This document shows positions 1 through 64,000 of a DNA stretch of 64,000 bases, piece after piece (the stretch's first letter is position 1; every line of letters begins with the position of its first letter). The position numbers and the translations under genes are program-made. Source of the stretch: Paenibacillus sp. FSL H7-0357 (GTDB lineage Bacteria > Bacillota > Bacilli > Paenibacillales > Paenibacillaceae); the NCBI RefSeq assembly GCF_000758525.1, contig NZ_CP009241.1, forward strand, positions 4,898,001 through 4,962,000. The letters run 5' to 3'. The notes beneath the pieces are model-generated. The model searched no databases. It worked only from the letters and a program-made list of their open reading frames with translations, and was not told the origin of the DNA.

Positions 1-173
1 TATAAGGCTTGAAATCGCAAAAATAACACGATATTTGTAAAAATTGATGGATATAGAATTTATAAAGAGCGATGAAGATGATCAAGAAAAAAAACAATTT
101 AGGCATTAGTCGTTACAGAGATAGGGACAGATACATAGTATGGGGTATAAGTTAAAGCAAAGGAGGAACAACA

Positions 174-266
174 ATGAGTGGTTGTGCAGGATTTGGAGGG
201 TATACTTCTACTACTGTCATCTTGGTGCTTTACATTCTGTTGGTAATTGTTCTGAGAACGTTCTAA
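174..266 (+). CDS. YjcZ-type small sporulation protein (30 aa)
   Basis: A 30-residue hydrophobic micro-protein. It has a short Gly/Cys/Tyr-rich head (MSGCAGFGGY) followed by one membrane segment (about residues 13-27) ending in Arg-Thr-Phe. This is the pattern of the YjcZ/YjcZ-like sporulation family of Bacillaceae and Paenibacillaceae. A strong AAGGAGG at 160-166 lies 7 nt before the ATG and a perfect hairpin terminator follows at 284-308, so it is a stand-alone transcription unit. The region upstream (1-173) is AT-rich. A CATAGTATG stretch near 132 resembles a SigK -10, but this is only suggestive. Family assignment is by composition and layout; the biochemical role is unknown. Confidence 0.8.
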   Translation: MSGCAGFGGYTSTTVILVLYILLVIVLRTF

Positions 267-281
267 AATGATATTAAAAAA

Positions 282-311
282 ACAAGAGCCTACGCTATGG
301 AGGCTCTTTTC
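282..311 (+). terminator. Rho-independent terminator of the YjcZ-type gene
   Basis: A perfect 8-bp stem (AAGAGCCT at 284-291, AGGCTCTT at 301-308) with a 9-nt loop, followed by T residues. An A-run lies on the other side, so it may also end the convergent gene that finishes at 321. Confidence 0.8.
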
Positions 312-320
312 CCATTTATG

Positions 321-641
321 TTATGTGTACAATAAAGTAATGACAAGCAGCTCGTACAGGACAAGAGTTAGAATCATCTCATCACTACTGTAAGAAGGAC
401 CTCCGAAAAAAGCACGCTGCCCTCCTTGCTTTGGAACTGCGAAATACAGTAAGCCTCTGTCACAATGCACAATTCTCCCGACGTAAACTTGACCGTCCAG
501 GGTTTCAATTCTGACAATTTGATTACCATGTTGTTTGCATATATGCTGTAGGTGACTTCTAATGTTTTTTAAGTTTTGAACAGATTGGCTGTCTGCTTGA
601 TACAAAACTTTTTGCTGATATCCTGCAGTTTGGAAACTCAT
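321..641 (-). CDS. Hypothetical small cytoplasmic protein, possible Sm-like fold
   Basis: Conserved-looking 106-residue protein without signal peptide or membrane segment. The middle part (IVRIETLDGQVYVGRIVHCDRG) reads like strand-turn-strand of a small Sm/LSm-type beta barrel, but this is only a shape impression. The ATG at 641 is preferred because a GAAGGGA ribosome-binding site sits 8-9 nt upstream; an upstream GTG at 650 would lie directly on that site. Convergent with the YjcZ-type gene. Function unknown. Confidence 0.6.
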   Translation of the reverse strand: MSFQTAGYQQKVLYQADSQSVQNLKNIRSHLQHICKQHGNQIVRIETLDGQVYVGRIVHCDRGLLYFAVPKQGGQRAFFGGPSYSSDEMILTLVLYELLVITLLYT

Positions 642-805
642 GGTTAACACTCCCTTCTAATAAACTAATACATCATATGCCTAGTGCAATTACGTGGTTC
701 GTTGCTTTAGAAAAAAGTTCTATGAACCTCCCCTCTTCCTTTTATTTGAAATGAACCCGTTTTATTTGGTATAACATAAGCAAACTGGTAAGGAGGTGAG
801 CTCAT

Positions 806-1619
806 ATGAACCATAAACTGCTTAAAGCACTGAATAAGCTGTACAAATATCCTAATTACGATTACGACAGAGAGAGGGAAGTAAGCGTCTACCTGGTGGA
901 TACCCTGTCATCCCGATCGTGAACTGCTGGAACAGCATCATTGGCAGGCTAATGATATCGGGCACATCACACATGATTCTGTGATTCTGTGTGCGGGTTC
1001 AGCCACAACGATGAAGGCTGGACAAACGCATCCTATATTAGATATGCCATTCACTTAGGGAATGTATATGGAAATAGTCCAATCGGCGCCTATGTGGACA
1101 TAACCGAGTTTGCGCAAATCATAAAGAATGAGCCTATAATCCCGAGTAGTGAGGATATTGCCGTTTTTAATCGGCTGCTCCGCAGTCTCGCTGAGGCGCC
1201 GGAAGATGAGACTCCAGGTAAATATGAGAAACGCCTAACCTCCATGAAGCTGGTTAAAGGAACGGCAGGTGTGCGCCGGGGTATCCTGCAATCACTGGCA
1301 ACGGTCGGCATCCTGCCCAATCAGGTGTTGGAGCTTCAAGCTGATCGTTGGAGCAATAGGGAAGACATTGTAAACGGAGAACTGCAGTTGAACAATACAA
1401 GAGGCCGGTCCGACATGGAAATGCCGTGGGCGGGATGGTACGGAGACCTTGGGGTGGATTGGGACAAGGCGCAGCAGTTATTTGGCGAATGGATACAGCC
1501 CTAATATTAAAGCGGAGCTGCACAAGAAAGTCGGCAAGAAACTACGAGCAAGAACAATGGTGTTAGATGCATGTAAAAAAGCGAATTTCACGACTGTCCA
1601 ACTTTTGAAAACTTCATAG
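806..1619 (+). pseudogene. Decayed hypothetical gene with three frame lesions (about 267 codons when repaired)
   Basis: A strong AAGGAGGTG precedes the ATG at 806, but the frame stops after 38 codons at 920-922. Coding continues in the +1 frame (…PDRELLEQHHWQAND…) to about 980, returns to the first frame from 989 to 1504, and then moves again for a tail to TAG at 1617-1619. Three small changes repair it: removal of one base near 908-914, removal of one copy of the tandem 8-mer TGATTCTG (974-981 and 982-989), and removal of one C from the CCC at 1499-1501. The corrected 804 nt are an exact multiple of three with no internal stop. No signal peptide or family was recognised. Sequencing error is possible, but three different lesions favour real decay. 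Confidence 0.75.
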
Positions 1620-1653
1620 CCGTTTCGATTATTGGAAGGGAGTACACCTATTT

Positions 1654-2097
1654 ATGGATAATCTAAAAGCGATTTTGCAAGAAAAAGGGGTTCAATATGA
1701 GATTATTCATCATGAAAAACAGATTCGTACAGCCCAGGAAGGCGCAGATTATTTTGGAATTGAAATAGGTCAAACAGCACCCACTTTGGTTCTCAAGTCA
1801 GAAAAAGGATATTTTGCAATGATTGTTTCTGGAAATCGTGGGCGTGTAAATTTAGAAGAAGTGTCAGACATTTTAGAATGCAACCAATTGAAAATGGCAA
1901 CCCCAAAAGAAGTCCAGCAAATAACTGGATACACTGTTGGTAGTGTCTCCTTAGTGCTTTCTTTGCCTTGTATCGTAGATAGAGGGCTTTTTTATTATCC
2001 ATTTGTTTACGGAGGTACGGGAGAACCAGCATCGACATTGAAGATTGCCCCAAATGATTTAGAAAAACTAAATCAAGTTGTCGCTTTTTGGGATTGA
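1654..2097 (+). CDS. YbaK/EbsC-type aminoacyl-tRNA deacylase
   Basis: 147 residues matching the single-domain YbaK/ProX fold: an N-terminal helix (LKAILQEKGVQYEIIHHEK), the strand holding Lys in TLVLKSEKGYFAMIVSGNR, and a C-terminal block with GGTGEPASTLKI, where these proteins carry their conserved G-x-G turn. Family members hydrolyse mischarged aminoacyl-tRNAs such as Cys-tRNA(Pro) in the cytoplasm. The start is supported by GGAAGGGAG upstream. It stands alone between a pseudogene and a convergent lipoprotein gene. The exact amino-acid specificity cannot be read from sequence. Confidence 0.85.
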   Translation: MDNLKAILQEKGVQYEIIHHEKQIRTAQEGADYFGIEIGQTAPTLVLKSEKGYFAMIVSGNRGRVNLEEVSDILECNQLKMATPKEVQQITGYTVGSVSLVLSLPCIVDRGLFYYPFVYGGTGEPASTLKIAPNDLEKLNQVVAFWD

Positions 2098-2131
2098 TTA
2101 AAAGAAAATCATCTTACGCCAACTTGATACT

Positions 2132-2479
2132 CTAATTATCTAATAAAACAACAATAATTACGAAAAGAGCCAAAAAGAAACATACTGTACCCGATAGATC
2201 ATCGTTGGCTTCACTATAAATATTAATGCTATTTTCAGCATCATCATGGGCAGTAAGATTATATGAGTCATCAATCCAATCGCCATTGCTGCGCGCCAGC
2301 AAATCGCCTAATTCTTCATCTTTAGGCTCAGCAGTTATTTCCTCTTCCACCTTCTTGGGTGGATTGTTCTCAGCAGCGCTACCTCTATTGTCATTTAATT
2401 TTGATGTGCTGCAAGCAATCAGGGATGTTAGCAGTAGTGAAACCAAAACAACCATAAACATACGTGATAGAAATTTCAA
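2132..2479 (-). CDS. Hypothetical lipoprotein with C-terminal membrane segment
   Basis: 115 residues with a basic N-terminus, a hydrophobic stretch and a lipobox ending in Ala-Cys (SLIAC), so probably a lipidated extracellular protein. A charged Asp/Glu/Lys-rich middle is followed by a second hydrophobic stretch (CFFLALFVIIVVLL) close to the C-terminus, which is unusual for a lipoprotein. The first codon is TTG at 2479 and no convincing ribosome-binding site precedes it; an ATG seven codons in is an alternative. No family recognised. Confidence 0.5.
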   Translation of the reverse strand: MKFLSRMFMVVLVSLLLTSLIACSTSKLNDNRGSAAENNPPKKVEEEITAEPKDEELGDLLARSNGDWIDDSYNLTAHDDAENSINIYSEANDDLSGTVCFFLALFVIIVVLLDN

Positions 2480-2551
2480 AAATAGCCTAAGTTTGTTTTA
2501 TTTTCCACAGTCTAGTTTCTAGTACCCTCTTCCCCACTAGTGAAAAGTCAG

Positions 2552-2577
2552 CAAAAAGCGGCACATTTAAGTGCCGC
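2552..2577 (-). terminator. Terminator after the isochorismatase-like gene
   Basis: A GCGGCAC/GTGCCGC stem (2558-2564 and 2571-2577) with a 6-nt loop, followed on the minus strand by a five-T run. It lies just past the stop codon at 2585. Confidence 0.85.
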
Positions 2578-2584
2578 CTGCGAA

Positions 2585-3145
2585 TTATGATCTATAAGAG
2601 TCATGTGTGGGACGAAACAAATCTTCCTCGGAATCTCTGACCATAGAAAAGTGTTCCACATTGTAGTGCCCATGTAACGTTTTATTGTGATGCCTGATGA
2701 TCTGTTCTGCACTTAAAACATCAGTGTCCGTTGTAGAATGTCCATCCCCAACCAAGGTGACATCCATATTACTGACCGTAGCAGTCCGGACTGCAGTATC
2801 GATGCAGTGCTGAGTTTTACACCCCATAATGACCACATGCCCAATCTGCTGATCTTTCAGGTATTGAAGAAGTCCTGTCCCGTGAAAAGAATTGGTTGCC
2901 AGCTTATCAAAGACTTTGGCATCCGCAGACTTATTGATTTCATGGTGCACTTGAAAACCTGCACCTTTTCCCTCCGCTACATCGAGGTCCCTTACAAACA
3001 CAACTTCGACACCTGCTTCTTGGGCTCGTTCAATCACTTTATTAATATTCCGGATAAGCTGTTCTTTGTTAAATACCGCACTTTCCTGCTCATTTCCATC
3101 GATTAACTCTTGCTGCGCATCAATAATTAATAATACCTGATTCAA
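2585..3145 (-). CDS. Isochorismatase-family cysteine hydrolase
   Basis: 186 residues with the three-part catalytic pattern of this family: Asp in the N-terminal strand LLIIDAQ, a central Lys, and the nucleophile Cys in the block MGCKTQHCIDTAVR, preceded by the typical strand HVVIMG. These cytoplasmic enzymes cleave amides or vinyl ethers (nicotinamidase, isochorismatase and related). Here the substrate is not evident, since no siderophore or NAD genes are adjacent. The AAAGGGG ribosome-binding site supports the ATG. It is followed by its own terminator. Confidence 0.85.
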   Translation of the reverse strand: MNQVLLIIDAQQELIDGNEQESAVFNKEQLIRNINKVIERAQEAGVEVVFVRDLDVAEGKGAGFQVHHEINKSADAKVFDKLATNSFHGTGLLQYLKDQQIGHVVIMGCKTQHCIDTAVRTATVSNMDVTLVGDGHSTTDTDVLSAEQIIRHHNKTLHGHYNVEHFSMVRDSEEDLFRPTHDSYRS

Positions 3146-3190
3146 ATTGATTTTCCCCTTTCAGATGGCGGGGAACGTTAACGGACATGA

Positions 3191-3241
3191 TTAGTTAGAC
3201 GTTATCCCCATATTGTTTTTTTCGCTGGCATTGTTTTTCAT
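3191..3241 (-). CDS. Candidate 16-residue peptide with strong ribosome-binding site
   Basis: An ATG at 3241 is preceded at good spacing by GGGAGGTAG and opens a 16-codon frame rich in Asn, Lys and Ser, ending at TAA 3191-3193. It lies between selO (upstream) and the isochorismatase gene (downstream). The hydrophilic peptide has no recognisable family. It could be a translated short ORF of the following transcript or a chance frame behind a good ribosome-binding site. Confidence 0.3.
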   Translation of the reverse strand: MKNNASEKNNMGITSN

Positions 3242-3304
3242 AATATCTACCTCCCGAGAAAAATAGTGTATCCACTTTAGGGTGAACCTTTAAGACTTTA
3301 TTAG

Positions 3305-4777
3305 TCAGGTACCGCAGAAAGTCCGGTAGGGTCTGGTGGATTCCTCTGGCAGTGAATTGTAGTCATCCTGATCTGAAGAGTAGGCGTATGGGTTCGCAAG
3401 CACACCAAGAAGCCGCTCCAGCACACTGAAGTCCTCTTTTCTCACTGCTGCTTCGAGCGCTTCTTCTACCCGGTGGTTGCGTGGAATTACCGCTGGATTG
3501 CTGGCGCGCATTACCTGCTGCGAAGCGTCTTGCGATTCCTGCTGCCTGCCCAGTCTCGCCTGCCAAAGTTCATACCACCCCGTAAATTCAGATGTTCCAT
3601 GCAAAACCGTTTCTTCCGGCTTATTTAAAGTTAAGGCACGGAAAGTATGGGTATAGTCGGCACGATACTGTTGCATCATTTCCAGCAAGCCTTCGATAAG
3701 GGATTCATCCTGCGGTTCTTCGTTAAAGATTCCAAGCTTCGCCCTCATTCCTGCGAGCCATTGGCTGAGGAAGATCTCTTGAAAATCTGCAATCGCATCC
3801 TCGGCAAGGCTGATCGCCTCGCCCTTGTCTTCATGCAGCAACGGCAGCAGCGTTTCCGCAAATCTTGCGAGATTCCACGCAGCAATCCCCGGCTGATTTC
3901 CATAGGCATACCGGCCTTGAAGATCTATCGAGCTGAATACTGTCGCAGGATTATAGACATCCATGAAGGCACAAGGACCGTAGTCAATGGTTTCTCCACT
4001 TAGCGCCATGTTGTCGGTATTCATCACTCCATGAATAAACCCGACCAGCTGCCACTTAGCAATCAGCTCGGCCTGACGTTTGATCACTTCCCGAAGCAGC
4101 ACAAGATAACGGTTCGGATCAGAATCAGAGTCAGCTCCCGGATAATGTCTTTGCAGCGTGTAATCTGCCAGAGCCTGAAGATCCTTGTCAGTGCCCCATG
4201 CGGAGACATATTGAAAAGTACCGACACGCAGATGACTGGCAGCTACACGAGTCAATATAGCACCCGGCTGCTCGGTCTCGCGGAATATGGACTCCCCTGT
4301 AGTGACAACCGCCAAGCTGCGGGTGGTAGGAATACCAAGCGCATGCATGGCTTCACTGATAATATATTCGCGTAGCATTGGCCCGAGCGCTGCCCGTCCA
4401 TCGCCTCCGCGGGAGTATGGCGTTCTACCTGCACCCTTAAGCTGAATATCAAATCTCTCGCCTTCTGGCGTAATCTGTTCACCAAGAAGCACAGCCCTGC
4501 CATCACCTAACCTGTTAAAGTGTCCGAATTGATGCCCTGCATAAGCTTGGGCAAGTGAATCAGCACCTTCAGGAATTTCGTTGCCTGCAAACACTGCAGC
4601 ACCATCATCGCTACGCAGTGCCGGACCCTTCAACCCAAGAGATGCTGCCAAGGTTTCATTGAAAATCACCAGCTTCGGCAGTCTTACGGAATCCGGTTTG
4701 AGCCTTGTATACAGCGATTCGGGAAGAGAAACATAACTGTTGTCGAAATTCCATCCTGCATCTATTTTCTCAGTCAT
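3305..4777 (-). CDS. selO: SelO/YdiU-type protein adenylyltransferase (pseudokinase)
   Basis: 490 residues, the usual length. Family landmarks are in order: [14 protein letters not shown] (about 82-95), the [19 protein letters not shown] block with the nucleotide-binding Lys near 114 (111-129), HGVMNTDN (239-246) and the metal-binding DYGPCAFMD (255-263). SelO transfers AMP from ATP to Ser/Thr/Tyr hydroxyls of proteins, with redox-linked roles in Escherichia coli and mitochondria. The C-terminus ends Phe-Cys-Gly-Thr, with Cys at the place where animal proteins carry selenocysteine. Start supported by AAAGGAG. Minus-strand neighbours have no evident functional link. Confidence 0.95.
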
Positions 4778-4805
4778 AATATCTCCTTTATCCGAAATTT
4801 ATTCT

Positions 4806-5729
4806 TCACAAAGCATTTTCTCTGATTTCATTTAGTTCAGCTGTATTAAAAACACCTGCATGATACAGGTTGAAAAATTCCTCCGAAACACTTTGATCAA
4901 AAATAATCATGTCATCCGTATTTACGGTGACTCTAATCCCATTATCATATAATTTTCTAATAGGATGCACGTTATAACCTGCTGCCCTGCAAAGTACAAC
5001 ATTACTTGTCGGACATATATTAAGCTGAATTTTATGATCACATAACCAATTCATAATGCTTTGCGAGCTGGCAGCAGCTATGCCGTGCTGAACTTGATCG
5101 AGTTCAAGTTCTTCTACAGCCTCTTTGACTAATTCAGCTGATCCAAATTCGCCTACATGCGCTTTTAGCAGCAATCCTTTTTCTTTCGCTTTTCTGTATA
5201 CTTTTTTGAAGGAAGGAACAGCAAATTCATCGCCAAACATATCCAACGATTGGAAATAATTCTGAGCGAAATATTGATCTAACTTTTCATTTATCTCATC
5301 AATAGGAGTATAGGATAAGAATGCAATTTCCGGTACAAAAGTAACATCTGGAGCAACGCTTTGATGAATCCTTTTTAATGCTTTAACCAAATCCTCAATG
5401 GATTGATCATAAAAAGCCTCTTCTCCTATTGAAACGCTCATATGAAGCAGCTGTACACCATCCAACTTTGCCTGCATAAATGCGGCTTCGAGACGTTTTT
5501 CATACCCTAATCTTCCCTGAAATAATGGTTTTATGTATTGCGCATTCCATTGATTCATTTCATCCAGATCTTTAAACTTCGGACAATCAGGTATTTTCAC
5601 TCCGGCCCATTCTTCGATATACTTCTTATTACCGCCTCTTGGAAGATGGTTGTGCAAATCCCCTTTTGGTATTTTTCTCATCTCAGCCAAATCATTACTT
5701 TCCAACGCTTTACAAAATCTTTCCTTCAT
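4806..5729 (-). CDS. Adenosine deaminase-like metal-dependent hydrolase
   Basis: 307 residues. It carries the amidohydrolase-superfamily ADA pattern: metal-binding H-x-H in GDLHNHLPRGG (26 and 28), KAHVGEFGSAE (metal His and catalytic Glu), QHGIA, and the metal Asp in VNTDD near the end. ADA-type enzymes deaminate adenosine or related aminopurines; the lower conservation means the true substrate is open. The ATG at 5729 has GGAGGTG six bases upstream. A longer frame starting at 5777 has a site only 2 nt from its ATG and would add a Gly-rich extension not typical of the family. Confidence 0.8.
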   Translation of the reverse strand: MKERFCKALESNDLAEMRKIPKGDLHNHLPRGGNKKYIEEWAGVKIPDCPKFKDLDEMNQWNAQYIKPLFQGRLGYEKRLEAAFMQAKLDGVQLLHMSVSIGEEAFYDQSIEDLVKALKRIHQSVAPDVTFVPEIAFLSYTPIDEINEKLDQYFAQNYFQSLDMFGDEFAVPSFKKVYRKAKEKGLLLKAHVGEFGSAELVKEAVEELELDQVQHGIAAASSQSIMNWLCDHKIQLNICPTSNVVLCRAAGYNVHPIRKLYDNGIRVTVNTDDMIIFDQSVSEEFFNLYHAGVFNTAELNEIRENAL

Positions 5730-5794
5730 CCTGCACCTCCTGAATACCGCTCCTCCAGTTCCAAAATCCCCCTCCATTGCTCCTTTTCCTTATC

Positions 5795-6943
5795 TCAAGT
5801 ATTTAAGTTCAATTTATATGTCGCTAAAATTCCTTGGATGTAACCGGTCAGCTCTTGTGCCGCTTGCTTATGGGCCAAAACCCCGGGATGGCTTCTTGCA
5901 CCTATAGTTTCATTCGTCATATTCGGAAGTTGAAATACAGAAACCTTCTTGTCGCCTGTTCTCTTGGCATAACGGTCTACACCACGATGAATCGCCGGCA
6001 TCATCGGGATGCCCAGCATTCCATAGGCCCAGATGATGTGCGCAGTTTTATTATTAGTTCTGAGCTTCAGAAGAAACTTCTCAACAGCCAACTCGAATGC
6101 CGCCAAATCCGCTTCATTATAAGTCCCGTCCTCATTTAGCCGTTGATTATGAATCTTCCCGCTATCTTCATCGTGCCATCCCGGAGAATGAAAAGCACCG
6201 TCATCATTGGTTCCGAGATTAACCACCACCACATCCGGCTGCCAAGAATCAAAATCATTTGCTGCAAAAGCTCCTAACGCTGCATTTTTCGCACCGGCAA
6301 GCAGCCCGCATACCTGCTCGTAGGTTTCAGGAAGATTGGCATGCGGATTATTATCCCAGCTAGTAAGCACTCCCCACCCGCTTTGCGAAATAACCCGATA
6401 TTCTGCGTTAAAAGCGTCAGCCGTCATTGCCGTATAATTATGTATTGCGCTGAACCACATCGGAATCCAGTCTTCTTCACTTTTGCCTCCGACGACGCCT
6501 TCCCCGGAAGTAATGCTGTCGCCAATAAACTCAAATTTATAGGGCCTAGCTTCAACAGGCACAAATTCCCCATCCGTCTTCACGGCGTGGATTTGCATGT
6601 AGCAGCCCGGATCTCCGCTCATAGCCTGCACATCTTTTACAACCCGGACATTCTTCGCAGCATTCTCATTCATCCCTCTGAACACACAGACCCAGTACCT
6701 TCCGGCGGTTAACATTTGTCTGCTTACAGGTACAGAGTTGATGAGTATACTAATCCAAGGCTCGTACTGGTCATATCCGGACTCCACTTCAATCCAGAGC
6801 TCCGAAGCCTTTACGTTGAATTCAACCGCACTTCCTGTCCAGAACAAGGTTACCGGATCCAGGCAGCCTGTTGTTCTGCCATGAACCTTCAAATGTTCGA
6901 TCCCGGAGCATGGATATGTCTGCAATGCTTCATTTTTGTGCAT
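5795..6943 (-). CDS. SGNH/GDSL hydrolase with N-terminal CE2-like domain
   Basis: 382 residues in two parts. An N-terminal beta-rich region (about 1-130) resembles the jelly-roll domain of carbohydrate esterase family 2. The C-terminal SGNH hydrolase has block I FIGDSITSGEG (nucleophile Ser), block III VNLGTNDDG and block V SHPGVLAH (His). CE2 enzymes remove acetyl groups from sugars. No signal peptide is present, so an intracellular role on imported sugars is likely. The ATG at 6943 is chosen because GGAGGG precedes it; an adjoining TTG at 6946 is less likely. Confidence 0.8.
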   Translation of the reverse strand: MHKNEALQTYPCSGIEHLKVHGRTTGCLDPVTLFWTGSAVEFNVKASELWIEVESGYDQYEPWISILINSVPVSRQMLTAGRYWVCVFRGMNENAAKNVRVVKDVQAMSGDPGCYMQIHAVKTDGEFVPVEARPYKFEFIGDSITSGEGVVGGKSEEDWIPMWFSAIHNYTAMTADAFNAEYRVISQSGWGVLTSWDNNPHANLPETYEQVCGLLAGAKNAALGAFAANDFDSWQPDVVVVNLGTNDDGAFHSPGWHDEDSGKIHNQRLNEDGTYNEADLAAFELAVEKFLLKLRTNNKTAHIIWAYGMLGIPMMPAIHRGVDRYAKRTGDKKVSVFQLPNMTNETIGARSHPGVLAHKQAAQELTGYIQGILATYKLNLNT

Positions 6944-6994
6944 CAAATTCCCTCCAATTTACGGTTTTAACCCACAGGAGATCTGTAAACTTCT

Positions 6995-7603
6995 CTACAT
7001 CCATTGATACATCATAACAATAGAGGAGATCAGGTTAGTCAGCCCATGCAGGACCCAACCTGGTATAATCGAGCCGGCAGATAACTTCTCGTCCAACAGT
7101 CCGATGCTCCAGCCCACAAAGCCTGCAAGAATCATTACAACTACAGAATGAAAAAATCCGGCACTACTGTATAACATAACAGCATGTACGGCGCCAAACA
7201 ATAGAGCCTGGGCACTGTTCCCAATTGCAAATCCGAACTTCGAGCTTAGCCGTTTGCCAATGAATCCGCGGAACAGAATCTCTTCGGACAAACTCGTCTG
7301 CATCCATGAATAGATCAACGCCGGAATCAGCCCCTTAAGACCTGTACCGTAAAACTGCGAGCTGGCCAAAGTATCCTTATCCAGCATATAGATTGTAGTA
7401 AGCATTCCCAAGCTGGTGAATATAGTCGCTGTAAGGATGAAGCATAGGATGAACTGCCTTCTGGAAACCACTTGAGGTTTCTTCCAGCCAATCCACTTTA
7501 CAAACGAAGATGTCTTTCTGCTTGTAAAGAACCAGTATACATAGGGAATAGAGGTGAACAAGATAAGCTGAAGGACTGCACTGATGAGCAATGACAATGT
7601 CAA
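6995..7603 (-). CDS. CPBP-family intramembrane glutamic protease
   Basis: 202 residues with about six membrane segments and the three CPBP/ABI motifs: EEILFRGFIGKRL (motif 1, paired Glu), FGAVHA (motif 2 His) and GWVLHGLTN (motif 3). Members cleave membrane-embedded peptides or mature prenylated or bacteriocin-like peptides. It lies directly downstream of a GHKL/LytTR two-component pair, a context often linked to peptide signalling, but no peptide gene is seen. The start is TTG at 7603, eight bases after AGGAGG. Confidence 0.85.
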   Translation of the reverse strand: MTLSLLISAVLQLILFTSIPYVYWFFTSRKTSSFVKWIGWKKPQVVSRRQFILCFILTATIFTSLGMLTTIYMLDKDTLASSQFYGTGLKGLIPALIYSWMQTSLSEEILFRGFIGKRLSSKFGFAIGNSAQALLFGAVHAVMLYSSAGFFHSVVVMILAGFVGWSIGLLDEKLSAGSIIPGWVLHGLTNLISSIVMMYQWM

Positions 7604-7714
7604 CGGAATAACCTCCTTTTAATAAAGAACAGCCTCACTTTATCATGGACTGCTTCTCTGAAACGGGAGGAGACCGTAACTTGCCCGGTTGATGGAGTAA
7701 TTGGCATCTGATAG

Positions 7715-9040
7715 CTACCCGGGCACTGGCAATACCGCCAGCATCATGAACTGCTGATCCTCATATCTGAAACTGACACTTCCTTGAAGCTGCTGAACGG
7801 CATACTCAATACTTTCGATTCCGAACCCTTTGCTGCCTAAGTTCCGCTTGCTGGATAAAAAGGAGCCATGTCCGTCCTCCGTAAGCAGAGATGCGGGATT
7901 CTTCAGGGAAATCACCAATAATCCGTCACTATAAATCACTTCCAGTTCAATTGAATACGGCCCTGGCTGGGGTAATCTCTGAACTCCTTCAATCGCATTG
8001 TCGAGGGCATTGCCAAGGATTATCGCAATATTCACCTCTTTGCCTGCAAGCGACAAGTCCTGAGGAATGCGAAAATGAGATTGCATTGCAACCTTATTCA
8101 GTTCGGCTATAGCGAACTTCTCGTTATAGATCGCATCAATAGCTATGTTTCCAGAAGAGATAAATTTTTCTCCCGGCCTATGCTTCAAAGCAACCTCCGC
8201 AACATAAGCGCTGGCTTCTTGTACAGCTCCTGCTTCCAGCAGAGAATGAATGAGGAGCAGAACATGATTCAGATCATGGCGCAATCGCTTTGCTTCTTGA
8301 TTCTCTTTCAGCTTACCTGTGTATTCCGTCACTTGCTGCTCCAGCACATGATTATGGAATTCTACCTGCATCCGTCTCATTAACTTATGGTACATAAACA
8401 TTACAGCAATGTTAATGACAAGAATACCTAACAGAATGATCACAAATTCAAGCGGGATATTGGAAGGCTTGAACCCATTCCCTCTTATATTGACAATAAT
8501 AATGAGCAAAGAGCCGGCCGAAACCAGATCCAGCACAGCCCAATCCTGATTCGACAGTAACGTTGTGTTGTCAACTTGGAATAGCCGCAACAATAGCAGG
8601 CATAACATGATGCTTAGCAAAATAACAACGATGAAACTGAAAGACAGCCATAGGAAATTGGCGTTATCCACTCTCTCGGGATCGAGCGGGATATGCTGAA
8701 CCCCGTACCACACCAGCATTTCAATAACAACTGTAAATACCGTATAGAAACTGCTGAAGAACAGCTTTTGCAGTACACTGCCGCGAAAATAAACGGTCGT
8801 AATCAGACTATACACTAGGAGGTGAAGGACAACCGAAACAACCGGCGGCAAGCTGGCTGCGGTAAGTGATTTAACCATATAAACGAGAATAAGGCAGCCT
8901 ACGAATGACTTCTTGCTCCTGTTCAGGATTAGAAATTTCTTTAGAAAAATATAGAATGCAAACCCCTGCGGAGCATAAATAAGGATGAGCATAAACACAC
9001 CGAGCAAAAAGTAAGGACTATTCTCCTGAATGAAAGACAT
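7715..9040 (-). CDS. GHKL sensor histidine kinase (AgrC/quorum-sensing type)
   Basis: 441 residues: about six to seven membrane segments in residues 10-220, a coiled linker, the H box KRLRHDLNHV (His about 255), and a HATPase_c domain with NALDNAIEG and the G boxes GSKGFGIES. This architecture is that of AgrC/ComD-like kinases that bind secreted peptides. Its ATG directly follows the TAG of the response regulator, so the two are co-translated. No agrB/agrD-like peptide processing pair is adjacent; the downstream CPBP protease could be a partner. Confidence 0.85.
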   Translation of the reverse strand: MSFIQENSPYFLLGVFMLILIYAPQGFAFYIFLKKFLILNRSKKSFVGCLILVYMVKSLTAASLPPVVSVVLHLLVYSLITTVYFRGSVLQKLFFSSFYTVFTVVIEMLVWYGVQHIPLDPERVDNANFLWLSFSFIVVILLSIMLCLLLLRLFQVDNTTLLSNQDWAVLDLVSAGSLLIIIVNIRGNGFKPSNIPLEFVIILLGILVINIAVMFMYHKLMRRMQVEFHNHVLEQQVTEYTGKLKENQEAKRLRHDLNHVLLLIHSLLEAGAVQEASAYVAEVALKHRPGEKFISSGNIAIDAIYNEKFAIAELNKVAMQSHFRIPQDLSLAGKEVNIAIILGNALDNAIEGVQRLPQPGPYSIELEVIYSDGLLVISLKNPASLLTEDGHGSFLSSKRNLGSKGFGIESIEYAVQQLQGSVSFRYEDQQFMMLAVLPVPG

Positions 9041-9766
9041 CTATCTAAGAAGCCTCTTTTCTATAAAGGCATGGTACGACCGTAAAGAATCAGAGCTTCT
9101 ACTGCGGCTGACAGGAAGTTCCACTCCGTTCTTCAATTGAATAAGCTCTTTACTTAAAGACCGGACATAGAACCAATTTACAAGGTATCCCGTATGTACG
9201 CGACAAAAATCATGCGGCCAGAGCCGTCCCTCCAACTCCCCCAATTTGCCGTAATATGAATAAGTAGCGTTTTCAGTACACAGGACCAATTTTTTTCCCC
9301 GTTCTACCGTGATATACATAATGTCATCTACTTTTAAATTATAGTCCATATGATGAATTGAGAATGACAGCACATTGCTTCTTTGCATGCATTGCTGGAC
9401 AGCCTTGACTGTCGCGGCCTGCAGTTCATGTTCATCAATGGGTTTCAGCAAATAACGGAACGGATGAACCTCAAAGCTTCTTCTCATATAGCTGGTGTGG
9501 CTGGTGACATAGATGATTAACACCCCGGCATCTTCTAGCCGGATCTTCTCTGCGACTTCTATGCCGTTATACCCGGGCATCTCCATATCCAGATAAACAA
9601 TATCGTAAGCAGTAGAGCTCATGGCCGTAAGCAAGGATTCACCTGACTCAAAAATCTCAATGGTGCCAGTTATCCCCTGCAGGTTCATCAGCAGCTTCAT
9701 TAGCAATTCTTCCAATCTTGAGGCCTCTGTCCTCTGATCGTCACAAATAGCAATGTGAAGATTCAT
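9041..9766 (-). CDS. LytTR-family response regulator
   Basis: 241 residues. The N-terminal receiver domain has acidic residues Asp9-Asp10, the phospho-acceptor Asp60 in YLDMEMPG and Lys in LLKPID. The C-terminal LytTR DNA-binding domain (about 135-235) contains the family strand ITVERGKKL and the segment FCRVHTGYLVN. Pairs with the GHKL kinase encoded immediately downstream. Targets are probably direct repeats about 21 bp apart, which were not located here. Transcribed divergently from the marR-like gene. Confidence 0.88.
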   Translation of the reverse strand: MNLHIAICDDQRTEASRLEELLMKLLMNLQGITGTIEIFESGESLLTAMSSTAYDIVYLDMEMPGYNGIEVAEKIRLEDAGVLIIYVTSHTSYMRRSFEVHPFRYLLKPIDEHELQAATVKAVQQCMQRSNVLSFSIHHMDYNLKVDDIMYITVERGKKLVLCTENATYSYYGKLGELEGRLWPHDFCRVHTGYLVNWFYVRSLSKELIQLKNGVELPVSRSRSSDSLRSYHAFIEKRLLR

Positions 9767-9854
9767 AATATGTATCCCTCCAAGTGAACGTATTCTATCA
9801 TATTATCAAATGGAAAAATATGAAGATCAAGTGTGATAAAAAGCGCAGATAACA

Positions 9855-9882
9855 TTCCTATATAGGAATATCCTGTATAGGA
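9855..9882 (+). promoter_or_regulatory. Double palindromic operator in front of the MarR gene
   Basis: A perfect 14-bp palindrome TTCCTATATAGGAA at 9855-9868 is followed by a near copy TCCTGTATAGGA at 9871-9882. Start-to-start distance of the shared 12-mer core is 15 bp. The second copy contains the ribosome-binding site AGGAGG. The position and symmetry suggest autorepression by the encoded MarR dimer. Confidence 0.6.
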
Positions 9883-9887
9883 GGAAG

Positions 9888-10319
9888 GTGGTCCACACGA
9901 AAACATCAGGTGGTTTCTTGATCTCTCAGATCAAACAGCTCCAAGGCAGAGTTTTTGAAAAAATGTTAAAAGAAAGCGGTGTGGACGCGTTTAACGGTGC
10001 ACAAGGAAGGATTTTGTATGTGCTGTGGGAACACGAGAGGCTTACGATTTCCGAGATTGGCCAGCTTACCTCGCTTGCAAATACTTCTTTGACCAGCATG
10101 CTTGACAGAATGGAAGAAGGGGGGCTTATTGTTCGAATTCCAGACAACCATAACCGCAGGCAAACTTTCATAACGATTACTGAACAGGCCAAAGCATACC
10201 GTGAGGCTTACGATCTCGTATCTGAACAAATGAATACTTTGTTCTATCAGGGATTCACAGAATCGGAGGTTACTGCATTCGAGAAAATGCTGAGCAGAAT
10301 TGTTGATAATTTGAAATGA
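9888..10319 (+). CDS. MarR-family transcriptional regulator
   Basis: 143 residues with the winged-helix layout of MarR: dimerisation helix 1, then helix-turn-helix LTISEIGQLTSLANTSLTSMLDRMEEGGLI (about 52-82), and the wing with IPDNHNRRQTFITIT carrying the usual Asp-x-Arg. The first codon is GTG at 9888, only three bases after AGGAGG, which is tight; no better start is in frame. It is followed after 19 bases by a PNPOx-like gene, its probable target. Likely binds the two palindromes just upstream. Confidence 0.85.
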   Translation: MVHTKTSGGFLISQIKQLQGRVFEKMLKESGVDAFNGAQGRILYVLWEHERLTISEIGQLTSLANTSLTSMLDRMEEGGLIVRIPDNHNRRQTFITITEQAKAYREAYDLVSEQMNTLFYQGFTESEVTAFEKMLSRIVDNLK

Positions 10320-10338
10320 TGAATTGGAGGAACCCGAA

Positions 10339-10788
10339 ATGGAGCAGCAAACCAAAGAAGCTATCATCAAATTAATTGAAAATAGCCGTGATGCCATTGC
10401 ATGTTCAATTGACAGTGACGGATTTCCAAATGCCAAAAATATGTTCAAGATCAAACATGAAGGCCTAAAGACCTTCTGGTTCTCGACAAACACGTCTGCA
10501 ATCCGCACCAGCCAATGGATGCACAACTCCAAATCTTGCATTTATTTTCTCGACGCCGAGGACTTTCACGGATTGATGCTTACAGGGCATATGAAGGTAT
10601 TCCTTGATGATGAAACGAAGCAGAACTTCTGGAAAGAAGGCGACGAACAATATTATCCGCTTGGGCCAACCGATCCGGATTATTGCATGCTGTGTTTTAC
10701 GGCAGAGAAAGGGAACTATTATCATGGGCTGCAGAAGCATTTGTTCAGCGTAGAGGAATTGCAGGATTATAATCGTCATGCCTTATAA
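10339..10788 (+). CDS. Pyridoxamine 5'-phosphate oxidase-like (general stress protein 26 type) flavin-binding protein
   Basis: 149 residues with the split beta-barrel flow of PNPOx-like proteins: IACSIDSDGFPNAKNM, then FWFSTNTSAIRTSQWM, then CIYFLDAEDFHGLMLTGHMKV. Proteins of this type bind FMN, F420 or heme and are often stress-induced; the true reaction cannot be read here. The ATG at 10339 has TTGGAGG eight bases upstream. Co-transcribed with the marR-like gene, and probably derepressed by its ligand. A 10-bp stem (10794-10803 with 10822-10831) follows but lacks a T-run. Confidence 0.8.
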   Translation: MEQQTKEAIIKLIENSRDAIACSIDSDGFPNAKNMFKIKHEGLKTFWFSTNTSAIRTSQWMHNSKSCIYFLDAEDFHGLMLTGHMKVFLDDETKQNFWKEGDEQYYPLGPTDPDYCMLCFTAEKGNYYHGLQKHLFSVEELQDYNRHAL

Positions 10789-10866
10789 GGCGTGCCCGGT
10801 ACGAAAATTACGAAACCATTCCGTATCGGGCAACTCATGCCTAATTATTAGATCTCTTTTTAACGG

Positions 10867-11679
10867 TTACGTACGACGCATATATGCACGCACGGTGATG
10901 GGAGCGAAGATCGCTACGATTACAGCCGCTCCGACGAGGGAGAAGACAAGATCTGTGCCCATTGTCCCCGAGTTGACCAGCTCCCGGACGGCTGTTACCA
11001 GATGAGAAATCGGGTTAATATTCACGAACCACTGGAGCCAGTCCGGCATGGTATTGACCGGCACAAAAGCATTGGAAAGAAAGGTGAGCGGGAACAGCAC
11101 AATCATGGATATCCCCTGCACACTGGAAGCCGTGCGTGCTATTACGCCGAAGAAGGCGAAAATCCAGCTGATCGCCCAGGAACATCCGATCACGAGGAGC
11201 GCAGCGATTGCTACATGCCCGATCCCGCCTTCGGGACGAAAGCCCAGAAGATATCCCATGACAAAAGTAAGTACAGTCGCTATGGTGTACCGGACGGTGT
11301 CGGCAAGCAATGCTCCTGCGAGCGGGGCAATCCGCGAGATCGGCAGTGACTTGAACCGGTCAAACACTCCCTTTTCCATATCCTCCCTGAGCTGAACGCC
11401 TGTAACTATGGAAGTCGTAATAACGGTCTGTACGAGAATACCGGGGATGATGACCGGCAAATAATTATGCACATCTCCAGAGATCGCACCGCCAAAGATA
11501 TAAGTGAACATCAGCGTGAAAATGATAGGCTGAAACGTGACATCAAACAACTGCTCGGGTGTACGCTTGATTTTCAGCAACCCCCGATAGGCCATTGTTA
11601 GTGAATTGCGCACCGATTGGCTAAAGCTCGAATGATTTTTCAGCTTTCGTTCGGCACCCGGTTTAATGATTGTACTCAT
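10867..11679 (-). CDS. ABC-2 type permease, DrrB-like
   Basis: 270 residues with six membrane segments and the ABC-2 permease pattern: N-terminal cytoplasmic helix, FGGAISG, then LREDMEKGVFDRFKSLPISR, and a terminal segment with VPVNTMPDWLQWFVNINP, a typical DrrB block. It exports hydrophobic drugs or lipids together with the ATPase. ATG at 11679 is preceded by GGAGG and overlaps the end of the ATPase gene by 17 bases, indicating translational coupling. The pair is richer in GC codons than many neighbours. Confidence 0.88.
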   Translation of the reverse strand: MSTIIKPGAERKLKNHSSFSQSVRNSLTMAYRGLLKIKRTPEQLFDVTFQPIIFTLMFTYIFGGAISGDVHNYLPVIIPGILVQTVITTSIVTGVQLREDMEKGVFDRFKSLPISRIAPLAGALLADTVRYTIATVLTFVMGYLLGFRPEGGIGHVAIAALLVIGCSWAISWIFAFFGVIARTASSVQGISMIVLFPLTFLSNAFVPVNTMPDWLQWFVNINPISHLVTAVRELVNSGTMGTDLVFSLVGAAVIVAIFAPITVRAYMRRT

Positions 11680-12700
11680 ACTGTTGTTCCTCCACTTTGT
11701 TCGATTTGCCGGACGCCTGAACCGCGTCCTCCTGTACACCATGGCCCGTGAGCGTCAGAAATACCTCATCCAGCGTTGGTTTCTGCACACTTAATTCGGC
11801 TAGCGGGATACCTGCTTCGCGCAGCGCGATCAACAGATCGGTAACCCGGTCGGCGTTGCCCATAGGTGCAGTGATTTTCGCGACTTCCGCCGAAAGACTG
11901 GACGGTACCTGAAGCACCTGTTGCACAAGCCGGCGGGCATTCGTGAGATCTTGCGGATTCTGAACCTTTAAATGCAGCGACGAGCTTCCGACAGAGGATT
12001 TCAGTTCATCTACGGTACCCTCGGCAACCACACGGCCATGATCGATAACCGCAATCCGGTCGGCCAGTTGATCAGCCTCTTCAAGGTATTGCGTGGTTAG
12101 CAATACGGTTGAACCCGACTTCACCAGCCGCCGGATCGTATCCCACATTTGGTTGCGCGTACGCGGGTCCAAACCGGTCGTGGGTTCATCCAGGAAAATG
12201 AGCGGTGGCTGCGCAATCAGACTTGCGGCCAAATCCAGCCTCCGGCGCATACCGCCGGAGAAATTTTTGAGCGGACGTTTCGCCGCTTCGGTGAGTCCGA
12301 ATTCCTCCAGCAACTCTGCTGCCTTATGACGTGCCTCGGCACGTCCCAGTCCGAGCAAGCGGGAGAATATAACCAAATTCTCTGTCGCACTGAGCGACTC
12401 ATCGACTGAAGCGTACTGGCCGGTCACCCCGATCAGCTGACGCACAATCTGCGGTTCCTTTACCACATCATGTCCGAAGATCCGCGCCGAACCTGCATCC
12501 GGTCTTAGTAAGGTCGCCAGCATTCGGATGGCTGTGGTCTTCCCCGCTCCATTCGGACCCAGCACACCGTAGATCGAACCGGTCCCCACTTTCAGATCCA
12601 CACCGTCTACCGCCCGGTTGTCTCCAAAGACTTTGACAAGTCCCTGCGCTTCAATGGCCCAATCGCCGTGGTGTGGTGCTGTTTTCGTTAATTGATTCAT
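11663..12700 (-). CDS. ABC transporter ATP-binding protein, DrrA-like
   Basis: 345 residues. Walker A GPNGAGKTT, Q-loop region VTGQYASVDE, signature FSGGMRRRLDLA, Walker B LIFLDEPTTGLD and the switch region TTQYLEEAD are all intact. The C-terminal domain (LSVQKPTLDEVFLTLTGHG) is the hallmark of DrrA-type daunorubicin-resistance and antibiotic-exporter ATPases. The ATG at 12700 follows AGGAGG by eight bases. It forms an exporter with the downstream permease. A TATAAT-like box near 12800 on the minus strand is a possible promoter. Confidence 0.9.
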   Translation of the reverse strand: MNQLTKTAPHHGDWAIEAQGLVKVFGDNRAVDGVDLKVGTGSIYGVLGPNGAGKTTAIRMLATLLRPDAGSARIFGHDVVKEPQIVRQLIGVTGQYASVDESLSATENLVIFSRLLGLGRAEARHKAAELLEEFGLTEAAKRPLKNFSGGMRRRLDLAASLIAQPPLIFLDEPTTGLDPRTRNQMWDTIRRLVKSGSTVLLTTQYLEEADQLADRIAVIDHGRVVAEGTVDELKSSVGSSSLHLKVQNPQDLTNARRLVQQVLQVPSSLSAEVAKITAPMGNADRVTDLLIALREAGIPLAELSVQKPTLDEVFLTLTGHGVQEDAVQASGKSNKVEEQQYEYNH

Positions 12701-12870
12701 TTGCAATTCCTCCTAAACAACTGAATATATAAGGATGGTAAGCCCCTTATTTAAACTGAATATAAACCTGCTATGTATTTCCTCGGTGCTGCTTTATTAT
12801 AATCCCGCACCTGCTAGGATCTTAACGGTCTGTGAGATGATTTAAATCTCGGCCTCGGGATGGATAAACC

Positions 12871-12896
12871 AAAAAAGCCGATCCTCTCGGAGCGGC
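12871..12896 (-). terminator. Terminator after the AAA ATPase gene
   Basis: An 8-bp stem with one mismatch (12877-12884 and 12889-12896), tetraloop TCTC, followed on the minus strand by six T residues. Confidence 0.8.
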
Positions 12897-12929
12897 CCAT
12901 AATCACTTTTTTTCAAGGAAGTTTCAATC

Positions 12930-13655
12930 CTAGTCATTTTCATCCGAATCGCTGAACAGCTCACGCAGAACACTCTTTCTATTTTCGAGAAACCGTCTTG
13001 TGATCATGTAATGCATCGTCTCTTCATAACGAATTTCCCCAACCGGATCTTCATCGAAATTCAGAATCTGGGCATCCGGATAACCGAGAAGAATCGGCGA
13101 ATGTGTAGCTATGATGAACTGGGCTTCATGTTCCAGATCCTTAATAATACGGAGTAAGGCCAATTGCCGTGCTGGCGAAAGAGCCGCCTCCGGTTCGTCG
13201 AGTAAATAGATCGCCTTTTTGCCGAAACGATGATTAAAGAGTGCCAGAAACGCCTCACCATGGGATTGCTCGTGCAACGAACGCCCACCATAATACTGCA
13301 AGCTCTGAGGCATAGTATCCAGATGAGAGGCAAAGTGATAAAAGGTCTCTGCCCTGAGAAAAAAGCCGTTCGTAACTTTGGGCAGCCATGATAAGCGAAT
13401 ATGATCTCCCAGAGCAGAGTGGGAAGCATCCACCTCGTAGAGGTTGTTCTTGCTGCCTCCTGCTGTATTAAACCCGCATTGATAGGCCATGGCCTCCAGA
13501 AGGGTTGATTTGCCCGAACCGTTCTCTCCCACAAAGAAGGAAACGTTTGTTTTGAATTCAAGAGAGCTCAGGTTCTTTAAAGCTGTAATGGAAAACGGAT
13601 AACGGCTATGGTCCATTTCATGTTTCCTCAGAATTTCAAGACTGCGCAAGAACAA
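12930..13655 (-). CDS. AAA-family ATPase, RecF/ABC-like
   Basis: 241 residues with Walker A GENGSGKST (about 43-51), the Q-loop region, an SHGEAFLALF helix at the signature position, Walker B YLLDEPEAALS and the H-loop ATHSP. This is the compact single-gene form of the SMC/RecF-like ATPases found across Firmicutes, often called AAA_23 or predicted ATPase. The start is TTG at 13655 after GGAGAGGG. No partner nuclease or toxin gene adjoins it, so a specific role cannot be assigned. Confidence 0.8.
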   Translation of the reverse strand: MFLRSLEILRKHEMDHSRYPFSITALKNLSSLEFKTNVSFFVGENGSGKSTLLEAMAYQCGFNTAGGSKNNLYEVDASHSALGDHIRLSWLPKVTNGFFLRAETFYHFASHLDTMPQSLQYYGGRSLHEQSHGEAFLALFNHRFGKKAIYLLDEPEAALSPARQLALLRIIKDLEHEAQFIIATHSPILLGYPDAQILNFDEDPVGEIRYEETMHYMITRRFLENRKSVLRELFSDSDEND

Positions 13656-13789
13656 GGTACCCTCTCCCCACCATTTTTATAGAATTGTTCCATCGTTGTT
13701 CTTACCATACACCTGCGGAATGTTTGATCTGCCGGCCGCTGTAGTCGTAAGAATTTCTTGATTTCGTTCCGCTGTTCGCGGCTAAACGT

Positions 13790-15010
13790 CTATTCAGTCT
13801 CAGTGCGCTGCCGGGACGCCAGCCGCCGAAACTGAATGAAGATAAACAGAGCGGTCAGCATCACGACTATTCCTGAACCGAGGAACCATAGCTGCACGCC
13901 GTATTCATCCACCACGGGTCCTGCCAACAGAAGTCCAACCGGTGAAGACAGCATCATAATACTGGTCACGAGTGAAATGACGCGGCCCAGCATCTCCGGC
14001 TCGAATGAACGCTGAATCATCGCCATGAAGGGGCCATTGAAGAAGGGTGCGGCACTTCCCATGAAGAACGAGAGAACCGCAAAGATCACAAAAGCATCCG
14101 AACCAATCAAGCCGCTGATTACACAGGTCAGGCCGATGACCAGCAGACCCAAACTCATATAGCTAATATCACTCCATTTGGATGAGAACACCGACAGAAG
14201 CAATCCTCCCAAAATCATCCCGATGCTGAACACCGCTTCCACCAAGCTGGCACTGTAGCCCCCACGGCCAAAATGAGACAACGTCATATAAGGAAATAGT
14301 GTCGCCAGCGGCATAAACGCGATACTGAACACTGCTGTAGCCCCCGTAATCAACACAATAGGTTTTGCTTGAATGAGTGCGCTCCAGCCCAGCCGGAATT
14401 CATGGATAAAGGAGGGTGAAACTGTTACCTGCGCTTTGGGCTGATGAATCTTCACCAGGAACAGCATTAGATTCGCAATCAGCGCCCCGGCCACATCCAG
14501 GAGCAATACCGCCCCAAGCGAAGTCGCCGAATATACTGCTATCCCAAGCGCTGGACCCATTACATTCGAGAAAGAGAAGACCATCTGCTGCCAACCCGCG
14601 ACTCTTGTCAGCTCCTCTTCCGGTGCAATCAACGGAATGGCCGCCTGGAAAGCCGGGGCATGAAAGGCCGAAGCCGCCGAACGCAAGCTCAGAATGATAT
14701 AGACGAAGCCGAGTCCCGGCTCCCCCAAAATGAAATAGAACCCTAAGATCAGACTGAAGAGCGCAATTGCGCTATCCGCAATAATCATCGTTAATTTACG
14801 GTTCCAGCGGTCCAGCCAGACCCCTACGAAGGGACCCAGGACAGCTTGCGGCAAGAATGCAGCCAATCCGGCAATCATCAAAACTGCGGCTGAACCTGTC
14901 GATTCCGTCAAATGCCAGATCACTGCGAATTGAACCATCGAACTCGTGAGTATAGAGAATATCTGTCCGCTAAAAATAAGCGCGAATGTTTTTTTCCATT
15001 GTTTTTGCAT
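13790..15010 (-). CDS. MFS efflux pump, Mef-like (macrolide efflux family)
   Basis: 406 residues with 12 membrane segments. N-terminal pattern GQIFSILTSSMVQFAVIWHLTE, then FLPQAVLGPFVGVWLDRWNRK (MFS motif A region), SAFHAPAFQAAIPLIAPEEELTR, and C-terminal MLGRVISLVTSIMMLSSPVGLLL. All parallel the Mef(A)/Mef(E) macrolide exporters of streptococci. The ATG at 15010 follows AAAGGAG; a longer frame to 15097 lacks a ribosome-binding site. An eight-codon leader peptide of macrolide type lies 135 nt upstream (15145-15171), strongly supporting drug-inducible expression. No msr/mel ATPase gene follows it, unlike streptococcal mef operons. Actual substrate is inferred. Confidence 0.85.
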   Translation of the reverse strand: MQKQWKKTFALIFSGQIFSILTSSMVQFAVIWHLTESTGSAAVLMIAGLAAFLPQAVLGPFVGVWLDRWNRKLTMIIADSAIALFSLILGFYFILGEPGLGFVYIILSLRSAASAFHAPAFQAAIPLIAPEEELTRVAGWQQMVFSFSNVMGPALGIAVYSATSLGAVLLLDVAGALIANLMLFLVKIHQPKAQVTVSPSFIHEFRLGWSALIQAKPIVLITGATAVFSIAFMPLATLFPYMTLSHFGRGGYSASLVEAVFSIGMILGGLLLSVFSSKWSDISYMSLGLLVIGLTCVISGLIGSDAFVIFAVLSFFMGSAAPFFNGPFMAMIQRSFEPEMLGRVISLVTSIMMLSSPVGLLLAGPVVDEYGVQLWFLGSGIVVMLTALFIFIQFRRLASRQRTETE

Positions 15011-15144
15011 AAGGTCATCTCCTTTGATTAAAAACTCAAATAAACTCATTCCATTAGCATAGGCAGACTGAAACAGGCGCATAACAAATAAACTCATTCC
15101 CTTGTCTCAAAAAATGGGTGAGTTCACCAGTCTTGCACCTCCAA
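15011..15144 (-). promoter_or_regulatory. Leader region between stalling peptide and mef-like gene (candidate attenuator)
   Basis: After the leader stop codon come a small GGTG/CACC hairpin (15117-15128) and a run of six T on the minus strand (15109-15114), then two copies of a 16-mer (15037-15052 and 15085-15100). On the transcript both copies carry GGAATG, complementary to CATTCC inside the leader ORF; the proximal copy gives 8 bp (CATTCCAT with ATGGAATG). Alternative pairings of this kind fit attenuation, but the structure has not been folded by computer. Confidence 0.45.
15037..15100. repeat. Two copies of a 16-bp direct repeat upstream of the mef-like gene
   Basis: CAAATAAACTCATTCC occurs exactly at 15037-15052 and 15085-15100, 48 bp apart. 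Both lie in the transcribed leader of the efflux gene. Confidence 0.9.
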
Positions 15145-15171
15145 TTACCGTAAACGTATGGAATGGGTCAC
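15145..15171 (-). CDS. Macrolide-type regulatory leader peptide (MTHSIRLR)
   Basis: A GTG at 15171 preceded by AGGAGGTG with six bases spacing opens an eight-codon ORF (fMet-Thr-His-Ser-Ile-Arg-Leu-Arg, stop 15145-15147). Known leaders that stall ribosomes with macrolides share this form: MTASMRLR-type peptides of mef and msr genes, and the MTHSMRLR start of ErmD/ErmK leaders. The critical Arg-x-Arg motif is present. A TATAAT box at 15200-15205 lies just upstream. It should therefore control the mef-like pump downstream. The same frame is open further 5', so use of this GTG rests on its ribosome-binding site. Confidence 0.8.
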   Translation of the reverse strand: MTHSIRLR

Positions 15172-15212
15172 AAGGAGCACCTCCTGAAAAATTATGTTTA
15201 TTATAACATCGC

Positions 15213-15278
15213 CTATCCTCCATGAGCCAGTTTCAATAATCGGCTCGTCTCTTCCATATCTTCTAAGGTCCATTCCAT
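15213..15278 (-). pseudogene. Possible 5' remnant of an ArsR-type regulator
   Basis: An ATG at 15278 has AGGAGG eight bases upstream and opens 21 codons ending at TAG 15213-15215. The peptide contains LEDMEETSRLLKLAHG, which resembles the first helix of ArsR-family repressors (…EETSRLLKLLGDPTR…), and then stops where the conserved DPTR would begin. It sits directly upstream of the promoter box for the leader and efflux genes. It may be the truncated start of a lost regulator, or a functional short ORF. Too short for a firm call. Confidence 0.3.
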
Positions 15279-15344
15279 TCAGCATTCCTCCTGAGGTACA
15301 ATAGTATAATTAACCAAATAAATGCTATTACGGAGGTAATAAAT

Positions 15345-15620
15345 ATGAAAAAAAACATTTCAGTTGTATTGATTCTCGCAATTTTACTTATCTCTTTGTC
15401 AGCTTGTGCAAAAAATAGCCCCACTAAATATGTAGATGCAAATGGAAAAGAGTATACATATAGTCTTGAGTTAAGTGGCACAATGCCAAATGCTGAAAAG
15501 TCGAGTAAATGGGTCGTTTACACGAATGATGCTGATTTGACATTTGATGAGGCAGCAAAAAGTATATTGAGTTCTAATTCAAATGACTGGATTGATATGC
15601 ATATTGTTTCAATGGAATAA
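15345..15620 (+). CDS. Small hypothetical lipoprotein
   Basis: 91 residues. Signal peptide with lipobox LSAC (Cys about 21), then a short mature part containing YVDANGKEYTYSLELSGTMPNAEKSSKW and a C-terminal FDEAAKSILSSNSNDWIDMHIV. ACGGAGGT precedes the ATG. No family recognised. It probably sits on the outer face of the membrane. It is convergent with the ribose operon. Confidence 0.65.
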   Translation: MKKNISVVLILAILLISLSACAKNSPTKYVDANGKEYTYSLELSGTMPNAEKSSKWVVYTNDADLTFDEAAKSILSSNSNDWIDMHIVSME

Positions 15621-15630
15621 TATAGGGCTA

Positions 15631-15672
15631 AAAAAAGCCCGGTGATGCAGGAATTCCTGAATCACGCGGGCT
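15631..15672 (-). terminator. Terminator of the ribose operon
   Basis: A long imperfect hairpin (AGCCCG at 15636-15641 pairing with CGGGCT at 15667-15672, with an inner CAGGAATTCCTG palindrome). On the minus strand a run of T follows. It may serve both convergent genes. Confidence 0.75.
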
Positions 15673-15708
15673 TTGCATGGGTTGAAGCAGAATATGCCTT
15701 GTCTTCTA

Positions 15709-16626
15709 TTACTCTTTCACGATCAGCTTCAGCGGTGCGGGAATCATTGGCTTCACGGTCTGCCCGTCCAGTACATCCTTTGCAGCTTGAACGGCCAACT
15801 GGCCGATTAATTCGGGCTGCTGGGCGATGGTTCCGGTCAGTTTGCCTGCCTCGATGGAATCAAGAGCGTCTTTGTTGCCGTCGAACCCGATTACGGGGAT
15901 GTTTTTACCCGAGCTCTGGATCGCTTCAATCGCCCCTAGAGCCATCTCGTCATTGTGTGCGAAGACTGCCTGCACGCCCGGATTTCCTTCGATCAGGTTC
16001 TCCATGACGGTCAATCCTTTGGTGCGGTCGAAATCGGCGGTTTGCTTTGCAATGACCTCAAGCTGGGTATCCGCGATTTCATGGAATCCCTTACCCCGTT
16101 CACGGGTGGCTGATGCGCCCGGTGATCCTTCCAGCTCGATGACCTTCGCACCCTTGCCCAGCTTCTGGACGATATATTCAGCCGCCATGGAACCGCCTTT
16201 GATGTTGTCCGAAGCGACCAGCGCTTTGACATCTCCTTTATCCGCCGAGCGGTCTAATGTAATGACGGGGATATCTAGGCTGTTCGCCGACTGGACCGCC
16301 GTCGAGATTGCCGATGAATCCACAGGGTTGATCAACAACGCGTCTACCCCTTTTTGTATCAGATCCTCCACATCATTGTTCTGCTTGGCAGAGTCATTCT
16401 GCGCGTCGATAACCAGGATCTCCACCCCTTGCTTATTCGCCTCGGCCGTCACGCCGTCTTTGAGGGCCACGAAGAAGGGATTGTTCAGAGTTGAGAGAGA
16501 TAAGCCGATTTTCAAATTTTGCCCGTTGCCTTCATTATTGGGCTTGGCCCATTCCGGGGGCTCCAGGGAGCAGCCAGTCATTAGCAGCAGCAGTATGGAC
16601 GTCAGGACTAAAGTGATTTTTTTCAT
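15709..16626 (-). CDS. rbsB: Ribose ABC transporter substrate-binding lipoprotein RbsB
   Basis: 305 residues. Lipoprotein signal with MTGC (Cys19), then the periplasmic-binding-protein class I fold: IGLSLSTLNNPFFVALKDG, DAQNDSAKQNNDVEDLI, INPVDSSA, TLDRSA, and IGFDGNKDALDSI. These are typical RbsB ligand-loop blocks. It captures ribose outside the membrane and delivers it to RbsAC. It is the last gene of the operon, 15 bases after rbsC, and is followed by a hairpin terminator. Confidence 0.95.
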   Translation of the reverse strand: MKKITLVLTSILLLLMTGCSLEPPEWAKPNNEGNGQNLKIGLSLSTLNNPFFVALKDGVTAEANKQGVEILVIDAQNDSAKQNNDVEDLIQKGVDALLINPVDSSAISTAVQSANSLDIPVITLDRSADKGDVKALVASDNIKGGSMAAEYIVQKLGKGAKVIELEGSPGASATRERGKGFHEIADTQLEVIAKQTADFDRTKGLTVMENLIEGNPGVQAVFAHNDEMALGAIEAIQSSGKNIPVIGFDGNKDALDSIEAGKLTGTIAQQPELIGQLAVQAAKDVLDGQTVKPMIPAPLKLIVKE

Positions 16627-16641
16627 AATAGAATCCCCCTT

Positions 16642-17610
16642 TTATGCGGCTTTCTTGCGGTCAATCAGTACGGCTATCGCAATGACAATCCCTTTGACCA
16701 CCATTTGGTAGAAAGAAGAAACGCCCAGCAGATTCAACCCGTTGTTCAGAATTCCGATAATGAGCGCACCGATCAAGGTACCCACAATACGTCCGCGGCC
16801 CCCGGTCAAGCTGGTGCCTCCCAGTACAACGGCCGCGATAGCATCCAGCTCATAGGAGGTTCCTGCCGTTGGCTGGGCCGAATTCAACCGGGAAGTCAGA
16901 ATGGCCCCGGCCAATGCCGACAGCATACCTACCAGTGAATAAATCATAATTTTGATGCGGTCTACCTTAATCCCGGAAATTATTGAAGCTTTCTCATTGC
17001 CGCCGATGGCATAAGTCTTGCGGCCGAACGGCGTTTTGTGCAGTACGACCCACAACAGAGCGAACACGATAATCATCGTCACAGCTGGAACAGGAATGCC
17101 CAAGAAGTACCCGCGGCCAAACAATTGGAATGTCATGCTGTCTCCAAGGCCCGTAATCGGATTGCCATCCGTATAGACTAGAGTTAATCCCCGGAAGATC
17201 GTCATAGTCGCCAAGGTAGCGATGAACGGCGCCATTTTCCCCTTGGTGATCATTAGGCCGTTGACCATCCCGATCACTCCACCCAATACACAGCCGCCGA
17301 TAATCGCCAGTATGGGATTCCAGCCCGCCAACAGCAAGTTGGCCATGAAGGCACTGGAGAGCGCGAGAACGGAACCCACCGATAAGTCAATTCCGCCTGT
17401 CAGAATGACAAAGGTCATGCCAAAGGCGATCAGCGCGTTGATCGCAACCTGCCGGAGCAAATTCAGAATATTAAGCGGCTCCAGAAAGCTTGGGTTCAGC
17501 ATGGACACGATGAGAACAAGAATAAATAACCCCAACAGCGGACCCAACTTTTGTGTAATCTGCCCCACCCGCAAACTCTTCTTTTCTTTGCCATCCGTAA
17601 TTGTTGTCAT
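16642..17610 (-). CDS. rbsC: Ribose ABC transporter permease RbsC
   Basis: 322 residues with about ten membrane segments and the branched-chain/sugar permease (BPD_transp_2) motifs: GMTFVILTGGIDLSVGSVLALS and AAVVLGGTSLTGGRGRIVGTLIGA. ATG at 17610 is chosen because AGGGGGG lies upstream and the frame begins just after the rbsA stop; an earlier in-frame ATG at 17646 would be inside rbsA without a good site. Works with RbsA and RbsB. Confidence 0.95.
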   Translation of the reverse strand: MTTITDGKEKKSLRVGQITQKLGPLLGLFILVLIVSMLNPSFLEPLNILNLLRQVAINALIAFGMTFVILTGGIDLSVGSVLALSSAFMANLLLAGWNPILAIIGGCVLGGVIGMVNGLMITKGKMAPFIATLATMTIFRGLTLVYTDGNPITGLGDSMTFQLFGRGYFLGIPVPAVTMIIVFALLWVVLHKTPFGRKTYAIGGNEKASIISGIKVDRIKIMIYSLVGMLSALAGAILTSRLNSAQPTAGTSYELDAIAAVVLGGTSLTGGRGRIVGTLIGALIIGILNNGLNLLGVSSFYQMVVKGIVIAIAVLIDRKKAA

Positions 17611-17612
17611 CT

Positions 17613-19094
17613 CTATTGCCCCCCTGTGGCTAATGTCATAATGCATTCCTGCGTCGCTTCCTGCCGAGAGAGTTCTCCGCCGATCTCCCCTTCATGGACC
17701 ACTATTATGCGGTCACTCATCCCCAGAATCTCTGGCAGTTCAGAGGAGACCATAAGGATCGCAACGCCGCGTTCGGTTAACTCGTTCATGAGCTGATAGA
17801 TTTCGCGTTTCGCTCCCACGTCGACGCCGCGTGTGGGTTCATCCAGAATCAGCACGCTGAGGCCGATACCAATCCATTTGGCGATGACCACTTTCTGTTG
17901 ATTGCCTCCTGAGAGCTGACGCGCCAGCGTAGATGAGGACTCTGTCTTGATCTGAAGACGCTGAATGAGCAGGTCCGCGAAATCTTTTTCCTTCTTGTCT
18001 ATGATTACACCCTTGGGGGCGAAGCTGGATAAATTCGTCATTGCCATATTGTCCCGAATGGAAAAATCAAGAATCAGGCCCTCATCCTTCCGGTCCTCCG
18101 TAACGAAGCCGATACCCGCTTGCATCGCATCATGGGGATTGCGGATTGCCACTTGCTTTCCCCGAATCTTCACCTCACCGCTGTCCAGAGTATCCAGTCC
18201 GAACAACGCTCTCATGATTTCCGTCCGGCCCGATCCCATCAATCCGGAGAATCCAATAATTTCACCGGCCCGCACCGAGAAGTTAACGTCTTTAAATTTT
18301 CCCGTTTTGCAAGCATTCTTCACTTCAAGCACCACTTCTCCGGGCTGGAAGACGCGCTGAGGGAAACGGTCCGTTAATTGACGCCCGACCATTTTCCGAA
18401 CCACATCGTCAAAATCCGTGTCTGGAATGGCTTGGGTATCTATGGTTTTCCCATCCCGCATGACGGTGATCCGGTCGCATATCGTAAAGATCTCCTCCAT
18501 CCGGTGCGAAATATAGACGATGGAGACACCTTCTTTTTTGAGGGAGGCAATGACTTCGAATAATTTCTGAATTTCCCGTTCGGTCAGTGCAGCCGTGGGT
18601 TCATCCATCACGATAACCTTGGCATGGGTCATGAGCGCCTTGGCAATCTCGATCATCTGTTTCTCCCCGACGGAACATTCTCCAGCCTCCTGGTTCAGTG
18701 GAATCGTCACGGAGAGCTTGCGGAACTGTTCGTTTGCTAACGCTTTCATTTCTTTCATATTCAATAGCCCAAGTGAAGAGATTTTTTCCTTCCCGATAAA
18801 CAGGTTCTCCAGAACTGTCATATCCGGCCATACATTCAGCTCCTGGTGGATAAAGGCGATCCCGCTTCGCTCTGCTTCTCTGGGGTTGGCAAAATAGGTT
18901 TCCCGCCCATCAATGTGAATCGTTCCCTGATCCCGCTGATGAAGACCAATCAGAATGTTCATCAGTGTGGATTTGCCGGCGCCATTCTCCCCCATCAGGG
19001 CATGAATCTCCCCATCCAGCAGCTCAAAATCTACCCCCGCAAGAACCGGGTTGGTGCCAAAGGACTTATAAATGTCTTTCATTGCAATACGCAT
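17613..19094 (-). CDS. rbsA: Ribose ABC transporter double ATPase RbsA
   Basis: 493 residues with two nucleotide-binding domains. Domain 1 has a full Walker A (GENGAGKST), signature CSVGEKQMIEIA and Walker B VIVMDEPTAAL. Domain 2 has the degenerate Walker A GLMGSGRTE expected for this family, then LSGGNQQKV and LDEPTRGVD. Energises ribose uptake. It starts 21 bases after rbsD and ends two bases before rbsC; GAGGAGG supports the ATG. Confidence 0.95.
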   Translation of the reverse strand: MRIAMKDIYKSFGTNPVLAGVDFELLDGEIHALMGENGAGKSTLMNILIGLHQRDQGTIHIDGRETYFANPREAERSGIAFIHQELNVWPDMTVLENLFIGKEKISSLGLLNMKEMKALANEQFRKLSVTIPLNQEAGECSVGEKQMIEIAKALMTHAKVIVMDEPTAALTEREIQKLFEVIASLKKEGVSIVYISHRMEEIFTICDRITVMRDGKTIDTQAIPDTDFDDVVRKMVGRQLTDRFPQRVFQPGEVVLEVKNACKTGKFKDVNFSVRAGEIIGFSGLMGSGRTEIMRALFGLDTLDSGEVKIRGKQVAIRNPHDAMQAGIGFVTEDRKDEGLILDFSIRDNMAMTNLSSFAPKGVIIDKKEKDFADLLIQRLQIKTESSSTLARQLSGGNQQKVVIAKWIGIGLSVLILDEPTRGVDVGAKREIYQLMNELTERGVAILMVSSELPEILGMSDRIIVVHEGEIGGELSRQEATQECIMTLATGGQ

Positions 19095-19115
19095 ATCCCT
19101 CGAACCTCCTCCATA

Positions 19116-19511
19116 TCAAAAATAGACGCCGGCTTGCAGGATGCAGTTCGCGTAAGGCTTCGCTTCGCCCGTGCGAACAATCACCTTGGCCTTCTGGGTC
19201 AACTGCTTGAATTGCTCATGGGTAAGCGCCTCTACCGGCGTTCCCCTGAATTTATCATTCACAAATTGCGAGGTTGCTTGATTATTCCCGGCCAGTTCCT
19301 CGGCCACAATCACCTTTTCGATCACCATATCCTCCGCAATGACATCGACGACCTCTTGAAAGCCGGGGACGCCCAGTTTAAGCGCCAGGTCAATCTTGAG
19401 AACGCCCGCCGGAACCGGCAGTCCGATATCTGCAATGACAATCATATCGGTATGGCCCAGATCGGCCAGTATTTTGGAAATATGACTGTTCAATATTCCA
19501 TGTTTCTTCAT
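19116..19511 (-). CDS. rbsD: D-ribose pyranase RbsD
   Basis: 131 residues, standard length. The catalytic His20 lies in the conserved ADLGHTD block, followed by IADIGLPVP, and the C-terminus VRTGEAKPYANCILQAGVYF is diagnostic. Converts beta-pyranose to beta-furanose ribose in the cytosol so that RbsK can act. Two bases separate it from rbsK. Confidence 0.96.
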   Translation of the reverse strand: MKKHGILNSHISKILADLGHTDMIVIADIGLPVPAGVLKIDLALKLGVPGFQEVVDVIAEDMVIEKVIVAEELAGNNQATSQFVNDKFRGTPVEALTHEQFKQLTQKAKVIVRTGEAKPYANCILQAGVYF

Positions 19512-19513
19512 AA

Positions 19514-20392
19514 TTAAAGACTCTCCTCGACTTCAGCTCTCATGGGCATGCCGCCTTGAGCGCCGAATTTTGTTACGGATAAAGACGCTGCACGATTCGC
19601 GAACTTCACGCTGTCCGGGATGGAGCTGCCTTCGGCCAGAGCCACGGCAAATGCGGCGTTGAACGTATCTCCCGCTCCAGTTGTATCTATAGCCTCCACT
19701 TGATAAGTGGGCACCAGCACCTCGCGCGCTCCATCGTAATACCGCACGCCGCTGCTGCCCTCCGTTATGAATAGCTTGCCCGGAAACTTCCGTAAAGCTT
19801 CTGCTTTATCCACCCCGCTGAACAAAATGGAGCATTCGTGTTCATTCGGCGTCAGATAAGCAGCCTTTTCGATCACCGCTTCACTAAGCGGACGGGCAGG
19901 CGCTGGATTGAGCAGCAAGGGCACATTGATTCTCTGGCAGAGGCTGCTAACATACGATACCGTTTCCTCCGGAATTTCCTGCTGCACCAGGACCATATCG
20001 GCGCTTCGGATGGCGTCCAGTGCCCGTTCGACCAGAGCAGGCGTGACGTGATCATTGGCGCCTTTAACCACGATAATGCTGTTGTCCCCCTCAGCTAAAA
20101 CGATGTGGGCTGTTCCGCTCTCTGTATGTGTAACCGGTTCCACATTAGTGGTAATAACGCCATTTCTTTTAAAATTGTCCATGATCGCTTTGCCGTAAAA
20201 ATCGTCCCCGACACAGCCGATCATCGTTACCTCAGCACCCAGCCGTGCGGCGGCAACCGCTTGGTTCGCACCTTTGCCTCCCGGAACGGTGGTGAAGCGG
20301 TCTCCTAGAACCGTTTCACCAACTTGAGGCCGTTTGGAAGCGGTTACCACCAAATCCATGGAACAGCTTCCAATTACACAAATTTTAGCCAT
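19514..20392 (-). CDS. rbsK: Ribokinase RbsK
   Basis: 292 residues of the PfkB family: N-terminal GSCSMDLVV, signature 1 VPGGKGANQAVAAARLG, substrate and anion-hole block DTTGAGDTFNAAFAVAL with catalytic Asp. Phosphorylates ribose to ribose 5-phosphate. The ATG at 20392 has AAAGGG at good spacing; a GTG at 20401 would add three residues but overlaps that site. It starts just after the rbsR stop. Confidence 0.95.
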   Translation of the reverse strand: MAKICVIGSCSMDLVVTASKRPQVGETVLGDRFTTVPGGKGANQAVAAARLGAEVTMIGCVGDDFYGKAIMDNFKRNGVITTNVEPVTHTESGTAHIVLAEGDNSIIVVKGANDHVTPALVERALDAIRSADMVLVQQEIPEETVSYVSSLCQRINVPLLLNPAPARPLSEAVIEKAAYLTPNEHECSILFSGVDKAEALRKFPGKLFITEGSSGVRYYDGAREVLVPTYQVEAIDTTGAGDTFNAAFAVALAEGSSIPDSVKFANRAASLSVTKFGAQGGMPMRAEVEESL

Positions 20393-20397
20393 ATCTT

Positions 20398-21396
20398 TCA
20401 CCCTTTCTTACTTGTTTCCATTCTGCTTCGGGTAGTTTCCCGCTCGATGAAGCTGACGGGCAACTGAATGATCTTATCTTCCACCTGATCCTGCTCAATG
20501 AGCTGAATCAATAATCGTGCAGCCTCGCTGCCCATGTCACGTGCAGGCTGGCGGATAGTTGATAAAGATGGCGACATCAGACTGCTGAGCGGAATATCGT
20601 CAAAGCCGATAATCTGAACGTCCTCCGGTACGGTTTTACCCAGCCGGTGGGCTTCATGAAGAACCGCCGTGGCCACAATATCATTACTGGCGATCACGCC
20701 GTCTGTATCCAAAAACCGCTCAAACAGTTCGGTCGCCCATTGTTCTGCTTCGGTATAGGAAAAGGATGATGTCCGGATCACATTGTAGCTGATCCCCATT
20801 TCTTCAAGCGCTTCGGCCGCGCCCTGAAACCGGTCCTGTGCCGGCTTGACATGTGCCGGTCCTTGGATAATGGTAATCCGGCTACTGCCTCTAGCGACAA
20901 TTTCCTGTGCGGCGAGACGTCCGCCCTTCCGGCCATCCGCGTAAACGGAAGGACTGTCATTGGAAGTACGGTCCAGGAAAACAACCGGAATATTCATTTC
21001 CAGATAAGCCCCGCTGTCGGGAAAATTCGTTGAAGATATCACGCCTACGACATTATTCTGTACAAAAGTGCGGATATAATCCAGTTCCTTCTCCTCATTC
21101 TCGTCACTATTGCCAAAAATAATCCGGTACCCATTCTCTTGCATGTAATCTTCGATGCCGCGTGCCAACTGTGGAAAAAAAGGGTTGGTAATATCCGGCA
21201 GCAGTAAACCGATTAACTTGGATTTGCGTTTGTATAAAGACCGGGCCACTTCATTGGGGGAATAATTGCTTTGCCGGATCGCCGCCTCTACCTTTTTGCG
21301 GGTATCGATGTTGACATAACCTGATTCATTGATTACCCGTGAAACTGTGGCCACCGAAACGCCGGCAATTTTGGCGACATCCTTAATTGTAATCAT
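20398..21396 (-). CDS. rbsR: LacI-family ribose operon repressor RbsR
   Basis: 332 residues. N-terminal LacI helix-turn-helix ITIKDVAKIAGVSVATVSRVIN with the hinge helix PNEVARSL (about 52-59), then the ribose-binding-type effector domain (LLLPDITNPFFPQLARGIED, IIGFDDIPLSSLMSPSLSTI). First gene of the six-gene operon rbsRKDACB, the same order as in Bacillus subtilis. It probably binds the 14-bp palindrome at 21421-21434 upstream of its own gene. Confidence 0.94.
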   Translation of the reverse strand: MITIKDVAKIAGVSVATVSRVINESGYVNIDTRKKVEAAIRQSNYSPNEVARSLYKRKSKLIGLLLPDITNPFFPQLARGIEDYMQENGYRIIFGNSDENEEKELDYIRTFVQNNVVGVISSTNFPDSGAYLEMNIPVVFLDRTSNDSPSVYADGRKGGRLAAQEIVARGSSRITIIQGPAHVKPAQDRFQGAAEALEEMGISYNVIRTSSFSYTEAEQWATELFERFLDTDGVIASNDIVATAVLHEAHRLGKTVPEDVQIIGFDDIPLSSLMSPSLSTIRQPARDMGSEAARLLIQLIEQDQVEDKIIQLPVSFIERETTRSRMETSKKG

Positions 21397-21420
21397 GGAC
21401 TGCTCTCACTCCCTCATGTG

Positions 21421-21434
21421 TGTAACCGGTTACA
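21421..21434. promoter_or_regulatory. rbs operator / cre-like palindrome
   Basis: Perfect 14-bp palindrome TGTAACCGGTTACA, 25 bases upstream of rbsR and just downstream of the predicted promoter. It is the expected site of a LacI-type repressor and it also fits the degenerate CcpA cre consensus (TGWAANCGNTNWCA), so RbsR and CcpA could share it. Confidence 0.8.
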
Positions 21435-21448
21435 TGTTTTACATTTAC

Positions 21449-21477
21449 AGATTAGCATATCCCGATTTGATTTACAA
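21449..21477 (-). promoter_or_regulatory. Predicted SigA promoter of the rbs operon
   Basis: TTGTAA (21472-21477) and TAATCT (21449-21454) on the minus strand with a 17-bp spacer. The operator palindrome begins 15 bases downstream of the -10 box, where a repressor would block initiation. Confidence 0.55.
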
Positions 21478-21482
21478 GTACC

Positions 21483-21512
21483 AAAAAAAGGCACTTGCAC
21501 GAAGCAAGCACC
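21483..21512 (-). terminator. Terminator after the 329-residue hypothetical gene
   Basis: A 10-bp stem including two G-T pairs (21489-21498 with 21503-21512), loop of four bases, then seven T on the minus strand. Confidence 0.8.
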
Positions 21513-21573
21513 TCATACTTAGCGCCCCTGTGAATACGGTCTGGGCGATAGGTCTGGGTTCAAATCCACAACA

Positions 21574-22563
21574 TCACCCAGCCATGTTCGCAACGGCATA
21601 CCGCAGCAGCTGCTCACGCGTATCTAGCGGAATGTCCTGAGGCTCATCCACCAGAGCATGCGGGTTCACCTCTATCTCTTCTCCAGCTTCTGCCTTTAAA
21701 CGGGCAATCTCTTTAATGGTGTCTACAGGACTGGAGTGACTTCCCAGCAAATGAGAGGTTAACCGCTCCGTCAACTCTTGCGGATTCTCCATCTTAAAGC
21801 ACAGCTTCCCTTCTGTCAGCCGGATCTGCGACTCATACTGATCTCTTTGATCGGTCACGGTCCATCCCGGCCAAGCTGTGCGAATCTGCTGCAACAGAGT
21901 CCCCGCATCCGGGGCATACCAGATGTCTATCGTCCGGGCCAGCAAATCCAGGTGGAAGCCTTGATCCGGTGTCTCTTTCGGCCATTCGTTTAAGTCCAAT
22001 TCTGTGCTGCCTTCCGATTTATTAAGCAATTCTACCAGCGAAGGCCCCTGCAATAGATAATCTTCCAGCTCCGATTGTACCGGGTATAGCCGCAGTTCCC
22101 CATCCAGATAAACCACGCTTGCCACCGTTCGGACCCAGCCGTCCCTGGATTCAGGCACCAGCGATAATGGTGTAATGGTCCTACTCACTTCACTGATGAG
22201 TTCTTCCACCGGATAACCCACATAAGCTGCCATGTCCAATATCCCGGAAGAAGCCCATTCAATGGTCCATCCCGGCCATAAGGGCTGCATCATCTTCAAT
22301 AGATGCCGGCGCAGCGGAATCTCATAATGCTCGTCTTCTCCGCCGTACCACAATAATTGCCTGTGATCCAAATCCACACATGCACAGCCTTCCGCCCATG
22401 CATTGTCCAGCCAACCCTCTGCTGGTTCCTGCTGTTCAATAAAAGCCACAGCCGCTTCCGGCCCCCAGAACAAATCACTTGGAAGAGTAATTGCGCACCA
22501 ATGGCTGTAGTACAAAGAGTAATTACCTTCCCGAATAATCATGAGATTGGCCCGATGTCCCAT
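21574..22563 (-). CDS. Hypothetical protein with an internal duplication
   Basis: 329 residues, cytoplasmic, Trp-rich. It begins with MGHRANLMIIREGNYSLYYS. Two stretches look like repeats: LLWYGGEDE…LLKMMQPLWPGWTIEW (about 70-105) and IDIWYAPDAG…IRTAWPGWTVTD (about 212-240), both ending in a Trp-Pro-Gly-Trp-Thr signature. This suggests an internal duplication of a small alpha/beta unit. GGAGGTAG precedes the ATG and a terminator follows, so it is monocistronic. No function is recognised. Confidence 0.65.
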   Translation of the reverse strand: MGHRANLMIIREGNYSLYYSHWCAITLPSDLFWGPEAAVAFIEQQEPAEGWLDNAWAEGCACVDLDHRQLLWYGGEDEHYEIPLRRHLLKMMQPLWPGWTIEWASSGILDMAAYVGYPVEELISEVSRTITPLSLVPESRDGWVRTVASVVYLDGELRLYPVQSELEDYLLQGPSLVELLNKSEGSTELDLNEWPKETPDQGFHLDLLARTIDIWYAPDAGTLLQQIRTAWPGWTVTDQRDQYESQIRLTEGKLCFKMENPQELTERLTSHLLGSHSSPVDTIKEIARLKAEAGEEIEVNPHALVDEPQDIPLDTREQLLRYAVANMAG

Positions 22564-22776
22564 ACTCTACCTCCTAGTGAATGAATGCAGTTTCTCCGAT
22601 CTCAACTACATCAGCGGTGTTAATTCTTTGTGCACTTTTTCGCTTGATATATTATTCGGCTTAACTACCTCTTTCCCCTCTGAGATTGATAGAATGGTCC
22701 TGAATTGGACGGGAATTCGCGCGCAAAGTTGCTCGGAAAACGTAGCTATAACAGCAGCAGCAAACCGCCCTCCAGC

Positions 22777-23355
22777 TTAATGATCCTTGGCATAATTCAA
22801 ACCTAAGCGGTAAGCTTGGTTCAGCAGCATTTCGAAATGACCGGGATTTGAAGCCATGGTCTCATATAAGAATTCAACCTTGGAATTGGAAACACCGCAA
22901 TAATCTGCAATTCCTACATTCAGCAGATGAGTAATCGTTTCATCATAGTTACGCTTTTTCATCTGTTCTTTCGAAACGCCAGCCAAACCAATCCACAAGA
23001 CATGCTGATGATGAAGGTGGTTCGAACCGTACGCAAACCCATTGTTCCATACACGGTCAATATACCCCTTTAGCATAGCCGGCAAATGCCACCACCAAAG
23101 TGGAAAAATAAATGCCAAAGCATCATGCTCCTTCATCCGTCTTATTTCCATTTCTACTTCAGGGGAAAAGGACTGTTCCGCAACTAACCAATCGGGTTCA
23201 TCTGCTCCTTTTAAAACAGGGTCAAAACCAATCCCGTGCAAATCCAATATCTCGTAGTCGTGGCCAGCCTCGGCAAGACCTTGTACGAAACGACCAGCCA
23301 CCTGAAAGGTCAAGGAATCTTTTCTCGGGTGTGAAACAACGATTAATACTTTCAT
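22777..23355 (-). CDS. Flavodoxin-fold NAD(P)H dehydrogenase (quinone)
   Basis: 192 residues from the MKVLIVVSHPRKDS start. FMN-binding loop SHPRKDSLT, then YEILDLHGIGFDPVL, FIFPLWWWHLPAMLKGYIDRVWNNGFAYG (the most diagnostic block of the MdaB/KefF/NQO family). Reduces quinones or electrophiles with NAD(P)H. The N-terminal strand makes ATG 23355 the natural start, though the ribosome-binding site (AAAGG) is rather far away. Divergent from an HxlR regulator gene, its probable controller. Confidence 0.85.
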   Translation of the reverse strand: MKVLIVVSHPRKDSLTFQVAGRFVQGLAEAGHDYEILDLHGIGFDPVLKGADEPDWLVAEQSFSPEVEMEIRRMKEHDALAFIFPLWWWHLPAMLKGYIDRVWNNGFAYGSNHLHHQHVLWIGLAGVSKEQMKKRNYDETITHLLNVGIADYCGVSNSKVEFLYETMASNPGHFEMLLNQAYRLGLNYAKDH

Positions 23356-23441
23356 GCTTGTATCTTCACTACCTTTCTTGAGTAGCTGACTTCTAGCCAT
23401 GATCATTGGCTGATGCTATTATAAACAGTAGGAAAATAATC

Positions 23442-23502
23442 TGGAAGTACGCACTTTTAAGTTCTATAGGAAGATACAGGTGCCATAGGAACATGGAAGT
23501 AC
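23442..23502. repeat. Repeated TGGAAGTAC motif between the quinone reductase and hxlR-like genes
   Basis: TGGAAGTAC occurs at 23442-23450 and 23494-23502, 52 bp apart, about five helix turns, in the divergent intergenic region. Could be the binding sites of the HxlR-type regulator. Confidence 0.4.
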
Positions 23503-23595
23503 CCTAGGTAGATTCCCCAGAAACTGACCTGAGTAACGGATTGAAGTGATTGGTTGTTCTCAGCAAACCTAGCCTTTTTAACGGAGGATTAAGAG

Positions 23596-23973
23596 ATGAC
23601 TGAACAGATGAAAAATAGCGTTCAAAAGAAGTATCAAGTTGGAGTGGAAGCGGCTTTAGAAGTAATGGGAGGAAAATGGAAGCCTTTAATTATCTACCAT
23701 TTGATGACAGGACGGAAACGAACGTCTGAGCTTCGTCGGTTAATACCCGGCATTACTCAAAAAATGCTGACCACTCAGCTCAGAGGCCTGGAAAAGGATA
23801 AGATCGTTACACGAAAGGTTTATAAGGAGATCCCCCCTAAAGTGGAGTATGAGTTAACGCACTACGGCTGGGGATTAAAACCCGCGCTAGACCATTTATG
23901 CTATTGGGGTGAGGATCACCTGGAAAAGATTCATGGAGACAAATCCAAGGTTTTGGAAGAGTTCCAAGAGTGA
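23596..23973 (+). CDS. HxlR-family transcriptional regulator
   Basis: 125 residues with the HxlR winged helix: ALEVMGGKWKPLIIYHLMTGRKRTSELRRLIPGITQKMLTTQLRGLE (about 20-66), and the wing RKVYKEIPPKVEYELTHYGWGL. Members such as YodB and HypR respond to quinones and electrophiles, often by cysteine oxidation. Here the only Cys is in the C-terminal dimer helix (HLCYWG). The divergent quinone reductase fits such a role. ACGGAGG supports the ATG. Confidence 0.88.
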   Translation: MTEQMKNSVQKKYQVGVEAALEVMGGKWKPLIIYHLMTGRKRTSELRRLIPGITQKMLTTQLRGLEKDKIVTRKVYKEIPPKVEYELTHYGWGLKPALDHLCYWGEDHLEKIHGDKSKVLEEFQE

Positions 23974-24150
23974 CGTGGCCACTGCGAAGAGAGGGGGCCT
24001 CCGATCAATCCTTAATGTCGAACAGTAACGTTTTTCCAGCCTCCCTCTCCCTCCGTCTCTGTTACGTTTGCCAGCCAACCTAAGTAGTAATGTTCATCCA
24101 GCTTATCGAGACATGCTTCATTCTGATCCGCTCTATTCAGCAATTTGCGT

Positions 24151-24177
24151 AAAAAAGACCCTTCCCGGGAAGAGTCT
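24151..24177 (-). terminator. Terminator after the 24194-25047 gene pair
   Basis: Inverted repeat around CTTCCCGGGAAG (about 24156-24177), followed by six T on the minus strand. A very similar terminator lies at 27007-27033. Confidence 0.8.
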
Positions 24178-24193
24178 CTGTCAGGTTGATTCA

Positions 24194-24670
24194 TTAATCC
24201 CAATTATTAAAAACTATCTCTTTAAGTACTTGTGGTTTCCAATATTTAATCTGCTTCAGTTCATCTTGGTTCAGGTTTTGAATCATCTCTTCATTAACTC
24301 TCATTTCAAGATCCTCAAGCCCTAATATGCGATAAATATCGCAGCGATCATTACTTTCAAATTGCTCTCTGCATCGAGAAAAGGTATTAATATAATATGT
24401 ATTATCAATAAATTCAATATTTCCATTTCTATATTCGCTTGCAAATGCTACGAAAGGATATTGTTTGTTCATGATTATATACACCTTACCAGATGCTTTA
24501 GCCAGTTCTCCAATGTAGTAATTTGAAGTGTAAAAAATCTCTACAACATTAACTATATCCAACCCTAATTCTTCTGAAAATTGGTGACAGAAGAATTTAA
24601 ATTCTTTATCCGTAATTTTTGTTGTGGCTAAACTCTTGCCAAATCCCGTAATACCTTCCGGAAGGATCAT
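24194..24670 (-). CDS. Hypothetical cytoplasmic protein
   Basis: 158 residues, acidic, no membrane segment. Contains GLDIVNVVEIFYTSNYYIGELAKASGKVYIIMNKQYPFVAFASEY and a C-terminal region ending FNNWD. Its ATG overlaps the stop of the upstream membrane-protein gene in the ATGA form, so the two are translationally coupled. No family recognised. The size and composition would suit an immunity-type or regulatory partner, but there is no direct evidence. Confidence 0.6.
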   Translation of the reverse strand: MILPEGITGFGKSLATTKITDKEFKFFCHQFSEELGLDIVNVVEIFYTSNYYIGELAKASGKVYIIMNKQYPFVAFASEYRNGNIEFIDNTYYINTFSRCREQFESNDRCDIYRILGLEDLEMRVNEEMIQNLNQDELKQIKYWKPQVLKEIVFNNWD

Positions 24671-25047
24671 ACTTGATTCTCCAATTTGTCCTTTACTCGT
24701 TCAATAAAATTAAGCAACTGTGACTGCTCTCTTCGTTCTGCTATCATCGAATCCATTACTTCTACTGTCACATCACGGCCTCCACTTAAATTCGTAAATA
24801 GCGAACCAATGGTATAAATCGGCCCCCACGGTATGCCCCACCATCCGAACAATACACTAATAAACGTGAATTTGAGCCCTGTACCAACTGAACCCATTCT
24901 TGGTTCTATGTAATAGATTGACGAACTCTTCCGGAAGGTCATGAAGATGATGGATATACAATATGTATACACGACAAATTTCCCGCCTTGTTCAACCTCC
25001 TGCTCTAATGTATCCCAAGGGAGTCCCCCCAGGCCAATAATATCCAT
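24667..25047 (-). CDS. Hypothetical small membrane protein
   Basis: 126 residues with two hydrophobic segments: residues 23-37 (FVVYTYCISIIFMTF) and about 58-85 (FTFISVLFGWWGIPWGPIYTIGSL). The Gly-Trp-Trp-Gly-Ile-Pro-Trp-Gly-Pro stretch recurs in small membrane proteins of Firmicutes of unknown function. The C-terminus is a charged helix. Coupled by a 4-base overlap to the next gene. Confidence 0.6.
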   Translation of the reverse strand: MDIIGLGGLPWDTLEQEVEQGGKFVVYTYCISIIFMTFRKSSSIYYIEPRMGSVGTGLKFTFISVLFGWWGIPWGPIYTIGSLFTNLSGGRDVTVEVMDSMIAERREQSQLLNFIERVKDKLENQV

Positions 25048-25153
25048 CTTACAATTCCCTCCATATGTATGTATAGTTGCAATATTCTTTTGCAGAGTGA
25101 TTGTAACATAGATTCCACAATTTGTAATCGAACAATAGTCACCTTCCTACACA

Positions 25154-25184
25154 AGAAAACCACGCCATTTCGGCATGATTTTCT
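25154..25184 (-). terminator. Terminator between the DUF4179 gene and the hypothetical pair
   Basis: A 13-bp inverted repeat with two mismatches (25154-25166 with 25172-25184), flanked by A and T runs. Lies just past the DUF4179 gene stop at 25218. Confidence 0.6.
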
Positions 25185-25217
25185 AATCAAGCTATGCAGA
25201 TAGGACTGTCACGTCAT

Positions 25218-26351
25218 TTACGGTTGCAGAGGGATGGTCACTTCCAAATCCTTCAGATATGTGCGCTTTCCCAGATTTTCAGTCCCTGGAAGAATATTGC
25301 CTTTGCTGTCTTTCTTTTGCCCAACAATACTAAAGTCATCATTCTTCATGGTCAATGTAAATGGTTTGATTGTTACCGTCTTAGGTGTAGCGGCAAATGG
25401 AGCATACAGTTCATTAACGTGATACGAAGTTTCCGGTTTGCTGTTGAAGAACCCGAATCTGTATGGGTCAAAGGCATTTCCCTGATCATCAACAATCTCA
25501 TAGTACACTTTACTTGCACTGTAGTCGCCTGACTGCTCCTTAGACTGTGGAACCTCACCTTGGCTGTCCAAGATCAGACGGGTGGAGACTGGAGAAACAA
25601 ACAATTCCTTGACGGTATAACTAAAGGATCCATCCGATTTGGAAATGTCCGGCTTGACCACAAGCGCATTGTCGTCCAACTGTACAGGTACCTTGAATTC
25701 ATAAGTTTCATTCACCTTAGCGATTTTAGCCTGAATCGTCAGATCGAATTGGTCAGGCAGATTCAAACCATGTGTCAATTCGACCAGATAAGCGTTCTCT
25801 TGAAATGGCACATCACCAAAACTACCTGAGCTGAACTTGATCTCCTGCCCGTCAGCAAGCAGAACCGGAAGTTCAAGTTTTGGTCTCGGATCATTCACAT
25901 CTGCACCTTCGTGTTCCAGCACGAAAGATAGACGTGTGCCATCATACAGCAGATTGCCCAGCTTCAGAGTGATTCCGTCATGAGTCACACTTTGTCCAGG
26001 TTCGGATAGAATTCCTTGCGCAATAGCGGTCTCTACCGCTTGATGGCTCGTTCCTTCATAAATGATGCCAAGGCCCGGAATCTGCTTTAGAGTTTCTGCC
26101 ATGACCGGTGATACAAATCCTGCGCCGATCGTACCTGCACCAAGCACCCCTGCAATTGATGCCGCAATTGCGGTTTTTTTGAAGACACTGGATTTTGAAT
26201 TCGATGTTCTTGTTCTTCTGCTCATATCATGCTCCCCAATCTTGTTCATAATGTAACTGCTCAGTTCTCGCTTTGGCAAAGTGGATTCACGAATTATTTG
26301 TTCAATGGCATCCAGCTCAGTATGTTCTGTTTGCTTCGGCAATTGTCCCAT
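25218..26351 (-). CDS. DUF4179-type anti-sigma factor
   Basis: 377 residues. A short cytoplasmic N-terminus (about 1-57) is followed by one membrane segment (about 58-82, AIAASIAGVLGAGTIGAGFVSPVMA). A DUF4179-like extracellular part follows (about 85-170, with VETAIAQGILSEPGQSVTHDGITL) and then a beta-rich C-terminal domain (DUF5643-like). Such proteins hold their partner ECF sigma factor at the membrane. Its start lies inside the 3' end of the sigma gene (35-base overlap), which supports pairing. Confidence 0.85.
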   Translation of the reverse strand: MGQLPKQTEHTELDAIEQIIRESTLPKRELSSYIMNKIGEHDMSRRTRTSNSKSSVFKKTAIAASIAGVLGAGTIGAGFVSPVMAETLKQIPGLGIIYEGTSHQAVETAIAQGILSEPGQSVTHDGITLKLGNLLYDGTRLSFVLEHEGADVNDPRPKLELPVLLADGQEIKFSSGSFGDVPFQENAYLVELTHGLNLPDQFDLTIQAKIAKVNETYEFKVPVQLDDNALVVKPDISKSDGSFSYTVKELFVSPVSTRLILDSQGEVPQSKEQSGDYSASKVYYEIVDDQGNAFDPYRFGFFNSKPETSYHVNELYAPFAATPKTVTIKPFTLTMKNDDFSIVGQKKDSKGNILPGTENLGKRTYLKDLEVTIPLQP

Positions 26352-26910
26352 GTACTCTCTCTCCTTTGTGGCCTATGCGTTCCATTAGCTTTTTGCGCAG
26401 CCGTTCATATTTTTTTCTGACCGTAGCGGTCTTGAGTCCCATAATTCCACTTATCTCCTCAAAGGTGTACTGTTCTACCGCTTTTAGAAGCAGGATATGA
26501 CGTTCTTCCGTTGTGAGATAGGCCATAAGTTCGTAGATCACCGAGTCTTGTCGGGAGATGTGCATCTGTGACTGCTCGTCTTTGCAATGTTCAACCAGCC
26601 TAAGCCAACGACCTTGTTTCTTCTTCATGTTGATCAAATGATGGTATGCCAGCTTGTAAAGCCAAGCCGAAAAAGAAATACTGCTACTGTAGTGATGAAG
26701 GTTCTGATAGGCGCGGATAAAGATTTCCTGCACGGCATCTTCTGTTTCTGTATGATTTTTTAGAATATAGAAACAATAGGTATACATTTGCCGCTCAAAC
26801 TGATGAATGATAATTTCGTAGGAATGCTTGTCTCCTGCTCTGACTGCTTCCACAGCCTTCTCGATCATTTTCTTCCTATCATCCTCTTCCCCGGGGATGG
26901 TTGGCTGCAC
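26317..26910 (-). CDS. ECF RNA polymerase sigma factor
   Basis: 197 residues from a GTG at 26910 (AAGGAGGTGAG upstream). Region 2: FERQMYTYCFYILKNHTETEDAVQEIFIRAYQNLHHY…FSAWLYKLAYHHLI. Region 4: ELMAYLTTEERHILLLKAVEQYTFEEISGIMGLKTATVRKKYERLRKKL. A SigW/SigV-like group-4 factor. Overlaps the anti-sigma gene. Upstream TGTCAC near 26970 might be part of an autoregulated promoter, not confirmed. Confidence 0.9.
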   Translation of the reverse strand: MQPTIPGEEDDRKKMIEKAVEAVRAGDKHSYEIIIHQFERQMYTYCFYILKNHTETEDAVQEIFIRAYQNLHHYSSSISFSAWLYKLAYHHLINMKKKQGRWLRLVEHCKDEQSQMHISRQDSVIYELMAYLTTEERHILLLKAVEQYTFEEISGIMGLKTATVRKKYERLRKKLMERIGHKGERVHGTIAEANRTY

Positions 26911-27006
26911 AATCTCACCTCCTTCCGTATGTTTACCTATATAACAATCCCAAAGCATGATATTGTGACACGATCAGGTGATTTCTTCTATTTCTTTCAA
27001 GCTTAC

Positions 27007-27033
27007 GAAAAAGACCCTTCCCTTGAAGAGTCT
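27007..27033 (-). terminator. Terminator after the 116-residue hypothetical gene
   Basis: AGAC-CTTC/GAAG-GTCT stem (27012-27033) followed by T residues on the minus strand. Nearly the same sequence as the terminator at 24151-24177. Confidence 0.75.
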
Positions 27034-27065
27034 AATTAGAATCGTATGTTCACAGCAAATTATCT

Positions 27066-27416
27066 TCATACACCGTAATGTATAACATATTTCTGTGCAG
27101 CAATCGCCTTCCTTAATAATGTCATTAAATCTGTTAGTTCCATTGATGCGGCTGATCTTCTATCTTTTGCAACAATGCTATAGAAAGCTTCTAATGATTC
27201 AGGCGGAATTAACGTGACTCCCCACCTCGCAAGCGCAAAATCCGGTCTGCTATAGGAGTGGAAGTAGGTTCTAATTAAAGTCAGGTCGCTCCACCAATCA
27301 TTCAGGATATCATCATCAATTGCCACACAATGATATTTCATAGGTTCATAGCAGACAGCATAATCCTTATCTTTCTCAAAATCATCTATGATACCGAATT
27401 CCGCCACGCAAGGCAT
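27066..27416 (-). CDS. Hypothetical cytoplasmic protein
   Basis: 116 residues without signal or membrane segments: MPCVAEFGIIDDFEKDKDYA start, central ARWGVTLIPPESLEAFYSIV and a C-terminal helix LMTLLRKAIAAQKYVIHYGV. AAAGGAGG lies at good spacing before the ATG and a terminator follows. No family recognised; the layout resembles small single-domain proteins sometimes found as immunity proteins. Confidence 0.6.
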   Translation of the reverse strand: MPCVAEFGIIDDFEKDKDYAVCYEPMKYHCVAIDDDILNDWWSDLTLIRTYFHSYSRPDFALARWGVTLIPPESLEAFYSIVAKDRRSAASMELTDLMTLLRKAIAAQKYVIHYGV

Positions 27417-27441
27417 AGGACTACCTCCTTTTCAAATCTCC

Positions 27442-28335
27442 TTAATACTCAATTTCCGCCATTTGCCACATTCGCTCTACGATCAAGCCTATTTCATGAA
27501 GCACAGAATCACTCCGTTTATCTTTCGGATACCCAAAATACAGATCAATCTCAAGATCAATGCCGTTCCAGATCTGCAGCTTATTGTCCTCGGCAAAACG
27601 CATTGCAATCGGCTCCGCCAGCAGCGAGCAGCCGGTCTCCCGCCCGACCAAATCCCCGATCAGCGATTCGTCATCGACATACATGATTTTGAGCGGAAGC
27701 AGTTTCTGCTGCAGGAAATAATCAATGGATTGTTTATAGAAGGGACAACCCTGTGTCGTCCAGATCCATGGCTTCTGAGTAAAATACTCCAACGTTAACT
27801 CCCCTTCAGGCATAGCCCAGCTGTTAGGGTAGACAACAACCATCCTGAAGGAATGCAGTTTGATCGAATGTACGGACGGATGTCCGGCAGTTCCATAGTA
27901 AAAACCCGCGCTTATCCGGGAGCTGGTCACATCCTTAAAGAAATCTTCACTTTTGATGTCCATAAAATGCAGCTCTACTTGCGGCAAACTCTCCGAGATG
28001 AACTCAATCAATGGTTTGATTTGAAGAACCTGCCCGTCTGTATTCAATCCAATCCGAATGGGTTCCGTTGAATTTGTCAGCAAATCACTTGCTTTATTGT
28101 GAAAATCGTCAATGGATACGAGTATTTTCTGCGCTTCCGGCAGTAGCTGTGAACCTTTTTCCGTAAGGACCATCCCTCTGGAGGTTCGGTAAAAAAGTGC
28201 AAAACCCAGCTCATTCTCCAGAGCTTTCAGCTGCGCGCTTGTTGCCGGTTGGCTCGTGTTGAGCTGTGCTGCCGCTTCAGTTAAATTGCCTGTCCGGGCG
28301 ATCTCGACAAAGGTCTTTAATTGGTACAGTTCCAT
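27442..28335 (-). CDS. LysR-family transcriptional regulator
   Basis: 297 residues. Winged helix at the N-terminus: LYQLKTFVEIARTGNLTEAAAQLNTSQPATSAQLKALENELGFALFYR (2-49), then a two-lobed effector domain starting with IRIGLNTDG. The ATG at 28335 follows GGGGGGAG. Divergently transcribed from a LysE-type exporter gene, the classical arrangement (LysG/LysE, ArgP/ArgO), so it probably activates that gene when a small substrate accumulates. Confidence 0.9.
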   Translation of the reverse strand: MELYQLKTFVEIARTGNLTEAAAQLNTSQPATSAQLKALENELGFALFYRTSRGMVLTEKGSQLLPEAQKILVSIDDFHNKASDLLTNSTEPIRIGLNTDGQVLQIKPLIEFISESLPQVELHFMDIKSEDFFKDVTSSRISAGFYYGTAGHPSVHSIKLHSFRMVVVYPNSWAMPEGELTLEYFTQKPWIWTTQGCPFYKQSIDYFLQQKLLPLKIMYVDDESLIGDLVGRETGCSLLAEPIAMRFAEDNKLQIWNGIDLEIDLYFGYPKDKRSDSVLHEIGLIVERMWQMAEIEY

Positions 28336-28468
28336 GGCTCTCCCCCCTTTAATTGCGGTTAAATAAACCATCCGTTTTTCCGATCGACTTCATCTGAACA
28401 TACAATTGGACGGCGTGATTCGGATCAACTATAGTAACTCCAGAATGACTGACAAGGAGTGTGCAATT

Positions 28469-29056
28469 ATGTCTCTATTCATTGCCATGTGCTTTTTTTC
28501 ATTAACCATGTCGATTTCTCCCGGTCCGGTGAACATGACAATTCTGTCTACAGGAGTCAATTACGGATTCAAGCGCTCTATCCCGTTGGTGTCCGGCGCA
28601 ACTGTCGGCTTTACGCTCTTGCTAATCGCCGTTGGACTTGGAATATCCAATCTCGTAGCCCAAGCTCCGGTATTCTATCAGTTGCTAAGATACGCGGGCA
28701 CAGGGTACATGAGTTATATTGGCTACAAAATAATGGTATCCCGTCCAGAGATCGAATTCAAGGAGGAGAGGCTCCCATATTACCGTCATGGCTTGCTCAT
28801 GCAGTGGCTTAATCCCAAGGCTTGGATCGCTTGCCTTTCCGGTGTTTCGGCCTTTGGGTTAAATGAATCCTATTCTTCCCTGCTTGTCTTTGTATGTATC
28901 TATTTCCTGATCTGCTATCTTTCGCTTTCCGCCTGGGCCCTTCTGGGCTCAAAACTGCAATTTCTCACCAAAGTGAAGAACGGGATCAAAGTGTTTAACC
29001 TGGTAATGGGAGGATCATTGATTATAGTAGCAGTTTATCTGATGTTCACGAAATAG
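28469..29056 (+). CDS. LysE/RhtB-family amino-acid exporter
   Basis: 195 residues, about six membrane segments. N-terminal SISPGPVNMTILSTGVNYGFKRSIPLVSGATVG is the family signature; LMQWLNPKAWIACLSGVSAF is the second conserved block. Exports amino acids or derivatives. The ATG at 28469 has AAGGAG nine bases upstream; an earlier in-frame ATG at 28406 lacks one. The divergent LysR gene is the likely regulator. Confidence 0.9.
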   Translation: MSLFIAMCFFSLTMSISPGPVNMTILSTGVNYGFKRSIPLVSGATVGFTLLLIAVGLGISNLVAQAPVFYQLLRYAGTGYMSYIGYKIMVSRPEIEFKEERLPYYRHGLLMQWLNPKAWIACLSGVSAFGLNESYSSLLVFVCIYFLICYLSLSAWALLGSKLQFLTKVKNGIKVFNLVMGGSLIIVAVYLMFTK

Positions 29057-29266
29057 CATGGCTTCAACTTTTAACACTTCAGCCGGCATATAGGCCTCTT
29101 TAGCTTGTTAAGAGAATTATACTGTGCGTAGTCAAATCCAGTAATTGACATGAATTTTACATAATAAGGTTGCATTTCTCTTAAATCCTTCTCCCAATCT
29201 AGTTGATTTTGAGCGCTTCCATGTAATAGAATGGACTAATTAAAAAGAAAAGGATGCGCATAACCG

Positions 29267-31141
29267 ATGCGGTTGAAGAAACCACGTACACTCAGTAAAA
29301 GATCCATATTATTTTTCTCACTGATCATGCTTGCCAAAAGCTATTTTGCTTGGTATTACTTGTTCGAAGACGGGCCAACCTGGACTACATGGTTCAAAGA
29401 AATTCCTTTTGTGCTATTGATCTTCTGCTTGATCGAATGGTTCGCTACGAAACGTAAAATAGCCATCTACATGTTTGTGAATTTGCTCATTACCGTTTTG
29501 TTCTTCTCTTTGATTGTATATCATAATCATTTTGGTATTATTGCTACCTCTCAGGTCATCGGCCAGGCGAAACAGGTGGGAGCCGTGAAGAAAAGTATTT
29601 TTTCGGTCATGCACCCTCAATATATGCTTATTTTTCTGGATATCATTATCATTAGTTTTGTTATGTTTAGCCGAAAGAAAGCAGTCGCCTGGAAAAAAGC
29701 CATGTCACGCCGAAGTAACCGCAAAGTGGTGGCTGCCTTGTTCTGTGTTTCTTTCGCGATCTGTGTAATGAATATTTTTCCGAACCAGGCCAGTATGAAT
29801 GAAACCATCCAGGCTGAGCAAATGGGAATTCTCAACTATGAAGCCTACGCCCTGCTTGCGGAGCGTGAAGAAGAGCTTATTGAGCTCTCCAAAATTAATC
29901 AATCCGTCATTGATCAAACTAAAGGCATTGAGGCTCAATCTAATCCGCTCTTGTTCGGAGCCGCCAAAGGAAAGAACCTGATTATTATTCAAATGGAGTC
30001 TTTTCAGAACTTCCTGATTAACTTGTCGATTGACGGGCAGGAAATCACTCCGAATCTGAACAAGCTTGCCGCCGGGAATTTCTATTTCCCCCGTTTCTAC
30101 CAGCAGGTTGGACAAGGCAACACTTCCGATGCTGAATTTATCGTGAACACTTCCTTTTATGTGCCACCGAATGGTCCAGCTACTGATATATATGCTCCCA
30201 AAGAGCTTCCAAGCTTACCTAAGCTGCTCCAGGCGCAGGGTTATGATACAGCAACCTTCCATACGAATGAAGTTGACTTTTGGAACCGCGGGGAGCTTTA
30301 TGAGGCATTAGGATTCGACCGCTTTTATGACAAATCTTACTTCGGTGAAGATGACACCGTCTTCTACGGGGCGTCCGATGAAGTTCTTTACAAGAAGACA
30401 TCGCAAGAGCTGGCCAGAATGGACCAAAGTGCTCAACCTTTCTATTCACATGTAATCTCCATGTCCTCTCATAATCCGTTCTCGATTCCGGAAAGCAAAT
30501 ACAAAATGACATTGCCGGAGCGATTCGAAGGAACGCTCGTTGGCGATTATATTCGTGCTCAGAATTACGCGGATTACGCGCTTGGACAGTTTATCGACGA
30601 ACTAAAGCAGAACGGCGTATGGGATAACAGCTTAATCGCATTATATGGTGATCATCGGGGACTTCCTATTTTCTCACTTAAGGATGAGGATAAAGTCTTA
30701 CTTCAGGAAATTCTGAACCATGAATATACGGAACGCGATTTGATTAATATTCCGTTAATCATAGCTTCTAAGGGGATTACGGCTCCAACCGTAAAGGATC
30801 AATTAGGCGGACAGGTTGACATTTTACCTACGGTATCCAATTTATTAGGGGTAACGTTAGATAACCATATTCATTTTGGACAGGATCTGTTAAATGAATC
30901 CGCCTATAACCTGCTGCCTCAACGCTATTATTTACCTACCGGATCTTTCGTGAATAACGAAGAGCTTTTCTTGTCCGGCAGCGGGTTTGAAGACGGCCAA
31001 CATTATACTTTATCCGGAGATGGCGCTAAACCGCTTCAATCCACAGAAGATGAGTTCAATCGTGCCCTGGAGCTCCTCCGGCTGTCAGACAGTTATGTGA
31101 CGCAATTACCTGATAGAGAAGTTGCCGAAGTAGAACAGTAG
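29267..31141 (+). CDS. LtaS-family lipoteichoic acid synthase
   Basis: 624 residues: five N-terminal membrane segments (about 12-185) and an extracellular alkaline-phosphatase-like sulfatase domain. Active-site pieces: metal ligand Glu244 in IIIQMESFQNF, catalytic Thr286 in GQGNTSDAEF, SMSSHNPF, and Asp462-His463 in YGDHRG. Polymerises glycerol phosphate from phosphatidylglycerol onto the lipid anchor. A signal-peptidase-like Ala-x-Ala was not clearly seen near 200. It may be the main synthase or a YfnI/YqgS-type paralogue. Ribosome-binding site is weak (AAAGGA, 12 bases). A strong terminator follows. Confidence 0.93.
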   Translation: MRLKKPRTLSKRSILFFSLIMLAKSYFAWYYLFEDGPTWTTWFKEIPFVLLIFCLIEWFATKRKIAIYMFVNLLITVLFFSLIVYHNHFGIIATSQVIGQAKQVGAVKKSIFSVMHPQYMLIFLDIIIISFVMFSRKKAVAWKKAMSRRSNRKVVAALFCVSFAICVMNIFPNQASMNETIQAEQMGILNYEAYALLAEREEELIELSKINQSVIDQTKGIEAQSNPLLFGAAKGKNLIIIQMESFQNFLINLSIDGQEITPNLNKLAAGNFYFPRFYQQVGQGNTSDAEFIVNTSFYVPPNGPATDIYAPKELPSLPKLLQAQGYDTATFHTNEVDFWNRGELYEALGFDRFYDKSYFGEDDTVFYGASDEVLYKKTSQELARMDQSAQPFYSHVISMSSHNPFSIPESKYKMTLPERFEGTLVGDYIRAQNYADYALGQFIDELKQNGVWDNSLIALYGDHRGLPIFSLKDEDKVLLQEILNHEYTERDLINIPLIIASKGITAPTVKDQLGGQVDILPTVSNLLGVTLDNHIHFGQDLLNESAYNLLPQRYYLPTGSFVNNEELFLSGSGFEDGQHYTLSGDGAKPLQSTEDEFNRALELLRLSDSYVTQLPDREVAEVEQ

Positions 31142-31185
31142 GCACAGCCCTCACAGCAAGGACAGCCCTACATAGCTCATTCAAC

Positions 31186-31214
31186 CCCACCGTTATTAAA
31201 CGGTGGGTTTTTTT
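31186..31214 (+). terminator. Terminator of the ltaS-type gene
   Basis: Perfect 9-bp stem CCCACCGTT/AACGGTGGG (31186-31194 and 31199-31207), tetraloop ATTA, then seven T. Confidence 0.92.
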
Positions 31215-31287
31215 GTAGGCACTTAACCCAATCAGCTGAATAATATGTCTTGAAAAGACAAATTAACGGATGAATGAGGGAAGCCTA

Positions 31288-32097
31288 ATGGAACATTGGA
31301 TTAGAGTAGAACCGCAGGTGAATGTATATGTAAATGATATCAACCCGCTAGGCAGGAAAACGATATTGTTCATCCATGGCTGGCCTGTGAACCACAAGAT
31401 GTTCGAATATCAGTGCAATCGTCTGGTGCCCATGGGATATCGCTGTATCGGAATGGATATGCGGGGATTCGGGAATTCGGATAAACCTCTGAGCGGATAC
31501 GACTACAATCGGTTAGCGGATGATATCCGGTGTGTTATCGGGGCCTTAGGGCTTCGGGACATTACACTCGCGGGACACTCCACCGGAGGAGCTGTAACTA
31601 TACGTTATATGGCCCGCCACAACGGGTATGGGGTGTCCAAACTTGCGCTTTTCGCCTCGGCTGCTCCCAGCCTGATTCAGCGGCCCGGTTTTCCTTATGG
31701 CACCACAAAAGAAGCTATAGATCAGATCATTCAAGCGACCTATCAGGATCGGCCCAAGATGCTGCATGACTTCGGAGAACAATTCTTCTATCAAAAAGTA
31801 TCGCAGCCGTTCTCGGACTGGTTCTTCCAATTAGGACTGCAGGCAGCGAGCTGGTCCACTATAGCCGTCTCCAACGCCTGGCTCGCCGAAGTATTATTTC
31901 AGGATCTCCCAAAAATACAGGTCCCTACTTTGATTCTTCATGGCATCCATGATCAAGTTTGTTACTACCCTTTGGCTGTGGTGCAGCATCAAGGGATAAA
32001 GAATTCTGTGCTTGTGCCATTCGAGAATAGCGGCCACGGATTGTTCTATGACGAATGCGAAAAATTCAACCGGGAACTATCCAGGTTTGTCGGGTAG
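31288..32097 (+). CDS. Alpha/beta-fold hydrolase
   Basis: 269 residues with oxyanion block FIHGWPVNHKMFEYQ, DMRGFGNSDKP, nucleophile elbow GHSTGG (Ser), acid in ILHGIHDQVC and His in NSGHGLFYDE. The pattern matches the non-heme chloroperoxidase/esterase group. ATG 31288 is preferred (GAGGGAAG upstream). It is followed 23 bases later by a lipase gene and the two may share a transcript. Substrate unknown. Confidence 0.88.
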   Translation: MEHWIRVEPQVNVYVNDINPLGRKTILFIHGWPVNHKMFEYQCNRLVPMGYRCIGMDMRGFGNSDKPLSGYDYNRLADDIRCVIGALGLRDITLAGHSTGGAVTIRYMARHNGYGVSKLALFASAAPSLIQRPGFPYGTTKEAIDQIIQATYQDRPKMLHDFGEQFFYQKVSQPFSDWFFQLGLQAASWSTIAVSNAWLAEVLFQDLPKIQVPTLILHGIHDQVCYYPLAVVQHQGIKNSVLVPFENSGHGLFYDECEKFNRELSRFVG

Positions 32098-32120
32098 CCT
32101 AAATAAGAAAGAAGGGCGGG

Positions 32121-32930
32121 ATGCAGATGGGCAGCAATAAGGGTTATGAGCAATGGGCGATTTTTCTGGCTGCTGTCTGCGGACAGACCTATGCGCAATT
32201 TTCGAATACGGATGGTTCGTTCGCCGTGCCGGCGAATTATTCGGTCAATCATGTAATCAAGGCGAAATCCTTGGGCCATGTATGGGAAAACTTCGGATTT
32301 ATTATGGAATCTCCACAGGAGATAATTATTGCTTTTCGGGGGACCAGCTCGACAACCAATTGGATCTCGGACATCATCGCCTCACAGAGAAAATTCAAAT
32401 ATATTAAGGAAGATTGCCTTACCCATCGCGGGTTCACAGACATCTATTCTTCGGCCCGTGAAGGAATTCTCTCAGCACTGTCCAAGATCGAACCCGGCAA
32501 GACATTATACATTACAGGCCACAGCCTCGGTGCAGCACTTGCGACAATGTGTGCAGTCGATCTGAGTGCCAATACGGATTACCGCTCACCATATCTATTC
32601 ACTTATGGGTCCCCTCGTGTAGGCGATCCAGCCTTTGCAAAAGTATGTACAAGGTATGTTCCGAACAGCTACCGCATTGCCAATCCTTTTGACGTCGTGA
32701 CCTACACTCCACCCTCTATCTACAAGCTGCCTAAGCGGGAAAAAAGGTACTATTACAGTCATGTCCAGACTCTAAATCCGCAGTCTTTCCAGAATGGTGC
32801 TGTTGGTCTCAATCACATTATTGGAAGTTATTTCACAGCGCTCTCCAAGCTTCAGCCGGAGTTTACCGAACAATTATGTCAGGCGAATCCCGGTTTTTGC
32901 CCGCTCATTGAAGTGAAAGTGCCAAACTAA
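32121..32930 (+). CDS. Class 3 lipase family protein
   Basis: 269 residues. IIIAFRGTSSTTNWISDI and HRGFTDIYSSAREGI are class 3 landmarks; nucleophile Ser in ITGHSLGAALATM; FTYGSPRVGDPAF precedes the Asp of NPFDVVTYTPP; His in NHIIGSY. No signal peptide, so intracellular or non-classically released. Start may be 32121 or the second ATG at 32127, which has better spacing from AAGGGCGGG. Cleaves lipid or other ester bonds. Confidence 0.88.
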   Translation: MQMGSNKGYEQWAIFLAAVCGQTYAQFSNTDGSFAVPANYSVNHVIKAKSLGHVWENFGFIMESPQEIIIAFRGTSSTTNWISDIIASQRKFKYIKEDCLTHRGFTDIYSSAREGILSALSKIEPGKTLYITGHSLGAALATMCAVDLSANTDYRSPYLFTYGSPRVGDPAFAKVCTRYVPNSYRIANPFDVVTYTPPSIYKLPKREKRYYYSHVQTLNPQSFQNGAVGLNHIIGSYFTALSKLQPEFTEQLCQANPGFCPLIEVKVPN

Positions 32931-32958
32931 TTCAGGCCGCTATCCATGAATTGGCGCC

Positions 32959-33459
32959 TTATTGTATCCATTCCATCAAGTACAACCGTTGCTTATCCAC
33001 GTTAAGGATGATGATGCAGTAACTGCCGTCCTCTTTCTTTTTGTAATAATAATAATCACCTGCGTTATACTCCGTCGGGTAGTTCTGATAAAGTTTACCG
33101 TATTCAGCAATCTCTTTCTGTGACACCGGTATAATAGATTGTGTGAACCGCAATACTTCTTCTTCCAGGGAATGCCTTGATTCTTCAGTTATTGGCTGCC
33201 AGAGTGCCTGGTCTTGAACCTTTGCCAGTTGTTCTTCGTTATAATTCAGAACATAGTATCCTTCTCCATCCCCATGAAAACTCGGTTCACTTTCAAATAC
33301 TACTACTAGCTCAGCTGGTTTGGGGATCGTTATTCCCCACCTGCCGCTCCACATATCATAGTTTGCGGTATCGTTGTCATACATTTTATAACCCGCACCT
33401 ATACCGATAACGATTAAAAAAATGACGCCACTCCATATGGCTACTGTCTTCCTTCGCAT
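32959..33459 (-). CDS. Hypothetical single-pass membrane protein
   Basis: 166 residues: one N-terminal membrane segment (AIWSGVIFLIVIGIGAGY, about 7-24) and an extracellular domain with WGITIPKPAELVVVFESEPSFHGDGEGYYVLNY and a Tyr-rich YYYYKKKEDGSYCIIILN. GGAGGAAG precedes the ATG. Convergent with the lipase gene. Family not recognised. Confidence 0.65.
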   Translation of the reverse strand: MRRKTVAIWSGVIFLIVIGIGAGYKMYDNDTANYDMWSGRWGITIPKPAELVVVFESEPSFHGDGEGYYVLNYNEEQLAKVQDQALWQPITEESRHSLEEEVLRFTQSIIPVSQKEIAEYGKLYQNYPTEYNAGDYYYYKKKEDGSYCIIILNVDKQRLYLMEWIQ

Positions 33460-33574
33460 TGTTGCTTCCTCCTGCCTTGGGTACTCCCCGAAATAATTGC
33501 TACACTTTCAAAAGTAAATATTTGTTATTATACCTTGAATGGTTATTGTTTGCACTCTACTATCCCAATTGCGG

Positions 33575-33589
33575 TCATAATGATTGTGA
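33575..33589. promoter_or_regulatory. Fur-like box before the Btr-like regulator
   Basis: TCATAATGATTGTGA fits the 7-1-7 Fur consensus TGATAATNATTATCA at 11 of 14 positions and lies about 45 bases before the probable start codon of the iron regulator. Confidence 0.5.
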
Positions 33590-33632
33590 GCTAGAATGTT
33601 CTTTAATTAGCCATAGAGGTGGTGATTTTTAC

Positions 33633-35273
33633 TTGCTTAATCAGAATAAGAACATAGTTAATAAACCGTATATTCCATTAGATAATTTATCCTGTAAACT
33701 TCGGGAGATTATTCATATCAAGTGCAGTCCGAACGAATGGGAAATAAAGCTTCAGTTCATCGAATCGCACCAGCTTCTTATCGCGGCAAGCGGTCAAGGG
33801 TGGCTGAACATTGACGGACAGTTCATCGAAATGCGGGAGGGCAACATGTATGTGTGCACACCCGGTCAATTGATTCAAGCCGTGGCACACTCGTTTGATG
33901 AACGCGGATTCTATTATTTGCGGTTCGATGTCATTGAGGATGATAAATCAACAGTTGATCCTATGCAGATGGTTAAGCGGGACAGTGTGTTCCCGGTAAA
34001 AGGCGAGGTTGCCGCCTCTTCTCCAGTTTCTGTTAACGCATTGTGCGAAAGCATTTGTAACTTCTTTCAAAGCGAAGATCAATTGGAACGGTTTCGCAGC
34101 CACATTCTCTTTCAAGAGCTTCTGTATCATATCTTGCAGGATGCTCATGTTGTACAGGCAAAGGATTCGGATGCAGCACTTGAATATGTGAAAACCTACA
34201 TAGAGCAGCATTATCAAGAGGAGTTGTCGATTGAGCAATTGGCCAAGGTGGCGGGAGTCAGCTCCCGCCACTTCATGAGGTTATTCAAGAAAAGATACGG
34301 CTGCAGTGCGATCGACTATTTGGCAGCCTTCCGGATCACGCAGGCGCAGCAGCTTATGAGGACAGGAGGAGAATACCGGCTCAAGGATATTGCCCGGCAT
34401 GTGGGATACCCTGACGATCTTTATTTCCGGCGCAAATTCAAACAGATATCAGGAGTCCCGCCTGCCGCATTTATGAGAAACAGCAAGCAAAAAATTGCCG
34501 CTTATCACGGGTCTAGCATCGGTCAATTGCTCCCGCTTCAAGTCACCCCTAGGGCTGCACCATCCGATCATCCCTGGACAAACTATTATCAGCGAAAATA
34601 CCAAACGGATCTTGTTCTGCCGCTGAGTAAGGATCATTCATTGAAAAGGGACGAGCTTAAGCTCGCTGTGCCTGATTTTATTATCGGAATCGACAGCTTC
34701 GTATCTGCCGAGGAGCAGACAAGGATCAGGCAAATTGCACCCGCATTTTTCGTACCCTGGATTGACAACGACTGGCGTGGACATTTGCGCTTGATTGCAC
34801 AATTTCTGGACAAAACAGCAATAGCAGAAACCTGGCTTGGTAACTATGAGCGCAAAGCCCATTTTGTAAGAGAACAGATTAAGAACACGATCGGGGAAGA
34901 AAATCTTCTCATCCTTAGAATCACTGGAGACCGCTACCATGTTTTGGGCTGTAGGAGCCTGGACGCTGTGTTCTACGACGATCTGCATCTTGTCCCCGCT
35001 CGCGGTGTCGATCGTATGAATCCGAATCAGCAGCTGACCCCAGATGAGTTAACGGATTTCTGCCCAGATCGGATATTGCTTATCCTGGACGAAGACCCGC
35101 TGTCCCAATCAAGTTGGCGTGATCTTATGCGCTCAGCATCTTGGCGGGAGCTAAAAGCAGTCAGGAACGGGCATGTCGACTTCCTTCCCACGTATCCTTG
35201 GATAGAATATACGGCTTTCACACATGAGCTTATCCTCGACGAAGCCCTCAAGCTGTGGCGTAATCGTGCATAA
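33633..35273 (+). CDS. AraC-family regulator fused to a siderophore-binding domain (Btr-like)
   Basis: 546 residues from TTG 33633. Order of parts: an N-terminal cupin-like AraC sensor (about 15-150), the double helix-turn-helix (LSIEQLAKVAGVSSRHFMRLFKKRYG and LKDIARHVGYPDDLYFRRKFKQISG, about 190-280), and a C-terminal FepB/TroA-type iron-siderophore binding domain (about 325-546). This is the plan of Bacillus Btr, which activates iron uptake when its own domain binds siderophore. Start chosen from GAGGTGG eight bases upstream; the frame is open back to 33459 but without a ribosome-binding site. Sits directly upstream of an iron-binding lipoprotein gene, its probable target. Confidence 0.88.
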   Translation: MLNQNKNIVNKPYIPLDNLSCKLREIIHIKCSPNEWEIKLQFIESHQLLIAASGQGWLNIDGQFIEMREGNMYVCTPGQLIQAVAHSFDERGFYYLRFDVIEDDKSTVDPMQMVKRDSVFPVKGEVAASSPVSVNALCESICNFFQSEDQLERFRSHILFQELLYHILQDAHVVQAKDSDAALEYVKTYIEQHYQEELSIEQLAKVAGVSSRHFMRLFKKRYGCSAIDYLAAFRITQAQQLMRTGGEYRLKDIARHVGYPDDLYFRRKFKQISGVPPAAFMRNSKQKIAAYHGSSIGQLLPLQVTPRAAPSDHPWTNYYQRKYQTDLVLPLSKDHSLKRDELKLAVPDFIIGIDSFVSAEEQTRIRQIAPAFFVPWIDNDWRGHLRLIAQFLDKTAIAETWLGNYERKAHFVREQIKNTIGEENLLILRITGDRYHVLGCRSLDAVFYDDLHLVPARGVDRMNPNQQLTPDELTDFCPDRILLILDEDPLSQSSWRDLMRSASWRELKAVRNGHVDFLPTYPWIEYTAFTHELILDEALKLWRNRA

Positions 35274-35331
35274 AAAAATGTCGTTATCGTCAATATGCCG
35301 AAGCTACAAAATCATTTATACTCCATCTATG

Positions 35332-35346
35332 TGATAATGATAATCA
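35332..35346. promoter_or_regulatory. Fur box before the iron-siderophore binding protein gene
   Basis: TGATAATGATAATCA matches TGATAATNATTATCA at 13 of 14 positions, 55 bases upstream of the ATG at 35401. Points to iron-responsive repression. Confidence 0.8.
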
Positions 35347-35400
35347 ATCTTATTGCGAGGTTGTCATTGGCAAATTAGTTTATAAGAGGAGTATCGGCGA

Positions 35401-36402
35401 ATGAAAAGAAATAAAATAATGATCACGGGACTAGTTATCCTATTGTTAATAATGCTGAGCACGGCATGTGCGGGCAAAAACACAGCATCAGATAATTCCG
35501 GCACGGCATCCGGAGACTCTGCTGAAACAAGCGCAAGTGCATCCGATAATAAGCAGCGTGTTGTAAAAAGTACAAACGGAGACATCCGAATTCCTACAGA
35601 ACCTAAAAGGGTTATTGGTCTTTCAGTCGTGTATCCCGAGTTCTTATATGCTCTAGGTGTGACACCGGTTGCCGTTCAGAATTACCATCAGGATTTCCCT
35701 TCTTATTTAGAAGAAGGATTAAAAGATGCATTGAAAACCGGGATTGCCGAAACCCCTAACTTTGAAGCCATATTGTCTGCTAAACCGGACCTCATTATTG
35801 CACCCGTGTGGTGGTCCGAAAAGGATTATGAGCAGCTTTCCAAAATTGCACCAACCGTGCTTTTGCCACAACGGGATCATTGGCGTGAGGAATTACTCGA
35901 TATTGCTGAGGTTCTAGACAAGAAGGAACAAGCTGAGCAGGTCATTGAAGATTTGCACCAGCAAGAAGCCGACGCCAAGGCTAAACTAGATACTCTTGTT
36001 GGCAACGAAACTGTAATGTATATGATGATTATGGCAGATCAACTGATTATTTATGGAGAAAATATCGATCGGGGCAGCTTCATCCATAAAGTGTTAGGCT
36101 TGTCACCCGTTAAGGAATTCCCGCAAAATGAAAAGAGCATTTCGATTTCATTAGAGAAAATCCCCGATTATAATCCTGATCATATCATTCTGCAGCTTGA
36201 TGACGAGTCCAACGAAAAAGTTCAGAACAGGTATAAAGAAATGCTGGACAGCTCGCTCTGGAAAAATATGACGGCCGTGAAGAAAAACCAGATATACATG
36301 ATGAATGGCAAAGAATGGTTCAATCTGGGGATGTCTCCTTTGGCAGACAGTAGTGCAATTAACGATGTACTTGATGCGTTTGAGAAGAAAGGGAATGAGT
36401 AA
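35401..36402 (+). CDS. Iron(III)-siderophore ABC transporter substrate-binding lipoprotein
   Basis: 333 residues. Lipobox LSTAC (Cys23), Ser/Ala/Asp-rich linker (25-50), then a FepB/FhuD-like class III binding fold with RVIGLSVVYPEFLYALGVTPV and ILSAKPDLIIAP. It captures a ferric siderophore at the cell surface. Preceded by a Fur box and by a Btr-like regulator; followed 14 bases later by an FhuF-like reductase gene. Permease and ATPase genes are not in the window, so it must use components encoded elsewhere. Confidence 0.92.
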   Translation: MKRNKIMITGLVILLLIMLSTACAGKNTASDNSGTASGDSAETSASASDNKQRVVKSTNGDIRIPTEPKRVIGLSVVYPEFLYALGVTPVAVQNYHQDFPSYLEEGLKDALKTGIAETPNFEAILSAKPDLIIAPVWWSEKDYEQLSKIAPTVLLPQRDHWREELLDIAEVLDKKEQAEQVIEDLHQQEADAKAKLDTLVGNETVMYMMIMADQLIIYGENIDRGSFIHKVLGLSPVKEFPQNEKSISISLEKIPDYNPDHIILQLDDESNEKVQNRYKEMLDSSLWKNMTAVKKNQIYMMNGKEWFNLGMSPLADSSAINDVLDAFEKKGNE

Positions 36403-36416
36403 GGTGACGGTGACAG

Positions 36417-37202
36417 GTGGTGGAGCGGATGGACTTTAAGCAATTGGAAGACAAGTATTTCCTGACCCTGCATGAGCCTTGCAATACCATACTTGCTATG
36501 TCAGCATATGATTTACTCCAAGCAGGACATACGTTACTCCTGCTCGATACTTACGGTCCTTATATCAAGTCAAGAGAACGCTCGACCACTGCCGTTTTTT
36601 TCTGTACCTGGCTTGGTGAGCTGTGTGCTGCTATGCAGCACATGTTGTTTTACGGCGAAGAAACCATATTGGAATTGTCATTACGGAATATATCTGTACA
36701 ATTGTATGATGCAGACACCCAGTACCCTTTGTTTTCATTTAAGATAAACGAAATAAGGCGTATTGAAATTCCGGCTGTAGACCGGGAAGCGTGGAGTATG
36801 AAGGTACTCCATTCCTTTTACAACGATCTTGTTAGACCGCTAATCGAAATTTTGTCTGCAGTGGCTCAAATAAACGTCATGCAGTTATGGGGGCAAATCA
36901 CCAATACGTTGTACTCTCGAATGGAAGAGGAACTTGCCGGAGCTTCGTCCGTGGAAAGCAGGCTTCAAATCAGTAATCATTATAATATCCTGAAGCAGGG
37001 TATCGATCCCAAAGCCTTCGGGCTTCGCAGTAATCCGTTTGATGTGAAGTTGCGGTACATTGAAGACCCGGCTCAAAGCAAACAGAGACTCTTGCTTAAG
37101 ACAGCCTGCTGCCTTGCTTATCGCTTGGATACCGGGTTCGGATATTGCGATACTTGTCCGCGATTGAATGCAAAGGATCGGGCAGCAAGGTTCCCATCCT
37201 GA
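36417..37202 (+). CDS. FhuF-like siderophore-iron reductase
   Basis: 261 residues with the C-terminal iron-sulfur motif of FhuF: two adjacent Cys (231-232), then Cys244 and Cys247 (CC-x11-CxxC), which bind a 2Fe-2S cluster. The remainder is helical and weakly conserved, as in the family. It reduces ferric iron from imported siderophores in the cytoplasm. The start is unclear: GTG 36417, GTG 36420 or ATG 36429; AAGGTGA upstream best suits 36417. Co-transcribed with the binding protein gene. Confidence 0.82.
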   Translation: MVERMDFKQLEDKYFLTLHEPCNTILAMSAYDLLQAGHTLLLLDTYGPYIKSRERSTTAVFFCTWLGELCAAMQHMLFYGEETILELSLRNISVQLYDADTQYPLFSFKINEIRRIEIPAVDREAWSMKVLHSFYNDLVRPLIEILSAVAQINVMQLWGQITNTLYSRMEEELAGASSVESRLQISNHYNILKQGIDPKAFGLRSNPFDVKLRYIEDPAQSKQRLLLKTACCLAYRLDTGFGYCDTCPRLNAKDRAARFPS

Positions 37203-37211
37203 TGTTGCCCT

Positions 37212-37607
37212 TCACCCTTCCACTAACCCATAAAATCTCAAATCTCCGTCTTTAGTTTCCGCGATGAATATATCGCTCCGTTCCTTGACGCTGTAGATCT
37301 TTGTCCCAATGGATAATTGATTGGCCGTGCCATTCTTAAATTCCTTGCCATCTCCGGACTGTTCAATAATTTCCGTTACATACTGATCTTTATGAAGTTC
37401 TAATTCATCCACCCATGGAATCCCAGAGTTATAAATGATATCCGAGAACATAAAGATATTCGCATTGGAATTGTCAGACAGAACATCTTCCGCAGTTGGA
37501 TTGGATGTACTCCATTCCCGGCTGACTGAACTTTTGTTGGAATTACAACCAGCTATAACAAACATGAAAATGATAGTGACCCATAGAATTGCAATCCGTT
37601 TGTTCAT
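37212..37607 (-). CDS. Hypothetical lipoprotein
   Basis: 131 residues with signal peptide and lipobox VIAGC (Cys21), then a Ser/Asn-rich linker and a small domain (IYNSGIPWVDELELHKDQYVTEIIEQ, TKIYSVKERSDIFIAETKDG). GGGGAGGA precedes the ATG. It lies downstream of the sensor kinase gene on the same strand and might belong to that unit. Family not recognised. Confidence 0.65.
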   Translation of the reverse strand: MNKRIAILWVTIIFMFVIAGCNSNKSSVSREWSTSNPTAEDVLSDNSNANIFMFSDIIYNSGIPWVDELELHKDQYVTEIIEQSGDGKEFKNGTANQLSIGTKIYSVKERSDIFIAETKDGDLRFYGLVEG

Positions 37608-37655
37608 TTTGTCCTCCCCTGAGCTGCTAAAGTATTGGGTGCGGCTCCCTTTCTG

Positions 37656-38558
37656 TCATTCTCCAAACGTAAGAACCAATTGAAACTCCCCATCCGCAAG
37701 TGCGGCGCCAAGGCTCCCCCCCTGCTTCTCTACCAGTTGTTTCACGATGGATAAGCCGAGGCCCAATTGGCCGCTTGCTCTGGAGTGATCACTGGTATAG
37801 GTTCGCTCGAACAGCTTGGGAAGATCCTGTTCGTGGATATGATCGGTGTCATTCGCGAAAATAATCATTACTTTGTGATCCTCTGTAAATAAAGAAATCG
37901 TAAGCCGGTTTTTGGCATACCTAAGCACGTTCTGCAGCACATTGGAGAAAATTCGGATCATGGCTTTCTCATCCAGCCAGATCGTCCGCACCGCTTCATC
38001 CAAGTTCAGCTGAACTTCAATGTTCTTCTGCACAAGGTCCGTATGGAACGCGAGAATTACTTCGCTCAACAAGCTGTACAGATAGAGGGGCTGCATATCC
38101 ATAGGATAGTCCCCGGACTCCAGACTGGACAATTCATAGAACGACTCCACGATGTTGTTCATCACCGTCATTTTATGCAGAATAATGTCCAGGTACTCCT
38201 GCCGCTCCGCTATTGGGATTGCCGGGTCCTTCAGCAGATTGGCGTAGCCTTGCATTGAAGTAAGAGGTGTCCGCAAATCGTGAGAAATGTTGGCGATTTC
38301 CTGCTTGATTGCAAGCTCTCTCGATTGATGGGTCACTTGTTCTTTCCTGCGCTGATCGAGCTGCCGGTTAATGGCAACCACCAGCTGCTCCATTTCACGT
38401 CCCGGCAAAGGCAGCTTCACGTTCAGGTGCTGCGTGGGAGGATGGTCTACTTCTGCCAGTTGTTTTCGTACTTGCATAATGCTCCGCCGCTGCAGTATAT
38501 AGGGAATAAGAAACAAAGCAGCCGTTAAGGCAGCAGGTATGACTAGAGCTAGATGCAT
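37656..38558 (-). CDS. Sensor histidine kinase (two-component)
   Basis: 300 residues. One N-terminal membrane segment (about 5-22), a HAMP-like linker, HisKA with His93 in NISHDLRTPLTSMQGY, N box NVLQNVLRYAK, and G box GQLGLGLSIVKQL. There is almost no extracellular part, as in intramembrane-sensing kinases of drug-responsive systems. It is the last of the RR-ATPase-permease-kinase group, which hints that it senses through the ABC permease. Confidence 0.88.
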   Translation of the reverse strand: MHLALVIPAALTAALFLIPYILQRRSIMQVRKQLAEVDHPPTQHLNVKLPLPGREMEQLVVAINRQLDQRRKEQVTHQSRELAIKQEIANISHDLRTPLTSMQGYANLLKDPAIPIAERQEYLDIILHKMTVMNNIVESFYELSSLESGDYPMDMQPLYLYSLLSEVILAFHTDLVQKNIEVQLNLDEAVRTIWLDEKAMIRIFSNVLQNVLRYAKNRLTISLFTEDHKVMIIFANDTDHIHEQDLPKLFERTYTSDHSRASGQLGLGLSIVKQLVEKQGGSLGAALADGEFQLVLTFGE

Positions 38559-38583
38559 GTTCCTTATCCCCTCCTGGACCTAG

Positions 38584-39330
38584 TCAGAACTCTTCTTTCT
38601 TGAACAGATATAGCCCTAGCGTATAAAAGACCAGCGTATAGACCGCCCCGACTGCCCACGGTTCCCAGGCTGCATAGCCCATCTCTTCATAGGCATTGAG
38701 CAAATAATAAGCGGGTCCATGACTATGCAGCCACCCTGCCCATGTAAATCTGCCTTGGAGGTAACCCAGAATATAATGTGGCAGGAAATAGATGAGCAGG
38801 TAGGCGATGAGCAGCTGTGCATTTTTCTTCATGATGGCAGCAAGACAGTAGTAGGTTGTGATTCCTGCAATCATGAGGGGCAGCATGTTAAGCAGCATCC
38901 TCGTATATTCCGTGAGTGCGTGATCAACATTGCGAACCAACAGGGTAGTTCCCAGAAGCAGGGACACTCCCACCAGTACAAGAGCGAACAAGAAGAACCC
39001 GGCCATTGTAATCAGCAGTTTGGCTGTATAGATGGTTTGCCTGCTGTAGCCATAAGCTACCGTATTCTTAAGCACATTCTTATTGTCGCCCATAACGATC
39101 AGCGGAAAGATGAAGAGCAATACGAACACAACCGGCATCATGCTTAGGACATTGCGGTAGAAGAATCGTTCATTTCCGTAGGGGAAATTAGGCTCTGACT
39201 GCTGAAAGGCATACAGGGTGACAGCCGCGCCAACCATTAGCAGGATATAAAGCAAACCAGATAAATAATAGTTTCGGGTCCGGACGAAACGATACTGCTC
39301 GCTTTTCATCAGATTAAGCATCACGTTCAC
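38584..39330 (-). CDS. ABC-2 family permease (BcrB-like)
   Basis: 248 residues, six membrane segments, beginning with the cytoplasmic stretch MLNLMKSEQYRFVRTRNYYLSG that is typical of permeases paired with BcrA/lantibiotic-immunity-type ATPases. The middle contains VMGDNKNVLKNTVAYGYSRQTIYTAKL. The start overlaps the original 3' end of the ATPase gene (39314). Probably exports or gives self-protection against a peptide antibiotic. Confidence 0.82.
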   Translation of the reverse strand: MNVMLNLMKSEQYRFVRTRNYYLSGLLYILLMVGAAVTLYAFQQSEPNFPYGNERFFYRNVLSMMPVVFVLLFIFPLIVMGDNKNVLKNTVAYGYSRQTIYTAKLLITMAGFFLFALVLVGVSLLLGTTLLVRNVDHALTEYTRMLLNMLPLMIAGITTYYCLAAIMKKNAQLLIAYLLIYFLPHYILGYLQGRFTWAGWLHSHGPAYYLLNAYEEMGYAAWEPWAVGAVYTLVFYTLGLYLFKKEEF

Positions 39331-39456
39331 CTCCCAGCAGACTCAGGTAGTATTCTTCCAGGTCTCCTCCCGTGACATTTATCGAAAATACACCGATACC
39401 CTGACTATAGAGTACCCGGTTAATTTGATCGGTCTTGTCCATACCGCCGAACAAGC
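39314..39456 (-). other. Out-of-frame 3' tail of the BcrA-like ATPase gene
   Basis: About 47 codons in the -1/+2 frame relative to the ATPase, reading FGGMDKTDQINRVL… and ending in LEEYYLSLLGGERDA, the usual C-terminus of ABC-2 ATPases. The stop at 39314 overlaps the permease start at 39330, as expected for the ancestral coupled gene pair. Confidence 0.8.
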
Positions 39457-40238
39457 TGAATATGATGATCCGGCAGGATTCGATAAGGGATGTCCGGGAA
39501 GTGCTTTTCCAGAATCGTGGCGGCTTTGCCGCTGTCATTCACAACCAGCTCGACGGTTTTTCTGGTTTTGTTCAGCAGTTCCTCTGCCGTCAGCTGCTCA
39601 ACAATCCGTCCCTGATCCATGAAAACATACCGGGTAGCTACGCTCTGTAATTCAGATAACACATGACTTGAGATTAGAATTGTCACCTTTTTTTCCTCAT
39701 TCAAGGTCTGAATAAGCTGACGGATCTCCACCTTCCCTTCCAGATCCAAACCGTTAGTCGGTTCATCCAGAAGCAGGAATGTCGGATGAGTCATCAGGGC
39801 AAGCGCCAGTCCCAGCCGCTGCTTCATTCCGAGGGAAAACGCCTTAAATTTCTTCTTCCCGGTAGTAAGAAGCCTCACTTCCTTAAGGGCTTGATCGATA
39901 GAGGTTTTGCCTGCGATGCCCCGCTGCTGGCGGTAATATTCCAGGTTCTGCCTGGCCGTAAAGTCCGGGAAAAATGCAGGCTCTTCAATGAGCGCACCCA
40001 TCTTCCTGCGTTCCTGCCTAACCTCGGCAGCTTCACTTTTTCCATACAAAGTGATTTTGCCAGCCGTCGGAAAGACCTGTTCGGTAATACATTTGAATAA
40101 GGTAGTTTTACCAGCGCCATTTTTACCAATTACTGCGCAAATATCACCTGCAGCAATGTTCAGGTGGATATTCTGGAGTGCGTGTGATTCCCGGTAGGTT
40201 TTACTTAGCCCCTCAATCTCCAGTATACAATGCATCAT
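39420..40238 (-). CDS. ABC transporter ATP-binding protein (BcrA-like), frameshifted near its 3' end
   Basis: 272 residues as read. Walker A GKNGAGKTT, Q loop ALIEEPAFFP, signature FSLGMKQRLGLA, Walker B LLLDEPTNGLD and H loop ISSHVLSE are complete. After HHIQL the frame runs into VRRYGQDRSN and stops at 39420. In the next frame the expected tail FGGMDKTDQINRVLYSQG… continues to 39314. One extra base in the CTTGTTC at about 39451-39457 explains this. The core enzyme is intact and may still work. AGGGAG lies eight bases before the first ATG. Confidence 0.85.
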   Translation of the reverse strand: MMHCILEIEGLSKTYRESHALQNIHLNIAAGDICAVIGKNGAGKTTLFKCITEQVFPTAGKITLYGKSEAAEVRQERRKMGALIEEPAFFPDFTARQNLEYYRQQRGIAGKTSIDQALKEVRLLTTGKKKFKAFSLGMKQRLGLALALMTHPTFLLLDEPTNGLDLEGKVEIRQLIQTLNEEKKVTILISSHVLSELQSVATRYVFMDQGRIVEQLTAEELLNKTRKTVELVVNDSGKAATILEKHFPDIPYRILPDHHIQLVRRYGQDRSN

Positions 40239-40269
40239 CGTAATGACTCCCTTGCAATTTGATAATTCA

Positions 40270-40323
40270 ATTGTATCCAGGTCACCCTTAATAAGCTTTA
40301 AGCAAAACCTTAAGAAACCTTAA
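40270..40323 (-). promoter_or_regulatory. Candidate response-regulator binding repeats and -10 box before the ABC genes
   Basis: Four TTAAGG-like half-sites on the minus strand at 40318-40323, 40308-40313, 40296-40301 (TTAAAG) and 40286-40291, spaced 10, 12 and 10 bp. A TACAAT -10 box lies at 40270-40275 while the -35 region is poor. This is what an OmpR-type activator site looks like, and the adjoining response regulator is the natural ligand. Confidence 0.55.
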
Positions 40324-40334
40324 AGAAGTTAAGA

Positions 40335-41027
40335 CTACACTATTTTGAACCCGATACCCCAAACTGTGCGGATATATTCCTCTTCGGTAACCGCGGCGAT
40401 TTTGGCCCGCAGGTTGCTGATATGTACATTAATGGTGTTGTCGTCTCCAAGATACGTCCCTTGCCAAATATTCCGGTAGATCTCACTTTTCGAGAAAATC
40501 TTATCAGGCTTGGACAGAAGCAGTGCCAGAATTTCGAATTCGTATTTGGTTAAAGTCAGCAATTCGCTGCTCAAGGTGACCTCACGCTGCTGCTTGTCCA
40601 TGATCAGTTCACGTATACGGATAATTTCTTCGCCAGGATTCACCGCATGCACATACTGTAGACGTCGAAGCTGTGCCTCCACTCTAGCCATAACTTCTTC
40701 CTGATCAAAGGGCTTGGTAATATAATCATCCGCACCTAAACGAAGCAGCCCCACCTTGTCCTCCAGTGTACTTTTTGCAGAAATGACAATGATCGGAACC
40801 GTGGATTGTTCCCGGATTTGCGGAATCAACGTTTCTCCAGGCATTCCCGGCAGCATCAAGTCCATCAGCACCAGCTGGTAGGCTTCAAGCGACAGCCGAA
40901 GCGACGCTTCACTTCCCGAAAATGCAGAGACGGCAGTAAGTCCTTCGCCCGTAAGCATGCGGCACAGCAGGCGATTGATATCGGCATCATCTTCTATTAC
41001 GAGTACTTTGATGTTTGAGTCATCCAC
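40335..41027 (-). CDS. OmpR/PhoB-family response regulator
   Basis: 230 residues. Receiver domain with Asp13-Asp14, phospho-acceptor Asp56 in LMDLMLPG, and Lys in ITKPFD; C-terminal winged helix (about 130-230) with LTKYEFEILALLLSKPDKIFSKSEIYRNIW and IRTVWGIGFKIV. Start is GTG at 41027, eight bases after GGAGG. Probably phosphorylated by the kinase at 37656-38558 and acting on the repeats just downstream to induce the ABC genes. Confidence 0.92.
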   Translation of the reverse strand: MDDSNIKVLVIEDDADINRLLCRMLTGEGLTAVSAFSGSEASLRLSLEAYQLVLMDLMLPGMPGETLIPQIREQSTVPIIVISAKSTLEDKVGLLRLGADDYITKPFDQEEVMARVEAQLRRLQYVHAVNPGEEIIRIRELIMDKQQREVTLSSELLTLTKYEFEILALLLSKPDKIFSKSEIYRNIWQGTYLGDDNTINVHISNLRAKIAAVTEEEYIRTVWGIGFKIV

Positions 41028-41162
41028 TTAGGTTACCTCCAGCTACAATTATGGCCAATTCCAGTTCATTCTCTGGAAACGTAATTTGCATTGGCTCTAC
41101 TACTCTATTAATCTTAACGTATTGTGACATCATCCGGTAGACCGGACAAGGGGGAATCGTTC

Positions 41163-41717
41163 ATGGAATGGGACAACGTATTCGGAATCAGTTATCAGAA
41201 GCAGCCTGGCCTAACGGAAGCAGAGCTGGAGCAATTTATGCAGAGCTGGCACAAACCGCTGACGGAGCCAGAAATCGACGAAATCATCAGCCGGCAGCGC
41301 AATCCCTTCCCGGTTGCCCATCCGCTGCATGCGCAGTACGCTCCGTTTGACCCCGGCTTATGGTCCATCCCGCACAAAGCGCTGCCTGCAAGTTATCTGG
41401 ACTTTCTGTGTTATTCCAATGGCGGGGAGTTTGTGAACGGGGAACGCTACTTTCAGTTTTTTAGCGCGGCTGAATTAAGACCCATGCTTCTGGCCTATGA
41501 GTTTCCGCAGTATATGCCGGGAGCGCTGCCCTTTGCCATGGACGGGAACGGCAATCATTACATTTGGGATATGCGCATGGAAAGGGATGCTCTGGAATAT
41601 CCGATTCTTGTAGCCCATTCCGGCAACCTCGGCTACGAGGATTCCATTGTTATTGCGGGATCGTTCCCGGAGTTATGCCACGGAACTACTTCAGTGGACG
41701 ATGAGCTGCACGGGTAG
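41163..41717 (+). CDS. SMI1/KNR4-family protein
   Basis: 184 residues. The family core is visible: alternation of acidic helix (GLTEAELEQFMQSW), ALPASYLDFLCYSNGGEFVNGERYFQFFSAAEL and ALPFAMDGNGNHYIWDM. SMI1/KNR4 (SUKH) proteins are common as immunity proteins against contact-dependent toxins. No toxin gene adjoins. ATG 41163 follows AAGGGGG. An ancestral terminator downstream is now split by an IS element. Confidence 0.75.
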   Translation: MEWDNVFGISYQKQPGLTEAELEQFMQSWHKPLTEPEIDEIISRQRNPFPVAHPLHAQYAPFDPGLWSIPHKALPASYLDFLCYSNGGEFVNGERYFQFFSAAELRPMLLAYEFPQYMPGALPFAMDGNGNHYIWDMRMERDALEYPILVAHSGNLGYEDSIVIAGSFPELCHGTTSVDDELHG

Positions 41718-41741
41718 GGCCTGCTGGAGGAAGAAATAATA

Positions 41742-41755
41742 AGCCTGAAATCGTC
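41742..41755. terminator. Left arm of a terminator hairpin split by the IS element
   Basis: AGCCTGAAATCGTC here is the reverse complement (13 of 14) of GACGACTTCAGGCT at 43074-43087. Without the IS and one copy of the target duplication the two arms would form a 14-bp stem between the convergent SMI1 and GNAT genes. Confidence 0.75.
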
Positions 41756-41849
41756 CCAGCGCTATGGTATTATCCCCTTCAAGTAGACACTCGTAAAAAA
41801 CCTCCTGTGTTAACATGAGGAAATGAGTGAACTTGGAGGGGGTTTTTGT

Positions 41850-42191
41850 ATGGCGAAAAAGGGACAAGTATTTCAATCGTACTCAGAGGAATTCAAGGTA
41901 GAGGCTATTCAAACCTATCTTAAAGGAGTAGAGAGCTACAAGGTAGTCGCAGAAAGGTTGGGGATTGCGAGTTGTACCCAGCTTAAAGTATGGGTAAAGA
42001 AATATCGGATTGGAGAGCCATTTGATACACGTAAGGGTACAACAAACCCTTTGAAAGGACGTCCTCGTACTACATTTGCCAGTATCGAAGAAGAACGAGA
42101 TTACTTGAAGGCACAGGTGGATTACTTAAAAAAGCGGTATCCAAATCTGTTAACGGAGCGAAGTTCGGGCTACAAGACAAATACGCCGTAA
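41850..42191 (+). CDS. IS3-family transposase OrfA
   Basis: 113 residues with the Tnp_1/HTH region YSEEFKVEAIQTYLKGVESYKVVAERLGIASCTQLKVWVKKY and a C-terminal leucine-zipper-like helix (IEEERDYLKAQVDYLKKRY). ATG at 41850 follows GGAGGGGG. It binds the IS ends; the full transposase is made by -1 frameshifting at 42128-42134. Confidence 0.9.
   Translation: MAKKGQVFQSYSEEFKVEAIQTYLKGVESYKVVAERLGIASCTQLKVWVKKYRIGEPFDTRKGTTNPLKGRPRTTFASIEEERDYLKAQVDYLKKRYPNLLTERSSGYKTNTP
42128..42134 (+). promoter_or_regulatory. Programmed -1 frameshift heptamer A-AAA-AAG
   Basis: AAAAAAG in phase as (tt)A AAA AAG in orfA codons Leu-Lys-Lys. Slipping by -1 continues directly in the orfB frame without a stop. This is the standard IS3-family arrangement. 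Confidence 0.85.
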
Positions 42192-43027
42192 TCGAAGAGC
42201 TACGTGACCAGCATGGCGTTACCCGCCTATTAGCTATTGCAGGTGTATCTCGAGCAAACTACTACAAGTGGCGAGGTACACAGGCTCAGCGGATTGAAGC
42301 CCATGCGCAGGAGCACGCAATTAAAGAGCATATGGTGGCCGTTCACTTAGCCCATCCCTATTTTGGATATCCTCGAATGCGAACAGCCCTGTGGGAGGCC
42401 GGCTACCTCGTCAACCACAAGAAGGTGTGGCGGCTCATGAAAGAACTGTCGATCCAGTCGGTCATTCGAAAGAAAAGGAATCGCTCGAGCTATGCTCCTT
42501 CCGTGGTCTATCCTAACCGATTAAAGCGCCAGTTTCATGCGACAGCTCCTCAACAGAAGCTGGTAACCGACATTACGTATATCTCAGACGGCACGCGCTT
42601 TTATTATCTGTCCGCCATTCAGGACCTGTTTAACAATGAAATTGTGGCCTGGCAGATCTCAGAGCGAAACGACGTAAAACTCGTCCTGGATACAGTTGAA
42701 CAGTGGACACGAAAAAGAGACGTGTCTGAAGCCGTACTCCATTCGGACCAAGGCTTCCAATACACGTCTCAGGCGTACAACACACGATTAGAGGCATTCA
42801 GCGTCAAGGGCAGCCACTCTCGCAAAGCAACCTGCCTAGATAACGCCTGCATCGAATCCTTCTTTTCGCATCTGAAGACAGAAAAGTTGTACCTTCACCA
42901 GTTTAAGTCAGAAGCAGAGATTCATCAAGCCGTCGAGGAGTATATCTACTTTTATAATTACCAACGTTTCCAGGCGAAACTCAAACAGCGCGCGCCGATC
43001 GAGTATCGGCACGCGCTGGCTGCTTAG
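42134..43027 (+). CDS. IS3-family transposase OrfB (DDE integrase domain)
   Basis: About 297 residues when entered by frameshift (…KYAVIEELRDQHGVTRLLAIAGVSRANYYKW…); the first in-frame ATG is at 42332. HTH_21 block HPYFGYPRMRTALWEAGYLVNHKKVWRLM, then the DDE catalytic triad: Asp in LVTDITYI, Asp in LHSDQGFQY, Glu in CLDNACIESFFSHLKTE, with K-x-E following. Ends 37 bases before the right IS tip. Appears intact. Confidence 0.92.
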   Translation, partial: AVSKSVNGAKFGLQDKYAVIEELRDQHGVTRLLAIAGVSRANYYKWRGTQAQRIEAHAQEHAIKEHMVAVHLAHPYFGYPRMRTALWEAGYLVNHKKVWRLMKELSIQSVIRKKRNRSSYAPSVVYPNRLKRQFHATAPQQKLVTDITYISDGTRFYYLSAIQDLFNNEIVAWQISERNDVKLVLDTVEQWTRKRDVSEAVLHSDQGFQYTSQAYNTRLEAFSVKGSHSRKATCLDNACIESFFSHLKTEKLYLHQFKSEAEIHQAVEEYIYFYNYQRFQAKLKQRAPIEYRHALAA

Positions 43028-43073
43028 CTTTTTTTCATCTGTCTTCTTGACAGGGGTATGACCACTATGCTAA

Positions 43074-43087
43074 GACGACTTCAGGCT
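43074..43087. terminator. Right arm of the terminator hairpin split by the IS element
   Basis: GACGACTTCAGGCT, partner of the left arm at 41742-41755. It lies 31 bases past the stop of the GNAT gene (43118), so the hairpin once served the convergent thiol operon as well. Confidence 0.7.
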
Positions 43088-43117
43088 ATACTTACAGCTT
43101 CTGTCTGCAACTATTTA

Positions 43118-43543
43118 TCAAATAAAATCCATCTTGATCAGCTGCTCAATATGGGAGGGATGATACATCGCCATGCCCGTCTTCATTCTTCGAAACCCTT
43201 GTTCCTCGTACCAGGAAACCGTATTCGGATGGGTATACAGCACGACGTTGCAGCCTGCTGTTTCTTCCAGAATCGCAGCAATGATTTGCTTGCCCAAGCC
43301 TCTATGATGATAGGCTTCATCCACTGCAATGTTATACACTGCCGCTTGCGAAATGCCGTCAGACAACGCTCTGCCACAGCCGATAACCTTGCCGCCAGCC
43401 AATAAAAATACATTGACAGCACTGTTCTCAAAGGCGGTTTGTGTCTGCGCGGGTGTGAAATCCGTTAAGCCAAAACCATTCAACAACCCGGTTACCTGGG
43501 TCCAATCGATATTTCCTCTATCTTTTTGAAAAGTATAGGTCAT
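43118..43543 (-). CDS. GNAT-family N-acetyltransferase
   Basis: 141 residues. Acetyl-CoA binding motif A: VYNIAVDEAYHHRGLGKQIIAAILEE (Arg/Gln-x-x-Gly-x-Gly type), then VVLYTHPNTVSWYEEQGFRRM. Last gene of the eight-gene operon that starts at 49414. In Bacillus subtilis cystine-type operons (ytmI group) an N-acetyltransferase prepares S-modified cysteines for breakdown, which makes a similar role possible. AGAGGG upstream. Confidence 0.85.
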   Translation of the reverse strand: MTYTFQKDRGNIDWTQVTGLLNGFGLTDFTPAQTQTAFENSAVNVFLLAGGKVIGCGRALSDGISQAAVYNIAVDEAYHHRGLGKQIIAAILEETAGCNVVLYTHPNTVSWYEEQGFRRMKTGMAMYHPSHIEQLIKMDFI

Positions 43544-43558
43544 CTTAAATCCCTCTTC

Positions 43559-44317
43559 TTAAATCGCAAATTCCGGTTCCTGATCACGGTAGTAATTGGC
43601 GAGAAACTGCTTGGTTCTGTCGGATTTCGGATGTGAAAATACTTCCTCCGGCGTTCCGTCCTCCACGATGACACCTTGATCCAGAAATAGCACTCTTGTA
43701 GCTACTTTGCGTACAAAGTTCATCTCATGTGACACCAGCAGCATCGTGTTGCCTTCTTCCGCCGCCTTTTTGATCGTGTCCAGCACTTCGCCGACCAGCT
43801 CCGGATCGAGTGCGGAGGTTGGCTCGTCAAACAGCAGGATTTTGGGCATCATCGCGAGCGCCCGGGCAATCGCTACCCGCTGCTGCTGCCCGCCGGATAA
43901 TTGCTTGGTATAATGATGCACCCGGTCAGAGAGTCCAACTTTGGCAAGATGTTGTTCGGCGATTTTCCGTGCTTCCTCTTTGGGAACCTTCTTCACAACT
44001 GTTAATCCTTCCATGACATTTTCAAGCGCCGTCTTTTGGCGGAAAAGATTAAACTGCTGGAATACCATTGCCGTACTTTTTCTAAGCTCAATCACATCTT
44101 TTTTGGATTTCTTAGCCATATCCACCTTGAGATCATCGATCTTAATCGTACCTTCATCCGGTACCTCCAGAAGATTAATGGATCTTAACAACGTAGATTT
44201 CCCTGCGCCTGAAGAACCAATTACTGCAACGACGTCTCCTTTGGCAATCGTTAAGTTAATGTGATCGAGGACGATACTTTTATGAAATGATTTGGTGAGT
44301 CCGTTAATCTCAATCAA
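43559..44317 (-). CDS. Amino-acid (L-cystine-type) ABC transporter ATPase
   Basis: 252 residues of the polar amino-acid uptake group. Walker A GSSGAGKST, Q loop MVFQQFNLF, signature LSGGQQQRVAIARAL, Walker B ILLFDEPTSALDPELV, H loop VSHEMNF. Closest in feel to TcyC/TcyN of the cystine transporters. Overlaps the permease gene by eight bases. Confidence 0.92.
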   Translation of the reverse strand: MIEINGLTKSFHKSIVLDHINLTIAKGDVVAVIGSSGAGKSTLLRSINLLEVPDEGTIKIDDLKVDMAKKSKKDVIELRKSTAMVFQQFNLFRQKTALENVMEGLTVVKKVPKEEARKIAEQHLAKVGLSDRVHHYTKQLSGGQQQRVAIARALAMMPKILLFDEPTSALDPELVGEVLDTIKKAAEEGNTMLLVSHEMNFVRKVATRVLFLDQGVIVEDGTPEEVFSHPKSDRTKQFLANYYRDQEPEFAI

Positions 44318-45050
44318 GGATCACATCTCCTTTTCTGCGCCGCAGGCTCTTGTAGTCGATGTCCAGACGTTTCTCGAGCAGCGCAATCGCCTGTTCAATC
44401 AGGATCGTCATTGCCCAATAAATTAAAGCCAGCGAGCAATAGGATTCAAAGAACCGGAGATTGTTCCCGGCGAGTATCCGCGATTGGGCCGTGATCTCAA
44501 CGACCGAGCAGACGAACGCCAGAGAAGTGCCTTTCATCAGTCCAATCAGGGCATTGCCTAACGTGGGAATGGCAACGATAAAAGCCTCCGGAATAATGAT
44601 CCGTCTCAGCACCTGTCCATAAGTCATGCCTAGCGATTGTGCGGCTTCAGTCTGTCCTTTATCCACAGACAATAAGGCCGCCCGGATAATCTCAGAGTTG
44701 TACGCAGCTTCATTTAACGATAAGGCAAGCAGTACATAAAATATAGAAGAAATCGAATTCACATTGTAGCTTGTATCATGATAGTAATTGTAATATTTCA
44801 GAATCAGCGGAATTCCTGCGTACGATAAATATAACTGAATGAGGATCGGTGTCCCGCGGATGAACGAGATGAACACCACACTAATTTGATACAGTACGGG
44901 TATTCTTTTAATCTTGATAATGGCCAGCAGGAGCCCCAGAAGAAGCCCTACCAGCATGGATATAAGCGTCAGTTCAATCGTCACAGGCAAATATTTAAGC
45001 AGCTTCGGAATCAGCGTAAATACGAGCTCAATATCAAATATATTCGGCAT
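44310..45050 (-). CDS. Amino-acid (L-cystine-type) ABC transporter permease
   Basis: 246 residues with five membrane segments, N-terminal domain of HisM/GlnP type and the EAA loop NSEIIRAALLSVDKGQTEAAQSLGMTYGQVLRRIIIPEAF. AAAGGA precedes the ATG. Only one permease gene is present, which would act as a homodimer, whereas TcyLM systems use two. Confidence 0.92.
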   Translation of the reverse strand: MPNIFDIELVFTLIPKLLKYLPVTIELTLISMLVGLLLGLLLAIIKIKRIPVLYQISVVFISFIRGTPILIQLYLSYAGIPLILKYYNYYHDTSYNVNSISSIFYVLLALSLNEAAYNSEIIRAALLSVDKGQTEAAQSLGMTYGQVLRRIIIPEAFIVAIPTLGNALIGLMKGTSLAFVCSVVEITAQSRILAGNNLRFFESYCSLALIYWAMTILIEQAIALLEKRLDIDYKSLRRRKGDVILD

Positions 45051-45061
45051 GGGTACGTCCT

Positions 45062-45931
45062 TTATTGAAGCTCTGGTGCAAAATCGCCATTTAAGTATTT
45101 TTCGCTGATTTTGGAGATGGTGCCGTCCTTGATCAAAGCTTGGATGCGGCTGTTTACATCCTTCGTCAATTGTTCGCTGTTCTTGCCTTTACTGAGTATC
45201 AGGTAGCTGTAAGGAACGCCAATCCGGTCCGTATCTTCCTGTGACAACGGGATGGCTTTCAGCTTCAGGCCAAATTCCTTAATATACAGCTGCAGCATCG
45301 CTGCATCAATTAAGTTGAAATCATCTGCGCCGCTCTCCACATTTTGCAGGGTTACGGCAAGCTCAGTGTCTGTGTAGTTCAGAACGACCGGCGTTTTCGC
45401 GTGTTCCTTGTTGTATTTCTCCAGAGCGACGGTATAATTCACACTTGGGCTTACGGAGGTCTTCTTGCCTTCCAGATCCGCAAAGGATTTAATATCGTCC
45501 CGATCTTCTGCTACGGCGATCACAAACTGATTTTTAAAGATCGGGTCCGAATAAATGTATTTTTCTTTTCGCTCCGCATTGCTGGCAAAATTGTTGGCGC
45601 CAATCTGATAGCGGTCCGAGTCCAGTCCGGCAAAGATCGAAGGGAACTCGGTTTTCTCAATATTAATCTCGTATTGGGGCAATCCTTCAAAGATAGCTTT
45701 CACGATCTGAATATCGTAACCGTCAATCTCATTATCATCATTTACATATGAGAAAGGTTTCGGCGCACCGCCTGTAGCTATATTGATTGTCGTTTTTTCC
45801 TTGTTAGCAGCATTTGCGCCTGCAGCATTCGCCGAAGAGTTATCTTTTCCGTTGCCGCAGCCGGCCACTCCGGCTAATAATACGATTGACGCCAAACCGA
45901 GTCCTAATTTTCTCCATGTTGTCATCTTCAT
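45062..45931 (-). CDS. Amino-acid (L-cystine-type) ABC transporter substrate-binding lipoprotein
   Basis: 289 residues. Lipobox GVAGC (Cys25), Asn/Ala-rich linker, then SBP_bac_3 fold: GGAPKPFSYVNDDNEIDGYDIQIVKAIFE, YQIGANNFASNAERKEKYIYSDP and SYLILSKG. TcyJ/TcyK-like. Start is ATG 45931 or the third codon at 45925, which has better spacing from AGGGGG. Follows the GST genes by 32 bases. Confidence 0.92.
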   Translation of the reverse strand: MKMTTWRKLGLGLASIVLLAGVAGCGNGKDNSSANAAGANAANKEKTTINIATGGAPKPFSYVNDDNEIDGYDIQIVKAIFEGLPQYEINIEKTEFPSIFAGLDSDRYQIGANNFASNAERKEKYIYSDPIFKNQFVIAVAEDRDDIKSFADLEGKKTSVSPSVNYTVALEKYNKEHAKTPVVLNYTDTELAVTLQNVESGADDFNLIDAAMLQLYIKEFGLKLKAIPLSQEDTDRIGVPYSYLILSKGKNSEQLTKDVNSRIQALIKDGTISKISEKYLNGDFAPELQ

Positions 45932-45963
45932 TTCCCCCTATATTTCAACCTTATTAATATGCT

Positions 45964-46974
45964 TTATTTTTGTGCTCTGAATTTATTCTGCGGATCAGCA
46001 CTTTTGTCTTGTCTGTTCTGCGGTTCTGACCACAGCCCGTCAAAATCAATCTCATTCCAAAACCGTGTATTATAATCAATAAAGATGGTTTCCTTGTTGC
46101 CATTCGATTTAGCCAAGTCCCGCAAATACGTATTGTTCTTAAAGGCCGGAATTTGATATAAATCACGGGCATATCCCCATATATTCTTGAAATCGACAAT
46201 CCGGTTCCGGATCGGGCCAAGGTTCTTGAAATAGTAGGTATCAAAACGGGCCAAGGTTACAAATAAGCGGACATCTGAATCTGTAACATAGTCCCCGAAT
46301 AAAAATCGTCTGGACTCTAGTCTCTCCTCGATAGCATCAAACGCCGCATACAGGTGATTGAAAGCATCGTTATAGGCTTCCAGTGATTGCGCGAACATGG
46401 CCTTATACACGCCGTTATTGACATTATCGAACAAGTAATCGTTGTACTTATCAATTTCTGTTCTTAATTCTGCAGGATACAAATCCGGCGCACCTTCTTT
46501 GTGGAAGGGGGCAAATTCATTCTCCAAGTAATTCGTCAGCCAGACGTAATCGTTATTCACAACTTTTTGGGTTGTAATGTCAATTACCGCGGGAACTGTA
46601 GGTCTTCCTTTATATTCGGGATCACCGTTTGCGTATAATGTACTTAGGAACTGCTCACCTAATACGGGGTCGGTATTATTGTCATCGTAGACAAATTCCC
46701 ACCCGAGATTCACTTCATGTTTTCCGTGTCCCACCAGATTAATGCTGATCACGTCTTCTAAACCGAGTAATTCTCTTACGATTGAGGCACGGTTGGACCA
46801 ATGGCAGCCTTTCGCCCAGATCAGACGGTAACGCCCGGCTTCAACAGGCAGCTTGCCTTCTCCCTCTCCAAAAGGGGTAGTGAAGTGGTTTTTCTGACGG
46901 ACAAAAAATCCTTTGTCGTCGATTTCATGCTCCGTTTCCTTCGGTCTTACGCGTACATTCGTTTTTTGGGTCAT
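45964..46974 (-). CDS. Xi-class glutathione S-transferase / glutathionyl-hydroquinone reductase-like, copy 1
   Basis: 336 residues with an N-terminal thioredoxin-like domain and a C-terminal all-helix GST domain. The catalytic Cys57 lies in GCHWSNR, a variant of the usual CPWAHR. Other landmarks: TVPAVIDITTQKVVNNDY and DVRLFVTLARFDTYYFKN. Enzymes of this class reduce glutathionyl-hydroquinones or other thiol conjugates through a Cys. Hosts of this group generally use bacillithiol instead of glutathione, so the true thiol is open. Most diverged of the three tandem copies. Confidence 0.88.
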   Translation of the reverse strand: MTQKTNVRVRPKETEHEIDDKGFFVRQKNHFTTPFGEGEGKLPVEAGRYRLIWAKGCHWSNRASIVRELLGLEDVISINLVGHGKHEVNLGWEFVYDDNNTDPVLGEQFLSTLYANGDPEYKGRPTVPAVIDITTQKVVNNDYVWLTNYLENEFAPFHKEGAPDLYPAELRTEIDKYNDYLFDNVNNGVYKAMFAQSLEAYNDAFNHLYAAFDAIEERLESRRFLFGDYVTDSDVRLFVTLARFDTYYFKNLGPIRNRIVDFKNIWGYARDLYQIPAFKNNTYLRDLAKSNGNKETIFIDYNTRFWNEIDFDGLWSEPQNRQDKSADPQNKFRAQK

Positions 46975-46994
46975 TTACTTTCCCTCACCATCTA

Positions 46995-47966
46995 TTATTT
47001 ATTATTTTGCTGCTCAAACTTTTGGGCTCTCCCGTGCTCCGTATGCCAGCCGGCCAAATCTGGTCCTTTGGGCAGGATTTTGGAGAATGTGCGGTTAGGG
47101 TCATTGGTGATGGATAAATGATAATGCTTTTTAATGGCTTCAAAATCAGTGGTGTCGCCAAAGCCGGGAGTTTGGTATAAATCCCGGGCATATCCCCATA
47201 AGTTCGGAAACTCAACCAGACGATTGCGGTTTACTCTGAAAGCTGTGTTGTAAGCAATATCAAACCGGGCCAGCGTTACATACAAGCGGACATCTGCATC
47301 GGTTAATTGATTGCCGAATAAATATCGCTGCGCCGCCAGCCGCACCTCCAGCTCATCCAGCAACTGAAATACACCGTCAAATGCCTGCTCGTAGGCTTCC
47401 TGAGAACGGGCAAACCCCGCTTTATATACCCCATTATTGATGCCGTGGAAAATACGTTCGTTCAGCTCACGAATCTCCGGCTGCAGCACTTCCGGGAATA
47501 ACTCCGGTGCACCCTCTTTATGAAGTGGTTTCCAGGCGGTCTCCAAGTAGTAAGTCAATTCATGGTAGTCGTTATTGACCACCTTCTTGGAGGCAATATC
47601 GACTACAGCCGGAACCGTAGGTCTGCCTGTGTATTCAAGATCACTATTGAAATACACTTCACTGATATAGTGAATTCCCAAGACCGGGTCCACATTCTCT
47701 TCATCCAGTGTAAATGCCCAGTCCACCCGATCTATGATTGGCCGCAGCGGGTCCGCAGTGCCAACACTTATGGCATTTTCGAGTCCAAGCAGCTTCCTCA
47801 CAATAATGGAACGGTGCGCCCAAGGGCAGACTGGAGCCCACAATATCCGGTAACGGCCCGCTTCTACAGGGAGTTCCCCTTCACCGCTGCCAAACGGAGC
47901 CGTGAATTGGTTGCCCTGCCGTTTAAAGGCGCCTGTTTGTTCAATTTCCGCAAGCTTGCTTGTCAT
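46995..47966 (-). CDS. Xi-class glutathione S-transferase / glutathionyl-hydroquinone reductase-like, copy 2
   Basis: 323 residues from ATG 47966 (GGAGGAAA upstream; a longer in-frame start at 48083 lies inside the preceding gene). Catalytic Cys47 in VCPWAHR is canonical. TVPAVVDIASKKVVNNDY and DVRLYVTLARFDIAYNTAF follow, as in copies 1 and 3. Twenty bases separate it from copy 1 and 22 from copy 3. Differences between copies suggest different conjugate substrates. Confidence 0.88.
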   Translation of the reverse strand: MTSKLAEIEQTGAFKRQGNQFTAPFGSGEGELPVEAGRYRILWAPVCPWAHRSIIVRKLLGLENAISVGTADPLRPIIDRVDWAFTLDEENVDPVLGIHYISEVYFNSDLEYTGRPTVPAVVDIASKKVVNNDYHELTYYLETAWKPLHKEGAPELFPEVLQPEIRELNERIFHGINNGVYKAGFARSQEAYEQAFDGVFQLLDELEVRLAAQRYLFGNQLTDADVRLYVTLARFDIAYNTAFRVNRNRLVEFPNLWGYARDLYQTPGFGDTTDFEAIKKHYHLSITNDPNRTFSKILPKGPDLAGWHTEHGRAQKFEQQNNK

Positions 47967-47988
47967 CCACGTTTCCCTCCTCTTTCGC

Positions 47989-48963
47989 TTATTGAAATCT
48001 GTTTCGGTCATGGGATTCATTCCAAATCGACACATCAGGACCTTTGGCCAGAATTTGATATGGATTTTCCGCATGATTTCCATGCTGATAACCTCTTTTT
48101 ATCGCTTCAAAATCTGTGGTGTCCCCGAAGCCCGGTGTCTGATACAAATCCTTGGCATAATTCCAAAGGTTCGGGAAGTCAACGATCCGGTTGCGGTTCG
48201 TCCGGAACACAGAGTAATAAGCCACATCAAACCGCGCCAGCGTCACATAGAGCCGGACATCTGCGTCGGTAATTTGATCTCCCAACAAGTACCGCCGGGT
48301 TGAAAGTCTTTCTTCCAATTGATCCAGTCTGGCAAACAGGACATCATACGCTTGTTCATAAGCCTGCTGGGATTTGGCAAAGCCAGCTTTGTATACCCCG
48401 TTGTTCACTTCATGAAAAAGAATGTCATTCAGCGCATCAATGTCGCTTCTTAATGCTTCCGGATATAGATCAGGCGCCCCCGCTTTATGAAATGGCTTAA
48501 AGGCGGTTTCGAAGTAATTGGTTAATCTGAAGTAATCATTATTGACTACCTTTCTCGTAGTTACATCCACTACAGCAGGCACCGTTGCTCTGCCGCTGTA
48601 TTCCGGATCGGTCTCCGCATAAATTTCAGGCAAGTAACGGATGCCCAGCAGTGGATCAACGCCGCCTTCATCCAATGAGAATTCCCAGCCGTTCTCCGTT
48701 CGTACAGGACTCGCAGTCCCCAGGCTAATGACCTCCTGCAAGCCCAGCAATTCACGTACAATTACAGCGCGATGCGCCCAGGGGCAAATTCTTGCCCACA
48801 GCAAGCGATAACGTCCTGCCTCAGCGGGCAGTTCGCCCGGCCCCTCGCCAAAAGGAGTAGTAAAGCGGTTTTTCTGGCGGTTAAAGGCCCCATCCTTGGT
48901 AATTTCATTGGCATCCTCGTGGTTCACTATATGTGTATCGAGGATTGTATTTTCTTGGGCCAT
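47989..48963 (-). CDS. Xi-class glutathione S-transferase / glutathionyl-hydroquinone reductase-like, copy 3
   Basis: 324 residues from ATG 48963 (AAGGAG upstream). Catalytic Cys60 in ICPWAHR; TVPAVVDVTTRKVVNNDYFRL and DVRLYVTLARFDVAYYSVF present. The first of the three paralogues in the operon and very close to copy 2. A GNAT gene lies 16 bases upstream. Confidence 0.88.
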   Translation of the reverse strand: MAQENTILDTHIVNHEDANEITKDGAFNRQKNRFTTPFGEGPGELPAEAGRYRLLWARICPWAHRAVIVRELLGLQEVISLGTASPVRTENGWEFSLDEGGVDPLLGIRYLPEIYAETDPEYSGRATVPAVVDVTTRKVVNNDYFRLTNYFETAFKPFHKAGAPDLYPEALRSDIDALNDILFHEVNNGVYKAGFAKSQQAYEQAYDVLFARLDQLEERLSTRRYLLGDQITDADVRLYVTLARFDVAYYSVFRTNRNRIVDFPNLWNYAKDLYQTPGFGDTTDFEAIKRGYQHGNHAENPYQILAKGPDVSIWNESHDRNRFQ

Positions 48964-48979
48964 AATCTCCTTCCTCTCT

Positions 48980-49414
48980 TCAACTGATTTCTTTTTCTGT
49001 ATACACAATGGGAATCGCGGACTTTATGATGATTTCTGGCTTTGCGATATAGCCTAAGCTCTCATAGAAACCTACCGCTTGTTGTTGACTTGTAATCACA
49101 ATCTTGTGAATGCCAAGTTCTCTGATCCAGTTCTCCGCAGCATCTATGAGAATCCGGCCATACCCCTTGTTCTGAAATTCCGGAATAACCCCTACCCTTT
49201 CAATCTTGGCATACTCTTCATGGGTTAAATTAATGCGCGCTGTGGCAACTGCAGTTTGGTTCTCCTCCAGCAAGAGATAACAGTACCTCTCCCCATACAC
49301 TTCATCGAACTCTAATTCTTTGGGAATCCCCTGGCCGTTCACAAAGGTTCGAGTTCTTACTTCATAAACACCTGCTAATTGCCAGACAGAATCCACCCTG
49401 TAAATTTCCGTCAT
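48980..49414 (-). CDS. GNAT-family N-acetyltransferase (YtmI/SnaA-like position)
   Basis: 144 residues. Motif A VGVIPEFQNKGYGRILIDAAENWI and motif B ITSQQQAVGFYESLGYI. It heads the operon GNAT-GST-GST-GST-SBP-permease-ATPase-GNAT. In Bacillus subtilis the ytmI operon also opens with a GNAT and contains cystine-type transport genes; its product acetylates S-(2-succino)cysteine. The analogy is by gene order, not proven here. The start is supported by AAGGGGGAG. Confidence 0.87.
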   Translation of the reverse strand: MTEIYRVDSVWQLAGVYEVRTRTFVNGQGIPKELEFDEVYGERYCYLLLEENQTAVATARINLTHEEYAKIERVGVIPEFQNKGYGRILIDAAENWIRELGIHKIVITSQQQAVGFYESLGYIAKPEIIIKSAIPIVYTEKEIS

Positions 49415-49463
49415 CTCTCTCCCCCTTGAAATACACTTATCATATCCATGTAAGTTAATTGAA

Positions 49464-49492
49464 ATAATACTACTATAATTCCTATCTACTAA
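49464..49492 (-). promoter_or_regulatory. Predicted promoter of the thiol operon with a CymR-like ATAGGAATT
   Basis: TTAGTA (49487-49492) and TATTAT (49464-49469) on the minus strand, 17-bp spacer. Inside the spacer lies ATAGGAATT (49477-49485), close to the core of CymR boxes that control cysteine and cystine genes in Bacillus. A repressor bound there would block the promoter. Confidence 0.45.
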
Positions 49493-49525
49493 CTGTGATT
49501 ATTATCATTATTAAAAACAGAACGC

Positions 49526-49550
49526 AAAAAGCACTAACGCGGGTTAGTGC
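49526..49550 (-). terminator. Terminator after the 49584-50319 gene pair
   Basis: Perfect 8-bp stem GCACTAAC/GTTAGTGC (49531-49538 and 49543-49550), followed by five T on the minus strand. Confidence 0.88.
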
Positions 49551-49583
49551 CTTTGTAAGCTCTTATGTACCTTGTATTCAAGC

Positions 49584-50048
49584 TTATAGCCATCTCTTAA
49601 AGCTTTTATGGAATACTTCAATCTGGTGCTGTTCTGCCCATGCCTTCAGCGCTTTCATCCCCTGGTCTTCTTTTTCGGCAAAGGAGAAACAGGACTTATA
49701 CGGTACAAAAACATTTCCATTCGGTTTAATTCCGACCACAGGCTTGAAATACCCTTTAATATACACAGCTTTGGTTTTCTCGGCTTCAATCGTCAAATCT
49801 TTTAAGATAATTGCACCAGGTATCAGCTCGATATTCATAATCTGCCTGGCTGTGAAAAGCCGTTGCAGCAAAACCCCTATGATGGTAAGACAGAAGATGC
49901 TCCAAACATACGCGAAATAAAGTGAAAAGCTCCCTTCTTCCGATAAATAGAGCATTGAAAAGATCGCAATTCCTATCGACACACATAGCGATATAGTCAT
50001 CATAAGCTCCGCAGGACGTCTGCCTTTGTATACCTCTACCGGGTCCAT
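49584..50048 (-). CDS. Hypothetical membrane protein with two N-terminal membrane segments
   Basis: 154 residues. Two membrane segments (about 16-35 and 44-62), then a beta-rich soluble part (IELIPGAIILKDLTIEAEKTKAVYIKGYFKPVVGIKPNG) and a C-terminal helix MKALKAWAEQH. This looks like a small membrane-anchored PH-like (YcxB/bPH) protein. Starts four bases after the zinc-ribbon gene. Function unknown. Confidence 0.6.
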   Translation of the reverse strand: MDPVEVYKGRRPAELMMTISLCVSIGIAIFSMLYLSEEGSFSLYFAYVWSIFCLTIIGVLLQRLFTARQIMNIELIPGAIILKDLTIEAEKTKAVYIKGYFKPVVGIKPNGNVFVPYKSCFSFAEKEDQGMKALKAWAEQHQIEVFHKSFKRWL

Positions 50049-50052
50049 ACCT

Positions 50053-50319
50053 TCACCTCATTCTTTTAATATCCTTGTTAAACCAATGAATATAACCACA
50101 ACGGTGACAAGTTAAGGTGTTCGCGGAACGGTTGGCAAAATCAAGGTTCAAAAAACTTAAGAAAGCTGTATTCAGCTGCGCGTATCCATGCTCGAATTTA
50201 TCATATTGGCAATGAACACAAGTGACATAAATTCCATTGGCCTGATAATAACCGGGACCTGTTGATTCCTTAATATTCTTGGCAAACAGCTTAAAGAACC
50301 TTTTCGCCTCATTTGGCAT
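50053..50319 (-). CDS. Small zinc-ribbon-like hypothetical protein
   Basis: 88 residues from ATG 50319 (GGAGG upstream). Two Cys-x-x-Cys pairs, CVHC and CHRC, about 40 residues apart suggest a zinc ribbon. A longer frame to 50412 has no ribosome-binding site. Cotranscribed with the two-segment membrane protein that follows. No family recognised. Confidence 0.6.
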   Translation of the reverse strand: MPNEAKRFFKLFAKNIKESTGPGYYQANGIYVTCVHCQYDKFEHGYAQLNTAFLSFLNLDFANRSANTLTCHRCGYIHWFNKDIKRMR

Positions 50320-50469
50320 AGCAGTTATCCTCCATTTAAATATAGCTTTATATATACATACGCTTCCGTTATTTGGGAAGTTTCGATTACTTGCCTCATA
50401 TAAGTAAATCATAACCAGCTGAAGAGCAAGCCTAAGAGTTCATTTTCCCCGAGAAAATATTAAGTCCAT

Positions 50470-50516
50470 GCAAAAGAGGGTCTCCAGCCATTTCTGGCTT
50501 GGAACCCCTCTTTTGC
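50470..50516 (-). terminator. Long hairpin terminator after the carbohydrate operon
   Basis: GCAAAAGAGGG (50470-50480) pairs with CCCTCTTTTGC (50506-50516), with an inner CCAGCC/GGCT-GG extension. T-rich arm on both strands; probably ends the operon at 50560. Confidence 0.8.
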
Positions 50517-50559
50517 TAAAACTCAAACCCTTTTTTAAAATTTTCCAAGTTCAATCTAT

Positions 50560-52806
50560 CTAGTTGCTGCTCTCCTGCGCTCCCGGCTTCATCCGATGTT
50601 TGCGGTAATCGCCCGGTGTGACACCGACAACCCTTTTGAACACCCGTCCAAAGGTAATGGAGCTGGTATAGCCGAGCTTTTGGGCAATATCCTGTAAATT
50701 ATCACTTGTTGTCGCGAGCAAATATTCCGCCCGCTGCATCCGGAGCTGCGTCAGGAAGTCTACGAATTTCATATTAAATTCTTCCTTGAACAGGTGACTG
50801 GCATATTTGCCCGAGATTTGAAACCGGTCGCTCAGATGCTTAAGAGATAAATCTGGATTCTCAAAATTCTCCTCAATATATATCTTCATTTCGCTGATCA
50901 TCGCCCGGTAGCTTTTGGATTCATTCACAGACACATAAATCCGGTATATTTCAGCGAGCCACTTCAGCATAACGGTGTGAACCTGCGTCAGAGTGGTCTG
51001 TGCCTCAATTTCACTATAATATCCCTGCAGGCTGGGTTCTCCGAAAATTCTGCGTAGGCTGTCCGACAGTTGACCCAGCTCACGGTCCAGCATTTGAATC
51101 AGCGTGTGCAGCAGCATATGGATATCTTCATCCTTGATCTGATCCTCGCTGAACCAGACAAACAGCTCATCCACCCGCCGCCGCCAGTTCTCATCTGCAA
51201 TCCGGAATTCCCGCACGATTTCGCCCAGCATCTGCAAATACTTGTACGATTGCAGCGTCGACCGGTCCGGAAGGCTGTCACTCAGCACGACCATATCTCT
51301 GCCGAGTGACAACTTATGCTGCAGGGCTGTCTCCGCCACCGTGCAGGATTTTGAAATAGCATCCAATCCATCTACAACCGGTCCCACAGCGAACGTCAGC
51401 GACAGCCCCAAGTTATCACTAACCCATCTCAGACATCTTTCTGCCAGTATTCTAAGCATGTTTTTGTCCGCACTCAAATCCTCGCCGCAGCCGATCATCA
51501 GCCCGATCCGGTTGCCGCTCACCCATTCTGCCCAACCCTGCAAGCCTTCATCGCCCGCAAGCTCCTGGAACAGATTCATGAGCGTCAGTTTGAGCATATT
51601 CTGCTCCTTAGCCGGATATTTCTGGCGAAAATCATCGTATTGATTAATTTCAGCGGCAATATAGGCGAATTGCACGGCCCCTACGGCGAAGGGTTTAAAC
51701 CGCTCCAGCTTGTCCTCCAGGAAAGCGACGCGTTCGCCTTCGATTAAATCCAAAAAAAGCTGACGCCGCTGCACCAGCAGGTTCTCATCATGCTGCTTTT
51801 GATAGTCCATCGTTTGATTAATCAGCGTTTCCAGCGCCTGATCAATCAGCACAAGCTCATTCCGTGAAGTGCTGTCGAGACTTTCCTCCCGGAACTGCAG
51901 CGCTTGAATCCGGTTCATCATTGCTTTGATCGGCCGGTAGTTTTTGCGGGTGATATACAGAATATAGAGTGTTCCCAGAACAACGGTCAGAACACCGATG
52001 ATAATCCAGAGGTAAGAAACAACGGACATCCAGGCGAAAAGCTCGCCTGCGCGGATTCCGCTCTCAAAGGTCCAGCCTACATTGTCGGAACGGATTCGGG
52101 TAAGCACACTGCCCTCCGGAATATCATTCTCCCGATGAGCGGCATAGATTAAGTCCCCCTGATCATCCACCACCCGCATGAAGGATACCTGGCCGCCCGT
52201 CATATCATCAATCATACGTTCGATCCGGTACATGCTCAGGTTCACAACAATCATACCTTCCGCCCCGAATGGCAGCGGCAGCTGCCTGGACATACTGATG
52301 ACCTGCACCGTTTGGTCGGAGTTGAAGAGCCGGAGGGGACGGACATCGCTCCAGTTCCGTTCATTGCTGCCCTTCAAAGCCTGATTCAAATAATCACGGT
52401 CTGCAAAAACATCCCTGTCCACCAGACCGTTCAGGGTCAGCACTTTTTCGTCCCATTTACGATAGATATAGATGGAGTCGATCAGTTGGTTGCGGTAAAG
52501 AACTCCCCTCATGTCTTTCACGGAACTGTACAGGCGGGTACGGTCACCTTCGTCGCTCAGCCCGCTCAGAAAATCGCTGTAGCCGTGGTTGGTCTCCATC
52601 TCCTGAAGCACGGATAGCTCCACCTCACTTAAAGCATTCTGCAAGGTGTCCACTACATATCCAGTAGAGATCCGGTTGGCCTTATTGGTTTCGCTGCGTG
52701 AAAGTTCACCTACAATCAGAAAGGAAAGAAAGATCAGGATCGACACGGTCAGCAAAAAGATCGGGAAATAGGAGAACATCATTCTGCTCGACCAGTTCCG
52801 CTTCAT
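50560..52806 (-). CDS. Membrane-bound AraC-family regulator (YesS-like)
   Basis: 748 residues: membrane segment (about 9-32), extracellular Cache-like sensor (about 35-270), second membrane segment (about 270-293), linker, a central degenerate domain, and a C-terminal AraC double helix-turn-helix (LSLKHLSDRFQISGKYASHLFKEEFN and LQDIAQKLGYTSSITFGRVFKRVVGVTPGDYRK). Proteins of this plan sense an extracellular sugar and activate the nearby ABC operon. It is here the last gene of its own operon. Confidence 0.9.
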   Translation of the reverse strand: MKRNWSSRMMFSYFPIFLLTVSILIFLSFLIVGELSRSETNKANRISTGYVVDTLQNALSEVELSVLQEMETNHGYSDFLSGLSDEGDRTRLYSSVKDMRGVLYRNQLIDSIYIYRKWDEKVLTLNGLVDRDVFADRDYLNQALKGSNERNWSDVRPLRLFNSDQTVQVISMSRQLPLPFGAEGMIVVNLSMYRIERMIDDMTGGQVSFMRVVDDQGDLIYAAHRENDIPEGSVLTRIRSDNVGWTFESGIRAGELFAWMSVVSYLWIIIGVLTVVLGTLYILYITRKNYRPIKAMMNRIQALQFREESLDSTSRNELVLIDQALETLINQTMDYQKQHDENLLVQRRQLFLDLIEGERVAFLEDKLERFKPFAVGAVQFAYIAAEINQYDDFRQKYPAKEQNMLKLTLMNLFQELAGDEGLQGWAEWVSGNRIGLMIGCGEDLSADKNMLRILAERCLRWVSDNLGLSLTFAVGPVVDGLDAISKSCTVAETALQHKLSLGRDMVVLSDSLPDRSTLQSYKYLQMLGEIVREFRIADENWRRRVDELFVWFSEDQIKDEDIHMLLHTLIQMLDRELGQLSDSLRRIFGEPSLQGYYSEIEAQTTLTQVHTVMLKWLAEIYRIYVSVNESKSYRAMISEMKIYIEENFENPDLSLKHLSDRFQISGKYASHLFKEEFNMKFVDFLTQLRMQRAEYLLATTSDNLQDIAQKLGYTSSITFGRVFKRVVGVTPGDYRKHRMKPGAQESSN

Positions 52807-52868
52807 ATGTACTCCCCGCCCCTCTTGAATGGAATCCGAGAAATGCCGCCTGATGTCTTACATAAAAC

Positions 52869-54047
52869 TCAAGATGACAATTTCGATTTTCGGTTTATCC
52901 AATATAACATGCCTGCGCCGATAAGTGCACTAACCGTACAAGCCAAATACATCATCTGCGCGCCTCCGGAATAAAACAAATAGCCGTTCAACAGATTCCC
53001 GACGATTCCCCCAAGACCTGAAAATACCATATTGAACACACTTTGACCTGTCGCCTGCATTTTTTTGCCGGAGGCCTGGGCCACATATTCAACAGCCGCA
53101 ACATAGAACAGCCCGAAGGATAAACCGTGCAGTACTTGGATGCCAACCATGACCGCCGGTACAGGGAACAGCCACTGAATGCCCCAGCGCAGCGCGTAGA
53201 AAAATGCAGCCAGCAGCAGGGTGCGTTCATGGCCGATGCTCCTGAGAATTCTGGCCGCGAGCAGCATGGAAGGAATGTTCGTCAACGAGGCGAGCAATAA
53301 CGCAGTGCCGACCAGAGAATAGCTGCCTCCGGCATCTTGAAAGGCCAGGACAAAAAATGAATTATACGCGGTAAGCGTCTGGTTTACAAAAAAGCAGGCC
53401 ACCAGAAACATCAGAAACAGACGGTTCCCCAGCAGCTCCCTGATCCCTTGCGTAAGTGAAATCGCAGAAGCATTCCTTTCGGTACTGCGTGACAATGTCA
53501 GAACCGTAGCCGCCCCCGCAAGACTTAAAGCAAGAAACGGCATCCATAGCTGGGATATCCCGAATCTCGACAGATAGAGTCCGCCGGCATAACCGCCCAG
53601 CGCCGTACCCAGACTGCCCAGGCTGCGGATCGTCCCATAGGAGGTACGGCCTTTTTGTGCTGCGGAAACCGCATAGGAGTCGGCGACCGGGCTTTGTGTA
53701 GACTGAAAGATAATGGACAGGAAATAGGCCATAATAATCACCGCAACATATTTGAATCCGTAGAAAAAGGACAGGCTAGCCGGTACGCATATACTGAGCA
53801 GCAGCACCAGCTTCGTCTGGCGGTACCGGTCAACCAAAAGGCCCCAAACCGGCTGTACGATGATAGAGAGAAGGGTGCCAATTGACATTAGCACACCGAC
53901 AAGATTGGCTCCGATACCCTGGTGTACAAACAGGGTGGTCAAATAAGGATTAAACAGACCGCCAGCCAGTCCGGTCAACAAATATAATAAGCGGAGCTTA
54001 AGCAGTTCCGTTCTGGCTTCCAATGGTATTATCGCCGTATTCTCCAT
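52869..54047 (-). CDS. MFS transporter (sugar-type, MFS_1-like)
   Basis: 392 residues with 12 membrane segments. GLFNPYLTTLFVHQGIGANLVGVLMSIGTLLSIIVQPVWGLLVDRYRQTK is the usual N-terminal stretch of the LacY/nucleoside-permease-like group in Paenibacillus. ATG 54047 has AAGGAAGA seven bases upstream. It lies in the same operon as a sugar ABC importer and a ROK kinase, so it may export or import a sugar. Substrate unknown. Confidence 0.82.
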   Translation of the reverse strand: MENTAIIPLEARTELLKLRLLYLLTGLAGGLFNPYLTTLFVHQGIGANLVGVLMSIGTLLSIIVQPVWGLLVDRYRQTKLVLLLSICVPASLSFFYGFKYVAVIIMAYFLSIIFQSTQSPVADSYAVSAAQKGRTSYGTIRSLGSLGTALGGYAGGLYLSRFGISQLWMPFLALSLAGAATVLTLSRSTERNASAISLTQGIRELLGNRLFLMFLVACFFVNQTLTAYNSFFVLAFQDAGGSYSLVGTALLLASLTNIPSMLLAARILRSIGHERTLLLAAFFYALRWGIQWLFPVPAVMVGIQVLHGLSFGLFYVAAVEYVAQASGKKMQATGQSVFNMVFSGLGGIVGNLLNGYLFYSGGAQMMYLACTVSALIGAGMLYWINRKSKLSS

Positions 54048-54061
54048 GGTGCATTCTTCCT

Positions 54062-55048
54062 TTACCACAAGATATTTGCAGCGGCTGCTACCGCTCCAAC
54101 CGCACCAGCCGTGTTGCCCAGCTTTGCCGCTTCCAGGTCAACCGGATACGGCAGATAGGCATTTACCCGGTTGCGAATTTCATTCATATAATAATCACCG
54201 GAAGCAGCAACACCGCCTCCAAGTACGACAAGCTGCGGATTCAGCAGCACCACAGCGCTGGCAATCCCTGCCGCCAGATGCTCCAGCGGCTTGTCCATGA
54301 TCTCCAGAGCGGCGTAATCCCCCTCCGCCGCTGCTTGCAGCACATGCCGGGTTTCTATCTCCTCCGGCTTGCCCCCGGCAAGCGCCAGAATCCGTGAAGC
54401 AGTCAGGGACGCAGAATCGGCAAAGCGGGCTCTGGCCAGTGCCGTGATGCCGCTGCCTGACGCAACAGCTTCGAGCGGCCCGAAGTCAGCTCCTGAAGCG
54501 GAGCCCCTGCTGCGGGCAAGCCCGACATCAACAACCATATACCCGGCTTCACCCGCTGCATTATCCGCTCCTTTATAGAGCTGGCCATTCAACAGCATCG
54601 CACTTCCGATGCCTGTACCGACCGTCACCATCAGCACATGTTTTTTTCCCGCAGCGGCACCTTTCCAGCATTCGCCAAGCAGTGCCAGATTAACATCGTT
54701 GTCCAGATACAGCCGCCCTTCATAATAACGGCGGATAACCGGCCGGATATCCGCCACCGGCCAGGGCAGAGCCGGAGCCTGGCTCAACCGGCCTTCTGTG
54801 TCACCGATCACCCCCGGGAATCCAATACCGATCCCTTCCAACTGCTTCAGGGTTAGCGAAATCCCTTGCAGCAGATGCTTCAGTTCAACAAACAGCCAGT
54901 CAAAAAAAAGCTCGGGCGAGCCATGGGCAGCTGTGCTTCTGCGCTCCAGCAAGAGAATATCGCCGTTTGCACCCGTAATGCAGAACATAGTCTTCGTACC
55001 GCCAACATCAATCCCCGCCTGATAACCGGTCAATTCCTGTGCTGCCAT
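54062..55048 (-). CDS. ROK-family sugar kinase
   Basis: 328 residues. Phosphate-1 loop IDVGGTKTMFCITG, catalytic Asp in YLDNDVNLALLGE, ATP block VTVGTGIGSAMLLNGQLYKGADNAAGEAGYM and C-terminal VVLGGGVAASGDYY. The Cys-x-Cys-Gly-x-x-Gly-Cys zinc motif of many ROK kinases is absent (GLARSRGSASGADFGPLEA at that place). It probably phosphorylates the hexose released from the imported oligosaccharide. Confidence 0.9.
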   Translation of the reverse strand: MAAQELTGYQAGIDVGGTKTMFCITGANGDILLLERRSTAAHGSPELFFDWLFVELKHLLQGISLTLKQLEGIGIGFPGVIGDTEGRLSQAPALPWPVADIRPVIRRYYEGRLYLDNDVNLALLGECWKGAAAGKKHVLMVTVGTGIGSAMLLNGQLYKGADNAAGEAGYMVVDVGLARSRGSASGADFGPLEAVASGSGITALARARFADSASLTASRILALAGGKPEEIETRHVLQAAAEGDYAALEIMDKPLEHLAAGIASAVVLLNPQLVVLGGGVAASGDYYMNEIRNRVNAYLPYPVDLEAAKLGNTAGAVGAVAAAANILW

Positions 55049-55134
55049 TCACTTCGCCCCCCTTTTCTTATCCATTTAGAAAAAAGATAGACCCCGCCAT
55101 TTGCTTGAGGTCTATCTGCGCAGGCCTTCCTCTA

Positions 55135-56835
55135 TCAAGAAACCGGGTCGATCCCAAGCGTAAAGCTCATGCTCTGTTTCCCTGCTGCCGGATGGTACAC
55201 ATAAACAATCTCCAGAAGCTTCTCCTGCTCATGCCGTATCACGGATGGCTCCGGTGCTTCAGCAGCCACCTTGCAGGACAAACCCGGGAATGTCCAGTGC
55301 TGAGGGGTAATTTGGGCAGCGGATAATCCGGAGCCGCTAATTTCAAATACCACCTCAATCTCAAGCTCCGTTTCCAGCCGGACCTCAACCGCCAGCAGAT
55401 CCTTTTCCACTGCCGCTTCAAAGGTCATCCCACGCAAATGGGAGTTCCAGCTTTTGCCCTTCTCCCTGCGGATTAGACGCAGATAATAAGGGACTCCGTC
55501 CGGAGTTTTCCAGTGAATGGTTGCCGGATGCATCTGCCCGTTCGTATTGCGGCTTCCCGACATCGCGCCGATCATCCGGTTCTGCTCAATCCATGCCGAT
55601 GCAGTACAAAGATTGCGGTTCTCGTCAGGCTTGTCTCTTTCGCAGAGCTCACGGAACTGCTTCTCCACTCTGCGGTCTCCCCCATGCACCATAAACTGCG
55701 ACATCAGCTCCGCAGGGATGTCTGCACCAACCAATGCGATGAGCGGATCATGGCTCGTCTCACAGTTGACCCCGGCTAAATGTTCATATCCTTCTCCCAG
55801 TGCCAGGTACAGAAAGACACCGATAGAGCTGTGGCCTGTCATCTCCATTTCATAGGCACGGGAGAACGGACCGGACAGATTCTCCAGAACCGGATTATAG
55901 AATAACGCAATATTCTCCCAAAGTCCCCGCTCAAGGGTATGGCCTATTGTCTTGAATGTCATTGAACGTCCATAGACTCTCCACATTCCCAGCACTGTAA
56001 GATCCACACCGTAATAGGTAGTTGTATTGAATTCCGCAAAGGACCCGAACTCCTCAAAAGCAGCCAGGAACTCCACCGCTTCCCTGTCGCCATGGGCTAT
56101 CCATGCTGTATTCTCCAAACGGTATCCATAGTAATGAACAATAAATATATGCATCAGCTCAATATTGGAATTCATTGGTATCGCATCAGATAAACGCCTG
56201 TCGATTGAAGTTGAGACCGCTATGCGCATAGATTCATCCATTCGCTGAACCAGTCCGCCAGGCAGTACATTTGCAAATTGATCCAGGATTACTGCAAAAG
56301 TGCTGGCAATAAACTCCCGCCAATTGGGATCATAACTCTTCCACACCGGAGGGATAACGTCATCCACCGAGGCTTGCAGGCACTTTCTAATCGCCCGATC
56401 ATCCAGTCCCGGCAGCGCCTGACCCGCTTCCCGGGAAAGATTCAGGCTAAGCTGCTTTCCGATCTTCTCTGTAGTCTCACTCAGGAAAAAGGCAAAGCCG
56501 GGTGCGAATGTCTTCCACGCATAATTGCCTGCAGGAGGCAGAGCCGCCTGGGGTGAAACGCGGAACGTGCCGTGATAGATCTCATCCGGGCAATTAAACT
56601 GTAAATCCATCACCCGGTCCAGCAAGCTGCAGGCCCGCTGGACATCACCGGTGCCGCTTCTGAGAAGCAGCCCAAGCGCATAGTGGGCACTGCTGCGTGT
56701 ATTATGCTGGTCATTCTGTTCTTCATCTCTGAGCAGCCCCATCCCTTCGTCATAGAGCGAATCCATCAGCGTCATGGACTGAAGCAGCAGGTGGCGCTGT
56801 CTATCCGTAAACCTCTCCATCATTGTCCGCGTCAT
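55135..56835 (-). CDS. Uncharacterised 566-residue protein of the carbohydrate operon
   Basis: No signal peptide. A mostly helical N-terminal two thirds (1-430), with RSSAHYALGLLLRSG, FNTTTYYGVDLTVLGMWRVYG and GHSSIGVFLYLALGEGYEHLAG, is followed by a beta-rich end (about 430-566). This helical-repeat plus beta-sandwich plan recalls alpha/alpha-toroid polysaccharide lyases or glycosidases, but no catalytic motif was recognised. It lies between the ABC permease genes and the ROK kinase gene, where a cytoplasmic enzyme acting on the imported sugar is expected. Confidence 0.7.
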   Translation of the reverse strand: MTRTMMERFTDRQRHLLLQSMTLMDSLYDEGMGLLRDEEQNDQHNTRSSAHYALGLLLRSGTGDVQRACSLLDRVMDLQFNCPDEIYHGTFRVSPQAALPPAGNYAWKTFAPGFAFFLSETTEKIGKQLSLNLSREAGQALPGLDDRAIRKCLQASVDDVIPPVWKSYDPNWREFIASTFAVILDQFANVLPGGLVQRMDESMRIAVSTSIDRRLSDAIPMNSNIELMHIFIVHYYGYRLENTAWIAHGDREAVEFLAAFEEFGSFAEFNTTTYYGVDLTVLGMWRVYGRSMTFKTIGHTLERGLWENIALFYNPVLENLSGPFSRAYEMEMTGHSSIGVFLYLALGEGYEHLAGVNCETSHDPLIALVGADIPAELMSQFMVHGGDRRVEKQFRELCERDKPDENRNLCTASAWIEQNRMIGAMSGSRNTNGQMHPATIHWKTPDGVPYYLRLIRREKGKSWNSHLRGMTFEAAVEKDLLAVEVRLETELEIEVVFEISGSGLSAAQITPQHWTFPGLSCKVAAEAPEPSVIRHEQEKLLEIVYVYHPAAGKQSMSFTLGIDPVS

Positions 56836-56855
56836 TATTCCTCCTCCTTTTCAGC

Positions 56856-57728
56856 TTAGCCCTTGACCGCACCCACCATCATGCCGCTGATAAAAAAGCG
56901 CTGCAGGAACGGGTATACGATCAGAATCGGAACGGTGGAGAAAATAACACTGGCCGCCTTCAAGCTCTCAGGCATCAGTTGGGCCATGCCGAGACCCTCC
57001 TGCTGCATCAGCTCGCTTACCTGATTGTTCTGTATCATCTGATACAGCTTCAATTGCAGCGGATATAAATCAGGTCTGTTGATATACATTAGAGCATCCT
57101 GGAAGCCGTTCCAGCGGCCCACGGCATAGAACAGGCTAAGAGTAGCAAGCGACGGCAGCGACAGTGGAAGGATAATGCGGAACAGGGTGCCCAGGTGAGT
57201 AGTACCATCAATTTCTGCCGCCTCCTCCAAGCTTTTGGGAATGCTGTTCAGGAAGGAGATCAGAATGATCATATAGAAGGGACTGATTAATCCGGGCAGT
57301 ACCAGCGCCCAAATCGTATCGAGGAGATGGAGATTCCGCACCAGGATATAATCCGGAATGATCCCCCCGCTGAAGAACATGGTAATTACAATAATCAGCA
57401 TGAACCATTTTCGTCCTCGCAGATCCTTTTTAGACAAGGAGTACGCAACAGCTATTGTCATGGCCATAGACAGCACTGTAGCCAGAATAGTCAGGATGAT
57501 CGTGAAACCCAGGGAGCGGATCATGGACATATCAGAGAAGACCTTGGTATACGCTTCAACATTAAATTCCTTTGGGAAAAAGGTCACCAGCCCCGACATA
57601 ATCGGGCGGCTAGAGCTTAAAGAAATGGCTACAATATGAATAAAAGGCATCAGGCACAGCAGGATTACAGCAACAATAATCAGGACATTAAGGACATCAA
57701 ATGTCCGGTTGGATGCGCGCTCGCTCAT
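56856..57728 (-). CDS. Carbohydrate ABC transporter permease (LplC/YtcP type)
   Basis: 290 residues, six membrane segments, with the EAA loop LEEAAEIDGTTHLGTLFRIILPLSLPSLATL and the C-terminal FLQRFFISGMMVGAVKG that marks the LplC/YtcP group. Works with the other permease and the binding protein of the operon; the ATPase must be shared and encoded elsewhere, as is usual for this type. Confidence 0.93.
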   Translation of the reverse strand: MSERASNRTFDVLNVLIIVAVILLCLMPFIHIVAISLSSSRPIMSGLVTFFPKEFNVEAYTKVFSDMSMIRSLGFTIILTILATVLSMAMTIAVAYSLSKKDLRGRKWFMLIIVITMFFSGGIIPDYILVRNLHLLDTIWALVLPGLISPFYMIILISFLNSIPKSLEEAAEIDGTTHLGTLFRIILPLSLPSLATLSLFYAVGRWNGFQDALMYINRPDLYPLQLKLYQMIQNNQVSELMQQEGLGMAQLMPESLKAASVIFSTVPILIVYPFLQRFFISGMMVGAVKG

Positions 57729-57767
57729 TCTATTTTCCCCCTTAGTCTCTATTTCGTCCGGCCAGGT

Positions 57768-58670
57768 CTAAAGTATGCTCTCATCCGCCAGTTTCTTGGA
57801 TGTATAGTTTGCACCGAGCAGGAAAACAAGTCCTACCAGTGCCTGGAACAACCCTACAGCTGTAGCCAGCGAAATTTGTCCCGATTCAATACCCACGCGA
57901 TAGACAAAGGTGCTCAGCACCTCGGAGTAATCCCGGACGGCCACATTGCCGACGATAAACGGACGGTCAAAGCCGATAGAGATCATATTTCCCAGGTTGA
58001 TAATGAGCAGTGTGGCAATGGTTGTTTTGATACCCGGCAAGGAGATATGCAGGATTTTCTTGAACCGCCCCGCACCGTCCACCTCGGCAGCTTCAAACAA
58101 TTCCTTGTTGATCCCGGTCAATGCCGCCAGGTACAGGATAGTTCCCCAGCCCGCGCTCTGCCATACGCCGACCAGCAAATAAGTAATCAGCCAGTAATTT
58201 TTGTCCGAGAGGAATGGAATGGCCTCCAGCCCCAGCCCGGTAATCACATTATTAATGAACCCCGATTCGGTGCCGAATACCTGCAGCACAATCCCGCCGA
58301 TAATCACCCACGAAATGAAATGGGGAATATAAAGGATGGTCTGGGCAAGCTTTTTGAACCAGCCAATCCGCAGCTCATAGAGCAAAATGGCCAAAATTAG
58401 CGGAGCCGGAAAAGAGACGATCAGATCCAGCAGATTAAGCAGCAGCGTGTTGCGCAGTGCCTTGAAGAAATCATTGTTATGAAATACTTCACGGAAAATG
58501 TCCAATCCGACCCATTCGCTGCCGCCGATGCCCTGGAAAAAGTTGAATTCTTTAAAGGCAATCTGTACGCCGTACATCGGGCCATATTTAAAAATCAGGA
58601 AGTAAATGACCGGCAGGACAAGCAGAGCGTATAATTGCCAGTTTCTGCGTAGATAAACGGTGTTCTTCAC
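57768..58670 (-). CDS. Carbohydrate ABC transporter permease (LplB type)
   Basis: 300 residues from GTG 58670, eight bases after AGGAGGG. Six membrane segments; begins VKNTVYLRRNWQLYALL; YGPMYGVQIAFKEFN and the EAA loop ELFEAAEVDGAGRFKKILHISLPGI are typical of LplB/YtcP partners. An upstream in-frame GTG at 58679 overlaps the ribosome-binding site. Confidence 0.93.
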   Translation of the reverse strand: MKNTVYLRRNWQLYALLVLPVIYFLIFKYGPMYGVQIAFKEFNFFQGIGGSEWVGLDIFREVFHNNDFFKALRNTLLLNLLDLIVSFPAPLILAILLYELRIGWFKKLAQTILYIPHFISWVIIGGIVLQVFGTESGFINNVITGLGLEAIPFLSDKNYWLITYLLVGVWQSAGWGTILYLAALTGINKELFEAAEVDGAGRFKKILHISLPGIKTTIATLLIINLGNMISIGFDRPFIVGNVAVRDYSEVLSTFVYRVGIESGQISLATAVGLFQALVGLVFLLGANYTSKKLADESIL

Positions 58671-58759
58671 TGCCTTCACCCTCCTTCTCTGTGTACGGCC
58701 GGCAGGTGGAAGAGACTTCTCCCGCCTCTTCCACCAGAGCAAGCCGTCATCTGTGCTTT

Positions 58760-60367
58760 TTATTTAGAAGTCATTTCTTTGTAAGCTGCGGTACGTTCAT
58801 CCTGAATAGCCTGCCCTCCACTGGACATGTAATCTTTAATCATAGAATCATAAGTGCTGTCGAATTGCTCCGGCTTGATCATCGTCAGCTTGACAATGAT
58901 TTCCTGAAACTTGTCGGCCAGTGTTGTTCCATATTTCGCTTCCGCCTCAATGGGATGATCAAAGCGCACCGGCTGAATTTTATCGACATTGGAGATTTCT
59001 ACGGATTTGCGCATGTCTGCCTGGAATTTCTCAGGTGTCTGGGCGATATATGCCGCTTCATTCTTGGCATCGTCACCGGCGAATTTGCCGTTTACAATGA
59101 TCGCGATGTCGCCAAAGTTGTACAGCCGATCCGTCACTTCCTGAGTTGCATCCGCCTTAACCACCGGCACACCGTCAACCAATGTGTAGTTTTCATTCTC
59201 CACACCGAACTGAACATCGAACAGGTTTGTTCCCGAAGCCATCCAGTCCAAATATTTCAGTGCGGCTACAGCATTGCTGCTGGATTTCGGGATCATGACA
59301 TACATAGCGTTAGGGGCATAAGCCGGCTTGGCATGTTTACCTTCAGCATTAGTGAATACATCCACCGGCGTCATCGAAGCACCTGGAACATTACTCTGCA
59401 AATTCTCATAGAAATCATTCCAGGTGAAGTACGGCTCTCCCGCATCTTCCGTATAGAAACCAATCTGGCCGTTCTGCAGATTCTGCCACAGTTGCTTCTT
59501 ATCCTTGTCCAGCCCGAAATCCTTGCTCATCAGGCCTTCATTATATAGTTTATTCATAAATTTCAGCGCATCTTTGAAGCCTGGAAGCAGGGTCGGGTAA
59601 TCGCTGGATCCCAGCTGCTGGGTCAGGGTGTAGCGTTGCTCATCAGTGAGCGGCTCGATGAATGACCAGATCAGCGGCTCAACTTGTGCGGCAGCGAGAC
59701 TCACACCGAATGGAATGACTTTCCCACCGGTTCCACCCGGATCTTTATCCTTGAAGGCTTTCAGAGTAGTGTACAGCTCTTCTGTAGTCTGCGGCACCGG
59801 CAGCCCCAGCTTGTCCAGCCAGTCCTGTCGGATATATCCGGCATACTTGCCAAGTACAAGTCTTCTGCCCGGCAGAGCAAATTGCTGACCCTTATATTGT
59901 CCGTAGGCCAAAGTATCCTCGCCTAGAAACTCTTTGAGGTTGGGTGCATATTGATCGATCAGTTCTGTAAGGTCTGTAAGCCCGCCCTGCTCCGCATATC
60001 GGTTGAACGTTCCCGAATCATAGGTAAAGACAATGTCTGGCACTTCGCTTTTACTGGCCATTAATACATTCAGCTTCTGGATTTCTTCCGAACGGGGGAC
60101 AGGGACAAACTCTACATTAATATTGTTCGGCTTGCCGAACCGCTCTTGCACAAGTCTCGTTAAATAACTGTCTGAGATCGTATAGCCGGAAGGTGTATTC
60201 CCGCGGTCGAACACTTCTACCTTTAATGTAGCAGGCGCTGAGGAAGCCGCACCGGCATTTCCGCTTGTATTGTCCTCCTTGGAAGAACATGCGGATAACA
60301 GCATTGCGGAGGCTAACATAACCCCCATTGCCGGACTTGCCAACTTCTTAGACCATCTTTTTGTCAT
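58760..60367 (-). CDS. Carbohydrate ABC transporter substrate-binding lipoprotein (LplA type)
   Basis: 535 residues. Lipobox LLSAC (Cys27), Ser/Ala linker, then a large bacterial solute-binding fold (PEIVFT-like stretch VPDIVFTYDSGTF, RQDWLDKLGLPVPQTTEELYTTLKAFK, YGTTLADKFQEIIVKL). This length is typical of LplA-type proteins that take up oligosaccharides or uronides. First gene of the operon running to 50560. Confidence 0.93.
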   Translation of the reverse strand: MTKRWSKKLASPAMGVMLASAMLLSACSSKEDNTSGNAGAASSAPATLKVEVFDRGNTPSGYTISDSYLTRLVQERFGKPNNINVEFVPVPRSEEIQKLNVLMASKSEVPDIVFTYDSGTFNRYAEQGGLTDLTELIDQYAPNLKEFLGEDTLAYGQYKGQQFALPGRRLVLGKYAGYIRQDWLDKLGLPVPQTTEELYTTLKAFKDKDPGGTGGKVIPFGVSLAAAQVEPLIWSFIEPLTDEQRYTLTQQLGSSDYPTLLPGFKDALKFMNKLYNEGLMSKDFGLDKDKKQLWQNLQNGQIGFYTEDAGEPYFTWNDFYENLQSNVPGASMTPVDVFTNAEGKHAKPAYAPNAMYVMIPKSSSNAVAALKYLDWMASGTNLFDVQFGVENENYTLVDGVPVVKADATQEVTDRLYNFGDIAIIVNGKFAGDDAKNEAAYIAQTPEKFQADMRKSVEISNVDKIQPVRFDHPIEAEAKYGTTLADKFQEIIVKLTMIKPEQFDSTYDSMIKDYMSSGGQAIQDERTAAYKEMTSK

Positions 60368-60713
60368 TCTCTCATCACCTTTCCCCTTTTGATGTCAGAA
60401 AACATATCTTCTAGTGCTGATCGATAGTTAACAGCGCCTTCGATGTCACCTAGTATTACACGAAATTATAAAATCGTACAATAAACCATTTTCCACTCCA
60501 AATCGTTTGTTTTTTATGTATGAATACCTGACAAATAAACAATTATCGTCTACACAAACTGCTTTCAACTAGCATACCGGAGACTGCAGGTCCGCCAGTC
60601 CGGGTTATTTTGGCCCCGCCGTTTCAGGCTTATACCGGAGTAAGCAATCCTCACACCAGTATAACCACATCCAGTCTGATGTTCATTGGCATAAAATTAC
60701 ATCGCCCTAAAAA
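60368..60713. other. Intergenic region upstream of the carbohydrate operon
   Basis: 346 bases without a supportable gene. A TATAAT box (minus strand, about 60460-60466) and TTGTAC with a possible TAATAC 17 bases on lie within 110 bases of the solute-binding gene and may form its promoter. The rest (60540-60700) shows no clear feature. Confidence 0.4.
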
Positions 60714-60745
60714 CGAAAAAAACAGCCTGCCGGAAAGGCAGACTG
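60714..60745 (-). terminator. Terminator of the BceAB-like operon
   Basis: CAG-CTGCC/GGCAG-CTG stem (60723-60745) with a GGAAA-type loop, followed on the minus strand by a run of seven to eight T. Confidence 0.82.
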
Positions 60746-60754
60746 CTGTAATTT

Positions 60755-62695
60755 CTATAACGATTCACGGATCACTCTCTTGTAAAAGAGCACCGACAGG
60801 AAGCCGAAGACCGAATACAGTATTGTATAGAACAGCATGACCAGGATCATCGGTGTAAGCATTTCAGTACCAAAGAAGAACCAGCCGGATTTGACAGCAA
60901 AGTAGCTATGGCTCAGGCCGATGACCAGCGGAATGCCGAAATTGAACAGCTGCTTGAATTGGATGCCGTGCAGAAGGTCGCTCTGGGTAAAGCCCAGTTT
61001 GCGCAGGATGGTATAACCGCCTTTTTCCTCCTCGCCTTCATCCATCTGCTTGAAGTAAAGAATACAGCCTGAGGTAATGAGGAAGGTCAGGCCCAGAAAC
61101 CCGACGATGAACATAATCATCCCCATATTACTCCGCTGGTTCATTTCGTACTCATGCTGGGAAAAGCTTGGCTCCTGCGGAGCCTGGTTCTCGTAAATTT
61201 GATTCGCGGTGTCCAATTTCGACCGGTCGGTAATTTCAATCCCATAATAATTCGCTACTTCTTTCTTTTTTTGCAGTTTGGGGTCGAGCACTTTAACCAG
61301 TTCCTGATAAACGGACTCATCCACCACGAATACTCCGGAGCCGGAGGCATAATAGACAGGCAGGGTAGGCTGTTTGGATACACCGCTCAGCTGCAGCTTA
61401 ATCGTCCCGCTTGAAGTCAGGAACCCAACCTCTCCGGTCTCTTTCAGTGTTATTAATTTTTCCAGAGCATTGCTGTAGCCCATGAGACGGGTCTCACCGG
61501 GTTCCAATTCTACACCTTCGATGCTGATGTCACTGACAACAGAGGTGGATAGGATGCGGTCCTCGGAAGCTGTGAACGGTGACACGTCCATAATTTGAGT
61601 GGCATCTACATCCACCCCAACCGGATAGATATCAATTTCCTTATACTTGATCTGCTCCTTATTGAGCGCTTGAATAAACTTCTCCTTCGCCTCGGTCCGG
61701 GCAAAGCCAAAATCATGCGGGGAACTTTCTTTGGCTGTCGCTTCCGCCGAATAATAGGAGATATAGCTTAAAGACAACAACCCGATGGCCAGTGCAGAAA
61801 CCGTCGTGATGATCGTCAAGAGCAGCGCGTTCGATTTCATCCGGAACATGATCGATGAGAGCGACAGTACCTCGTTGATAGACAGGTAACCCTTTTTGCT
61901 CTTGCGGATCGCGTTGAATACAAAGCTGACCGAACCTTTATAGAAGAGGTAGGTGCCGACAATGACTAAGCCGAGAACCAAGATCATGATGATCATTAAT
62001 TCGTTCATGGCATTGAACTTTCCGCCGAAAAGCTGGGTCGACAGATAATACCCCCCCGCAACAAATCCGATGCCTAGCAACCCCATGATAATCTCCCACA
62101 GCGACATTTTTTTAATCCGCTCCTGAGTCGTGGAAGTGACCCTGAACAGGGAAAGGATGCTCTGCCCTTTAATGAACACGTAGTTCATGATCATAATCAG
62201 CAGGTATATCGCGGCAAAAACGATCACGGTCTGCAGCAGCGCCTGCGTGGAGAAACGCAGCTTGGCCAATTCATCCACTTCAAGGATTTTGAACAAAATC
62301 ATCAATATCAGCCGGGACATCACAAATCCCGCACCAATTCCGATGATCATGGAACCGAAATACAGAATCAGGTTCTCCGCGCTGAGCAGTTTGAAGATTT
62401 TACCCTTGGTGAGTCCTATCAGCTGGAACAAGCCGATCTCCCGGCTGCGCCGTTTAATGAAAATCGTATTGGCATAGAGCAGGAAAATCGCAACAATGAC
62501 CACTAGCAGCACAGAAGAGGTGCCGATAGCTGCCCCACCCTTTACCGAACCTTTGACTTCGTCCATGGCCGGATCATATTTAAGGGTCACAAAGGAAAAA
62601 TACAACGCAACACCGAAGATCAAGGCAAAAACATAAAGATAATAATTTTTAATATTTTTTTTCAGATTGCGCAGAACGATATAATTCAGGCTCAT
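60755..62695 (-). CDS. Antimicrobial-peptide ABC transporter permease (BceB-like, FtsX family)
   Basis: 646 residues with ten membrane segments: first near 20, then groups at about 60-260, a large extracellular region (about 310-515) and three segments at the end (…[42 protein letters not shown]…). That FtsX block ([20 protein letters not shown] and [13 protein letters not shown]) is the BceB signature. Gives resistance to bacitracin-like peptides and can signal to a kinase. Overlaps the ATPase gene by 4 bases (ATGA). Confidence 0.93.
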
Positions 62696-63447
62696 TGCTG
62701 GACACCGCCCAATACGCCCTGAGTCTTGATAATGTCGTTGAAGAAGGACTGCCGGGACTCATCACCTTTATTCAGCTGCGTATAAATTTGCCCGTCACGG
62801 ATAAACACCACCCGGCTGCAATAGCTGGCCGCCACAGGATCATGCGTAACCATGACGATGGTCGCCTGGCGTTTGCTGTTCATGTCAGAAAGCTTGTTCA
62901 GCAGGTCAGAGGCCGACTTGGAATCCAGCGCCCCCGTAGGCTCATCTGCAAAAATGATGCTTGGGTCATGCACAAACGCCCTTGCCGCCGATGTCCGCTG
63001 CTTCTGCCCGCCGGATATTTCCGAGGGGTACTTATCCTTCAACTCGTAGATCCCCAGTTCGCCCGCTACCTGTTCGAACTTCTGATGGGCATCTTTCTTG
63101 GAAATACCTGTGATGGACAGCGGCAGCAGCACATTTTCTTTGACCGTCAGTGTATCCAGCAGGTTATATTCCTGAAAAATAAATCCGAGGTGATGCTTGC
63201 GGAATTCAGCCAGCTGTTTCTCCTTCATGCCCGTAAATTCCTTGCCTTCGATTTCGATCGTCCCCTGGCTTACGCGGTCAATGGAGGACAGCACGTTCAG
63301 CAGTGTCGTCTTCCCTGAACCGGACGCCCCCATAATGCCGACAAACTCGCCTTTATTTACTTGAAGGTCAATGCCTTTCAAGACCTCTTGTTTATTGAAT
63401 TTTTTTCCGTAGGTTTTGTAAATTTTATTAGCCTGCATAATGATCAT
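62692..63447 (-). CDS. Antimicrobial-peptide ABC transporter ATPase (BceA-like)
   Basis: 251 residues. Walker [11 protein letters not shown] loop [10 protein letters not shown], signature [14 protein letters not shown], Walker [17 protein letters not shown] loop [14 protein letters not shown]. The [10 protein letters not shown] signature with ARAFVHDP is typical of BceA/YxdL/PsdA. AAAGGAG supports the ATG at 63447. No BceRS-type kinase and regulator pair is adjacent. Confidence 0.94.
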
Positions 63448-63528
63448 GTTCCACCCACTCCTTTTCTATAGTTCTATCATAAGCGGGATGTTTTTCTTTT
63501 TCCTGCGATTCGCCGAACAAAGTGAAGA

Positions 63529-63554
63529 GGCATGTGACATTGTTGTCACATGCC
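63529..63554 (-). terminator. Strong hairpin after the partial beta-propeller-like gene
   Basis: Perfect 11-bp stem GGCATGTGACA/TGTCACATGCC (63529-63539 and 63544-63554) with a TTGT loop. The minus strand continues CTCTTCACTTTG, only moderately T-rich, so it may be a terminator or an mRNA-stabilising hairpin. Confidence 0.55.
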
Positions 63555-63583
63555 CGATATCTCCTGAAAAGGCCCTGCCATTC

Positions 63584-64000
63584 TCAGAATGTATAGGCTG
63601 GACTTGCCGTATCCGCCCAAGCCAGCGTTCCATCCGGCATCCATCCGAGCAGCGTGCCCGCAGCCACAAATTCAAATGTCCGGTCAATACGATTGTATAC
63701 CCAAATAGTGCCGGTATTGGAGGCGTATGCCGCGAGCTTGCCATCTGGCGACCAACGGATCTTCGAGATAGCATAATAGTCCTGCTGGCCTTCATGCGCA
63801 AAAATATCCTCCACCACCTGATCCGTTAGCCGCTCATCCTGGACAATCGAGGACTTGCTGCTCCGGATGTCCAAAGCTATCCTGCCGAGCGGATTACTCT
63901 CTTCACTGTCTGCTGGGAGAATAAGCACGGAATTGTCCTCCCAAGTCAGTGGATAAACGAACAAGAAGCCATCGCTATGTGACATTGAGGCCGCATTTTC
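63584..64000 (-). CDS. C-terminal part of a WD40/TolB-like beta-propeller protein (partial at window end)
   Basis: At least 138 residues; the frame stays open to the window edge, so the N-terminus lies beyond 64000. Repeated blade-like stretches: YAISKIRWSPDGKLAAYASNTGTIWVYNRIDRTFEFVAAGTLLGWMPDGTLAW, with the SPDGK pattern of TolB/PD40 repeats. Probably an extracellular or anchored propeller. Function unknown. Confidence 0.7.
   Translation of the reverse strand, partial: ENAASMSHSDGFLFVYPLTWEDNSVLILPADSEESNPLGRIALDIRSSKSSIVQDERLTDQVVEDIFAHEGQQDYYAISKIRWSPDGKLAAYASNTGTIWVYNRIDRTFEFVAAGTLLGWMPDGTLAWADTASPAYTF

Follow-up and report, generated by a model that had tools for sequence, protein, structure and literature searches.

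The window, by which we mean the whole 64,000-nucleotide stretch of Paenibacillus sp. FSL H7-0357 DNA analysed here, carries a pump gene of Mef type preceded by a short leader ORF and several RNA elements. The locus lies within a single 7.7-Mb contig, and a plasmid origin was rejected on finding no plasmid DNA match. The pump gene and its start signal are:

13790–15010, minus strand: Mef-like MFS pump gene, 406 codons before the stop, assigned by NCBIfam MefB/MefA scores and identity to plasmid Mef(B)
15019–15024, minus strand: pump Shine-Dalgarno AAGGAG, read from the sequence

The best NCBIfam models for the pump are MefB (321 bits, cut-off 800) and MefA (279.5 bits, cut-off 675); both scores lie below the curated cut-offs, and we therefore call the pump only Mef-like. 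Its best plasmid relative is Mef(B) (42.5% identity over 97%), and by sequence it is a probable antibiotic pump for which macrolide export is putative. A longer in-frame ORF from 15097 is also listed; ATG 15010 was adopted as the start because AAGGAG stands at normal spacing before it and because the aligned start of many orthologues falls there. The downstream gene (13655–12930) encodes a RecF/AAA-type ATPase, with an ABC-F model score of 29.5 (cut-off 380), and no ABC-F gene is present in the pump operon at the window locus, which in this respect does not resemble a mef/mel (msr) operon. Upstream of the pump lie the signals of the leader:

15171–15145, minus strand: leader ORF with GTG start, V(M)THSIRLR-stop, doubling as the 5′ arm of a long-range stem
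15185–15178, minus strand: Shine-Dalgarno AGGAGGTG of the leader ORF, from sequence
15205–15200, minus strand: TATAAT −10 box preceded by TGt (extended −10), a sequence reading

The leader ORF reads GTG-ACC-CAT-TCC-ATA-CGT-TTA-CGG-TAA. A first-pass annotation of this DNA had described it as an eight-codon ORF encoding MTHSIRLR; the ORF, its Shine-Dalgarno and its strand stand, but the start codon is GTG, so that MTHSIRLR presupposes fMet. The near identity claimed with the ErmD/ErmK leaders, including Arg-x-Arg, was borne out (MTHSMRLR in the excerpted text of PMC4335068 versus MTHSIRLR), as was the 134-nt gap between leader stop and pump ATG. The leader has the sequence features of a macrolide-stalling leader peptide of the ErmDL/MefAL type, that is, a Shine-Dalgarno and a short ORF ending +x+ (Arg/Lys-x-Arg/Lys). 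The TATAAT box reported just upstream is present, and was seen by eye at the same place in two relatives (L003 and L032), but no good −35 box was seen and a consensus promoter scan did not report it. Folding the transcript, one of the checks suggested with the annotation, gave z = −3.8 for the 196-nt leader. An Rfam search of 13000–16800 returned a single match at chance level (E 4) and no family otherwise. Between leader and pump lie:

15125–15085, minus strand: conserved hairpin ending in TTTATTTG, 60 nt past the leader stop; probable pause hairpin, at the apex of the long-range stem
15100–15085, minus strand: first 16-nt repeat GGAATGAGTTTATTTG, forming the 3′ arm and T-rich tail of the pause hairpin
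15066–15042, minus strand: anti-leader arm, which pairs with the leader ORF and holds part of the second repeat
15052–15037, minus strand: second 16-nt repeat GGAATGAGTTTATTTG, partly inside the anti-leader arm
15041–15026, minus strand: interrupted T-rich tract ATTTGAGTTTTTAATC after the long-range stem, a candidate termination site from sequence

Both 16-nt repeats are able to pair, by eye, with CATTCC of the leader, in agreement with the pairing first proposed for them. The small hairpin with six U of the same annotation fared less well: the six U exist, but they form the loop of the larger conserved hairpin 15125–15085, and a simple terminator at this place was rejected for that reason. 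TTTATTTG fits the NusG pause motif TTNTTT, a fit that is partly circular in that a similar pattern served to locate the element. The T tract at 15041–15026 was not reported by a terminator scan of the window; several relatives, though not all, also have a T-rich tract behind the arm.

Conservation of leader and RNA structure among pump relatives

Pump relatives were collected at E ≤ 1e-60 from 53 of 295 sampled family genomes, 25 of 100 genomes of the genus and 13 of 398 of a phylum sample, and a scan of genome contigs added 37 further named loci (some matches never became loci). Once identical sequences around the pump start had been merged, 98 loci remained, 54 at ≥64.7% identity and 44 at ≤43.8%. 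Leaders were called by a fixed rule: an SD-like site, 5–16 codons and an ending [RK]x[RKWQ]. By this rule, 45 of the 54 non-redundant orthologue loci (≥64.7% identity) have a short upstream ORF ending Arg-x-Arg/Trp/Gln, compared with a mean of 0.45 leaders, and a maximum of 2, in 20 rounds of dinucleotide shuffling of the same upstream regions. Nine loci have no leader directly before the pump. Five of these (L044, L046, L048, L067 and L108, the last read in L140) have an ABC-F gene immediately upstream, and there the leader (MIPRIW, MVPRIW or MVYFMRLR) precedes the ABC-F gene heading an ABC-F/pump operon, with a second short ORF ending YFFI further on; the remark that the unit lacks the msr/mel ATPase is thus true of the window locus but not of these 5 of 54 relatives. 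The other four (L106, L038, L101 and L030) have no leader by the fixed rule. A leader consequently stands at the head of the transcription unit in 50 of 54 orthologue loci, and the outcome that the first-pass annotation had named as refuting it, a pump gene conserved while its leader is not, was not observed.

A degenerate DNA pattern of the leader, run as the suggested search of other genomes, gave 11 matches in the 295 family genomes, 9 before Mef-like genes and 2 (L103, L104) before ABC-F genes, and the backwards pattern gave none. At the window genome's own ABC-F-like genes, a short-ORF scan covering 6 of the 8 loci found no leader in any of the six, which is weak evidence because the scan began at the longest ORF. 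Among the 44 more distant loci, 18 pass the leader rule. By eye, two distant loci have ORFs, MTHSMRLRFPTLNC (GTG start) in L117 and MYLIFM in L118, that resemble the ErmK and MsrDL leaders as these appear in literature excerpts.

The conserved hairpin keeps its register with the leader. Regardless of leader length, the end of the hairpin with TTTATTTG lies 58–62 nt past the leader stop in 17 of 20 window-type loci, and at 67, 67 and 85 nt in L085, L086 and L087, whereas its distance to the pump start in the same 20 loci varies from 41 to 285 nt. The element was anchored by the motif pattern in 17 loci and by a given string in 3, so that its position is independent evidence and the motif itself is not. 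The short leaders of L005–L008 and L036 lack the hairpin element. In 17 aligned sequences, 85.9% of the hairpin's cells are paired, compared with 80.8 ± 1.5 after shuffling (none of 500 as high), the covariation score is 0.319 compared with 0.237 (1 of 500), and a slid register pairs at most 53.5%; RNAalifold alone gives a weak consensus of 7 pairs (−0.94 kcal/mol).

Beyond the hairpin, the leader ORF is pairable over most of its length with an arm starting 4–23 nt after the element in 23 loci. Since a duplex program always finds some pairing, own-versus-swapped energies, z-scores and covariation served as tests. The leader ORF and its own arm pair at −19.4 kcal/mol versus −16.2 for swapped arms (20 loci, p 5e-5); the own arm is best of 23 in only 3 loci, because the leaders are much alike. 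Against shuffled downstream sequence, z is below 0 in 23 of 23 loci (from −0.6 down to −4.3, averaging −2.5), and control segments after and before the leader average −0.26 and +0.27; one control segment, after the L045 leader, reached −3.3 and beat that leader itself. In an 18-sequence alignment of the 16-pair stem, 74.7% of cells are paired versus 70.4 ± 1.0 in shuffles (0 of 500), 9 of the 16 pairs are changed on both sides versus 4.8 (0 of 500), and a slid register pairs at most 45.8%. One side of this stem being coding, codon choice and arm have changed together.

These observations bear on the simplest alternative, a constitutive 5′ region in which short ORF and hairpins are mere leftovers with no connection to each other, and the TATAAT promoter drives the pump regardless of drug. 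Such a region would account for the four orthologue loci without a leader and for a terminator scan without a strong terminator, but it is highly improbable in view of the conserved leader, the fixed register, the covariation of leader ORF and arm, and the presence of the same RNA before other genes of macrolide-resistance type, as described below.

Homologous leaders before TlrB-like and other resistance genes

A DNA search with the 196-nt leader, made in 60 relatives, gave matches in 5 genomes, in two of which (G333 and G261, 71–72% DNA match) there is no pump, and the next gene encodes an RlmA-II/TlrB-like 23S rRNA methyltransferase. The two methylases score 158 and 156 bits with the RlmA model (cut-off 303) and 97 and 103 with the Erm(32) model, that of a G748 methylase (cut-off 550), and their leaders are MIHFIRLR and MIIKFIRLR. 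TlrB-like methylases were found at E ≤ 1e-40 in 92 of 295 family genomes; of 32 such loci examined, the scan gives a leader in 28, and a leader is visible by eye in three of the remaining four (L158, L167, L169). A covariance model, R1, for which only 18 pump leaders were used and whose calibration was brief, so that its E-values are rough, matches 31 of the 32 loci (E 2e-18 to 4e-8), missing L161. At E ≤ 1, it finds nothing in the control sets of 8 loci around the window genome's ABC-F-like genes and 11 Mef loci of other phyla. In 27 of 27 TlrB-like leaders, the end of the T-rich motif, a loose motif sought between +40 and +80 only, lies 56–62 nt past the stop, and leader and own arm pair at −19.3 versus −17.3 for swapped arms (p 5e-5, close relatives retained).

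The RNA at the window is thereby kin to a TlrB/RlmA-II-like methylase leader, a relationship that the first-pass annotation lacked, while its macrolide-type peptide before a Mef-like pump and the pairing of repeats with the leader ORF stand. As excerpted from PMC6851288, B. subtilis tlrB (yxjB, RlmA-II) has a short Arg-x-Arg leader and a NusG pause hairpin at the apex of longer terminator and SD-sequestering stems and is induced by tylosin; the paper lists 180 leader peptides ahead of tlrB homologues. The window attenuator shares with the TlrB type the pause-type hairpin at a fixed distance, the leader ORF as part of the repressing stem, and homology in sequence and structure. The covariance model links window-type leaders with those of TlrB-like genes, and the tie to B. 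subtilis itself comes through the printed peptide: MIIQFIRYR, the leader given for its TlrB, occurs in R1 matches L235 (E 4.6e-5) and L271 (E 5.3e-4), both from one Bacilli genus and both before RlmA-II-like genes. In contrast to tlrB, which encodes a 23S rRNA G748 methylase behind the leader IIQFIRYR (PMC6851288, in excerpt), the window has an MFS pump behind THSIRLR, and SD sequestration is not predicted to be relieved there.

Applied to 255 family genomes, R1 gave 98 matches at E ≤ 0.01 in 85 genomes, assigned to genes by lying ≤900 bases from a known pump or TlrB-like gene or by sequence comparison: 63 TlrB-like, 15 Mef-like (10 of them training loci), 9 Erm, 5 macrolide esterase, 1 Mph, 1 ABC-F, 1 other methyltransferase and 3 unassigned. 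A gene of macrolide-resistance type thus follows 94 of 98 matches, or 84 of 88 without the 10 training loci; the window genome has one match. In a class sample, 37 of 279 genomes have matches, many of which were read, with no full tally; they include TlrB-like genes, Erm (L209, L264, L275), Mph (L256, L257, L262, L263, L265, L266, L267), esterases (L231, L232, L234, L260, L261), one MFS protein of another kind (L259) and several sites at which no gene was assigned. Representatives scored by NCBIfam reach the cut-offs of the broad Erm model (214, 243 and 233 bits, cut-off 212) and of the alpha/beta macrolide esterase model (476 and 470, cut-off 420), whereas those assigned to the Mph family by best matches stay below that of MphC (302 and 320, cut-off 550), as does the ABC-F representative, its frame cut by the locus end, with the Msr family model (518, cut-off 680). 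In an alignment across gene classes the model structure covaries, but the alignment was fitted to that structure and includes two weak antisense matches, and its covariation therefore leans to the model. At the R1 matches, a leader scan found none in L245, L251, L254, L268, L269, L270, L273 and L275, and none with a +x+ ending in L224, L229 and L274.

We think it likely that one homologous macrolide-sensing RNA family has been passed in Bacilli between at least six biochemical classes of resistance gene (efflux, RlmA-II/TlrB-type methylase, Erm methylase, macrolide phosphotransferase, macrolide esterase and ABC-F protection), and that its readout, by termination or Shine-Dalgarno masking, and its leader ending, Arg-x-Arg or Arg-x-Trp, have repeatedly been retuned. 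The window RNA is best read as a macrolide attenuator of TlrB type placed before a pump, and as one case of an RNA module that serves several resistance mechanisms. To our knowledge, this macrolide-sensing RNA family is known in print only at tlrB, and a literature search on Paenibacillus mef leaders and on attenuators common to tlrB, erm, mph or esterase genes, which mostly left subscription papers aside, found no description of such a family across genes. Descriptions of macrolide leader peptides have so far mostly dealt with one gene at a time. As far as its leader peptide goes, the window system is of a known kind, and it is the family-wide reuse of the RNA that seems new. If the family holds, the sensor would be a regulatory part independent of the resistance mechanism and directly searchable: R1, trained on nothing but pump leaders, led to Erm, Mph, esterase and methylase genes although none of those proteins had been supplied, and unnamed genes could be recognised as probable macrolide-response genes.

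An attenuator answering another ribosome block, whether a different antibiotic class or generally slow translation, with a pump for another substrate, is quite unlikely. It would agree with Mef models scoring well under their cut-offs and with vmlR, a related design that, in the excerpted text, answers lincomycin (PMC9226507); it is countered by the Arg-x-Arg ending, by a peptide nearly identical to the leaders of ErmD and mef(E), and by the 94 of 98 R1 matches before macrolide-resistance-type genes. Since, in excerpts of PMC6851288, the RYR leader of tlrB gave no toeprint with erythromycin, the inducer at the window locus cannot be assumed.

Proposed mechanism and its variants

As far as sequence comparison goes, the leader is conserved, its register is fixed, the hairpins covary, and the RNA is homologous to the leaders of TlrB-like genes. 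We consider it highly probable that 15205–15010 is a macrolide-responsive TlrB-type attenuator controlling the Mef-like pump, and the leader and RNA very likely switch the pump on when macrolides jam the ribosome. We infer stalling, pausing, termination, the inducing drug and the pump substrate, as follows. Transcription would begin just ahead of the leader Shine-Dalgarno, and a polymerase pause at TTTATTTG, 60 nt past the leader stop, would allow a ribosome to read the leader in time. If no drug is present, the ribosome would complete the leader and depart, the leader ORF would pair with the arm at 15066–15042, and the long hairpin would close with the pause hairpin at its apex, leading most likely to termination at the T-rich tract 15041–15026. 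When a macrolide occupies the exit tunnel, the ribosome would halt at Arg6-Leu7-(Arg8) and cover the leader ORF; the stem would then be unable to close, and the pump would be transcribed.

The window fold is consistent with this scheme. Folded freely, the transcript to 15028 (−53.4 kcal/mol) carries the pause hairpin at the apex and forms an expected 16.4 pairs between leader and arm. A stall mask with codon 7 in the P site abolishes the leader:arm pairs, by construction, and under it the arm turns to the 5′ side of the pause hairpin for pairing, so that the hairpin's own expected pairs fall from 9.8 to 1.0. A switch of the pause hairpin itself at the paused polymerase was rejected: the hairpin forms with and without the stall mask, and a clear change was seen only in L016 among 20 loci.

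Termination is the likely readout for the window gene because the pump Shine-Dalgarno lies outside the stem. The competing possibility is purely translational attenuation as in ermC, in which the pump Shine-Dalgarno is masked by the structure and exposed when a ribosome stalls, and no termination occurs. Several relatives behave in this way when folded: in 5 of 15 window-type loci checked, the leader mask cuts the cost of opening the Shine-Dalgarno by 3.8 to 8.9 kcal/mol (L102, 10.1 to 1.2; L015, 11.5 to 3.3; L018, 9.1 to 1.9; L016, 5.2 to 1.0; L045, 9.1 to 5.3), compared with at most 2.7 for masks of the same size elsewhere, and most of these loci have the arm overlapping or near the Shine-Dalgarno. 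A drop of ≥3 kcal/mol was found in 8 of 61 loci, in a scan whose crude SD finder picks a plain non-SD stretch in some distant loci. In the window, however, the cost barely moves (5.5 free and 5.9 stalled in one fold, 4.8 and 4.3 in another, with masks elsewhere giving 2.5–4.8), and in the other nine of the 15 loci, as in the window, the effect of the leader mask does not stand out. Freeing of the gene's Shine-Dalgarno by the stall, a TlrB-type feature predicted for L102, L015, L018, L016 and L045, is therefore not predicted for the window pump, nor is translation control. The register of the element is moreover fixed to the leader stop and not to the pump, which in L004 lies 285 nt away. Translational attenuation was accordingly rejected as the leading reading for the window, where it is an unlikely main readout. 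The folds suggest that related genes use one and the same stem for either output, some for termination and others for masking the Shine-Dalgarno.

The TlrB-type attenuator proposed for the window can be set beside other known systems, each described here from excerpts of the papers cited (PMC10314930 is a further one). The mef(E)/mel attenuator of S. pneumoniae is similar with respect to the eight-codon leader (MTASMRLR versus MTHSIRLR), the Mef-family pump and transcription attenuation needing the leader, the last only proposed for the window; it differs in its 327-nt leader, classic terminator, mel (ABC-F) in the operon and location on mobile elements (PMC4335068), whereas at the window locus the RNA is of TlrB type, an ABC-F gene is absent, and the position is within the 7.7-Mb contig, with no plasmid DNA match. 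Leaders of ErmD type on efflux genes were already known in streptococci: mef(E), mef(A) and mef(I) all carry MTASMRLR (PMC4335068). The likeness to erm(D)/erm(K) (MTHSMRLR) is at the peptide level; the ermK peptide is longer (14 residues) and a methylase is controlled (PMC4335068). ErmDL stalls at Leu7 with Arg8 in the A site (PMC8298421). B. subtilis vmlR has a uORF, a pause hairpin with the NusG motif TTATTT, and attenuation, but its uORF is MIN, arrest occurs with lincomycin during initiation, and the gene encodes an ABC-F protein (PMC9226507).

A second group, 32 loci picked because a strong hairpin precedes the pump, differs in architecture from the window-type leaders. It takes in the MIPRIW group and a distant pump clade, and R1 finds it weakly or not at all. 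Its terminator-like hairpins (−14 to −26 kcal/mol) start 123–161 nt past the leader stop and end 23–82 nt before the pump. The best helix between the post-leader region and the terminator 5′ arm contains GTGGGCTT in 12 of 32 loci, and a stalled-ribosome mask raises early pairing of that arm in 28, lowers it in 1 and leaves it unchanged in 3. As modelled, this group looks like classic antitermination.

Leader endings vary across the pump loci. Of 62 leaders tallied, 52 end Arg-x-Arg, 9 Arg-x-Trp and 1 Arg-x-Gln, and these make a natural series on what decides the drug specificity of stalling. On the pump tree with the ABC-F operon leaders included (12 Trp rows of 68), Trp requires 4 changes, of which at least 3 are forced by well-supported branches (L003 MTHSIRLW, L012 MGIHFKRIW and the MIPRIW rows); Arg-x-Trp leaders arose at least three times. 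In-vitro erythromycin-dependent arrest motifs include +X(+) and +X(W) (PMC6238534, in excerpt), and, in the excerpted account of ErmDL, telithromycin stalling is relieved when Arg8 is replaced by Trp, and erythromycin does not need the +X+ motif (PMC8298421). By analogy with these data, Arg-x-Trp leaders are predicted to answer erythromycin but not ketolides.

Arg-x-Trp endings and tandem leaders

Leaders ending in Arg-x-Trp, with the peptides MTHSIRLW, MGIHFKRIW, MIPRIW, MIPRVW and MVPRIW, occur at the relatives' loci L003, L012, the L023-L031 group, L044, L046 and L067, and this ending has at least three separate origins on the tree of Mef-like pumps. In L044, L046, L048, L067 and L108/L140, an ABC-F gene precedes the Mef-like pump gene and is itself preceded by two tandem short leaders, the first being MIPRIW, MVPRIW or MVYFMRLR and the second ending in G[IM]H[LW]YFFI.

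Leader RNA matches before other genes

The covariance model of the leader RNA, R1, which was built from 18 pump leaders only, has a second, weaker match (E 0.005) in the closest relative genome of the window (L252, G013:C1:2593971), where the leader is MIIKFIRLR and the gene 3' of the match is macrolide esterase-like. Another match (L245, G048:C1:42332; E 1.5e-5) lies 5' of a SAM methyltransferase gene outside the known resistance families; a leader scan at this match found none.

Other leader types before Mef-like genes

A GTG-initiated leader, MTHSMRLRFPTLNC, close to the ErmK leader, lies 5' of the Mef-like gene at L117 (genome G575). At L118, in a genome of another family (G714) with four Mef-like matches in all, the Mef-like gene is preceded by MYLIFM, a peptide published as the MsrDL leader. 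The Mef-like pumps of L089, L090 and L113 have leader-like short ORFs lacking the Arg/Lys-x-Arg/Lys motif (MMMLLFF, MAFLELY and MMTLLFY, the last read by eye).

DNA near the pump's TATAAT box

Further features of the window lie on the upstream side of this box:

15292-15287, minus strand: AGGAGG of the second short ORF
15278-15213, minus strand: second short ORF, MEWTLEDMEETSRLLKLAHGG, directly upstream of the TATAAT box
15345-15620, plus strand: small lipoprotein-like ORF, divergent from the pump, with a weak Lmo2079-type match

By eye, no counterpart of the second short ORF was found at the same place in L003. Approximately 140 nt separate the start of the divergent lipoprotein-like ORF from the −10 box of the pump.
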